Of a stretch of 64,000 bases of DNA, positions 1 through 64,000 are shown piece by piece. Below the pieces are notes generated by a model. The model was not told where the DNA came from and searched no databases. It saw only the letters and a list, made by a program, of their open reading frames with translations. Made by a program: the position numbers and the translations under genes. Each line of letters opens with the position of its first letter. The first letter of the stretch is position 1. The stretch is from Pomacea canaliculata (taxonomy: Eukaryota; Mollusca; Gastropoda; Architaenioglossa; Ampullariidae). The stretch spans positions 14,420,252-14,484,251 of the forward strand of contig NC_037595.1 in assembly GCF_003073045.1 (NCBI RefSeq), in the 5' to 3' direction.

Positions 1-1319
1 GAGGGAGTATTTTGACGTGTGTAGTGCTTTCAGCAGAAACTGTTGAAGGTTAGTAATTGCTGATGCTTTGAATTTTCTTTGCCTGCTTGTGCACAACAGA
101 TTTATTGGATCACATTGGTGGTATCTACTTTTTCTCAGAGATCACTTGTGCAATGAAGGCTAAAACAATTCAAATTTGAAGAAGTGTAGACTTTATTTCA
201 GAGAGAAAAAGAGAGGTAAAAAAAGAGGAATAGTAAGTTTATGATTTTATAGTCCCTTTGTAGCGTTGATTATAAGAACATTAGATAATTGCCATTTTAA
301 TGTATTTGTTATCTGAACTATGCTGTTTCAGTTGGTTCTCTAGTCTGTGTGTGACTGTGTTCACTGCGGATCATTGTTATCACATAGTTGCTTTCAGCGA
401 CGTTGCACATTCACTACTAGTGTCCTCTTTGCTTTCTCAGTTGTTTTACTTTATGTATTTTACACAACTATAATTTTCCTCATGTATATATTTTTAAGCA
501 TCTGAGAAAATGTATATATATAAGAATTTTGATATTGCAATATAGATGAAAACATTGGGATACATTAGAAATTACAAGATTACATTCTATCATTTACCTT
601 CTCAGTTACCTGTAAAATTCTTTACTTTCTGTATAATAACTTTAAATTGTCATGCAGGGATCTTACACTAGGTGAGCTGTTTACATAGATATATGACAAT
701 GTTATCTGTTAGCAGCAAATAATCTGGTAACATATCAAGGGTGTGGTTAATCTATTTAAAATGCAGAGAGTTAATAGCATTATGTTAAGATACAGAAGAC
801 TGCCAAGAGAGACTGTTTGCAAGATACACTGGTGCGGTCACCATGTTAACAATTTTTGTTGATGCATAAACTGCTCTGTGAAGAGCATGTGTCAGAAATG
901 AAAGATTTTTCCCAGACTAAGATTTGCTTGTTGCTGCCAGAGTCTATTAATTTTGGCTTGTTCATGTATGAGAGATGTTACATATAGGACTGCAATGGCG
1001 TTTGTAAGAAGAAGCAAAACCAAAAGCAATTCTAACAATTACTTTCTCACACTGTCAAAAGCAGGTTTCTGGGAGGTCTTTTTTTTGTTTGTTATATATA
1101 TTTATTGTGAAATGTTGTCTATCTAGTTGTTGATGGGTTATAAGCTGTTATCAGCATAAGCAAATCATTATGTGCTGCAGTGCCATAAATCAATTCCACA
1201 GCCTGAAATTGTGAGAGAGATTAAGTTTTACACATTGAGGTGTGGATCTTTTTCACATGTTGCATTTTTGTTTTTTGTGTGCAGATGACGAAGGCATTAA
1301 CGTGGAGGTTCCGACCTGA
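1..1319 (+). CDS. C-terminal end of an unrecognised protein (last two coding exons)
   Basis: Two exons can be joined. The first runs from the window edge to 48, just before GTTAGT at 49. The second starts at 1285 after TTTTTTGTGTGCAG and ends at the TGA at 1317-1319. Read with one base before the junction, the tail is GSILTCVVLSAETVE followed by DDEGINVEVPT, then stop. The phase is consistent across the junction and the acceptor has a good pyrimidine tract. The acidic short tail is not enough to name the family and I do not recognise it. The gene starts outside the window. No continuing coding signal follows 1319, so the sequence downstream is probably 3' UTR. Confidence 0.5.
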
Positions 1320-2934
1320 AGTTCCCAAGCAGCTGAAGATTGTTGTGATCTTTATGTCTGCAAGTGTTCTTCAGTCCTCTGAGTTGATTTTGAACTTAAA
1401 GATTTCAGTATTTGCTATGAAATGCAACCAAAATGTAATATTTAGAGATTCTTAAAAGTAAAATTGCCAGCAGTGTTAACAGTATAGGGAATATGAGTTG
1501 GATTTTTTGGAGCAAAGATAAATATTACCGTTTGTGACAGCACGTTGTTTTAGGTGTTGCTATGCTCTATAATTTGTCCAAAATCATAACAAAAATTGTT
1601 TCTGAGAACATATGGAGAGACTATTGGTCAGTGACCCCTTTGTGTGGTGTATGGCTGCATGCATAGATACTAAAACAAAGCATTTTGACAGATATGCTTT
1701 AACAGTAAATCCACTGGCTTTAAATTTATGATTTATAATTAACAGATTAATACATAATAGTAAACTACTAGTTACCATATTTTGAAGACAACTCAAACTT
1801 AGGAATCACGAATTGCAAGTTGAGGGCAGAAGCTAAAAATGTGAAAATGTTTGTGCTGGATAAATTATGGAATAAATGATAAAGAAAATCATATTCAATT
1901 GTAAATGAAAACTTTGCAGCACATACATTAGTTTTTTTAAAACCCAATGTTATCTTTAGTAGATGATTAAATGGTGAGAGACAAAGATTTCTATCTTTGA
2001 GACAGATCCAGCCATGTAATTGTGAGACTGTCAGACATCCATGTCTCAGAAAGTTTCTTCATGGAGATTTTACATAATCTATTTGAGGTCTTTTTTTTCT
2101 GCAAGTGATAGTGCAATCATTAATGTTCCAGGAATTGGCTTATCGAAAGATATTTGTTGATTTTATAAGCTGTTGGTATTGTGTTCATTGTTGTATGAGA
2201 CTTGAAGAAAGTTTCCAGTCAGATCTTTTGCGCTGATGTACATTCGCTTTCTATTCAAGTTTTTGGTACCAGTGAAAATGTTTTTCAAGTTTATGTGCAT
2301 ATGCATGGAAATCATGTGAACATATAATTTCTGCTTGTGCCTTATGTACAACTGGGGACAGCAAGCTGTCAGTAGATTTTACAACCCATTTTTACCTCTT
2401 TATGATTTTGATGAAACTGTTGAAGAGTAGGTTTGTTTTGTACACTACCAAAGAACAGTGAAACATTCCTTTTAAAAGTTGACTTTTGCAATCGTTACTA
2501 CACGCACAAACTTAATCTGAATGGTGTTATGTGGTGAAACACTGCACACGTGTTGTCAAGTGTTTGCACATTTGAATGCAAGTGTTTTCTCAAGTAACAG
2601 AAGGTGATTTGGGAATAGAACATATCAAAATATTTTGGATAAAGTACTTAATTTTTTTTAAGGCAAAGAAAGTCATTTTCATTTCAGTCATTTTTACTTT
2701 TTGATGACAGAACAGTTCATAGTATATTTTGTATATACCATAAAAGGTGGGCTTATTCATCTGACCAAGACAAATTTACAATGCAGACTTGTGGCATAAG
2801 TACACATAAAGTGCTTACCATCTTTAGTGTCACTGCCACATTTTATCTGTTTATTTCACCTGATCATAGTTGTGCTGTTTATGAGAGATAATCAAATTCG
2901 TAAAACCTCTGTGTGCATGAAGTGCAGGAACTCT

Positions 2935-3288
2935 AAAGCCAGTTGAAAACATTTTATATTAGAAAAATTGTGCATATACATGGCCAGACAGATTAATTCA
3001 GGGTGCATGAGAGTCTGCGCAATAACATGTCCAAGTAGGCTGTAAACACAAATTTCATTTTGTACTTAAAAATGTTGGTATTTGCTTTTTAAACTTTTTT
3101 CAAAGCACTAACACACAGTGTTAAAGCAAGTTGAAAAAATTTTCTATGAGAAAAATTGTGCATATACAGAGCCAGAAAAATTAATCCAAGGTGCATGAGG
3201 GTCTGCGCAATAACATGTTCAATGGGGTGTAAATACAAATTTCATTTTGTACTTAAAAATGTTGGTATTTGTTTCTTTTTTTAACACT
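2935..3288 (+). repeat. Two-copy tandem duplication, unit about 188 bp
   Basis: Bases 2935-3100 and 3123-3288 are two diverged copies of the same sequence, offset by about 188 bp. Shared blocks include AGAAAAATTGTGCATATACA, GTCTGCGCAATAACATGT and CAAATTTCATTTTGTACTTA. Small substitutions and indels separate them, so the duplication is not recent. Confidence 0.8.
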
Positions 3289-3366
3289 GTACACATTTTT
3301 GAAAACCAAGAAGAATAGATTTCCACTGCTTGGCTTCAAGTTTACTGCTGAAACTCAAAAAAATTT

Positions 3367-3925
3367 AATAATAATGATAAAGTGAACCTATATAGTGCCA
3401 TATCCCAGCCCTATGGGCAAGCTCATAGTGCTTTACAAAGAACAATGAACAAGTCTTTATTTATGAGGGTAACAAAATGAGCAAAAGTTATGCTTTTTTA
3501 CGTATAGCCCTTGGACTAATTAGTAGAAATTAAAACATTACATTAATTCAAAACAAGGTAATAAAAACAGAGACATTGTGATGTGTACAAACATGACGGT
3601 TGATATCTGAATTGACAGTTTTTGTTTTATTATTAGCTAGAATACTATCAACAAATGTACGAGTTTGCTTTGTCAGTATGATTAAGCTGGGTAGGACACC
3701 TCTGTAGGTTGTCAAAGGGTTTGGAAAAGGTGTTGTAGGAGTTCCACTTTGAATTTTTACAGACTGGATACCATTGTTTGATGGGGCAGAAGGTTGTTCC
3801 AAAGAACACTGCCAGAATATTTTAGGTTCGTCTTGAATAGGCCAGTTTTCAGTATGGGGATATCTAGTTTGAGAGATCCTTTGATGCTTAGTACTGACAT
3901 GCACAGGGCAATGAAAATATTGTGA
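3367..3925. repeat. Dispersed animal repeat with TATATAGTGCC...GTGCTTTACA core
   Basis: The left end (AATAATAATGATAAAGTG, then TATATAGTGCC and AGTGCTTTACAAAG) and the right part (GGTTGTTCCAAAGAACACTG, CAGTTTTCAGT) resemble a repeat scattered through many invertebrate and fish genomes. That repeat begins with AATAATAATAAATGC, has a TATATAGCGC core and ends in a block describing a shortened open frame. A possible second, much shorter copy of the left end is at 28926-28966. Class (SINE-like or non-autonomous DNA element) is not settled. Confidence 0.5.
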
Positions 3926-5439
3926 CAAGAATTTTGATGAACTCTAGTGGGGTTATTTCATTTTTTAAAGCATTCCATCTTGTGTCATCACTTTAAAAAG
4001 GTCACAGGTCAGATCTTTTGTTTGGTTCAGTAGTGATATGGCACATGTGAGTGAGAGAGGCCATCAATCAGCTCAACAGCATGAGTGACACACAGTTGAT
4101 AGGTTCCAGAACATGACATACAGTTGATAGACTCCAGTACAAGTCTTCTGTCACTGCTTGTACTACCTGATTATAATCAAACTTTTTTTAGTAACTATTT
4201 TCAGACAATTGAAACAGTAAATAATGCTTCTCTGTATATTATATTTTGGCAATGCACTTTTTTGTGGATGGTGATGGTTGTTTAAAAGAGTCAAAACTTT
4301 GTATGTTTGCACCTGCTTTGATAGAAACTTGCTGGTTTCCCCATTACTAATCAACATATTTTAAAAGCATGGAAAAAATCAGCTGTCGGTTGTAAAATTT
4401 TCAATTTGATTCAGCTGGACTACGTAAAATGTATAAAATGTTTACAATTATGGAGAGTACTTTCAGAAAGAAATTTTTATGTGAATAATAGTGGATCATT
4501 TTTTTTGAAGGTTAAACATATCTCTTTACATTTTACATATTCATATATCATTTTCTATCAAATGCGAAACATACTTCAATGAAGTGCATGAAATGAATGC
4601 CTATGGTCTGGGGGTAAAAATGAACTTTGACAGATATTGTTAGTTCTGACATGACAAAAAAAAAAAAAAGACTTTATAACAAGAGATTTCAATGAAGATA
4701 TTTGTTCTGAAATCTGAATTTTGGGAAAAAAAACTCGGCAGTGATAGAATGCTTTAATGAGCAGCATACTTTCAATAAGCCGCTGTTTAGGCTGGGATCA
4801 TTTTTAGAGTCACCAGAAATTCATTTAGAAAGGCAGCAGTGTTTAAATGCTTGTGGCCAGTGTTTTGCTGGTACCAAATGTTAGAATGTTTCAGGACAAT
4901 TGCTGCGTGTGACACTGTCTTACATTATCCATCCTCTTATTTCATCCTTCCTTTGTAAAAAGCCAGCAATTATTGGAGACAGCTTTTGCTGTCACAACTT
5001 CTGCTTATTTCTTAATCTTCTTTTTCCCCAATTGAAGCATAAAGCACCAACAAATCTTCTCCATCCATCTTGGTTATGAGTAAGACAGCCAACTTTGTTT
5101 CAGGCATTGCCCATCACTTGACCTTGACAATTCATTGCTACATACCCAGTGGCCTGACTGTCCCTGCCCTTGGTGGTGCACACCATAGGCAGCATGTGGA
5201 TGCCTTGTTTTACTCATCTGCAGAATGTATCCCAGACCCTTTCATCACCTTTGTTCACCTCCTCTGTGGTGATGTTGATAACCATACATCTTCTCAGTTT
5301 TTCATTGGTAACTCACTGTTCCCAGGAAATCGGAAAGTTTGATGAAGGCCTTGTCCACTAAAGCCTTTGAGCTGGCTCTTGATCTTCTTGTTGGTTCTCC
5401 TGGTTTTTGAGGCATTTAGGAGAACTGAATGGATCTAGT

Positions 5440-6000
5440 GTAGATATTCAGTTTAATATTGGTCTTTAAGTGTGCTGATCTCCAGATATCCTGCAACCTG
5501 TTGAATACTTGTGATGTGAGACTAGCTCAAGTGGAGATTTCCTTTTGATATTGCTGTCAGCTGAGATGTAACTACCAAGACACTTTAAGTCCTGCTTTTC
5601 CATCCAACTGTACACCACATACTTTAATTTTTGCTTTGCTCTTGTTTTGACTTTCATCACAGTGGTCTTGTGAGAATGCATCTTGGGAGTCACTCTTTTT
5701 GCCACCTTGTTGACACAGTCTTCTTCTGGATGTCTTTTTCAACATGTGAAAGCAGAGTGATGTTGTCTGCAAAGTCAGTCTTCCAATAAGACAGTCTCCA
5801 TTTAAACCCTCTTGGTCTTTTTCCAGCTGCTCTTTTTCGTCACCCAGTTGATAATGAGGAAGAGAATTGGCGAGATCATGCATCCCTGCCTGACTCCCAT
5901 CCTCACATGGAACCACTCACTTTGCTGCTCATCATGATGCACACATTGTTGGTGTACATGAACACGTAAGCTTCTAGTCATGTAATAATTTCTAGCCGTC
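5440..6000 (-). mobile_element. Decayed non-LTR retrotransposon (LINE) reverse transcriptase fragment
   Basis: On the minus strand, read from 6000 downwards, the frames give the reverse-transcriptase motif GVRQGCMISPILFLIINWV, followed by a stretch ending in TTVMKVKTRAKQK and then LKCLGSYIS. This matches the order in LINE polymerases of the type with an I-D-W-V-M motif after the PLLF box: RT palm, then a K-T-x-V-M block, then Y-L-G-S. The frame changes at least twice and stops interrupt it, so it is a dead fragment. The endonuclease and 3' tail are not identifiable. Family is probably an RTE/CFDP2-like endonuclease-RT element, held loosely. Confidence 0.7.
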
Positions 6001-7929
6001 AATATTAGGGTGACAGTGAAGTCAGATGAATTTATTATTCTGTCTTAGTAAGCATGCCTAGAATTTTAGTAATCTGTTAACATTGTTATTATTTATTATT
6101 ATTTTTTTATTTATTTTTTTGTTCCTAGTCATTCAGATGGCATGTTTGAATTTAAGAGATTATTTTGCTTATAAACGACAGTTTATTTTAAGTCATTTTT
6201 CACTTAGTCAACTTTTGGACAAACCATCACAGAAGTTTCTAGAAACAGTGTATATAAGGCTTTATTTTATATGGGGTAAATCTTATATATCACCCCATGC
6301 TTAAACAGGAAACAAAATTAAATAGGACATGGTTCCTTTGTACAGATCATCTTTAGGCCTTGTACCAAGAAAACACGTGAAGTAAGAATGTCTGGCTAAA
6401 ATAGTAGATGGTCAGAGGGCATTAACACATAACAGCAGCCACTCTCTAACAGTATATATTACTAGTCAAAGTCATGAACTTCTGCAAAATGGGCATTTGA
6501 AATTTGTGATGAATCTCAGCTACTAAACGCAGTTACATATTTGAATTGTGCGACCGAGTGAGACAGAATTGACTTTTGTCCACATTTTTTTTCACTTGGG
6601 TCTCTTGTGAATAGGCATAAAGATTATGTCTTATAGATATGTAACAACTTCAAAGATCAATATAAAAACTTTTCTCAACCTGCATGTTCGTTTTTTGGTA
6701 CTCTTACAAGACAGTATGAATGCTGTTAAAACAGCTAGAAATTTGACACAACTGTTGATATTACAGAATTTTGCATCAGTGAAGATCTTTATATCAAATT
6801 TTATTGTAGACTTGAACTTTGCAATATTTTTTGTTGTTGCATGTCTCCTTTTATTGATGATGCAACAGTTTCAGTGTTTTTGTATATGCTATCAATTTTA
6901 ATAAATGCCATGATGGGTCATTTTTATGTGTTAATAAATCTGCTGAAAACATGATTATGTGTATGGATGTAATAAAGGCTTGTAACAAAGAAATGGAAAA
7001 ATGGTTGCTAGACAAAGAGACTTCTAAAAAACACATCCTGCAGTATATGAATGGTAGTGAAATACAAGTTTCACTTAATTTCAAAAAATATTTTTTACAC
7101 CATTGTATATTGGAAATTAATGGTTGTTAGTACTTAAAGGAAATGTGACTTGTACATAGGTGCACAGCATACAGTGAAGTACAGGGCAAGATATATTGCT
7201 TCAGATGAAGGATGAAGCCTTCGTGAAGAGCTTAGGATTCACTCAAGAATATTGTGATGTGTATTCTTTTGACTTATTTTGTACCATATGAGAGTTTACT
7301 TTTATATGTGCAAAGTTATTAAAGTAATAAAATATAAAACACAAAAATGTTGAATTGCTATCTTGTTTAGCTGAAGGAGGTCTTTTGTTTGTTTGATCTT
7401 AAGACATTGTGTGTTTCAGTTAAGCAAATAATTATTAAGGGCCCAGAGGACTCCTACAAACCATATGGCGAGTTACGAGTCACGAGTCATTTCAAGTAAA
7501 TTACTGACATGACTATATACAGCATCTTGGAGAATTTCTACGGAGCCTCAGTGAGGATAAGATAAGAGAATGTCGGTGGAGAAGTCCTGTAGTAGTAGTG
7601 ACGTGTCCCTTTAGGGATAGCTATAAGGGTTTTAAAAATTAGTTTTTTTTCTCCAATCGGGCGCCTTCTCATTGGACAATGTCTGATCCATTTCGGAACA
7701 CAGAAGGCCTCAAAGACCCTTTATAGATGGGAGGGAACGCTTCAAAGTTTCGGTGCACAGATCCCTCAGCTCTTCTTGACATGAAAAAAAGTGTCGAAGG
7801 TGGAAGCTTAAGCAGCCATCCAGCGCAGGGCGGTCTGGTGGAATATATATTAGTGGCTCTTAATGCTGATGCTTGCCGTCGCGTAGTGCGTGGCTTTACA
7901 GGAGCAGCTTCAATCCATGCTTCTATTAT

Positions 7930-8112
7930 GATAGACAAGTTACAGCTGTTTGTCAGTTTGTCTACTATGATCAGCTATACAAGTTCAGCGCCATCCGTCA
8001 CATTCTGTCTACGCGCGCTACCAACACTTTTGTCTGTGCGTTTGTTTTATCCAGACTTGATTACTGCAACTCGATCCTTAATTTGCTTGACGGCTGCAGA
8101 AAGTACACGTCT
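7930..8112 (+). mobile_element. LINE reverse transcriptase C-terminal fragment
   Basis: The plus strand encodes a stretch including STRATNTFVCAFVLSRLDYC followed by NSILNLLDGC. TLVCAFVLSRLDYCNSLL is the typical C-terminal signature of CR1/L2/jockey-type LINE reverse transcriptases. The fragment is short and is abruptly followed at 8113 by a different repeat beginning CAGGGCCGCCGAGAG. Confidence 0.7.
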
Positions 8113-8242
8113 GCTCAGGGCCGCCGAGAGCCAGCCCGGGCCCCGGGACAGACGAACTCTCCGGGCCCCTTGTACTTGTAATCGTAAATTATTTTCCCAG
8201 TATATAATGTATGTTTACAATTGGAATCTCAATATCTACACT
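8113..8242 (+). mobile_element. Truncated copy of CAGGGCCGCCGAGAG terminal-inverted-repeat element
   Basis: It starts CAGGGCCGCCGAGAG and matches 16471-16590 over about 120 bp, including CTTGTACTTGTAATCGTAAA and GTATATAATGTATGTTTAC. The match ends at about 8242, so the right half present in the second copy is missing here. It directly abuts the LINE fragment on its left. Confidence 0.75.
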
Positions 8243-9870
8243 TCATTCAGTAACGAAATATAGACTGCAAACAGTAGGACAAGTGCACTAGGATCTACAT
8301 CACTACTTGAATATAAAGTTGTTTACATGCGAGTGGTTAGTAAATGAGGACAAATGATGTTAAAAGATCAGACTTGTAGCACCCCGCTCCACAGACCCCC
8401 CCCCCTTTTAGTAAGGACTGTTACGTCAGCAGCGATGTCAAAACCTCGACAGATTAGAACAACGGGTAGACGTATCACATCGCCTTTTGTTCTAAGTGCT
8501 GCGCTTTTGTACTAAGCTCACTGACGTGCAAGGAAATGTTCTCTATGTAAGTGATTTATACTTCTACATGTAAAGAGGAAGAACCGAAGAAGTAAATGCC
8601 TAAACAAGTCTTCATCGAGTGTCATTAATAACCTCATTAAAAAAGTGTTTGCTGCGACGAACAGCAGAGCACATCAGTTATCATGTTTATCAACTTACAT
8701 AACAAACACGCAGCACCTATCGAAAGTCCCTTCCTATATTATTCCTTTAGCAAAACCGCACGCGCGCGCGCACACATACACACACAATAACTACACACAC
8801 GCATGCTGTTACACGTAAACACATATCTGAACTGAACTGTCGCCTTCAGACTCTTTAAAGCAGAAATTTTGAATTCATCCAACTTTTTACGAAGCATTAA
8901 CTCGGTCGACTTCAAACCCCATCAGTCACTAGCCGTTAAAATACGTGTTGAGTTTTAGAAGACAAAGCAACTGTTTTAAAGACTAGTTAGCTAGTAAGTG
9001 TTAATACTTTTAATATTTAAGGAGATTAGAATGTTTTGTAAAAATGACAGAAAAATAGAAATGTTTAGCATATTTTAGCTGAAAGGTAATAGTTCATAGA
9101 ACAAAGTTATACAGTACTAATATTGTCATTTACCTGCTGACTAAAAACTTTATGAGCTTTTCTCACAAACTTCATTATTGTCAGTCAATTTGAGACGCTA
9201 GTCACTCTCATTGACACTGATGTTCCTGCCTTGTCAAAATGCTATTTGCCAATAAACTCGATTACTATACTGTGGTAGTGTGCGACATCGCAGTTAGTGG
9301 GGATGGAACATAGCACGCACACAGGGAGGGTGGAGGCTGGCAATGTGGGGGTGGTGGTCGCTGGCCGGGTGACAGCCACGTGACAGAGGAAGGTGTGAGG
9401 GGTCGACTAGCGACAGGATGCAGTGCGCGGATGTGGATGGATACGCCTAATCAACCATCCAAACAAAGTTATGCAGAGGGCAACCCAGAATCACGAGGTC
9501 AGAAGAGTTGGAGGACTTACGGATACATGTATCACCATCTTCAGTGTACCCTGCGCAGCAAACATTCTTCCTGCGATAGGCGAGCTCCGTGACCACTTTG
9601 TACGTTGACCTCAGCTCTGTTCTGTAAGCAGCAAATGTTGTTTAACTCTTGTTTAAGATAAATGCATACGAAAAAATAGAAAGACGAGACAAAAATGGCG
9701 TATCATACGACTACTTCTAAGATGTTAATCTTTTCCTATTCCTTTGGCTAAGGAGCATACACATATTTTAGTTACAGAAGTCTTACAAAACAAGTGCGAG
9801 CATGACAACTGTGAAATTATAGGTCACGAATCACATTCGCATACACAAACGCATACATTCACATTCACAC
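8243..9870. other. No gene seen; low-complexity patches
   Basis: I see no supportable coding exon. There is a C-run near 8396-8404 and a CG/CA dinucleotide patch at about 8760-8790. The piece 9300-9610 is more GC-rich and lacks stops in two frames for 60-70 codons, but shows no motif I can name. Confidence 0.4.
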
Positions 9871-9874
9871 TTAC

Positions 9875-10300
9875 CACCAGACCTTCCTATATGCACCAGG
9901 CCCTCACTCAGACCAGGCCCTCCCTTTTCGTATACTTGAAGGAAACGAGGTACCCCTAAGCTTCTAATGCCAAAGCGAAGAAAGTGATGAATCAAATTTT
10001 TTCTCAAAGTTTTTGCACCATGCCCTCCCTTTGCACCAGACCCTCCCATCTACGTGGAACTTTTTTGTTTAAAAAAAAAGTTTTGCACCAGGCCCTCCCT
10101 TTGCACCAGACCCTCCTCTTTGCACCAGACCCTCCCATCAACGTGGAACTTTTTTTAGTCTTCTAATGCCAAGCGAAGAAACTGATGAATCAAATTTTTT
10201 TTGTTTGCACCAGACCCTCCTCTCTGCACCAGACCCTCCCATCGACCTGGAACTTTTGTTAAAAAAAAGTTTTGCACTAGGCCCTCCCCCGGGTTTGTTT
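9875..10300 (-). repeat. rDNA-spacer-like block with GCACCAGACCCTCC motif copies (left flank)
   Basis: Roughly ten copies of the motif GCACCAGRCCCTCC, mostly preceded by TTT, alternate with copies of a longer unit (CTTGAAGGAAACGAGGTACC ... CTTCTAATGCCAAAGCGAAG). Both repeat types recur at 12.6-13.9 kb between the 28S and 18S pieces, which places this block in the same ribosomal spacer family although it lies on the other side of the 18S/5.8S fragment. Confidence 0.8.
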
Positions 10301-10344
10301 GCTTTTGTTTTGTTTTTGTTTGTTTTTTTTGAAAATGGTTAGGG

Positions 10345-10429
10345 TTAGAGTGTTCTGCAATTCACATTAATTCACGTAACTGGCTGCGTTCTTCATCGAC
10401 GTGCGAGTCGAGTGATCCCACCGCCTACA
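10345..10429 (-). pseudogene. 5.8S rRNA, 5' half only
   Basis: The reverse complement reads GGCGGTGGGATCACTCGACT, then CGTCGATGAAGAACGCAGCC, then GTGAATTAATGTGAATTGCA, then GAACACT. That is the conserved 5' half of animal 5.8S rRNA. Homology stops at about 10349, where the sequence continues as CTAACCCTAACCATTTTC. About half of the usual ~155 nt is missing, so this cannot make a working 5.8S. Confidence 0.9.
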
Positions 10430-10600
10430 GTTGTTTCATTTCTTTTCATCTGCTTTGCAACGATATTTGAAAGGTTTCAACAAAATGCGAAATGAATGAA
10501 AAAAAATTGTAAAGCTAGGGAACAGCCACGCGAGAATGTGCCTCTCTTTACACTTTCGCCGATGCCACCCCCGAGGCGAGAGTCCGGGGCGTCACTGAGA
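10430..10600 (-). other. Remnant of ITS1 and degraded 18S 3' end
   Basis: This stretch lies between the 5.8S piece and recognisable 18S sequence. The universal 18S 3' terminus (GATCCTTCCGCAGGTTCACC on this strand) is absent. About 170 bp is short for ITS1 plus the 18S 3' end, so a deletion is likely. Confidence 0.5.
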
Positions 10601-11321
10601 GCCTGACTCGGCAAAAGCTTTCCCTCCGGTTTGATAGACTTTTTCAGACTCTCGACGTGGAGGCCAGCTACCCCTCACTAAACCGTTCACTCGGTAGTAG
10701 TGACAGGCGGTGTGTAGAAAGGGCATCGACGTAATTACTGGGGAATTCTCGTTGATAAGAAGAATTCAAGCCCCCAATCCCTATCACAAAGGACGTTCAA
10801 GGGTTCGCACTGTTTTCAAAGCATGGTCACATTCACCTTGATTCCTTCTAAAGGCAGCCTGACCTGTTATTGCTCAATCTCTTGTGGCTAAACGCCACTT
10901 CTCCCTCTAAGAAGTTAGCACCGATGCGTGAAGAATCGGTGAACTATTTAACAGGCTAGAGTCTCGCCCGTTATCGGAATTAATCAGACAAATCGCTCCA
11001 CCACCTAAGAACGGCCATGCGCCACCACCCACCGAATCAAGAAAAAGATATCAATCTGTCAATGCTTACAGTGTGCGGACTGGGTGTGTTTTACCGTGTT
11101 GAATCAAATTAAGCCGCAGGCTCACTCCTGGTGGTGACCTTCCGTCAATTCCTTTAAGTTTCAGCTTTGCAATCATACTTCCCCTGGAACCCGAAAAGTT
11201 TGGTTTCAGAGTCGATGAAGCGACACTTGCACAACGCTAGTTGGCATCGTTTATGGTCAGAACAATGACAGTATTTAATCGTCTTCGAACCTCTGACTAG
11301 TTCTTGAGTAATGAAAATATG

Positions 11322-11352
<31 letters not shown>

Positions 11353-12068
11353 GCGAAGACGACCCTGCGAAGAGCCGCGCACGTTCAGGCTTCGCGCAGT
11401 GAGCGTCGCGAGACGGACCGCACGACCATGCCTGAGATGCAACTACGAGCTTTTTAAGCGCAACGACTTTAATATACGCTATTGGAGCTGAAATTACCAC
11501 GGCTGCTGGCACCAGACTTGCCCTCCAATAGATCCTCGTTAAAGGGTTTAAAGTGTACTCATTCCAATTGCGGAGCCTCAAACGAGTTCCGTATTGCTAT
11601 TTTTCGTCACTACCTCCCCTAGCCGGGAGTGGGTAAGTTGCGCGCCTGGCGCCTTCCTTGGATGTGGTATCCGTTTCTCATGCTCCCTCTCCGGAATCAC
11701 ACCCTGATTCCCCGTTACGCGTTGTCAACATGGTATGTCTATCACGTACCATCGACAGTTGATAACGCAGACATTTGAAAGATGCCTCGCCGGCTCGAGG
11801 CCATGCGATCGGCACAAAGTTATCCAGAGTCATTAAAGGGACGGGGCGAGACCCCGACTGATTTGAACTAATAAAAGCGCTCTTTCCCGGCTTTGACGGG
11901 TCGGAGTTGGTTTGCATGTATTAGCTCTAGAATTGCCACAGTTATCCAAGTAGAAATGGATCATCTAAGGAACCTCGACTGATTTCATGAGCTATTCGCG
12001 GTTTCACCGTACGAGGCATGGCTTAATCTTTGAGAACAAGCATATGACTACTGGTAGGATCAACCAGA
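10600..12068 (-). pseudogene. 18S rRNA pseudogene
   Basis: The reverse complement starts at 12068 with TCTGGTTGATCCTACCAGTA and carries 18S landmarks throughout, for example the complements of CCGTCAATTCCTTTAAGTTT (about 11142), AATATACGCTATTGGAGCTG (about 11472) and GTAATTACTGGGG near 10730. Length is about 1.47 kb against 1.8 kb or more for animal 18S: the very 3' end and part of the middle (around 11370) are missing. Normally invariant stretches are altered: the 3' box GACGGGCGGTGTGTAC reads GACAGGCGGTGTGTAG here, the 5' end has extra bases in the CAAGCATATGCTACTGG region, and a block between the start and the first helices is lost. I call it a pseudogene. Confidence 0.9.
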
Positions 12069-12560
12069 ATGCTGTTGGGTGTACACGTAACCGACTCCCA
12101 CGAAGCAGTCGCCGCTGGAGCGCGGGTCCTGCGTTCGCGGGTGCTTTTCGCTCTTGCAACCGAATCATCGGTTCAAATTTTCAACGTGCGGAGCGTTCAC
12201 CCGATCGACACGGGCGCGCTCTTTCACTCGAGACACAGTCAAGCGTTATTCGTTACGCAGACGCGGCTGGCCGAAAGGAGCACGACGAACCCCTCTCTCT
12301 GCTCAACCAGCCCACGCCTGAGCCGTGGGAAACGCGACAGCGAAAGCCGCGCGAATCGCCACCAAGCCAACCCGTACCACACCTTCTTCGGTCCGCTTCG
12401 AAACCGGCTCGCAGCAGGAAGGGACACAGACAACGATCACTTTCGACCGAGGGCGTCGCACGCCGAGCGAGCGCTCATTTGCCGATGCAAAATCGAAAAC
12501 TGGGTGAGCACTACATGGCTAATAGTAATCTTTCTCTATTGCCATGTTCACTTTCTCGCG
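12069..12560 (-). other. 5' external transcribed spacer-like sequence, copy 1
   Basis: Lying directly upstream (minus sense) of the 18S start, this GC-rich block matches 12868-13150 for about 300 bp, including ACACAGTCAAGCGTTATTCG, TTCTTCGGTCCGCTTCGAAA and CGCACGCCGAGCGAGCGCTC. Its position between a promoter-like box and the 18S start fits an external transcribed spacer. Long open frames across it on both strands are not supported as protein. Confidence 0.65.
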
Positions 12561-12635
12561 CCTTTCGGCACACCTGCTCCCCATATATATAGCGCCGATT
12601 TTGCCCTTCCCTGCCTTGTGCCACGCCTCCCCTTG
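12560..12635 (-). promoter_or_regulatory. Putative RNA polymerase I promoter block, copy 1
   Basis: The minus strand reads GGCGTGGCACAAGGCAGGGA ... GGCGCTATATATATGGGGAG ... AAAGGCGCGAG. The same block recurs at 13185-13260 and 14405-14475. A TATA-like box about 0.5 kb upstream of an 18S start, repeated in the spacer, fits a Pol I gene promoter with spacer promoters. The function is inferred from position and repetition only. Confidence 0.45.
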
Positions 12636-12868
12636 CACCAGGCCCTCCGCACCAGACCCTCCACACCAGACCCTCCGCACCAGACCCTCCGCACCAGACC
12701 CTCCTGTTCGGTAAACTTGAAGGAAACGAGGTTCCCCTAAGCTTCCAGTACCAAAATGAAGTTACTAATGACTAGAAGTGTGTTTTCAATGTGTTGCACC
12801 AGACCCTCCGCTCGAACGAACATTTTACAAGTTTGGCACCATGCCCTCCGCACCAGACCCTCCGCGAG
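12610..12868 (-). repeat. Spacer minisatellite cluster, GCACCAGACCCTCC motif
   Basis: About eight motif copies occur, five of them in near-perfect tandem at 12640-12705. One copy of the CTTGAAGGAAACGAGG unit follows at 12715-12770. Confidence 0.85.
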
Positions 12869-13260
12869 ACACAGTCAAGCGTTATTCGATGCGCCGACGC
12901 CGCTGGCCGAAAGGAGCCACGACGAACCTCTCTCTGCTCAACCAGCGCGCGCCTGAGCCGTGAGAAACTCGGCAGCGAAAGCCGCGAATCACCACCAAGC
13001 CAACCTGTAACAGACCTTCTTCGGTCCGCTTCGAAACCGGCTCGCCAGATGACGGGACGCAGACAACGATCGCTTTCGACCGAGGGCTTCGCACGCCGAG
13101 CGAGCGCTCATTTGCAGATGAAAAATACAAAACTGGGTGAGCATTTCATATATAGAAACCTTTATAGCCACGGTCCCTTTCGCGCACCTTTCAGGACGCC
13201 TGCTTCCCATGTATATAGCGCCGACCTTAACCATACCTGCCTTGTGCCACGCCTCCCATT
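12868..13260 (-). repeat. Second copy of ETS-like plus promoter-like block
   Basis: This block repeats the order of 12230-12640: ACACAGTCAAGCGTTATTCG, CTCTCTGCTCAACCAGC, TTCTTCGGTCCGCTTCGAAA, GCCGAGCGAGCGCTCATTTG, then the TATA-like box (CCCATGTATATAGCGCCGAC) and TGCCTTGTGCCACGCCTCCC. It is offset by about 635 bp with many small differences. In minus sense it is a duplicate gene-proximal spacer lying upstream of the first. Confidence 0.85.
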
Positions 13261-13435
13261 GCACCAGGCCCTCCGGGCACCTGACCCTCCCTAGGCACCT
13301 GACCCTCGCTAGGCACCAGGCCCTCCGGGCACCTGACCCTCCTAGGCACCAGACCCTCCGGGCACCTGACCTCCCTAGGCACCAGGCCCTCCGGGCACCT
13401 GACCCTAACTCGACCGGCACCAGACCCTCCTATTG
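13255..13435 (-). repeat. Spacer minisatellite cluster, GGGCACCTGACCCTCCTAG variant
   Basis: Some ten motif copies occur, alternating CACCAGGCCCTCC with GGGCACCTGACCCTCC and linked by TAG. It is a higher-order variant of the same 13-14 bp motif. Confidence 0.85.
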
Positions 13436-13634
13436 AACTGAAACTTCCAAGATGATGGGTGAATTCTCATTTGGTACGGTTATCGGGCTGGGTATTGTTG
13501 TGATCGGTTTTTGTCGGTGTACAGAGACACAACGTTGTTCGGAATGCGATCAACCGGCGAAAGGAGAAAGCGTTGCTGCTATGGACAACATTTGTTCAAT
13601 TTTTTCCCTATTACTTTCCTTTTTTTTTTAAACC

Positions 13635-13900
13635 AGGCCCTCACGCACCAGACCCTCCTCTTCGCACCAGACCCTCCTCTGCACCAGACCCTCCTGTATG
13701 CACCAGACCCTCCCATAGCACCAGGCCCTCCATTTTAGTATACTTGAAGGAATCGAGGTACCCTAAATTTCTAATACCAAAGCGAAGTTAATGACGAGTA
13801 AAGTTTTTTCAAAGTCTTTGACCAGACCCTCCTATCTGCACCAGACCCTCCCATCGAACTATAATATTTTCAAAAGTTTTGCACCAGGCCCTCCCCCTGG
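13635..13900 (-). repeat. Spacer minisatellite cluster, third block
   Basis: About nine GCACCAGACCCTCC copies occur, plus one CTTGAAGGAATCGAGGTACC unit with CTAATACCAAAGCGAAG. It ends at a short poly-A/G tract next to the 28S 3' flank. Confidence 0.85.
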
Positions 13901-14064
13901 GTTTTTTTGAAGAAAAAAAAAGAAAAAAGCGAAGTAGTAAAGAGAGAGAAATTGGTGTGCTGCTTTACCGGTGCACCCGGTAGCTGCATCACCACCTTTC
14001 CCCCTTTGTACTGAGGAGGGGGACTCGAGCCCATCGTCGGAGATGCGTCCGTCTGCGAATGCGG

Positions 14065-14410
14065 ACAAATCTCCTGGTCCAAGGCTCAGTCTCAATAGAT
14101 CGCAGTGAGGTGGCTGCTCTACTAAGTACGACACCCCGACCGAGAACTAGGTCGTCTACGAATGATTTGGCATCTCCACGTCGCATGGGGTGAAAATCGT
14201 CCTGGTCCCGCCGCGCACTGCTCGGCGCGAGCGGCTGATGACCCCTTCCTGTGGCTTCACCACGCGCGGCTGTGACACCGCGGCGTGTATCGCAGCGGCA
14301 CTGAAAGTATCGTTACATATTCGGGCGGGATTCTGACTTAGAGGCGTTCAGTCATAATCCCTCAGATGGTAGCCTCGCACCATTGACTTATCAGCCAAGC
14401 ACATAAACCT
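14065..14410 (-). pseudogene. 28S rRNA, 3'-terminal fragment
   Basis: The reverse complement contains 28S 3'-end landmarks in order: TGTGCTTGGCTGA, CGAGGCTACCATCTGAGGGA, TTATGACTGAACGCCTCTAA, GTCAGAATCCCGCCC, then a variable part, CATTCGTAGACGACCT, GGTCGGGGTGTCGTAC and CTGCGATCTATTGA, ending near TTTGT at 14065. The first about 90% of the 28S gene is absent; at 14411 the sequence jumps straight into spacer. It lies upstream of the 18S piece in the same orientation, as expected for the end of the preceding unit of a tandem rDNA array. Confidence 0.9.
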
Positions 14411-14535
14411 TTCGGGACGCCTGCTCCCCATGTATATAGCGCCAACCCTAACCATCCCTGCCTTGTGCCACGCCCCCTCCAAATTTCTAACCGGGCGCGA
14501 GCCGTTCAGGCCCTCCCTAGGCACCAGACCCTCCG
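14405..14535 (-). promoter_or_regulatory. Third copy of putative Pol I promoter block with one spacer motif
   Basis: GGGACGCCTGCTCCCCATGT, ATATAGCGCC and CCCTGCCTTGTGCCACGCC match the blocks at 12.6 and 13.2 kb, followed by AGGCACCAGACCCTCC. It joins the 28S fragment abruptly, which marks a rearrangement. Confidence 0.5.
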
Positions 14536-14818
14536 AATCCCTTCAGCCGTTGCCGGTGTACAGCGCTGCGAGAGACCGTTGTGAGTCTTTTTCCGATTTT
14601 TGCCCATCGTTTGAGAAAAGACACTAGGCCTACAGCAAGCGATGCTCGTTAACAACGATTCCATTTGAATTCCCTGGGGAAATTATTATCCATTTTATTT
14701 CTATTGATTTTTTGGTCAAAACAAGACTTGCATGACCATGAGAAATTAGAGAGAGGATAAAATATGTTACTTTTGTTTCAATTTTTTTCTACACTTGTAT
14801 TGCTTTATTTTGCTTCAG

Positions 14819-14904
14819 TGCTGAAAGAAAGTGCACATCAAGATGGTGAACATGGTGGCTTAGAAGATTTATTTTCCAATGATCAGCGAAACCAAACCAT
14901 TTGA
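14819..14904 (+). CDS. Candidate orphan terminal exon
   Basis: A strong acceptor (ATTGCTTTATTTTGCTTCAG) ends at 14818. The following frame reads, after two bases, LKESAHQDGEHGGLEDLF, then SNDQRNQTI and stop at 14902-14904. The acidic, stop-free stretch behind such a good acceptor looks like the last coding exon of a plus-strand gene. Its upstream exons would lie across or beyond the rDNA insertion and I cannot identify them. The family is not recognised; chance is possible. Confidence 0.3.
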
Positions 14905-15120
14905 CTGGACTAAACAGAGATGGAAAAATGCAAGACTGGGATAGCAGACTTCTCGATTCATTTCAAAACTGACACCATTGCTCTATTGATGACAGACAGG
15001 TGTATGTTGAAGATGACGTGTTTAATTAAGATGAGGCTGAACCTTACACAGTACTTGTCTCATACATTCATACATCGCAAGTCTGTTACATGCCACACAC
15101 CATAATTCTTACACAGGAAC

Positions 15121-15515
15121 GCGTTATGGTACCCACACGTCACAAGTCGCACGCGTTATGTTACAGGACCACACGTCACAAGTCACATGCGTTATGGTAC
15201 AGGACCACACGTCACAAGTCGCACGCGTTATGTTACAGGACCCACACGTCACAAGTCACATGCGTTATGGTACAGGACCCACACGTCACAAGTCGCACGC
15301 GTTATGTTACAGGACCCACACGTCACATGTCACATGCGTTATGTTACAGGTCCCACACGTCACAAGTCGCACGCGTTTTGTTACAGGTCCCACACGTCAC
15401 AAGTCACATGAATTATGGTACAGGACCCACACGTCACATGTCACATGCGTTATGGTACAGGACCCACACGTCACATGTCACATGCGTTATGTTACAGGTC
15501 CCACACGTCACCCAG
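15121..15515. repeat. 36/37-bp minisatellite, about ten units
   Basis: The unit begins ACCCACACGTCACAAGTC and continues with either GCACGCGTTATGTTACAGG or ACATGCGTTATGGTACAGG. The two variants alternate in the first five units, giving a higher-order 73-bp period; later units are mixed and the last decays near 15510. The unit has no stop codon in several frames, so long false open frames cross the array. It lies just beyond the donor of the second exon of the EMI-like gene on the minus strand. Confidence 0.95.
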
Positions 15516-15557
15516 GCCACACGTCATCATACTCACACGTGTTGTTCTTTTGCTCAC

Positions 15558-16213
15558 CTTCATCTCCTACATCGCGGAGGAAAATGCCAACACCACGTGT
15601 TAGTGCAGACTTCGTGCGCGTGCTGAGTCAGAACAGTTTTGTACATCAGGTACCTGTGAGAGTTTAGAAAAAACAGTTACACACAAATACTTAGACACAA
15701 CTCACGTGCCTGTGTGCGCCAGGTATTCGGTGGGAGTTTAAAGAAGCCGTTACACAGAACAACAGACTGGGACATCTAATCTAAAAATGTTATTTCCCAC
15801 GAAGGCACATTTCACAAAATACCATTTGCTTTATTATATTACAGTTTGACTATCATGCACTCGACTAAACCTTTAGGCTAGGGCAACGGCCGTGAGATAT
15901 GTATGTGTAAACCTTGACATAAACTGTGTATTAAAATATCAAGAAAAATATTTCAGAAGCGAGTAGAATGAAAGGAGGCAAGAAATCTGAATTTTTTTTT
16001 AAATATCAAATTTATCACGAAATTTGACAAGAGCTTTCATTAGGCCACGTGCGTTTGAAATGCTGACAATAAAAGACATCTGGATACTTACGACTCCTGT
16101 ACAGTGCACTCAGTACCAGTCACATTGCCTGAGGTCACACCTTGCACCACGTGGAAAATAAGAAAACAGACCAGAAATCCCAATGGAGCAGGACACTTCA
16201 GCTTCGTGTTCAT
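15558..16213 (-). CDS. Small secreted EMI-like protein (partial or broken gene)
   Basis: Exon 1 is 16092-16213: ATG at 16213, a 40-codon frame, donor GTAAGT. It encodes a clear signal peptide (MNTKLKCPAPLGFLVCFLIF, then HVVQG) followed by TGTECTVQES. Exon 2 is 15558-15653, with acceptor CTAAACTCTCACAG and a frame-consistent join giving YLMYKTVLTQHAHEVCTNTW, then CWHFPPRCRR. The V-Q-E-S-Y and spaced cysteines resemble the EMI domain at the start of MEGF10-type proteins. A TGA falls just two bases before a good GTGAGC donor. The gene therefore either encodes a 72-residue peptide or has lost its frame there; downstream exons are not seen and the DNA beyond is minisatellite and rDNA. Confidence 0.5.
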
Positions 16214-16470
16214 TTTCTGACCCTGCAATAATACTGTACTTTATTTCGTCTTCCTGTAAACAGTAATATTCCTGGGATGATAGATTATCCCTATATTATC
16301 TACCTTGATGGGTGTTAGTTCCTTTGTGCACTATTCTACAGTAGCTGCATGCAACAAAAGAGACTGCTCATGTAAATGACACTGAAGACGATGTTACACT
16401 AGATTTTACTTCCAAGAAGTACAGTATTCCATGGAGAGCCAACTGTCAGCCTGTTATTTTAGACTGTAAG

Positions 16471-16761
16471 CAGGCCGCCGAGAGCCACCCGGGCCGCGGG
16501 ACAGACCTCTCCGGGCCCTTGTACTTGTAATCGTAAATTATTTTCCCAGTATATAATGTATGTTTACAATTCGAATCTCAATATCTACACTCAAACTCAA
16601 CTTCTGCATGTGTAATGCTTGGTGTTCTGTCCTTAGACCTTTCTTTAAAGAAAAAGAAAAGTAGAAGAAGAAAAAAAAATCCACTGACCAAGGCCGGGCC
16701 CCCTTGACAGCCGCGGGCCCGGGTACACCAGACCCTGTCCCCCCTCTCTCGTCAGGCCTGC
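16471..16761. mobile_element. Short non-autonomous DNA element with CCGCCGAGAG / CTCTCG ends
   Basis: The left end CAGGCCGCCGAGAG and right end CTCTCGTCAGGCCTG are imperfect terminal inverted repeats about 290 bp apart. The left 120 bp matches the truncated copy at 8113. No coding capacity. A clear target-site duplication is not visible, so the superfamily is left open. Confidence 0.65.
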
Positions 16762-17294
16762 GTCTGCTGCACGTCTGATTAACATTAATAACCAGGTTTA
16801 TAAACACGATCTGTCCATTATTGCTTGTTAATCAAAATTGTGATGAAGATAAAACATATATATTTATTGTAGCGGGAGCGCTACTTAGGCCTAGTCACTC
16901 CACCCCACATCCCCTTCCACCCCACGCGTGGTCGTATATAATTAAGATTGAAATCAAACATGACTTCCTTAAGAGTGGGATTTTGCCTACGTGGTCCTCC
17001 TCTCTGAGCGAAGTATTTATGACAGATTTTAAACCTCATCAATCTACAGTGGAAGTGTGCACTGCTTGTGTATCAGCCATGCTGACAGCAAGGACCGTAC
17101 ATAAATACAATACAAACTCAATGGCGTGGCCCTGATGGTACCTTTAGCAGACGACACTACCTAACGATTCCATTGGACCATGAATTTGTATTACACGTCT
17201 GTGATTGGACGATTTTGACCTCGACCTTTATATAACACGCAAGGTTTAGGTACAAAAACTTTGTATGTGCCGGTAGCTGTCTTAGAATCCTGCA

Positions 17295-20200
17295 ATGACT
17301 TCTGGCTTCCGAACCTTTGGCGTTGTTGTTGTTGGTATTGGAACAGCAGGGCGGGTGCGTTTAAGAGATTTACAAGAATGCGGCTCTACCATTAGTTTGG
17401 AACTGAAAGGGTTTGTCTCCAGGTACTCGTGCCTCGTTTGAATCACTTACGTAACGTGTATAACACTCGACTACTGTAGACTCGAATGGTGTCTGTTATT
17501 CGATGCTAAATAGTACAATAACTTGATTCAGTGCTGTTGGCAATAAATGTCTTAATAAAAAAAATGTGAAGTTGAGGAGGGGAGAGGAAATGTGGTAGAC
17601 ATAAGGGTCGATCGAAAAACCCACAAACGACGGCCGTCTGTTGGATGTATTGCTTGGAACTGCATTTGCTGTAGACGCGTATGCCTTCTTGATATGTTTG
17701 ATCACGGACGTATAAATTAGTTCGTGGTTTAATATTTTGGCTGCGGATTAGGGTTCGTGGATCGAGTATGTAGACGCAACCCTTTGGCGTGGAGTGTACC
17801 GTCTGCTACAGTCATTTAATTTGTTTTGTGGACACTGTATTTTGACCACACCAGCTTTGAAGGATATGACGCTATATAAGCAAACTTTTATTTGTTTATT
17901 TTTTTATTTTGATGACAGACTGAAACAGAACAAGACAAGTTTGGCATATTCACAGAACATTTGTCTTTGTATTTTATATATTCATTTCAGTTTTTTCTTT
18001 TCATAAGAATGTTTACCTCATTCTATAAGCATGCTTTCTCAATGGTTAAAATTGACTTATAGTTGTTGACATCCAAAACTTTGTATTTTGTTTTTTCATA
18101 AAGGCATGAAAGCGAAATTCCTGGTGTGACTAAGTTGTCCTATGAAGAATGTTTGGCCAGATCTGACATCCATGCTGTAATAATCTGCACCGAGCCGCAC
18201 ACCCATGAGAACCTTATAAGGCAGGTTTTAAAATCTCCTATAGGACTCTGGTATCTGCAAAAGATAAAATGTCCTGTAAATGATAGTGTATTAATTAGAT
18301 ATTTCTTACTTTTGAAGTTTGAATGTACAAGAGCCCTACCATTGCTGGCCATTACAAATACGGTTGACCAGAAAGGGGTGTGGTTACGGAAACTATCGTC
18401 ACATCATCTGCTTCATCCAGTCACTTCCCTAATCCTCAACTTAAATCACACAACTTTACAAGACTCAAGCATAATTATAACTGATGCAAAAAATCTAAAA
18501 TATCCTTATCACCTGGTTTATTCATTATAAGCCAGTTCATTAGCATACTACAACTCCATGCCCTACTCCCTTTTGTTTAGTCAGTTTGGTTTCATTTCCC
18601 TCTATTCAGTGGTATTTGACCTGGTACCACTCTTCAAGCATCTGATTTCCGTAACTCACCTTTATGTAATGTCTTCACATGTGGCTGCTCTTAATGAACA
18701 GCAGTCATGAAGGACTAGAGTCATGAAGCTCTATAAGCGAGTCTGATTAGATAGCTTCTGTCACATTGCCCATTTGTGTAATGTGTATAACAGGGCTTTT
18801 ACACCATTATCTGGGAAAGGTGAGTCTACACTAATCACAGTCTGTCATATTAAGGAAATGACAGTCTCGTTAACATCTAACAATATTTCACCTGTCACAA
18901 AGATCAGGTTTTAAAATACACTAAAAATATTAACCTTCTTTTTTTTCTTTTTGAATCTTTAGACAAGCACTCTACAGCAACAAACATGTCCTGGTTGAAT
19001 ACCCTGTTGCCTTGTCATCACAGATAGCTCAAGACTTGTATCAGCAAGCAAACCGTAAAGGTAACTTATTGTACTTTGTTCAGTGCATGTAACATAAATA
19101 GTTAATTTTTCTAATGGATAAATGTTGATATTTTGTGATAATCACAGGTTTAGCTTTGATACTTTGTCTTCATCAGATCTCTTCCATTGCCTTGTGGACT
19201 ACCTGTGAGTTTATTTTATAATCCCAAAACTGTAATGGTTTTTTTTTCCTTTAAAAAGGCCCAATGTCTTGAGCTTTCATCGTTTTTCAGTGTTACAAGT
19301 TTTGTTACCCTGCAGGGCTGATTGTGCAGCTGCAGTAGCATAATAGAGAATTAATTCGTAGATGGTGCATTGAGAGCTTCGTGTAGTTTTGTTTGCATCC
19401 ATCTTTAGTCCTTTTGTCCAGTAGCTTGGTCTGCTTCACTTCTGCATCAAATATTTTGTTTTACATCGGTTGTTTTCCCTTCAGTACTTTAACTGATTTG
19501 TCAGTGTGGCAAAGCTGCCCATTCCTCCTTGTTTACTCTGAATTGTGACCAGCAACACATCACACAGACAACACTGATAGAATTGATAAAAATTAAAAAA
19601 GCCCAGTATTTTGTATCAGTGTTTATAGACTGCTGATTTGATCATAGCAATGTATATGATAATTTGTACTACAATGTCAGGTCTTGTACTTCATGAAGAA
19701 ATATCAGACTTCTGACAGAGAGTCACAAGTCATTGAAAGAAATGGCAACAGCAGAACAGCTGAAATGTGCAAGGAGCAATTTAACAGGTGAGAGTCACAA
19801 CAAAACATGTTACCCAGAATATATATATATGTGTGACCTCTTCTAAAAAGCAGAATCAAGTGCAGTAGCTGGAGAATTGCTGCTGTGGGACTTGGGAGAT
19901 TTTTATTGTCATCCAAACTCTCTTAACTGCTGCATTAAAAATATGTCTGGACTGTAGGAGAGTAATGTGACAAGTTGAAAGTCACTCTGCTGCTGACATC
20001 ATTTTTTAATGAAATATCTATTAATTTTAAAAGAAACACTGCTTCATTGCACTATTTTTTTTTTTATTAAGATGGTGAGTACTGTGAGGGATATTCACTT
20101 TTTGCTCTAGTCTTGACATAGAATATGCAGCAGTGAGTTTTGAGATACAGAACATGATGATGTGGAAGGTTTTGTGTAATTTCCTGTGTATAATCATATG

Positions 20201-21654
20201 TTTTGTGTAGCTCTGTTATTGTACTACTTTTGATTATGACATCATGACTGTTGATTATCTGATAAATCAACATTATTCTGATCTCTTTTCTTCATTTATT
20301 ATTCGTAGGCAACTACAATGGATGGGTGGAGAAACTACCACTGGAGGGCAAGCCTCTCATAAGTAGCGTCTCTGCTATTCAGGCCTTTTATGATATATTT
20401 GGAGACATGAAAGCTGTGGGGTCCACTTTGGATATATTAGATGATGGCTTCCAGTTCACAGGAAAATTTGTCACCACAGATGGTGAAAAGTATGTACTTT
20501 ATATCCCCCAAAAAGCTTATATGTCTGCTTTATTATTTTCTGTAGTCTTTGTACGCTGATTGTTGATGTCAAAGCACTCATTGGCTTCTTTTGCTACCAA
20601 TCCAGTAGTCTTTATTCTGTTCCCACTGCCACAGTTTGATAGAAGCATTGGTGTTGCAACTTTCATTTGCTGCTAAACTTTAAGAATATTAAAGTAACGG
20701 TTGGTAACTGGGGAACAAAAGAAATCATACATGCATTTGACATAACCCTAGTGTGTTTCGTATTTGACATTGCATACTTATGTGTTTATTAATATGATAT
20801 TAAGCAACAGTTCACTTACTTAAGCTTTGTTTGGTTTCATATAAAAGAGATTATAAAAGTGAATTAATATTTATGAAATTATGAAAAATGGTCTTATCAA
20901 TGTTGATTACTTACCAAGTTTGATACCAGATCTAAAAAGTTTCTCTTATTTACAGAGAAGTGAGTGTCTCGGGATCACGTTACAAACAAAAGACGCCTCG
21001 GCAGTCTCATGTCTATGTGGAATTTGAAAGTGGACGAGTGTTTGACTCAAGTGTTGACAAGCCATCAGCTACCTCAAGCACAAACAAATCTGGTAGGGCT
21101 AGTCTAAGATTTTTGAAAATATGTCAGATTACTTTCTTATAAAGGCCTATAAACAATGAAAAATACTCAGTAATTTTCTAATATAATCAAGTGTCTTTCT
21201 CTTCTTTTTTTTTGTGTTTATTTTTTCTTACCTTATTAAATAAATCTAAAGTGTATGTATCTTTAGAAGGATCATAATAGAAAAAGTCTTTAATCATCAT
21301 TGTTTGGTTCGTACCAAAAATATTAAGCATGTTATTTATTGACATTTTAAAAGATGATAGTCATGAATCATGGTGTCTGCTGATTAGATACATCTGCTTG
21401 TTATTAACAAGGATGTTTGTGTTTTTGTGCATTTCTTGTTTACTGCTTAGCAAGCCATGTAAAAATGCTGAAAATCTTTTTTAATCTGTTGTAACAATTG
21501 TTCCTTAATCTCAGCAGGTTTGTTTATGCAAGATCTGAAATTGTTTGCTGCTGAGCTGTGTGGTGAACATGAAACAGGGGACAGAAGTGCCATGTCCATC
21601 AGATGTCTGGAACTTGCAGAGCAAGCTGATGCCTTTATTAAAGTATCAGCATAA
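17295..21654 (+). CDS. BLVRA: Biliverdin reductase A
   Basis: Cytosolic enzyme that reduces biliverdin to bilirubin with NAD(P)H. Seven coding exons: 17295-17422, 18104-18220, 18963-19060, 19681-19787, 20309-20489, 20956-21092 and 21518 (or 21515)-21654, about 300 residues against 296 in human. The N-terminus [19 protein letters not shown] is the Rossmann dinucleotide fold. The block [13 protein letters not shown] and [12 protein letters not shown], with the E-Y-P motif near residue 95, and the exon 4 start G-L-V-L-H-E-E all match BLVRA. Exon 4 is 107 nt where 108 is needed: after H-E-E one base is lacking in an A-run near 19700, and the remaining 30 codons continue in another frame. This is an assembly error or a real lesion. 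Intron 2 uses a GC donor at 18221. Exon 7 has a NAGNAG acceptor. Confidence 0.93.
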
Positions 21655-21965
21655 ATTAGTTTTTTTATGCAGGAAATCCGTATTATTTATTTAAAAAATT
21701 AATAAAAATGTTCGTCAGGCTCTTTTGAAAAGTTTCTAATCACTATGGGATAAAATGCTGCCTATGCTTCTCAGAGGAGCAACAAGGAATAAACTATGGG
21801 ATAAAATACAAGCCCATTTGTACAAAAATCATGTCTGATATTAGAAAAAATCTATACATGTTTCTGTGAAGTGTTAGAAAATTACTTTTTATATTTGATA
21901 ATGTTTATTCTTTGCTAATAATTTAAATTAAATTACATGAAATATTTGACTATAATAACTCCTAC
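21655..21965 (+). other. BLVRA 3' UTR
   Basis: AT-rich sequence after the stop with AATAAAAATG at about 21701, a plausible poly(A) signal. No other feature seen before the inverted-repeat element at 21966. Confidence 0.5.
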
Positions 21966-22140
21966 CAGGGCTTCTGCTTACGCAAAAAATTGCGTACAGT
22001 ACGCATTAAAAGTTTGGGGAACCCCTTCAATTTTCGTCAATGGGGTCCCCTTCAAATTTGGGCGAAGAACAGGGACCCCTTAAAAATCTGAAGAAGGGGT
22101 CCCTGGGACTCCAAAGAATTTAGCCTTAGCAGAAGCCCTG
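21966..22140 (+). mobile_element. 175-bp MITE, copy 1
   Basis: The perfect 13-bp terminal inverted repeat is CAGGGCTTCTGCT ... AGCAGAAGCCCTG. It is flanked by CCTAC on both sides (21961-21965 and 22141-22145), a probable 5-bp target duplication. Internally it has GC-rich blocks with GGGGTCCC in both orientations. The same element is at 26399-26573 in the opposite orientation. The transposase family is not determined. Confidence 0.9.
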
Positions 22141-22145
22141 CCTAC

Positions 22146-23260
22146 TATTTACACAAGAACATAGTCTGGGTTTTGCACTTTAAAATTACCCTTACAAGTG
22201 CAATGAGCGGTTGTCATTATTTAATGAAATAGATGTCCCCAAAGAAAAGCAAATGATAAAGAGCAATGAATCCACACACTCGAAGCAATGTGCTTCAGAA
22301 GACAATACGTGTGCATGTGGTAAGCCTTTTAAACTAGCACAAAGGCACAGATGTGCAATCTCGGACAATAAATCCTTGTTCACAATAAGCCCGTCTGTTT
22401 ACTGAAAGGAGATGAGATGGCATGGGTTCACCTTGGCTTACTACACTCTGTCAGATTGCTCCTCTACGACTGATCTTTTTGTTTTCATGTTTGTAGGTTT
22501 CACCTTGAAACAATGGTGATATTTTTTTATTTGTGTAGAACACATTAAATCCACTCTGAAGAGAGAAATGCAGTATATATATATATACTTGTTCTTTATT
22601 TTTATTTAACAGGTTGTATGGATATAGTGTGTTTGCTGTTTCTTGCCAGTGCTCATTAGCAATCTAAAGTTTCACTTTCCTTGTTTAGTATTTTTTTTCT
22701 TTGTATCAAAACTGTGAGATTGAAGTAGTAAAACAATGAAGTTAGAAATCCTGGATTGTGGTAGCAACTTGTAGTGACTTTTAAAGTCATCATTGGAGGG
22801 GCTATGTGATATTTCATTTTTTATAAATTAATAAACACCATACTCATTGTACTTTCAATATAGTGTTTATGCTTTTGAATCTTGCTTCATAGCAGCTCAC
22901 CCTTTCTCAGAAGATCGTAGCTAGCTACTATAATTTTTCCTTGTGGTCTGTAAAATTTCAGTCACACAATGTGTTCATAGAAAAGAAATGCATCTTCAGA
23001 CCTAACTGAAATGTCTAGAGAATTGATAAACAGTACCCTGTAAAATGCAAAAATGAAGATCAGCAGGGAAAGCGAAAATGGGGGAAAGGGTGTAAAAAAA
23101 AAAAAAACCCTAGACGATGATGTTTGAACAGTTTCTGAAAAGAAAAAAATGCCGTTTCTGAACATTTGAAGGTTACGATCGAATAACACATACAGAGAGA
23201 ACAGCAATCAGCTGTAGTGTGTCGATTCACGAAGATTGACAAACATGCTAGTAAGAGGAA
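22146..23260. other. Intergenic stretch without supported gene
   Basis: AT-rich with a short TATATATATATA run at about 22575 and no exon with usable splice sites. The right end becomes a promoter-like region for the plus-strand gene that follows. Confidence 0.35.
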
Positions 23261-23275
23261 AGAGCAGAACTCGAG

Positions 23276-23325
23276 TGACGTCAATTATGTCAAGCCTGTG
23301 ACGTTGACATTTTAATACGTCATTG
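23276..23325 (+). promoter_or_regulatory. CRE-like cluster upstream of the coiled-coil gene
   Basis: A perfect TGACGTCA at 23276-23283 is followed by GTGACGTTGACA near 23298 and TACGTCAT at 23316. Three CREB/ATF-like sites in 50 bp, about 40 bp before a possible first exon (ATG at 23361, donor GTGAGT at 23453), suggest a promoter. The 31-codon frame of that exon does not join the next exon in phase, so it may be 5' UTR. Confidence 0.35.
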
Positions 23326-23968
23326 CTCAGTCGTGCACAGACAACGGAAGCAGTTTGGTGATGACAGTGTACAGAAATCATCCCCACTTAAAATACTTAC
23401 CTCGCCAGTCATTTTGCGGCTGCCTGCCACAAACTGGATTCTTACCCATCAAGGTGAGTGCAGGGTGTTCAGCATATTTCTTAAATGAAGAGATGTGAGG
23501 TTGGCATAGGAGTCTTTTTTTTTTTTTTTTTTTTTTTTGCAAATCTAGTTTACTAGGTCTGTAGCCAGGGAAAAGTACAGACAATATGTAAAATCAACAG
23601 TATAAATGCAATTTTTCATACTACGTGATGACATTGTTAGTGTATTTTTTAAAATTAAAATAGATACAACCTAGCATAGTATTAGAAGATTGTCTGGCGG
23701 GTTATCATGTCTCCCAATCAGCAGGGTAGCGGATTAAACAAAAAATTGAGCTATGGTAACAAATGAAGCGGGTTAAAATAAAGATGCTTCAAAGCAAAAT
23801 GCACCAAATAAACATAGTCGACGGTCTTCCCGTACTCTTGTGCAAAATTTGGTCATGATGAGACAAACCAGTAGAGGTTCGTACGTGCGCGTGTGTGAGA
23901 GAGAGCGAGAACTGAACCATTGATCACAAAAAGCGCCGTGTGATTAACGTTTCAGCGTAAAGGAGACC

Positions 23969-26900
23969 ATGAGCAAAGTGGCGACGTTGTCGCGTGTTGG
24001 GTCCTCACCCAGTGACGTCCTGCAGGACAGTGTGGTTCAACAGGCACAGCTGAAGTTCCTGTCCTGCGTCGATCTCAATGAACGTGTGTCACACTACTGT
24101 CAGCGGCTGGCAGCTCTCGGAGCCTTTTGGCGGCAGATCACTGCACTCGGGATGGCCCAGGTTCAAGATCGGTGAATCATTTGTGTGGATGGATGATAAA
24201 ATGATGTTTTAAATATCCATTTTTCCTCTATAGTGATAAGTACTTGACGAAGAGGTGAAGCTCTGTACCTTGGTGGCTTTAGTGCACACGACTCTAAAAC
24301 TCACTGGAGGCCCGCTCGCAATTGTTTTTCCTGCACAGGTCTTTACAAAAGAATGAACTTCGGGCCTGTTTGGTAAGTTCCAGCAGATTCCAAACGCGTC
24401 AAGTGAGGTCCACTCAATTCCTTCAGATGTCGCCAGTAAATTTGTAAGCAACGAAATGATTCGGGAAAACGACAGTCTAGCATTTTCGTAGTAACATTAG
24501 AAATCCTGTTATGTAAGAAATTCATAGAAAACAAGTTAAAAGGAGATTATGCTGAGATTACAAATGTTAATTGTCTTGCAACGAATTAACACTAAAACGA
24601 TGTAAATATTGTTAACTGCTTACTATTCTAAAAGCCCAACAGTAAGTGGCAAAAGAGAAATCGGAAACCTCCAGGTACTACCATAATGATGTCGGTGAAA
24701 AGCTCAGAATGTACTATTTTCTTGTACCAAACAAAATCTTAAAGCTCAAATAGCAGCGTCAGTTCATGCGCTCAACGATTTAGATATTGTTAATCTAACT
24801 TTGAAATCTGCATGAGACACAACATGGACTTGATGCCAATTCACCAAACTCTTAATTAATTGAATTGCTTTCATAAAACTTTTTGCCGCGAAGCTTTGAA
24901 ACGAGGCTGGTCGTCTTCTACAGTTCTACGTCGTTTGATTGGCGAAGAAAGCGGAAATGGCACAATGTTGTCAATGGGCCCCAGATTCATTCCTTCCCTA
25001 AAGATACTTGCAGGAAAACTCCCAAAGACTATGCCCATCCAGTAGAAATGGATAACTGATTTATGAGGTAAGATAAATTATAAATAAAGTCGGCAGAAGG
25101 AGAATTTTGAGCTGCTTGACACAGTGAACCACTTATACTGCGACCACCAGACTGAGATTCTTTACTTTTTCTCTTAATATTGAATGAGCACCCAGAAATG
25201 AGATGCTTTTAAAAGTGAAATAGTTCATAATAATTTCTAAGTCAGATCCCACGTGCTGACCAGGGTCAAGTGGTCAAACGGGTGGAGATATTACTTTGTA
25301 CGCTGGACCGGGTGGCCCGCCAGCTGTTAGAACGATCGGCTCAAGTGGAATCTAAGAGGCAGGCCGTTCAGCAGCTTATTGACAATATAGGTGAGACCAC
25401 GGTCTTCGAAAGCACACACGCCTAATGCAAGCATATAATTATTGATAGGCCCAACACTACTTAACCTATATGTGGATAATAGACACACGGGTAACTGTAT
25501 CCTGCCGTCGACTGTACAATAGGGGATTGGCTGTCAACAGCCAAAAATAAGTCATTTGTGTGACAATCACGAGAACCAAGTTACTATTTATTGTCGCTTT
25601 AGATCTATCGACAAGCTACTGCTTTATATATTAATATATAAAGAAGACGAAAGTACGTTTTTCATGTCTTTTCGCATCCAAATTTCTTGCTTACCGTTTG
25701 TTGTTTTAATATCATTTAGACCACAGATTACAACGGATGAATGTGAAGTAATATGAGCAAGTGTTCTCTAAACACATTGTATAATGTATAATTGTATAAT
25801 GTTAACTCATGACACGTTTAAAGTCCTCTCTTCTTTGTTCTTTAAAGCAAAGTGTAACGACAAAGTGACTGATGACTGACACAAGGCACAGATCGTGTTC
25901 ATGGTAAAGATCTGCGTGTCTGTGTGTGTGTACAGCCGTGTCTGAGCACGCAGTGGAGGCGCGGGCCCTGGAGCTGGCGGAGGACGTGCTGGAATGCGAG
26001 TACCGCGAGCGTCAGCAGGCTATGCACGTCATGGCTGTACACTCCCTGCAGCAGGAACAAGGTCAGCTGCCTCCCTCCTCCCGTCACATCTTCCCACTTT
26101 GACATCACATCTACCTGCACACCACAGTTTCTAGACGACCTTCTGCTGAAAAAACATCAACAGGAACAAATTTCTCTTATGATGTTGAAATGGTCTTGAT
26201 GCCAAAAAGACTCAAGTCTCTGTCAGCTGCTCATCGGCTTCTGCCAGCTTGGGGCCATTGTTAAAAAGTAGAAGTAACGTTACCCAAGGGTAGACTGGAA
26301 CCGTTATGAAGTCCTGTATTAAAAACCAGGCGCAGAAGAAAGTTGATAATCTAAAGGTCCCTGCCTTGGGTATAGGTTACAGCTATAGATAGGTACTGCA
26401 GGGCTTCTGCTAAGGCTAAATTCTTTGGAGTCCCAGGGACCCCTTCTTCAGATTTTTAAGGGGTCCCTGTTCTTCGCCCGAATTTGAAGGGGACCCCATT
26501 GACGAAAATTGAAGGGGTCCTCCGAACTTTTAATGCGTACTGTACGCAATTTTTTGCGTAAGCAGAAGCCCTGGTTACGGAAGTGTCTCTGGCTCATATC
26601 TACGACCTCAACAAACACCGATGTCCCACAGTTTATATTCTAATATTGTCTAGCTATTAGTGCTGTGTTTATGGGTGTTTGTTGTTAAATCTTCGGGAGG
26701 AAATAAAGGGGCCGTTAAAACAGAGCGTAGACATTGCGACTGTTAGTAACTGGTTACCTGTCTCACAGGTGAGCTGGAGAAGCTGCTAGTGCCCCAAGTC
26801 AAGGTACTGAGAGAGACGATGGACCAACTGGAAGAAAAGGAAGAGCGCCTCAGGCGCGTGCAGGTATCTTTGTTACTGTTGTCAGAATGCTGTGCTCTAG

Positions 26901-29900
26901 CCGTGCTTTAAAGGTACTCATGTGCCGACATTTAAATTGTCCAAAGACAAAGAAACATCCGAGTTTTAGGCCACTAGTTTCAGTCTGGACGTTATTTCAT
27001 ATCACCTGCAGCTTTCACTTTATTCATTTCTTTTACAATTTTTTACTGTTCATAAGCTTGATTAGGTCTCAGCACGACACTAATGTGGTAGAGCGTTATG
27101 CTGCTACAACAAACAGAACTTTGACTGTTACGGGTATTTTATTAAGCTGTGATGGACTCTTACATACACGACACTGTTACAAACCTGGACCATTACAAAC
27201 GACGATGGCTGTTACAGATGTTGTACTATGCCGTGAAAGAGCACTGTAAACAAGATCTGACTGTGCTGGAACAACAGGCCCGAGACTCGCTGCAAGAAGC
27301 TTCTGCATGGAAGGAATGCAGGACATGTGGTATTAAAGTTAATACCTATCTCAGTCTCTTCTTTTTTTTTTTCTCTCTCTCTCTCTTGCTTTCCTTGAAA
27401 TACCGGTAAATAATGGTGAAAGGGAATGTTCAGTTGGATATTTTACTTCTCCCTCCCCACACACACACACTTGTGCAAGGGCAGAGTGAATGTGTCATTC
27501 CTTCACGATCCATTTGTGAGGGGGCTTTCATCATCCTGGTCATCTTGCAGACATCGCGCAGAAGTTGGAGATGATGAATGTGGACAGCATGCGACAGCAC
27601 AAAGCTGAGCGGGAGGTGACGGTTCTGCGAAACCAGGTAAGGACATCCCGACCTGCAACTGCCGTTGTTGCCGAACTGATCTTGAGAGAACGATGATAAA
27701 AAAAAAAAAAAATAAAGGACTTTAATGGCTGTGATGTGTGATGTAATTTAGAAACGACAGCTTTCGACTATTTAAACGTTAAATATGCAGCTAATCTACA
27801 TGTGTCATTAAGATCTAAAAAGAACCTGGTCACGCCTCCGGTTCTGATGATAGCTTTTTGATTTTATCTTCTCTTTGAAAAAACGATTTAAGAAAACAAC
27901 GCCCGTGCTGGTTCTGGCCTTTGTAAACGGCACTTTTCGTATCGTTAAGCCTCGATTGATTCTTTCCTAAGGTTTTTTACTCTTGAGTTTCGGGAAATGG
28001 CAAGTTCCCTCCTGAACGGCAACAGAAACGGCCCTCAATTATCGGCTGATTGTGGCCCTCCTGCTACCAGTTGCGGCCCTCAAACACTTGTTCTTCTGTC
28101 GCCAGTTGCACCACTTGCAGAAGTGGGGCGGGGAGGCGCTGCAGACCAAGTTGCTGCAGTGCTCTCGTTCCCGTCTGATAAAGCAGCGCATCAGCGAGCT
28201 GCAGAGGCTGTTGTCTTCGCCAGACCAGGTCGTCCCTCCAGACAGCGAACTGCAGGGCTTCCAGGACCCCTTCCCAGCCTCCGACATCTTCGTCAACGAC
28301 AACCAGCGGACCACGGATTTTCTACTGGCCGACGGCGCTCCCAGCCTCACCGCCAATCAGGTATATGGTCGGAAGCGAAAGTAGCGGGTGTGCAGTGACG
28401 AGGCCTTGGACATCTAACACTTTTATTCATTTGTTCAGTACAATTTCTTTTGGAAAAGGTTTCTAAATTAGTCTCACGTGTACATCGTCGATTATGGCTT
28501 TATAGGACCTTTTCTCACGGAGCGTGATTATCTCGCTTTCACTTGGCAAGCACTTTCGGCTTTGCTCCAGGATTGCTCATATAGCTGCTAGCATTTTTAT
28601 TTTCCTTCAGAATATAAACTTTTGTGCCAGCGATGTGGCGCGTGAGACAACCACCGCTGCACTAAAGCTCAAGTTTGACGTTATGGCAACAGGTGGAAGA
28701 GTACCTGAGCAGAGAGTTTGGTTTCGTGGTACGCGGCGACTTCCTCATGTTCTGTCGACTAAAGGAGGAGCTGGGCAATGCTGGTCTGGCTTACCTGGCA
28801 CACAAGGTGCGCGACGCTAGCAGTCTTCGTAAGGACGCCCTTGATCCATGTCAGGTAGTCAGACATTGTCGTTTGATCTTCCTGCTTTATTCTAACCGTG
28901 TGTTGCTATGGAAACATGAGCTGCTCGCTAATAATAATAAATGCACATTTTTAAAGCGCATAATAACACTCCTAAGTAGCATGATCTTAGCGCCTAAGAA
29001 TAACGAGGCATGGAGAGCATACGAAGGACAGGAAAACAAATAACACATGAACTAAGAAAGAATTAACAACAGTACTAATGATGAATAACAACAATTACAG
29101 AAAGCGCAGTTTTACATGAATGTGGTGGCTTAACCAACCAGACATGTACATTACACACAAAAAAATGTAGCTTTATATGCAAATCAAGGTTGAAAAATCA
29201 CCACAATGAACGAGTAAGCCTTTCTGTCTTTTAATATCAACAAAAATATTAGATATCTAGGTAAGGAAGAGTAAATCGTTTAACTGAAATTCATTAATGG
29301 TTACTAACAAACCGAACCAGCAAAACAACGTTCAAGTGCTAATCAGGGGCCTCGACAAACGTAGGCAGTGGTTGCTTATGGGAATTACTGAACACACGAC
29401 AGGTATAAACTAATATTCATGTTTATATACATTCTCTTAACACGTGTCAGAGGCACAAAAGTCTGTGGGAAACTTTTGATAAAACCTTTTGTTATAAAAG
29501 TTTTTCCAGCTGGATGTTTTGTTTCCAGCTGTATGAATTCATGCGTGTTAAGGACGTAGGCGAGATCAGTGCATTTTGTAACTAAATGAATACTGGGGTG
29601 TCCATTGGTCTCACCACAAAACTACTATATGCAGACGAGGGTTTTCGCCGATCCTACGGAGTTGCGGCGGATACTTCACGTGTTGCAAGACATCGCCTTT
29701 CAGTTTCGCGAAAACAACAGTCTGACGGAGAGCGTGCTGGACAAATGGAACATCTTCCTACGCGACAACCTCATCTCCACCGACCCTCAGCAGCGCTGCA
29801 GCGCCACCCCAGTCAAGCGCGGCAAGGGTAAGAAAAGCCGCGCCAAACACTCGCCCACCAGCACCCAATCCACCACCCCGCCAGGTAGCAAGGACAACGT

Positions 29901-29982
29901 GAGCTCACGCTCATCCATCTCTCGCCTCAAGCGGGCCTTTGGCATCACTCACAAGAAGAGCCAGCATGCCCAGACGGCCTGA
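23969..29982 (+). CDS. Unrecognised coiled-coil protein, nine exons
   Basis: Exons: 23969-24160, 25264-25390, 25936-26061, 26769-26863, about 27218-27329, 27551-27636, 28106-28360, 28693-28806 and 29635-29982. All phases agree and give about 484 residues. The middle is rich in heptad-like Leu/Glu/Lys stretches, for example GELEKLLVPQVKVLRETMDQ and DLTVLEQQARDSLQEA; later parts read LQRLLSSPDQ, EYLSREFGFVVRGDF and DPTELRRILHVLQDIAFQF. The C-terminus is basic and Ser/Thr-rich (PVKRGKGKKSRAK, SRSSISRLKRAFG). It looks like a cytoskeletal or centrosomal-type coiled-coil protein but I cannot assign a family. The start is the first ATG after an acceptor-like CGTTTCAG at 23955; an upstream exon is possible. 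The 5' edge of exon 5 is uncertain: the same frame is open back to 27152. Confidence 0.7.
26399..26573 (-). mobile_element. 175-bp MITE, copy 2 (inverted)
   Basis: Same length and 13-bp ends as the element at 21966, in opposite orientation, with a few base differences. It sits in an intron of the coiled-coil gene. Its flanks (ACTG left, GTTAC right) do not show an intact target duplication. Confidence 0.9.
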
Positions 29983-30281
29983 GGGGGTTGCACCGGTCTG
30001 CCTTCTTATCCCTCGCAGTCAGCTTACTGCCTAGGTCTTCACACTCCTTTATGTGCTTCTTCTAAATTCCATGCGTCGTATATAAGCACTTGAAGTTATT
30101 GGTGTTTGTCAACATTATTGTTAGTTTTCTTTGGCTGAGTAAACTCAGTATGTTTCAAGATTAATTGTTTGTAATGTTTTGAATATCTACAGCATGCAAT
30201 TGAAAGCACATATAGAGAGTGGTTACCACCTCTTTCACTGCCTGTGCATGCCACTCAAAATAACCCCTGGCGGACAAAAGG

Positions 30282-33200
30282 CTATATCAGAGACAGCTCA
30301 AGATCATATTTGTAAGATGCTTGATTCTTCCAAAAGTCTTGTAGTGTCGTATGATATAACGGCACAGCTCTCAAAGTCTGGGATGTCCCAGAAACAATCT
30401 GCAACAACCATAATTATATTCAGTTACACTAGTACCCTAACAATCTGTACAGCTTGTGCATTTTATTACCACTGACTCAAAACTAATAAACTAGTGAATA
30501 GGGACTGAAATGAAAATGACAGCAAACAGCAAACTGGCTAGAAAAATTCAAAATGATGAGCCACACAGATGAGTCTTTTGAACTAGAATTAGCATGCATA
30601 ACAGCAACAGCCACACAGTCTGTGAACCAAAATTAGCATGTAGCAACAGACAGCAAATCTTCCTGTCTCATGAACTCAGTTTCCTAATTCTTTATCTGCA
30701 CCATTAGACATTTTTGATAATCACATTCCCCCCTATTTATGCCAAATGACCAAGATGCTCACACAACAGAAAAAAAATAATTGTGTAAAATTCAAGAGAC
30801 CTGTACAGCGACATAGTCCCCAGGTTTGACAGGATGGAGATCTTGTGCTTCTTTGCTAGAAGGAAGCTCAGCATTGGGAAAGATTACTCTTGTGTTGGCT
30901 TCATTCCTGCCTGCAATGTCTTGGGGTGATCTCTTGCTATTCTGTACTCAAAAATATAGTTCTTATTCACCTATAATCAATAATGGACCGCAAAACAGGG
31001 AACCTTTCTCACCAAGTAGCAACTGAGATGATGACTCTTTTGTAAAATGTAACACAGCTTACTTTGATAACTTTTCAACAAGCCTTTGCATAACAACTAT
31101 CATAATAATAAAACTAGTTTAAACTTTTGTTGTTCTTGGATAAAACTAATTTGAATGTAAAAGATGATAAATATGTGCTGGTCACATTCCCTCTCTTGTA
31201 ATAGAATAAATATAGAAAAAGAAAGATAAGAACTTATTAGAAATCAAAGCAAGAGTCATTAAACCACCTAGTCTCACACACAGCAATTCAATGAATGTAA
31301 AATGTTGTGCATTGGCTCACCCCTTCCACAAGAACCAGCTGTTTGCTTCCAATCTGAGAAATATTGACCTTCTCAGACTCAACTCTGAATACTGAAGCAA
31401 TCTCTTTGTGCCGTTTCTGCTTCACATCAGCTGGAACATCATCAATCAAGCGGTGGAATGCTCTTGTTTTCTACACAATAGTGGAAAAAAACCCAACACA
31501 CAAAGCAGTTATATATCATTCAAGGTCAACAGCAATGCAGACTATAAACTTTTGCAGTCATATTCACCAAGGCCACAAGTTTTCATTTATTTTTAAATAT
31601 TTCACTGCAGAAAGCCCTTACAGCTGATATTTTACTGACTAATTGCGGGTGGAAGGAATCCGACAATAGTTTGCAATGATACCATTATTCTACAATTAAT
31701 GCAGTTAGTTTAGTAATTTCCTAGCTCTGATAGCACACACAATGAATAACAATGAAAACATAATTTAATAGTCTACTTTCCAAGACATATTTTGATTATC
31801 TAAACCTGCCTTAAAAAAAAAACTTCACAAGTAAAAAACAGCAAGCTTTACTATTGGCAATTGGTGTTTTACGCTGAGCCAGCAACTAAAGGTGCAGACA
31901 CACAAGAAACCAAAAACAGGTTGGCAAACTGTTTTTTGATTACAGGGGTTTGCTAAGCCCCCTTGCCAACTGTTTCACAAACCAGTTTTTGGGATTGCTA
32001 GTCACACAACAAACATTCAAGTACACTGCTTCGAAAACTCTGAGCACGACAGTAGCCAATGACAGAGTTCATCTGATCTGCTCGTGTTAATTTATGTGTG
32101 TGTATATATCTCTCAAATCAATGATGTAAAGCAAATATCTGGTGCATAATTGTTTTAAGCACTTATAACTGACCTCCATAGTGTGGGTTTTCGATTTATC
32201 TTCTGCTATGGCTGTATTTGTATGCTAAGAATTGATTAATTTATTGTGTAATTCTAGCAATGACTGCAAACAAGAGCCAAACAGGTTTGCTGAACCATAC
32301 AGTTTGCAGAGTAGGAAAAACATGACTGTTTTGGAAAAGTTTTGTGTTTTGGCTTTTCATGGGTCTGTCGCTTAAGGCTATATCACAGCAAGGCAGCCAG
32401 CCCTGTATCAAGCATTAGCAAATTCCCTTCCCCAAGAAACAAAATGGTTAAGATGGAGTACCTGCCGCATACTATATGGGAAACAGAAGGCAAAGTTGTA
32501 TTTGACATGACGGATGAGTGACAGAGTGTCTTGATGGTCCTCGTCTGTTTCCCCACAAAAGCCAGCAATAAAATCACTAGACAAGGCAACATCTGAGGAC
32601 AAGTGGAAGGAGAGAAAACAAATTTTGAAATATTCAACAACAAAAAAAATACAGAATGACTTTAATTGTGTATATGCTATAGAGCTTTTTGCAAGCCAGA
32701 CCTGACCAATGCACATAAAATACTATGTCCTTGAAGTATCTTTCTCAGTGGAACTGTATTTCCTGATGCTTTCATGTGTATCAAATGAAAATATTACCTG
32801 AAATAATACTGCGAATGTGGTGCACAAGATCAACGTAGGCTGAACATGTGTAGCCCCGTCCCATTGATGCTAAAACCCTGTCACTGCCACTCTGTGCTGG
32901 GAGATGAAGCTGTTTGCAGATGTTGGGCCGTTCCTGGATCAGTCTTAATACCTGGCACAAAACATTAGTCATCATGCTAGAGAAAACCTTTGTTAACACT
33001 GCTTATCAACATTAGACCATAGAACTGATGACATTCATAGGATTCTTCTCATTTTTCCAGATATACCATGTTCTTTTAACACAAAGCAGTCGTCTCCCTC
33101 TTAGACATAGATATGGTCATAAAAATAGGACAGGCTGGCATTCTGACTACATATTTTTTAAATAAGATTTAACTACATTTGAAACAGATGAAGTCTTTCA

Positions 33201-36200
33201 TGATAATTTTTTTTTAATCTGAAGTTTATGCCATTCTAGAATCCCAGTTTATATCTTTTGCAGTCTCATTACTAGAAAGATTTGCACAAAGTGATTTTTG
33301 TCTCTTCTTTTATGGATTTTTGAAGGTGCTGAAAATTAATATTCTTAAACCAAGAGATATTGAAGCATGAAACACACACAAAAAAAAACCTCACTTAAAT
33401 TTTAAACTAAAAAATCATGCTAAATTAATAAAGCTCTCAAGAACAAAACAGTCCAACATTTTTTTATTATATACACTGTCTCTCTTTTTTTTTTCTTGTT
33501 ACCTCATCAGGAAAGTCCTTAGGGTGAGGAGATGTGAAACGAATGCGCATTTCTGGATCGATGAGGGAAACTTTATCTAGTAGATCAGCAAATCGCCTTC
33601 CCCCCTTGCGTGGTTTATAAACTGTTTTAAAGCCACTACATGGGGCAGACACTGAATCAAGATCAACACCACCCAAATGATGATCTTCTGACATATCCCG
33701 GTAACTGTTGACATTCTGTCCAAGCAGTGTTACCTCTTTGATTCCCTATATGATAAATATATCAGAAAGGACAACATTGTAATCAGAAGAGAGCATCTAG
33801 AAAAACATCACACAGGATTGACACTTCACATTGCAACTTCTAATATTCAAAACTCAATCATACCTTTCCCTCATTTCTTCATCTCTGCTCTCCACCTGGA
33901 AAGGGTGCTTATGCATGCAAACTCTGTTTGTCTTTACATTTACAAATAACAGATTTCTACAAATTTTATGATATTTGATCTGCTGAGGAATCCCATAAAT
34001 CATTCCCCTTACAAGTTTTGATTCCAATAAATCTTAACTCAAAGTAATGTATCCAAATACAAGTGAAAGCTGAAAGGGTCTAACCTCATCAGAGAGAGCC
34101 CTGATTTCATTTAATATGGACCCCATGGGGCGACTTCTCTCTCGACCACGTGTGAAAGGCACAATGCAGTATGTGCACATGTTGTCACATCCTCGCATTA
34201 TAGAGCTGTGTCCCAAGCCAGAAAAATACTTTTATTAGATGCATACAAGTTGTGTACAAGTTTATTAAAATAAGCAAAGTAATTTAAAAAGAGATAAACT
34301 TGTCTGATCACAAATTATGTTTAACCAATTTAGTTAATTATGCTTTGCTAAAACAACTAAACATTATTACTACTGCTACTACTATTTTCACACAACTTGC
34401 AAATAGCTTCATAAATCATGAATAAAATTAATTTTGTAAATGTGGAGGAAAGAAATTTAAATGTCACCTTTAATAGCCAATACACAAGCAAGAAATACAT
34501 TAAAACAAAAGATATAAAAGTGTAATAGCCATTGTTGTAATGTGCAATAGCCTTGCTAGAAAAAGTTTCTGGCATTCCAAAACTGCTTTCATATAACTTA
34601 CACAAAAGCAGAAGTGTTACTAGTATCATAACGAACTGGAACTACGTCTGCATAAGTTTCTTCCAACGACAGTTGCACATTAACTGGAAATAGAAGCATT
34701 ATTAATGTTACTGTGGTTGTACATACCTGGATCCACAGAGAGAAAAAAAAGTATTATGATAAATGCCCTGGTTGTTTCCAATGGATAAGAATGTACTGAT
34801 TTCATTTTTAAGCTTTGCTTCTCAACAAATGCTGAAAAAGAATGTCTTCTACATCTTTTCTTAATAGCAGACTTTTCTTCTTCCTCTCCACCTCCCTTTC
34901 TCTCATGGTTTCTAAAGGTATTGATATGCTTTAAATGAGCTATTATTATTTAAAACAACGGAATAAGGATCATTTACTATCTGACAACTACAGCGCCGAA
35001 ATAAACATTACCCCACTTTTTGTATCAAATGCTTTACCCTCAACCAGTCTAAAAAATTAACATAAAAATGAAATTTTCCTGTACACAGACAAAAGGGCTG
35101 CTCACAAACAGACACTAATAATGTTACTAAAAAATTTACAATTTATAGTTTGATTCAAGCAACCGCTCAATGCCTTCTACCTGCAGCATGGCCACTTGAT
35201 GCAGCACTAGCTAGAAGATGAGGAAGGTCACGATAGGCATCTGGTCCACACACCACATCTATCATTTTGTCTCGTTCAACAATTTCTTGCTTCAGTCTCT
35301 CTGCCATACATCCTGTTAATAAATATATGAAAATAAAAATATAATGCATTCTCTTAAAGACCAAAGTGAACGGTTTGTGTTGTTTGCAGATATCGATGGG
35401 TATAGTCAATATAAACCTAACTTGTAAATTTCAGCCTCCAAAACCCATCCTTTAATTAATTATCCACTACCATTTACACCTGGATCAACGAGTGAGCTAC
35501 GTCATATTGGTACACCATTCACAACATTGTCTGAAGTCAACACCAAACAGAGAGAGAGAATGTGTGGCAGTTTGAATTATTCGGACATTGAAAGTCTGCA
35601 TTTCTTGTGGTTCTGAAAAACTGCTACTTAAGCACAAGAAATGCAGACTTTCAATGTCTGAATAACCCAAACTGTCGCTCTGACTGGTGCTGACAGTTGG
35701 CAATGTTGTGAATGGTGTACCAACGTGACATAGTACACTGTTAGCAGTGTTCGTTGATCACAGGTGTGAATTGCATGCTATGATAATTAACAGATGGTTT
35801 TCGGAAGCTGAAATTTACAGGTTAGGTTTATATCGCCTATATTTACAGACATCTGCAAAACATGCAAACCATTCAGGTTGAACTTTAAAAAGGACAAATT
35901 AATCTTGCTACCAGGCAGCCAAACATTAGCTCACCACTGTTCCAGGTGTATCATTTACACAGTCAATATGTGTATTTTCTTTGGATGTGTTAGTATATAG
36001 TAAGTGTACTTTGACAGTGACACCAACTTTCAATTATTTTATAACATATATGAATACACAATTTCATACAAATTAAGAGTAAGAAAAATAACTGCTGCGT
36101 CTATCCCATAACAAAAATCATAGAAGGCAATGTTCATCCATCACACAGTCAAAATAAAAATGACAAAACTTTCAGTAATAATTTACCAAGTAACCCAATA

Positions 36201-37474
36201 GTCACAGGATGTCGTCCCCGAACTCTATGCCTCTTTTTAAGAGTTTTGAAAAACTCAAGTTGGCTCCACACCTTTCCTTCTGCACCTTCTCTTATTGCAC
36301 ATGTCATTAGAAGAATCACATCTGCCTGACATACAATAAAACCTCATTTACAATTAAAAGATACTTATTTTCTTCTATGACCTTACTGGCCTAAGTTTAT
36401 TGCAAAACTACTATTGCGATGCCAGAATGCAGTTTTTCAATGTGATTATTTACATAATAAATACAAATGATATGTGCAAGTAAGAAAGTGATGACAACTG
36501 GTATTATGTATTTCATTAAAGTATCATCATCGAAACCATCTAATTAAATAATGTATGATAGAGAAGATACTGTAATTATATACCTATATAAATTTCAGAA
36601 CAGCTTTCTAAAAGTGCTATAGTAGGAAAGATTGAATTTATGAAACCGTTAACTCTCCACTTGACTGTCATTGTGATGTGATGCTGCATAAAATAAATGA
36701 GCAAACAGACATTAAACACTAAAAGTTGAACAGTAAAATTTAAAAGAGGGTCCTAATAATGATATTGACATATCACCTCTGTGACATCACTTGTCCTGTC
36801 ATAGCCATTCTTCTTTAAGATGCTCCAGGCTATTTCAGTGTCGCTGACATTCATCTGGCATCCATAAGTTTGGAAATAAACTGAAATGGTGGAGATAGAT
36901 CAGATAATGCCATTTAACTAAATGATCATAAAGATCTTCCCTAAGGTAATAAGAACTAAAAATCAAAGCGCAACACAGTACATTAAAAAATGCTTTCACC
37001 CTGAATATGTTTACATATTTATTGACCGAGGTAGTATAGAAACAAACCTTTCTTCCCAATGCCACTTAAAGATCGGTGCTGAATATAAGGTACAGAACAA
37101 CCTAAATCGCTGCCTATGGCTTGTGTTGTCTGTGGCATAAAATCAGACAATGTAGGGCTTGTCTCTGATATTGTTAACGATATTTTCTTTTTGTTAACAT
37201 CTGAAGTAGAATTTGAAGTACACACTTTTCTCGCAGGTTTATCTGACCGAGGATTTGTACTTGTAGTTGCAGTACCAGCATGTACAAATCTTCTTACTCG
37301 TAAACATTCCCTGTTGCTTCGTACGCTAGTGTTTACTCCAACGATTGGTCGTATAATGCATTTAGATATATCTTGATACTTTGCGTTGAAATAGCGATTA
37401 AACTGCACTGACAATCCCACGAAAGACATAATTTTGTCTCCCATCCTTCCGCAGAATATCTTTTCCATAGACAT
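30282..37474 (-). CDS. CDK5RAP1: CDK5RAP1, tRNA methylthiotransferase (MiaB family)
   Basis: Mitochondrial radical-SAM enzyme that converts i6A37 to ms2i6A37 in tRNAs. Twelve exons, in order: 37048-37474, 36777-36880, 36187-36325, 35181-35312, 34602-34683, 34085-34205, 33503-33745, 32798-32951, 32462-32592, 31321-31470, 30801-30941 and 30282-30398; 646 residues with all phases consistent. The three N-terminal cluster cysteines are present (QTYGCQMN about 150, LLMTCAIRE about 186, LLGCMAERL about 225), as is the radical-SAM motif [10 protein letters not shown] (Cys about 301, 305, 308). Also seen: [53 protein letters not shown], then a TRAM-type end ([18 protein letters not shown]). The long first exon (142 codons) suits a transit peptide and linker. 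Longer than the human protein because of N- and C-terminal extensions. Confidence 0.97.
31885..32378. mobile_element. Possible TIR element in a CDK5RAP1 intron
   Basis: The left end (TAAAGGTGCAGACACAC ... AACCAAAAACAG) and the inverted right end (TAAGCGACAGACCCATG ... AGCCAAAACAC) share imperfect similarity. Internal blocks such as GGTTTGC and TTGGCAAACTG recur in both orientations. No target duplication is clear. Confidence 0.3.
35354..35890. mobile_element. Long imperfect palindrome (fold-back element) in a CDK5RAP1 intron
   Basis: Left-arm sequences reappear inverted in the right arm: ATATAAACCTAAC (near 35411) with GTTAGGTTTATAT (35821), GTACACCATTCACAACATTG with the complement near 35705, and GACATTGAAAGTCTGCATTT with its complement at 35645. 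The centre is near 35622. Arms are about 255 bp with modest divergence. It lies in the intron between exons 3 and 4, so the pre-mRNA could form a long hairpin. Confidence 0.85.
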
Positions 37475-37820
37475 GCTGCGTCTGCGATCCTTTCGTCCGA
37501 CTCTAGGTCAAGAGTCAAGGTCGCGAATAATAAAAAGTTTAATGCAATGTTATTGTTCATGTATTATATTATTATGAATATATACTTAAATTAATTAGTA
37601 AAATATTAAGCTTTATATTATTTATAGTTTTAAAAGAAAGGATTCGACAATTACTCTGAAATTTGTTTCGCTGTTGGTAATGAAGGATTTTTAAACACAA
37701 GATGGCTGCTCCCAGTTGATGCAACATGGGGAAATACCGCAAGTTGAAGTGTGCCAGTGACTTTTTGTATGCTGAGTTTGTAGAAACGTTCCTTTGATAG
37801 ATTTCATATTGGTATACTAA
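37475..37820. promoter_or_regulatory. Shared divergent promoter region, CDK5RAP1 / YRDC
   Basis: Only 346 bp separate the CDK5RAP1 ATG (37474, minus) from the first YRDC ATG (37821, plus). Both 5' UTRs and promoters must lie here or in the adjoining first exons. The middle is AT-rich (37555-37630) without an obvious canonical TATA position that I would defend. Confidence 0.6.
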
Positions 37821-40422
37821 ATGAAGGTAAATATTTTTAAAAAGACCATCGTTTACGTAGCTGCAGTCAGTACTAAAGTATCCCAGGCTGATTTTGCTTA
37901 TCGACTTCGAGCGATGGCGATACCCACTATCTTCTCTGTTCCCTTACGATGTGAGCTCAAGAAACTTTGTGTCAAGGACGAAGAAGGTACTGGAAAGTTG
38001 GGTTATTTATATAAATATTCCCATTTTAATAGTGATTTATATATGTGCTTTTTGTATTGCAGTATTAAAGAATGGTCTTTTGAAGATGGGGGAGGTGTGT
38101 GCATGCATGAGCCTTTGTGTGCATGCGTGTGTGACGGAAAGAGAAAGAAAAGAACTCATTTTTTTCTGGTCTAAAACGTAAAATTTTCTCCCTCTAGATT
38201 ATTATTGTAGAATTATTTTTTACAATATTTGTAATCTATCGCACCTTGATCTCTGTCTTCAGCTTTAGCACATGCTGTACACAGTGCTGCTTCTAGTTTG
38301 AAGAAAGGACATGTAATAGCAGTCCCAACAGACACTGTCTATGGTATTGCAGGCCTTGCACAAAATAGTGAAGCTGTCAACAGACTTTATAGCATCAAAA
38401 ATAGGAACTGTTCTAAGCCTATTGCTATCAGTGTTGGGGATATTGATGACTTGTACAGGTGAACATTTATACCTTTTTAAAGATTTATTTTCTGTTGTCC
38501 CTGTCCAGCCTTTTTTAAAACTTGTTATCTCTTATGTTTTGTAGATATGGCTTTTAAAATTGTAAATTATGTAAAAACTACGATATATCATTTTGTCGTG
38601 TGTTGAAAGAACGTGCATTTGTCTGATGCGAGTGTGTGACACATACTATATTCATTCAAGTACTCCTTTCTCATATTTAAATATTACAAATCAGAGTATC
38701 ACCAGTGTTCAAAGCAGTTTTCAAATTTTGATCTTGTGAGAGTGATGTGTAAGCAAATTATTTTTGTATTGGTTTCTTGCTATTATTGAAAAAAGTTTGG
38801 TATTTGTTGCAGGTGGAGTAAAGTGGTTGTGCCAAAACAAATTTTAGAGGATCTTCTTCCTGGACCTGTCACTGTGGTCTTTGAGCGTAGTCCTGAACTG
38901 AACCCTTTGCTCAATCCCAACACACATTTGGTGGGCATACGCATTCCAGACCATGCCTTTATTAGGAATTTGTCTCGGGCCTGTGGAAGTCCCATTGCTC
39001 TGACAAGCGCTAATAAAAGCTCAGATCAAAGTACTCTTTCATTAGATGTAAGTATCTTAAGGATTAAAGGAAAGTTTGTTTGATTGGCACTGCCTTATTT
39101 GTTGCTTTTATTAACGCAAGCATCAAAATCCACAGATTTGTTCATGTGGATGCCATCAAGAAACTGAATATGAATGATGGAAAAAACAGATCCTTGATTC
39201 TGCAGATGAACTGAAATGTGTGCCATCCTCTGCTACTTTAACTTTCTCTGGGGTTAACATCTTTATTTCCTAGACCATCTGGAACCTTGGCTTGCTGCTG
39301 TTATCAATGCATCATTATCTCTTGAATATCACATCAATAAAGTCTGTGTGTCTGTTGTCCTTGAGCTTCATATAGTCAATCACATCTGATTCTCTACCAA
39401 AAAATTAATGTCAGCTTTTATGTTGTCCCAACTGGATTACTGCAACTTTCTGTTCCTTGATCTCCCTAAATGCCTACTTGAAAGCTTCAAAGGACTCAGA
39501 ATAATCCCACTGCTATTGTCTTCCATAGGCAAACTGCAGATCATGCTACACCCCTCTGCAAGCTTCACTAGTTGCATTGATCACAACATTGGCACACTGT
39601 GCTACCATTATCTTCTCGACTTCCCTCATCATATGTGTCACCATATGGACACCATACCACCTGAGTCTGCTTGTGTTGCCCTCTGTTTGCCAAGCAGTAC
39701 AGAGAAGAAATTCAGTGGATGCTTCTTTTCCTGTTCAGGCCTGTTTGGAATTCTCTGCCCCTTTCTCTTCAAAGTATCTGTGTGCGAAGCTTTCAGATTT
39801 AGCCTCAAAGCATCTATTTAAGAAATATCTTGCATGAGGTTAAAATTATTGCAATGTTTTTCACCCAGAAAAATTAAGCTGTCAAAATTTTGTTCATCTG
39901 TTTTGTGTGCAGGAATTCAAATCACTGTGGCCGCAACTAGACATGCTCGTAGATGGTGGAGCACTTAATGATACAGATAAGGCACGACTGGGGTCTACTG
40001 TTGTTGATCTTTCAGAAGCTGGTAAATTCTGTATCATCCGTGAGGGCAGGTAAGCCATACATACACATTTTTGTAGGAATACTTTTTGTACCACTTGCAA
40101 ATTCATAGTGAAAATGGTTTTCTGGTCAGCAGAACATGTATAGACATGGTTGCACAAATAAAGAATGACCAACAGAAAAGGAAACTTAGTAAAATTAATA
40201 TCCTGAAAACCTAACGCGAATGTGAATTAAATAGAAATAGCTACTGCTAGAGAGATAGAAAAAAATAACTGTCTTAAAATTGAGATAGAAAAAAATAACT
40301 GTCTTAAAATTATGATGCTTATTGAAAAGCCTTTTTTTTTTCACCTTGACAGTGCCTACAAGAAGACTTCTGAAATCCTGAAGGTTAAACACAAGTTGCA
40401 AGAAATTGTTACATCAGCATGA
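37821..40422 (+). CDS. YRDC: YRDC, threonylcarbamoyl-AMP synthase (TsaC/Sua5 family)
   Basis: Makes threonylcarbamoyl-AMP from threonine, bicarbonate and ATP for t6A37 in tRNAs reading ANN codons. Five exons: 37821-37986, 38263-38458, 38813-39047, 39913-40049 and 40353-40422; 267 residues (236 if ATG 37914 is used; human about 279). Family blocks: GHVIAVPTDTVYGIAGLA, SIKNRNCSKPIAISVGDIDD with the K-R/K-P nucleotide-binding residues, ILEDLLPGPVTVVFERS, LVGIRIPDHAFIRN, SPIALTSANKSS, LVDGG, RLGSTVVDLS and FCIIREG. The extra N-terminus from 37821 (MKVNIFKKTIVYVAAVSTKV) could be a mitochondrial targeting part; MAIPTIFS at 37914 is the alternative start. Intron 3 carries a LINE fragment. Confidence 0.96.
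39290..39840 (+). mobile_element. LINE reverse transcriptase C-terminal fragment in YRDC intron 3
   Basis: Plus-strand frames read MLSQLDYCNFLFLDLPKCLL, later IGTLCYHYLLDFPH, then LEFSAPF and SKHLFKKYL. This matches the CR1/L2-type LINE tail: LSRLDYCNSLL, then a CHH region, WNSLP and F-K-T-x-LK-x-HLF. Frames are broken several times, so it is old. Confidence 0.75.
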
Positions 40423-42496
40423 ACAAAATCTGTCAAAACTGAATTTGACGTTCTACAAACATTTTATTTTATTAAAATTTCTCTTTACTTCTACTTTTTT
40501 TCTCAATCTCTCCTTTGTATTTGTTGCCTCTCCACTGTGTGTTTCAGTTGTGTGCTCTGGATTATTGTAGGTATTGTTTCTAAGTTTGATAAACTGCTGG
40601 CCAGTTTAAGACAAGGATGTGCAGTGGCAGTCCTAAGAGACTCTGACACGAGAGGCACAAAACAAGTTACAGCTTTCCATAAAGTTAGTTTTATGAACTT
40701 TCTTATGATGGGGCCAACATTGTTACTATATCCATTCTTTACCCCTTCTAGCATTGGGCATAATGCAGGATTTGTGATGTTGTAGACAGCTGAATACTGC
40801 AGAAAAATTGCAGAAGCAGCTGTTCAGAGGTCAAGGATACATTAGTTTCACTGAGGGCATTAGAACAGATCAGCACAAAAACAAAACCCCTTCAAACAAC
40901 CAAAACAAAAATACATATCTCCACAGCTGTAAGGCAATTTGAAAGCAACTCAAATGCGTTTTACTACAGCTTGTCTCAGGTAAAGTGAATAATTGGGTGA
41001 AATGCTTGTTGAGTTCTGTTTTATGAATGGGTTGAAACGATATTGATGGTTGGTTGATGCATTGTCATGAAGAAAAATGTGTCACTGTTTCACTATTTTA
41101 TTGGCTGAGTTTTGGATTTCTGTTTCAGTTCGTCCCCATGTTTTCATGACAAGTTAAACTGTATGGCTCAAGAAAAAAGAAATCTAATTTTTTTTTTATG
41201 ATTATTGCAACACTGGTTTTATGGATTGTACATAGTTGAACAATACTGTATCTTTTACACATGCACAACATTGCAGGAATTTGGGTACTACACAGATTCA
41301 TTTCATTGAGAACAAGAATTTGAACCTTGCAGCCTTGGAATTGTTTTAGTTGTTGGGTATGTACATACTATTGAGAAAATAAATGAATTGCATAAAGATT
41401 AAATGGTTTGTGCAATAACACTAATAATTTCATAGTTTTTTGTTTTCTTTTAGTTTTATTTTATAGACAGGCGAAAGTGTGAATGAGGATGAGTAGTTGT
41501 GGTCCTGTAATACCAAAAAACTCTAAGATCTTATCCTGGTCCAGCATATAAAGATTGCAACCTTAACAAGAATAAAACCTGATAAATTTTATTAGTTCTT
41601 GTGGAACATTATACCCATGAAACCCAATGATCTGTGAAAATGGCAAAAGTGTGACACACATTTGGCCGTTATTAGGCCACTGATCTGCCTGCCTGTCTTG
41701 CCGCTTAGGGGAGGGGAGCTTATTCTACAATGACTGGCAAATGTGTTACCATAAACTTCGCATGAGAAGAAGCTAGGCTACTGTGGGTGTGGACAAACTG
41801 TGCTTAAGATAACACTCTGGCTACAGTAGGTTTTTCCTGCATTCTTCCTCACAGTCACAGCAAAGCACCTTCACACGTTTGTTTTCAGTTTAGGATGTTC
41901 AGGTTGTGATTTCTAGCATGTGATAACAGCAAATGGCCATTGTGCAGGTCCACACATTTTGCAGAAGTGTCCTGAAGCATAGAAATGTTCGTAGATGACT
42001 AACTGTACAAATAATATATGACTGGATTATGAAAACAGCAGAGTACGTTATTTTCATGTCTTATTGCTGACAAAATGGCCTGTTTGTAAACAAAACTGTT
42101 TCCATGACATGGAACCTGAGTACACCAGCAGAACGATGCATGCTTTGTTCCCACAGTTAATCAGAAGGCGGGTAGCTGCTGCAGGCCAGAATGAACAAAA
42201 GTGGCCAGCATCCCGTAAGCTGGGTATAATGGCAACTCTTAAAAGAACTTTTAAAAAATTCGTTTCATCCTGCAAGGACTGCTAATTAACAAGAAGCTTT
42301 GAAAGAGTAACAAACACAGAAGTGACTCCATGCCCTCCTTACGACAGCAACTCTTCAAGCAAATGTCGGTTCCACTGAGTGGCGATAATCTGTAGTGGGG
42401 TCCTGTCCTGGAGACAGTTAATATCACAACGGCTAACGAGCTAGTGCTGTCAGTGCAAACAGTGCATGCCAGTCCTGTCTCTAGGTCACACTGATG
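40423..42496. other. 3' flanks of YRDC and of the HUNK-like gene; no further gene seen
   Basis: AT-rich and convergent between two genes. A 73-codon frame at 42064-42285 has no recognisable motif or splice context. Nothing else is supportable. Confidence 0.4.
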
Positions 42497-50812
<8,316 letters not shown>

Positions 50813-50822
50813 GATGACGTCA

Positions 50823-53380
50823 AGGCCTCAGCTCCAGGTACCGCGCGGACAGGTGCCTGAAAACACAGAAACAGCACTGACTCCTGAACGTGCAGAGGGA
50901 GCAGAGACAGGGAGAGAGGGAAGAACAGAGAGACAGACACGGAAAGTCTGGAAAGAACGACTGTGGGAGGATTTTTTTTTCATGTGCGCATTTCAAACTA
51001 ACATTGGTACACAACAGGTAACTGTAAGGTCGACTGTGACGCTCTGCTATGTTGGCTACTGACTGGGTGACAGTAGGAGCACTCAGCAGTCGTACAGCAA
51101 TTGTTTGTTCTGTTATTTCCTCCACGAGTGTCTCATGCTCAGTCACCAAGAAGCGTCCCTGTATGACCGAGTGTAAAGCGTGTCTGTCAGCGTGCTCGCC
51201 TATTTTAGGACAGTTCGACTGTTACTTTTGACAAACGATGTGACGTCACCCAGTGGAGTTTTGTGTGCACCCTGCCGTTTGGGGGTGGGTGTGAGGTGAG
51301 GGTGTGAGAAGGGAAAAGCCATGTTCACTGTCAATCACAAGTGAGTGAAAGGCGGGGGCATGAACTGAACGGTAGCCTGCTATTTCTGTGACATTCTTCA
51401 CCTTCTTACACCTTCTTTGTTCCCGCCGTGTGTGTGTGTGATGTCAGATCTTTTGTTGTCAGCTCGCGTGGTTCTCAGGTATTGTACAGCAGAAACAAAT
51501 CTTGATCATGGCCGATCAGGTGACAAGTTCACAAGAACAGATGTTTTCTTCTCGACTTCTTGCGCCTGAAGACCCTCAGGGCCCACAGAACATACTGACA
51601 CACGTCGAGCTTGTACAGATTGATGCGCATGCAGGGGCACGCGCACACACACTCACGTGTGTATAGCTATACTAAAGAATAATAACATACTTTTATTTAG
51701 GGCACAGAGACAATGGCAGTTTTCACCAGGCATGAACACACACGGTTTTAGTTTTGAGCTGGAGTAACCCACTACTTGTGGATTTGTTGTCTTGGTTACA
51801 GGTAATCTTAATAAGGCTAACAAGCAGAGTTCATGGTTAGGAGGCTGCTGTACCTTGTGCTATGGAATAATGAGCTCAAATTGTAATAAATATACATAAA
51901 TATACGGCAAACTGTGACATCATGTACCATTGGTATGATGACCAGATCTTCCTGTTTGTTTTCATGCGCGCTTTTGTCTCTCATCACTGGATAAGCTGTG
52001 TGACAGTCTGTGTGTTTGGATGGACGACTGGATACACTATGTGTATGTGTTTGGATGACGACTGGAAATGGAGAAATAATAACATTACCATGATTTCTCA
52101 ACAGAACTTCTTTCATTAAATGTTACAACTTCATATCAAGAGATTTTTATTACATTGCTCTCTGGACAAAACTAACATCGCATTACTAACGGGGGAGAAC
52201 TGCTAACATTAGTGTTTCTCATCCTAACATCTATTACCGTCTGCTTGTTTGTAGTCTTTTGTATTCACCACACTGAGCTCGCATCCCCACAGAGATTGTG
52301 TGTTACAAACTCAGATTGTAACTGACCCAACTACTCTCAGTGCATCATTAAAATGACAGTGCTGAATCAAACAAAATTACTTACAATTCACATTAATGAG
52401 GATGAACATCGCTTTCGTTAACTCTTGGCAGTTCTTCGGAATAGATGAAAGAAGTAACGACTGTTATGACCGACTCGCGAAGTCGAACTTGTCGCAAACA
52501 ATACAAAGTACATAATGTTAACTGAATCACTGCACGATGGTCAACGGCTGCCTGCTGTTAGTCCTCCTGTGCTCCAGTCATCCTTCTCTTGTCATCATTA
52601 ACACGCAGCGACACTGATTATGATTGACGAGTGGAGCTGTTACCACATCCACAGCACTCGTCTGTTAGCCGCTGATGTCGTCCTCACAGAACGAAAGTCG
52701 CACCATCATCACCAGACTGCGACTGCACTTGGACAAGAGAGAGTTGTAACACAAGGGGACTATACACTGGACCGGATGTACACTCTGCTGGTACTTTGTT
52801 ACAGATGTTAGGCAGGGAACAGAGGAAGTCACTAACTTGGACTGACTTGCTAGATGGCAACGGTTCCTCACTTGCTTCCTCCTCCTTTAATCCCGCTACA
52901 GGGTGGTGCCGGTGTTGCTGTCAAGACTCTCGCACTGCATCACGACTGTCTCTTGGAGGGATGACGCTTTCTTGTTGTCTGACCCTTCCATGGAGGCGAG
53001 GCTAACAAGAACCACCTTGTCCACAAACAAACACGTACATTTACTGGCCACACACGCAGTTTACTGACCAAACATGGACTCACGGAGCGAGCGGCCGCTT
53101 CATCTAACATCACACGCCAACTGTCCACGCATCGGTCGCTATACTTGTGTCGGGCGACAGTCGTGACCATGGCCCCAGTCTTGCCGCCACGTGTGTCGTC
53201 ACAGCATGGCCAGTGGCCAGCAAGGGCAGGGCTGAAGGGTTAATTAGAGGGTGGACACTGCAGCTGCTCAAACTGTCACACGCCGCAGTGTGTACAGTGA
53301 ACGGCAAAGTGGACAGTGGCCGCGCCTTGCCTCAGCGCCACAAGGCGGGGACCCGGAGACAGGCCGCACGACTTGGGCAG
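50823..53380. other. Upstream region of the HUNK-like gene
   Basis: No coding exon is supported. It probably contains 5' UTR exons and promoter of the minus-strand kinase gene. TGACGTCA occurs at 51241. Confidence 0.4.
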
Positions 53381-53384
53381 CACA

Positions 53385-53615
53385 AACAGCATGGAGTGAC
53401 GTCACTTTCTGTCATAACGGCCGTTGTCCAGTAAACATCCCTGATAAAGTGACGTCACTGTATATCACGATAGTAATTTTCCATACAAACAGCACAGAGT
53501 GACGTAGCAGTCTATTACAATGGCTATCAGCTGAAAAGCAGCACGAAGTGACGTCACAATCTTCCTAATAACTATTTCCTTTAAACAAACAGCATGCTAT
53601 GTCATGGCTATTCCC
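53385..53615. repeat. Degenerate minisatellite carrying TGACGTCA, about five units
   Basis: Units of about 50 bp share AAACAGCACRGAGTGACGTCAC followed by a variable part with ATAACTATT-like sequence, starting near 53387, 53443, 53488, 53535 and 53583. TGACGTCA is intact at 53397, 53450 and 53549 and altered in the other two units. Confidence 0.65.
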
Positions 53616-56336
53616 AACTGCAGATAGCCAGAATGGCGGCGCTGTTTTTCCGGATGTAAAGACACCTGCACGGTGAGTCCAGCCGCCGCTCGGGTTGTTT
53701 CTGGGTGAGTGACACTCGCAGACATTTGCAGTGACGCAACCAAGGCAACATTACTCCATTTGTCTCAAATCCTACGAACACTAGCTTCTTTTAGCCCGAG
53801 TCGACAATTTCATTCCCGTCCTTGCATGTGGGGTATGGGGGGTGTAGTTGTTGGGGTGGGGTGGGGCTGAATAATGTAGCTGTTGTCTAGCCTGATCACC
53901 ACACGCAGCAAGTCCAGTGCTTGCTGGCGGCGGACCCGCCTACCTGTGCTAACAGCGCCAGCAAGCAGGTGGGACCCTGCTATCGACTTCGTTTAGCGTC
54001 GCTCTGCTCCTTGTCTCTGCGAAAACCTGGAGGAATCCTGGCCTGGAGCCAGCGCCTCATCACCTGCCTGCTGTCGCCCTCGCAGGTGGCTGCTGCGGGA
54101 ACGAGTCCGGCTTGTAGCGACGAAATGCCAGACTACTCATTGTGAGTGTATGTTGAGTGTATGTGATGAGAGTGAGTGGATGGTCAGTGTGATATCAGTG
54201 TAGACACCCCCGGTCTGACGGTTTCTGTATGGTGACGTCAGATGACCATGGCAGACTGGCTATGACGTATGTGTGACCTCCCCTCTCGCCGGCTGCCAGC
54301 TGTCCTTATTTGTTCTTGCCTGATGTTTGCTTTCGCCTCTAGCAGACATAAACTACAGAGAAAAAAAAATCAACAGCATCAAAGGGAGTTAATTGCTACT
54401 CTGGACTCTGCCCACAGGCGCTCACCTGCGTAACTCCAGAGTCAGAAACAAGACCTGCGTCATCAGGCTACCTATCGCGTCACGTGACCTGCTACCTGCA
54501 AACTTGTGATCATCAGCTTGGTGAGACATCGATCTCGGAGGGAGGGTGCGTGGTGGTGATGGGGTAGGGATGGGAGTGAAAGACTTAACAGGGATACCTA
54601 GCGCCACCAGCGGCTGCCAGGGTCAGGTTCCGGAAGAATCTAGGAAACAAAATCCATTATGCATGGTGAACCACTCTTATAATCACGGCGAGGAAATGCC
54701 AAGGGTTTTAACCCATGTAAGCCCGCCTCCAGCACTCCGTGATGCTGACTGAGCAGTTCTGTCCTAAGCTAACCCCAGAATAACTCAGAACAAGGTAGTC
54801 CAGCTTGACAGTGGCTCAGGACGATGGTAGATAGTAGTCACCATAGCACTACATAGCCTACCGCTGCTAAAAATAAACCCTATCCCCATACTCTACCTCT
54901 ACCCCAGTGTAATAAATCTCAGACCAGACAGTAGCCACGTTCACCATTATCTCCTTGTTACCACAGACCTCTTGTGTTTACTGTTGACAGTACTCCAGCC
55001 CGTGAAGCATGGTCCCACAAGACTTTGAATGAAATGAAATTTTATTTCTAAAAAGCGAGTTTATGAGTAATTAAGATTATAAAATGTCGAAGAAGTGCAA
55101 AAGGACCACGGAATATAATTTTGGAATTCTCAGACCGAAACGCACAAGCGAGACGAAAAAAAGTGTGAAGTCAAAGGCGGTGATTGGGGGAGATTTAAGG
55201 CATAAAGCAAAGTGGTTCACTGTCTCTAACATCACATTTGGAAGTAGACCGCAACTCTCTTCCTTTGCCCCCTCTATCATTTCCTGATACACATGACACT
55301 ATTCGGCTTTGTGGGCAGTAGGAGGGTTGTATGTGGGCAGTAGGTGGGCTGGGTGTTCCCGGCCACTAACCAGCCTCGTTCTCGTCTAAAGCCAAGCGCA
55401 CTGACCACCAGGGTACAGAACCCAGCAAATGCATGTCTCGTCCTGTAGATGCTCAAGTCGTTGCCTGGCTGTTCATGGCATCTGTACCTGACTGCCAGAC
55501 TCGAGAGGTGAGGTGCTCTTAATCAACGGGATGCAGGTTAATTAATATTGGATGTTATGTAGGACAGTAGCAGGAAGAAAGGTGTGAGGGGCCAGTGCCG
55601 ACAGACCCTGGCAACATTTGTGTTATTTGGTGGCCGTGTTATCGGGTATATTTACATGCTATTTGGAGGCTATACCATTGGGTATTTATTTGTTATTTCG
55701 AAGGAGTGGTGCCACCCCTACCGTAAAAAGAAGGCCCAAGCTATTTTTCAGTTTCCGCGCACAAATTCTAAGTAAAAGGTGCTTGGTATGAATGGGAAGC
55801 ACGAGGTGGGTATGTCACTCCAGGCACAAACAAGTCTGCTGGCAATGAGAGTACTGCAGGTCGGGGGGAACACAGCCCCCTTGTTGAGACTGACAGCGTG
55901 CGGTGAGTCGCTGTGACAAGACCTGCACACACTCTCTTTGATGACGACACTAGTGGCCACAGTATGTGTGGCAGACACAAAGCCGACCGCCGCCAGAGCA
56001 GGTCTTACTGTCACCTGCAGGCCTTGTCGAGATTCACCTCGTGACGAGACAAACACTCGCAGCTCCGTGCAGAGGCTAAACTTTGAGCTGAGATCGCGAC
56101 ACTGGCCGCCATTCCGACACAATCGACTTTATTTGTAGCCAACTACTCAATAGACTCATGGAGTGTATGAAGGGGCGGCGCCCTACTGCCAATACCTTGG
56201 CCTATACGTCACATTGCACGTTACACACATTGGCAAGAGAGGCTGCATACTATAATATTTTATATTATAATAATCATATCTTCTAAAGAGGTGAGACAAG
56301 CAAGAAGCTGTAACCTTTCATTCCCAGCATACCACA
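53616..56336. other. No supported gene
   Basis: Moderately GC-rich upstream half, with TGACGTCA at 54233. Several 60-75 codon frames exist without splice logic or recognisable motifs. Nothing is called. Confidence 0.35.
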
Positions 56337-56599
56337 TCACACAATATACCCAAAGGTGAAGTATCCTCCAAACGCTGCAAATGTGACGTACGAACAGATC
56401 ACAGCTGCTTGAAAGAATGTGTCCACACCTGTAAGTGCTGACGTCATCACCGCCAGCAGCAAGCTTCCACTGGAGGGATGGGGAGGGTGAGATGAGAAAG
56501 GGGGGGTTGGAAACAGAAAGCAGCACTCATCTGCACGCTTCAATGGCGCTGCACAGCTCCGTGACGTCACGATCGATGGGCGGAGGGCGGTGCCACACG
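56337..56599 (-). CDS. C-terminal two exons of a probable membrane protein
   Basis: Two exons join in phase: 56537-56599 (acceptor CGCACCCCAG, donor GTGCAG) reads VWHRPPPIDRDVTELCSAIE, and 56337-56469 (acceptor CATCCCTCCAG) reads AGSLLLAVMTSALTGVDTFF, then QAAVICSYVTFAAFGGYFTF and GYIV with a stop at 56337-56339. The second exon is hydrophobic enough for one or two membrane helices at the extreme C-terminus. I do not recognise the family. Upstream exons should lie above 56600 on the minus strand but were not found with confidence. Confidence 0.4.
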
Positions 56600-57149
56600 C
56601 TGGGGTGCGGGGGAGGTAAGATAAATGTATGCTGTCATTGCGGTAGCATCTCGTCACAGCCAATCGATACTCAGGTGGGTCGAACAGGTACCACAGCTCA
56701 CCTATGTGTCCGCCCGAGGGCCAAGTAAACACGTCACTAATTACGGGAAGTTCTGCCCGAGCGCAGTTTGTAGATTCATCCTGTCCAAGCAGTAAGAACC
56801 GCGTCATAGCTGAGGATCCGTCTTGGACTGAAATCGGTTGAGGAGGATCAGTGCCCGACATCGATCCCAGTTTTGTTCTAAACTAGCAGGAGGGGCTCTC
56901 AGAACCTTGGTTCGAACATAGGTCATTGCTAGGTTCTGTGCTGAAAATGGCTGAAGTAATTTCCATGACCGCTTGGTAATTGATCTTCCAATTGATCGGA
57001 TGACCTTTCGTATGTAATACCTCTTGAGATTTTTTGTTGAACGAATCTCGGTTAAACTAGCGCTGAAAAGTAGTTCAAGGCTTATAAGACTGTGCAAATG
57101 TATTTCTGAAAATATGCCAATCTACAGTAACCTAAATATACACTGTAGA

Positions 57150-57156
57150 CTATGTA

Positions 57157-57237
<81 letters not shown>

Positions 57238-57302
57238 TAATAATAATAATAATATAATAATAATAATATAATAATCATCATCATCATCATCATCATCATC
57301 TG
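57150..57302. repeat. (AAT)n / (ATC)n microsatellite
   Basis: About 125 bp of AAT units with a few interruptions run into eight or so ATC units ending near 57300. It produces a false poly-leucine frame on the minus strand. Confidence 0.98.
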
Positions 57303-57924
57303 AAATTCATGGAGTAGTAAAGCCCTAATGTTCATCCCGAGCTTTGTGGCTGCTGATTTTCTTTAACCACTCGTCAGCAGAAAGGCGGAACAAAATCATC
57401 TACAACATTATTTGCGCGTGTGGCAAATCAGCTTTCTAGTTTTGTGCAAATGAAGAAACGGAATACTGATCACAGATCAACACAACACCAGTTTGTTGTT
57501 GACTGGCTATCAATTGAACAACAAAGCCTTTAATTCCCCAATCAAATTTGTGTGTGTGTTTTGGCTTCTTATTTTTGTGTGAGCTTTGTTATTATTATTT
57601 GTATTGCTGTAACATAAAGTGGAATAAATAAAACCAAGAAGGTTGGCTCAGTAAGAACAACTTTGTACTGATACCAGGTTTGCTTTGAGTAACCATATGC
57701 ACGGTATACATATGAGTGCGTGAGCGTGAGCGGAGATGTTTGTTTGTTTGTTTGTGCAGGCACGCTTGACTCGTCTTTACCTCTGTGTCGCTGATGTTCT
57801 GTGTTCGACGTCGGTACAACACCAGTGACCTGCATGCAACGCCCACGACGACTACACACATCACAGCACTCGACTGCACGTCCAGGTGAAGCGGCCACAA
57901 ACCTGTCACGTGCACAAGAACCTC

Positions 57925-58047
57925 GGAACTGTCACCTCAGCTCATGTTGAAGGGGATCAGTCACAACTCTGACTGTCACACTCGGAGGGAACTGCCACCT
58001 CGGCTCCTGTTGACGGGGATCAGTCACAACTCTGTCACACTCCGAGT
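57925..58047 (+). repeat. Two-copy tandem duplication, about 62-bp unit
   Basis: GGAACTGTCACCTCAGCTCA ... GGGGATCAGTCACAACTCTG ... CACACTCGGAG is followed directly by a diverged second copy (GGAACTGCCACCTCGGCTCC ... CACACTCCGAG). Confidence 0.85.
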
Positions 58048-61000
58048 GGATCGTACTCCAGGACAAAAATGTAAATCGTTGGCGATTCTCACCCGAGTCC
58101 AAATAACCACACTGGCCCGACTCCTCCTAGTAACGCCCACTTGAAGCACTGTAGCAAGGCCAGGATTTAGAGAGGAAGAGTGTGTGGATTCTAAAGACCT
58201 TAAAGGAAGTTGTCGACAAAAGCAGACAGCATGTATGTGCAGCTAGACGATCACTAGGGGGGCTTAACTCATAAGTCGCTGTTAAGGAAACGTGTGAATG
58301 TGGGGAACCAGCGTGCGACAGCTTATCTCCTCTCACCCTCAGTAAAACGGTTGTGGGTTCTACTGTGTGTCACGTGAGCTACAGCGATTGCCGTTAGTCT
58401 TGTTTCCAAATAATACAGGGTATGATAGAGGTACCCCAAGACCAGAAGTGCTACAAAAACCCGTAGCATTACCTCCCTTGGACAAATAAAAAAAAGAAGA
58501 AAATCGTGAATAAATTAAACAATGTGGTAGCCCAATGCCAAGAATCGAACTATAGTTGATTTTTTCTAGTTCATGACTCAGATTTGACAGAAACCTGATA
58601 TATATATATACCATTTGATTGATTCGCAACTGTAGCATAATGTTAAACATGGACCTCAGCCTGACGGGTCTTTATTATTATGTCCTGCAGGCCACGGAGA
58701 CCCTGACAGACAGGAAATTACGTCACACAAACAAAAAGAGGCAACAAACACAGACATAGAGAGAGATGTTTGTAAGGTTTCACCACTTACCAGACAGAGA
58801 AGCTGTCGGAGCTAGAAATTCGCACAGCGCCATCGCCGCAGCATTTTGCTGACACCGGAGTCAGGGCGGAGACAAGTTGTGGGACCATTGCTGTGTCAAG
58901 AGGCGCCACTACGACAACAACACTCAACACACAGCCGCAGCCTGTCGCTGACAACCCCCCGTGTCCTCCCCACTCAGCGGGGTCCTAGCAGCAGACAGGG
59001 GGCTGGGTGTGTGGCCATTGTACCCCCGGTGTAAACACACGGTGCGCATGCCACCGGTTGTACCCAGCGTTGCTGTCAACAACACTTTCTCTGCTTGTGT
59101 TTACTTAGAGGTCATCTGCCGAGCGCCAGAATGGGGGGTCAATTAAGTGGTAGTGCACACAACAGCAATGTATTACTACTGTGTCATGTCAGACAAACAG
59201 TCGCGAGTATTAAAGAAGATTTGCTGTCTGGATAGTCTCCACCCTCGGGTGGGCTGACGACTGTACGACATTCTGAGGAGTCGCAGAGGTAAGGACGGGC
59301 CGCTGCAGCAAGTCATACTAATAAAGCCAACAACGTTTGTTAGAGAAAGATTTTCTAAGTTTACGAGGTTTGGGAAGGTGTGATTTCCAGGTGGTCTTTA
59401 GCTTGCAGTCTCCTCACATCCAAAGTTCGGTGTCTGTCTGTCCATCACAGTGTAATCGCTCCTCTGTGATTACATTCGTGTGATCTCACCTGTCCGATCA
59501 TATCCGTGAGATCTTGTTCGTATAAATCGTCCCCCCGCAGCAACCGGCGGTGTAGGTTGGAGTAACTGAGCTTCTACCTGCCAGGTAATCGCGGTCACAG
59601 GGGGAGGCGGGGCGCACTGCTCCACTCACAACGGCGGCAGTAGCGGTGCCAGTGGTGTACAAACCAAGACAAGGCGAGACACAGAGATATCACAACTCAA
59701 ATTCCCTTTCATAGCAAGTGTAAAGAACTTTGACTGAAGCCTAACGAGCAATCAGTCAACCAGAACTGTCCGTTGGATCAACGTTGTCACGCCATTAAGA
59801 ACCATCGCCGCACAGAGAAACAGTCCTTTCAGCATGAAGAGTATGTTGTAAACAAGAACTTACAAGTCATCAAGAACAGTTATGTCCACAAACATCACGT
59901 GTACTTCTCTGACGTGTCTTTCTACCAACCGTGTATATATGTAAATGTTGTCTGTCCACAAACACAATGATGTGGCTCTCATGTCACGTGGCCAACGCTC
60001 CATACACAACATTCTGTTGCCATGGTTGCCCCTCCCACAGCGCCCGTGTCAATGGCTGCATTACAGGAGGATCTGCTCTAGAGGACCTGCTCTTAGGTCT
60101 GAATTGTTTGTGTGCTTGGACACTCCGCTTTTCCTCCTGCTGGTCACAAGCACCAGGGTGCCAAAGGTAGATGGAACAGACATGTTTCTCTGATACACTT
60201 CTGACAGGGCGTTGTCAAGGACCGCAGGACTCATTTATTTTGTGGTATTTAGAGGCCGTTAGATAAAAAGAATTTGAACTCCTGGCGCGAGAGCAAATAA
60301 TGTGATTTTGACCAACCGCAGATGACTGATTACATTAAATACCGTTACGTCCTCACCCCTCCTTCCCTCTGCACAGACACTCCACTCGTGCTCCAACACA
60401 CACACGGCGAGAAACAACCAAAAAACCCCAAACAACAAACAAACAAACAAACAAACAAACAAACAAACAAACACAAACTGAACGAATTAAACAATGAACA
60501 GTTTGTGTGGAAAAGAATATCATGAACCTCCAATCACGATAGGCCCGAAGCATAGAAAACCATTCAAGAGACCATCGGCCAAATATAAAAGAGAAAACAG
60601 TTCAATTGACACAACACCGGGGTTCCCCCAGGAGAAAGCGCGGTCACGGTACAGAGCCAACGGACATGATGCAGCCTCTCATCCATGGATTGCCTGGTGC
60701 CACAGCTTCTGTTGGTCCATGTAACTGTGTCGTGGGGCACAGCTGCCCCTGAGAGTAGGTCAAGGGGATCCAAGCGTGACATGTCTGTACTGGTGAGTGG
60801 TTGTACTACTCGTGCCCTATCAGCAGCCACGTGGTCTAAATGTAGCCCCTCTGCCCTCCCGTGGTGTCCTCACTAGTCTGAGGTAATGACTAACCCCTGT
60901 AAGTAGAGCAGTTGTGTAGACATTTTCTATCTTATCTCTACATCTGCTTCACTCACACTCACTCCAGACCATCTTCAAAGAAAAGAGCATTTGTCGGTGC

Positions 61001-62149
61001 GCCCTGTAAGTGCACACCACGGTGAAGCCAGGTCGGCGGACAGCACCACGTGACATCTTGGAATGAGGCGAGATGGTTCGTGCCTTGCCTGTCTGACTAC
61101 AAGGATGGAGGTAGACGAACTGTGATGTGCATAGACCCTCAGTCCTTAAACACCCCAGTGCCATCACTCTCATCACCTCAGTGTCATTACTAGCGATGAC
61201 AGTGTCATCACTCTAATCACCTCAGTGTCATCACTCTGTAGTCATCACTGAGTGTTCTAATCACTCACGTGACGCGCCAAAAGCCTCTGACCAGCTCGAG
61301 GACTAGGCAAGCTTGTAAAGTGATAATAACAATAAGAACAGCGCTCAGTCTGCCATGTCGAATCAAACTAATTAGTCAAGACTGAAGAAGGTGATGTAAT
61401 ACTTGAAAACATTCAGACCACAGAGCGTGACACATGCGTGTGCACGAAAGGTCGAGTGCTGCAGTTATCTCAGCATAATACGACAGTGATTATTGGTTAG
61501 AAGCTGCTGTTAACTGTCACAAGAGTAAAGATTGGTGGAGACCCTTACATAATATTGCAACATCTTTGTTCACAGTGTTACAGTGTCTTTCCAGTGTACT
61601 GTACAGAGCTACTGCTGAGTGCCAGACTACTAGCAGCAGCACTGTGAGACTACCAGGCTACAGGAGTACTGTCCGAGTACCAGGCTACAGGAGTACTGTC
61701 GAGAGTAGTATGTGACTACTGGCTGAACATAAGGCTAGAGGCAGGGTAGACTGCAAGAAGTTTATCTTTGTACCAGACCCCTTTCATTACTTCGCAGTAA
61801 GTGTCTTTCTATGTCATCTTTACTCAGTCATCTCCTGCAAATCTTCCCTCCCTTCCGGAACATTCTTGAACACTTTGCCTGCCTCATCACGCGAGCTAAT
61901 TATAGTCAATTATCTCCCCTACCCATTCTCTCCCTTCTCTTACCGCATCTCCTTTTTTTGTCTGTCTTCACGCCCGGACGCTTTTCAGTCTGTCAGTCTG
62001 TCAGTCGATCTGTTTGTGTGATTTACATTCCTGTCTACATTAGGCTGCTGACTGTGGCTACTGCATGGTGAGTCCAACGTTGTTTTAACGTCTCACAAGC
62101 GGAACAGACGACAGGGTCACCAGGTGCTCTTGGACATTGAACCTTCAAG
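58048..62149. other. Intergenic region without supported gene
   Basis: Contains an (AAAC)n tract at about 60435-60472, a two-copy ACCAGGCTACAGGAGTACTG repeat at about 61659-61699 and short CA-rich patches. A degenerate TCACTCTAATCACCTCAGTG repeat lies at 61165-61250. No exon with convincing splice sites before the oxidoreductase gene. Confidence 0.4.
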
Positions 62150-64000
62150 ATGCAGTGGCTTCTGGCTGCTACACTGGCTCTGGTAGCGGCCATACTTGCA
62201 TGGTCAGTGACCAACATTGCTTCCAGATCGGATGAAATGACTCCTCTGACCACGAGAGTGAACACCACTTACGACTACGTCGTAGGTAAGAGACGTGTGC
62301 CATTGGTAGCTGGCTACTGTACTGCTACGACTGTAGCTTCTGATGGAAACCCGTTGGTGTTTCTTGTGACTGATGATGAAGCTGCCAGTTGCGTCACTTA
62401 AAACGGTCAGTGACGTCAACACGACGGATGCAAACCGAGACTTGGCAGGCCGAGACTGACGAGAAGTCAAGACTATAGTTCAAGACCTCCAGAAGGAGAC
62501 GTTTATTGACTCGAGTTCTTGATGATGAAATTTGATAAAAACATTGGCTGTTAGGCTGTAGCAGGTGCCAGCTTTGGTCATTGGAAAATGTATTTTGTGA
62601 TAAAGTATTCAGTGACATGTCTGTGACAAACATATGCAATCGTCAGTTATGTAATGTAATTAAATGTAATTGCTAAAGGTGTTTGTGTGTCGAAACTAAT
62701 ATCTACTGGTGTTTGTGATGGAAGTAACTTCTAGTGGCACTTGTACTGCCATAATTAACTTCTAGCGACGTTTGTGTTTTAGTGACTGAGATAAGGTGTT
62801 TCAGTGGGCGGGGGCACGGCAGGCTGCGTGCTGGCCGCGAGGTTGTCCGAGGACAGTGACGTCACGGTACTGCTGCTGGAGGCGGGGCCAGACGACAGGG
62901 GGCTGGCCAGCGTGTACACCCCCGCGCTGGTGGGCACGATGTACCACTCACACCTGGACTGGGACTACTACACGGTGCCTCAGCTGCACTCCCACGCCGG
63001 CTATAAAGATAAGGTCGAGGGTCATAACCTCTCTACTTTCATTTGCAGCCAGACTTACTAGCGTATCAGTCTTCAGGTTATATCCGTCTTGTCTTTTCTT
63101 CAGTGACTTCACCTGAACTTTCTAAGCCAGCAAAACTCAGTTTTTTTCTCTCTTTCACATCCGTGCATGCATGCATGAGTGTGCGTGCGTTTGTGTGTGT
63201 GCACGTGCATCAAAGTTAGGACGCTGAAGACTTCCTGTCCATACCGTGTTAACACGTGTTGTCCGAGGTTTCACGTGCTCGCGGTATTATCTCGTGTGAC
63301 ATCGTCATCTTGCGCGTGCAGGCATGCGTGACGTAATTACCGCACAAAAACTGTTCAAACAGTTTAAGAGGCGAGGTGTCTGATTGTGGTCAGATGAGGA
63401 CGGTAACAACACAGCTCCTCACCTCCCACAATCGATTGCTGTCTGGTAGAAAAGCTTCTGGCCCCGGGGGCGCATGCTGGGAGGAAGTTCCAACCTCAAC
63501 ACCATGATCTACCTGCGCGGCAGTCACCATGACTACGATCGATGGGCGGAGCTGGGTAACGAAGGGTGGAGCTACTCAGACGTCCTGCCGTACTTCCGGA
63601 AGTCGGAGGACAACCAGAACATGGACTACGTACAAGGCGGTCAGTAGAGGGCGCTCACACGCCCACCGTCGGGCTCCTCTGGCCCTGAATTTATGTTGTT
63701 TCTAGAAATGGTCCCAGGCCAGTCTCCTGTCTTCGTCGAGTGTTCTCCCTTAAAACACACATGCGCACACACAAACACATGCACACATTACAATGTTTAT
63801 AGGCATGAAGACAGGGCTATGTATCAATAATTTCACATGTTACTATACCGTCACCATGTTGCTGTTTCCTTGCACCAAACCACTGGCATTGCTACAGGCC
63901 AGGTTCTACTCACCGTTCAACTGTATATTCTCCAGGTTACCACGGACAGGGAGGAGAGGTCAAAGTGGACTCGAGCAACACGCTGCCCCTGACTGACCTT
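62150..64000 (+). CDS. GMC-family FAD oxidoreductase (glucose/choline dehydrogenase-like), N-terminal part
   Basis: Four exons, all in phase: 62150-62285, 62805-63013, 63450-63639 and 63936 to beyond the window. The N-terminus [19 protein letters not shown] is a signal peptide or membrane anchor. The ADP-binding fold follows ([21 protein letters not shown], then [13 protein letters not shown]). Next come the [10 protein letters not shown] block and the GMC signature 1 region, [20 protein letters not shown], with [20 protein letters not shown] and [11 protein letters not shown]. These are hallmarks of GMC oxidoreductases that oxidise alcohols using non-covalent FAD. The C-terminal substrate domain with the catalytic His pair is off the edge, so substrate cannot be inferred. 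The coding exons are GC-rich compared with the left half of the window. Confidence 0.95.

Follow-up and report, generated by a model that had tools for sequence, protein, structure and literature searches.

Here we report a stretch of displaced ribosomal DNA (rDNA) from the apple snail Pomacea canaliculata, located in a window of 64,000 bp (the whole stretch of DNA that was analysed).

Degenerate rDNA in the window

The rDNA occupies positions 9875–14640 between two captured exons. Rfam profiles matched 18S (10601–12070, 840.1 bits, RF01960), the 3' end of 28S (14067–14455, 112.7 bits, RF02543) and 5.8S (10279–10432, 55.4 bits, RF00002), all on the minus strand; the genuine 5.8S portion of the last match covers approximately 10357–10432, and the remainder is spacer. 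Read along the minus strand, the unit begins with an intergenic-spacer fragment (14478–14640; spacer 14-mers and direct reading) upstream of the third copy of a promoter-like block (14407–14477; repeat family D8), which adjoins and, judged by the junction letters, is fused to the 3' end of the 28S rRNA gene (14067–14406). These are followed by intergenic spacer with CACCAGACCCTCC-type repeats (13344–14066; repeat/spacer sequence comparison), a spacer copy of the promoter/external transcribed spacer (ETS) block (12865–13343), a promoter-like block with the ETS ahead of 18S (12071–12705; repeat comparison), an 18S rRNA pseudogene with mapped core deletions (10601–12070), ITS1 (10433–10600; placed by its position between 18S and 5.8S) and the 5' half of the 5.8S rRNA gene (10357–10432). 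Beyond the 5.8S junction lies a stretch with TAACCCTAACC, which resembled telomere-repair filler, and then downstream intergenic-spacer repeats (9875–10356; repeat/spacer comparison). The promoter/ETS block is present twice, with 83.9% identity between 12229–12705 and 12865–13343. The scrambled and degenerate rDNA, its order on the minus strand (28S 3' end, spacer, duplicated block, 18S pseudogene, half of 5.8S, spacer) and the duplicated block had been proposed in a preliminary description of this DNA and are borne out by these data. The unit is not functional, as its 18S has core deletions, half of 5.8S is missing and most of 28S is gone; being rDNA-derived sequence outside the main array, it is an rDNA orphon.

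The 18S copy spans the Rfam model from end to end, yet lacks conserved core blocks and the conserved 3' end, and its score compares with 1657.4 bits for an intact 18S (L003). In its 3' half, 419 of the 527 columns that agree in three reference 18S sequences match, 56 differ and 52 are gapped. When the references were held out in turn as controls over the same span, L001 had 26 differing and 1 gapped of 554 columns (window: 71 and 57), L002 had 79 and 1 (window: 75 and 62), and L003 had 76 and 0 (window: 80 and 59). Because the 18S copy exceeds all three controls in conserved-core gaps, but just one of them in substitutions, it is a pseudogene marked by core gaps rather than by substitutions. 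Decay by CpG deamination was unsupported, with 5 of 49 invariant CpG bases changed from C to T or from G to A, versus 14 of 185 other invariant C or G bases. The intact 18S motif CCGCACGCGCGCTACACTGAAGG (≤2 mismatches) had no match in the assembly, so that the rDNA array itself is probably unassembled and absent from it. Searches of viral contigs and phages yielded no match; the plasmid search returned the 18S record L003 and short prokaryotic rRNA matches, and none with the 28S piece.

The enclosing element and its copies

The rDNA lies within a larger repeat of 8,645 bp (8116–16760, minus strand), at whose boundaries (8115/8116 and approximately 16760) the homology of many copies stops and whose ends and flanks were read directly. 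This repeat, with its ends outside 9875–14640, had been overlooked in the preliminary description; a search for duplications near the rDNA edges in the window alone (9780–9900 and 14560–14740) gave none that was convincing, the real ends being farther out. The START of the element is at 16760 (CAGGCCTGACGAGAG on the minus strand) and its END at 8116 (CAGGGCCGCCGAGAG on the plus strand); the two form an imperfect 15-bp TIR with 12 of 15 positions alike. The element is flanked by identical copies of an 8-bp target-site duplication (TSD), CGTCTGCT, at 8108–8115 and 16761–16768. Both ends were read in 11 rDNA-bearing copies, of which ten have a perfect TSD (window, L016, L017, L018, L019, L020, L022, L023, L028 and the C10 copy) and one, L012, a TSD that matches at 7 of 8 positions; the TSD letters differ in every copy, as do the flanks. 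Nine further rDNA copies are without START or END, or were fetched too short (L013, L014, L015, L021, L024, L025, L026/L027, L042 and L043/L044).

Transposons of the hAT superfamily have short imperfect TIRs starting with CAGG or CAGNG, and their excision footprints show changes in the terminal TSD bases. The element has TSDs of 8 bp and short imperfect TIRs of the hAT form. No transposase domain was detected in the 21 of 60 element-overlapping frames (≥60 aa) tested, or in six frames of two parent copies; since no transposase gene with matching ends was found, the putative hAT-like assignment rests on TSD length and TIR letters.

Both ends belong to an abundant hAT-like family of approximately 3 kb and its 288-bp MITE. 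The END region (8116–9440, minus strand) is that of the parent family, whose START and END occur without rDNA in dispersed copies (L036–L038; the extreme END of L037 was not reached). The START is supplied by a complete MITE (16473–16760, minus strand), which consists of the parent-family START (16593–16760) and END (16473–16591) and whose core pattern occurs 273 times in the genome. Perfect 8-bp TSDs also flank parent copies L036 and L038 and a solo MITE inside L016. Two distinct elements with the same orientation thus provide the outer ends. One rDNA copy (L014) is without the START-side MITE and has a footprint-like junction there, the one candidate footprint.

The segment between the two transposon ends (9441–16472, minus strand) had no match in the three parent copies and appears to be captured genomic DNA. 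By direct reading, it contains on the minus strand a signal-peptide-like exon 1 (16092–16213), which ends in phase 2 and is followed by a GTAAGT donor, and an exon encoding the C-terminal part of an EMI domain (9521–9621), with an AG acceptor and a GTAAGT donor (Pfam EMI, E = 6.8e-5, 24.0 bits, below the cut-off of 25). The exon phases match across the rDNA, which sits in the intron between the two exons. A repeat scan also located 37-bp tandem repeats at 15131–15511. The exon pattern has 29 genome matches, and neither of the two examined (L042 and L043) was an untouched EMI donor gene. The candidate donor locus on C9 (L043/L044) contains START and cargo, with the END/parent copy inverted; this inverted END is not predicted by a simple macrotransposition model.

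The 5.8S/spacer junction matched at 37 sites on 11 scaffolds (≤3 mismatches; reversed-pattern control, 0), so that TAACCCTAACC, which lies inside the junction string, marks at most the founding event. When 17 of the 219 first-look candidates were scored, eight scaffolds had pieces of more than 2 kb with 90–97% identity. Of 18 loci, 16 or 17 have each of the five core 18S deletion junctions (d1–d5), every miss being a locus whose retrieved sequence was cut (L026, L027 or L033); only 12 of the 18 have a sixth boundary (d6). Because the copies share the core 18S deletions while differing from each other by a mean of only 0.9–3.2%, depending on the zone, the sequences indicate that the damage to the rDNA came first and that transposition afterwards dispersed the already broken unit. 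Elements with one to five rDNA units were seen, the one with five being the C10 copy, a single 19.3-kb element with one START, one END and the TSD CCCCTGGA. On most chromosomes the copies are concentrated in a single zone, a pattern not predicted by random insertion alone. Two copies at the C8 end (L025 and L026) are a duplication, as they share the right flank.

Origin of the rDNA-bearing element

The rDNA piece is very probably the cargo of a non-autonomous, hAT-like cut-and-paste transposon, with macrotransposition by two nearby elements as its likeliest origin. An EMI-domain gene would have carried at least two head-to-tail rDNA units in its first intron, and this stretch would have been stripped of ITS2, most of 28S, half of 5.8S and parts of 18S. 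Two elements pointing the same way, a MITE lying upstream of exon 1 and a truncated parent element on the downstream side of the EMI exon, may have been treated as one transposon by a trans-supplied hAT transposase (macrotransposition). The new element would have multiplied recently by transposition, and unequal exchange would have altered the number of rDNA units inside it. A less probable but serious alternative for the origin of the same element is that gap repair or template switching brought gene and rDNA into a single parent element, as the END part (8116–9440) runs straight into the captured DNA and the element contains no START belonging to it. However, a complete MITE forms the START side and has an inner END (16473), as would be expected of two neighbouring elements, and L014 has its footprint-like junction where that MITE is lacking.

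Explanations without transposition fare much worse. Spread of the copies by segmental duplication or ectopic exchange between pericentromeric regions, with the transposon ends as hitch-hikers, agrees with their clustering and with the right flank shared by L025 and L026, but larger duplicated blocks would have brought their flanks along, whereas the flanks differ and the 8 bp at the ends are duplicated in all 11 copies with both ends (10 perfect, one 7/8); we consider it highly improbable. Slightly less likely still is a classical rDNA orphon, i.e. a single array fragment inserted by ectopic recombination or circle integration, or left behind, and then decayed in place. The parts of the unit follow one another as in an array viewed over the boundary between two units, and its 18S is decayed, but the same damaged unit with the same deletions occurs many times, within a repeat whose ends are fixed and flanked by 8-bp duplications. 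The earlier proposal of a fragment displaced from the array and then decayed therefore holds for the displacement and scrambling outside the array, but not for decay in place, which the shared deletions and TSD-bounded copies contradict at this locus; it may still describe the first entry of rDNA into the donor intron. Misjoining of rDNA reads into single-copy DNA is the least credible explanation and extremely improbable: the missing intact 18S motif and the probably unassembled array would fit an artefact, but independent joins elsewhere end at the identical base, with duplicated local sequence on either side, and the assembly is described, in excerpts of its publication, as built from PacBio long reads (PMC6129957). 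An assembly chimera, judged from the sequences, is very unlikely because independent copies have different flanks and different target duplications.

Significance and known systems

Major rDNA shifts its chromosomal position rapidly in many lineages. The snail element is a base-level case of a TIR-bounded, TSD-flanked carrier that has brought rDNA, tandem units included, to many sites, and the seeding of new loci by transposon-borne rDNA becomes testable. It is conceivable, though we regard it as a long shot, that the transposon made the rDNA array a mobile, self-expanding module of promoter-like and spacer repeats with one to five units, which on most chromosomes seeds mini-arrays around the probable centromere, where it recruits nucleolar proteins or Pol I, or exchanges spacer sequence with the true array. 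If so, such a module would both benefit from and shape rDNA position. In practice, 18S/ITS probes, primers and barcodes for apple snails may pick up dispersed pseudogene copies.

For Lepidoptera, the ways proposed for major rDNA to reach new loci include transposition, ectopic recombination and circles, and the authors, in excerpts of their article, favour satellite-mediated spread of whole functional units (PMC10257491); the snail case, by contrast, is a TIR-bounded transposon with a degenerate unit. The P. canaliculata genome itself has undergone a recent burst of DNA/hAT-Charlie elements with a divergence peak of approximately 4%, according to excerpts that do not mention rDNA cargo (PMC6129957); the genome and the recent activity are the same, as by our reading is the superfamily, and the present family may or may not be the one labelled Charlie there. 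In maize, two ends of nearby Ac elements (hAT) move the intervening DNA as macrotransposons, with 8-bp duplications and modified 8-bp footprints (PMC9910405, in part). The snail element likewise has ends from two elements and 8-bp duplications. The maize cases, as far as described there, are observed events with a known transposase and gene cargo (PMC9910405), whereas the snail element would have a two-element origin, its cargo holds rDNA and its product became a dispersed family.

The closest precedent for an rDNA-carrying transposon is Pokey of Daphnia (piggyBac superfamily), which, according to excerpts of PMC3849761, carries intergenic-spacer repeats of approximately 200 bp and ITS2-like repeats of approximately 50 bp, has MITE relatives and is also found outside rDNA. 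The snail element is also a DNA transposon with rDNA-derived sequence and MITE relatives. The insertion targets of Pokey are one specific site in 28S and TTAA, and its rDNA-derived cargo, next to a transposase of its own, is limited to spacer pieces (PMC3849761, in part); the snail element, in contrast, has 8-bp TSDs of varied sequence, varying sites with flanks that by inspection are not 28S, no transposase domain in the frames tested, and a cargo of promoter-like blocks, ETS, 18S, ITS1, half of 5.8S and the 28S 3' end in up to five units.

The broken rDNA unit in the window

The rDNA block at 9875-14640 opens, when read on the minus strand, with spacer, followed by a promoter-like block (14407-14477), the 28S 3' end (down to 14067), spacer, a copy of the promoter/ETS block (12865-13343), promoter/ETS (12071-12705), 18S (10601-12070), ITS1, the 5' half of 5.8S (10357-10432) and, once more, spacer to the block end at 9875. 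This map confirmed the minus-strand order given in the preliminary description (28S end, spacer, promoter block, 18S pseudogene, half 5.8S, spacer). The window 18S scored 840.1 bits versus 1657.4 bits for intact 18S, lacked conserved core blocks and the 3' end, and had 57-62 gaps versus 0-1 in the references in held-out comparisons; its substitutions outnumbered those of one control (71 vs. 26), with no such excess over the two remaining controls (75 vs. 79 and 80 vs. 76). The window 18S is a pseudogene. The references were two partial sequences from contaminated bacterial MAG contigs (L001 and L002, the former heavily masked) and one full 18S record (L003; NZ_CP050525.1). The latter is named as an Acinetobacter plasmid, yet is eukaryotic 18S rRNA over its whole length (1764 bases, 1657 bits), and the letters at its 3' end resemble a sequencing adapter.

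The string GGTTAGGGTTAG, which represents two telomere-like units, occurs once in the window (10337-10348), exactly at the 5.8S/spacer junction, and is also present in the junctions of many copies. The CpG observed/expected ratio across 1-64000 alternates in blocks from about 0.2 to 1.0 (rDNA cargo, 0.98), as in mosaic-methylated invertebrate genomes. Elsewhere, the window contains a 178-bp inverted repeat (21964-22141 and 26398-26575; 97.8% identity, arms separated by 4.2 kb), which may be a further transposon or a palindromic pair, and a tandem pair of about 157 bp (2934-3090 and 3122-3277; 88.5% identical). To the right of the element (18102-18530), Pfam gave a weak match with the GFO_IDH_MocA oxidoreductase family, just under the cut-off.

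Transposon ends and parent family

The genome (440 Mb, 24 contigs; window at C6:14420252-14484251) contained rDNA pieces of >2 kb matching at 90-97% on scaffolds C1, C2, C3, C4, C6, C7, C8 and C11 (17 candidates scored among 219 at first look). The junction between 5.8S and spacer, which should be absent from any intact rDNA unit, had 37 matches with at most three mismatches on 11 scaffolds (reversed control, 0); these are sites rather than elements because some elements carry several units. Among the 17 fetched regions, homology extends beyond the rDNA, to a limit at 8115/8116 (END) in most regions reaching that far and at about 16760 (START) on the other side. The element ends, CAGGGCCGCCGAGAG and CAGGCCTGACGAGAG, form an imperfect inverted repeat. 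An 8-bp repeat lay outside the ends in all 11 rDNA-bearing copies with both ends read, as a perfect target-site duplication (TSD) in ten (the window, L016, L017, L018, L019, L020, L022, L023, L028 and the C10 copy) and with 7/8 positions in L012, and all TSD sequences were different. Nine other fetched copies were unscorable, with START truncated or missing (L013, L014, L015, L024, L025, L026/L027), END missing (L021) or inverted (L043/L044), or the fetch too short (L042).

The segment at 8243-9440 belongs to a sequence that is abundant and dispersed in the genome (40 candidates scored among 1143 at first look). In three parent-family copies without rDNA (L036, L037, L038), other DNA of about 1.3-1.4 kb separates START (16760-16593) from the END region, which runs from 9440. 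Two of these copies extend to the last base, 8116, both with perfect 8-bp duplications. A 288-bp MITE (16473-16760) consists of parent-family START plus END; its core occurs 273 times in the genome, and a solo MITE within L016 has its own 8-bp duplication. In L014, the cargo is joined to ACCGCACC-A-GTTACAGT, and the END flank there is ACCGCACG; this junction resembles a hAT excision footprint of the MITE (one case). Comparison with the parent copies and the MITE thus resolves the rDNA element into a complete MITE, 7 kb of captured DNA and the END part of a parent copy, in one orientation. This layout is that of a macrotransposon, of which maize Ac gives observed cases (PMC9910405); macrotransposition would have been the founding event, and a hAT transposase would lie behind the element.

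Order of events and chromosomal distribution

Each of the five core 18S deletion junctions (d1-d5) was found at 16 or 17 of the 18 loci, with all misses at loci cut by the fetch, and a sixth boundary (d6) at 12 of 18; these loci are not all independent because the two halves of a single locus are counted as L026 and L027, and the tail of L018 as L033. Compared with the window 18S, no copy had an insertion >17 bp, so every fetched copy lacks the core blocks that are missing here. Between copies, pairwise divergence averaged 0.9-3.2% by zone (single pairs up to 8.7%), which together with the common deletions argues that the damage came first and the spread later. An orphon, i.e., a single array fragment that was inserted or left at this locus and then decayed, had been proposed; it correctly captures degenerate, displaced rDNA, but decay after landing here conflicts with the shared core deletions and this divergence. 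The order damage-then-spread fits the recent hAT burst published for P. canaliculata (PMC6129957), although the family named there may differ from this one.

The number of rDNA units also varies. The copy at C10:15522882-15542222 (24.5 kb fetched, including 256 N) has one START, one END, the TSD CCCCTGGA and five tandem units between, L016 and L018 have two units each, and the promoter-like 70-bp repeats likewise differ in number; unequal exchange would be the source of the unit number. The locus L043/L044 (C9:18313000-18328500) combines START with a cargo of two rDNA units but, beyond window position 9452, continues into other DNA (about 350 bp) and then an inverted parent END; it is either a donor locus or a rearranged copy.

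The median nearest-neighbour distance was 0.22 Mb for 24 loci, merged by hand from the rDNA-piece and junction searches, on six scaffolds with at least two loci (single-locus scaffolds, C9 and C10 excluded); random placement gave a mean of 3.96 Mb and no value as low in 20,000 trials. The copy zones lie mid-scaffold on several chromosomes and may be pericentromeric. Exceptions to the clustering are a cargo match at 23.50 Mb on C13, a long way from that scaffold's junction (13.80 Mb), and the truncated L025/L026 pair (C8, 29.49-29.52 Mb), which lies no more than about 35 kb from the scaffold end and is a local duplication because the right flank is common to both. The MITE is spread along the chromosomes among the 100 of 273 matches listed (C1 to part of C6), and is present on C5, which has no junction match. 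Of 65 MITEs on C1-C4 located >15 kb from an element, 14 were in zones versus 4.9 expected, so the zones are richer in MITEs too; the 14 may include MITEs of unrecognised elements. Any one of retention in low-recombination DNA, local hopping and target choice could account for the clustering.

Captured exons and comparison with known systems

On the minus strand, the element carries an ATG-containing exon (16092-16213) whose start is signal-peptide-like and which ends in phase 2 at GTAAGT, and an exon encoding the end of an EMI domain (9521-9621; Pfam E 6.8e-5, 24.0 bits vs. cut-off 25), which follows an AG acceptor in matching phase. The rDNA sits between these captured exons, in the would-be intron 1, and an EMI gene would have been the host of the rDNA-bearing intron. 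Transposase was absent among the 21 frames scanned in Pfam (of 60 frames of at least 60 aa overlapping 8000-16900); besides EMI, there were two weak matches, both below the cut-off, from one tandem-repeat frame. Six frames from two parent copies had no Pfam match.

We rate the element as gene-capturing, non-autonomous and hAT-like, and its cargo as unprecedented as far as the literature was searched: among the titles and abstract openings listed from the open-access literature, no TIR/TSD-bounded DNA transposon with 18S-5.8S-28S units was found. The element could conceivably have an effect on the snail. The closest known system is Pokey, a carrier of IGS repeats and of a piece resembling ITS2 (PMC3849761).
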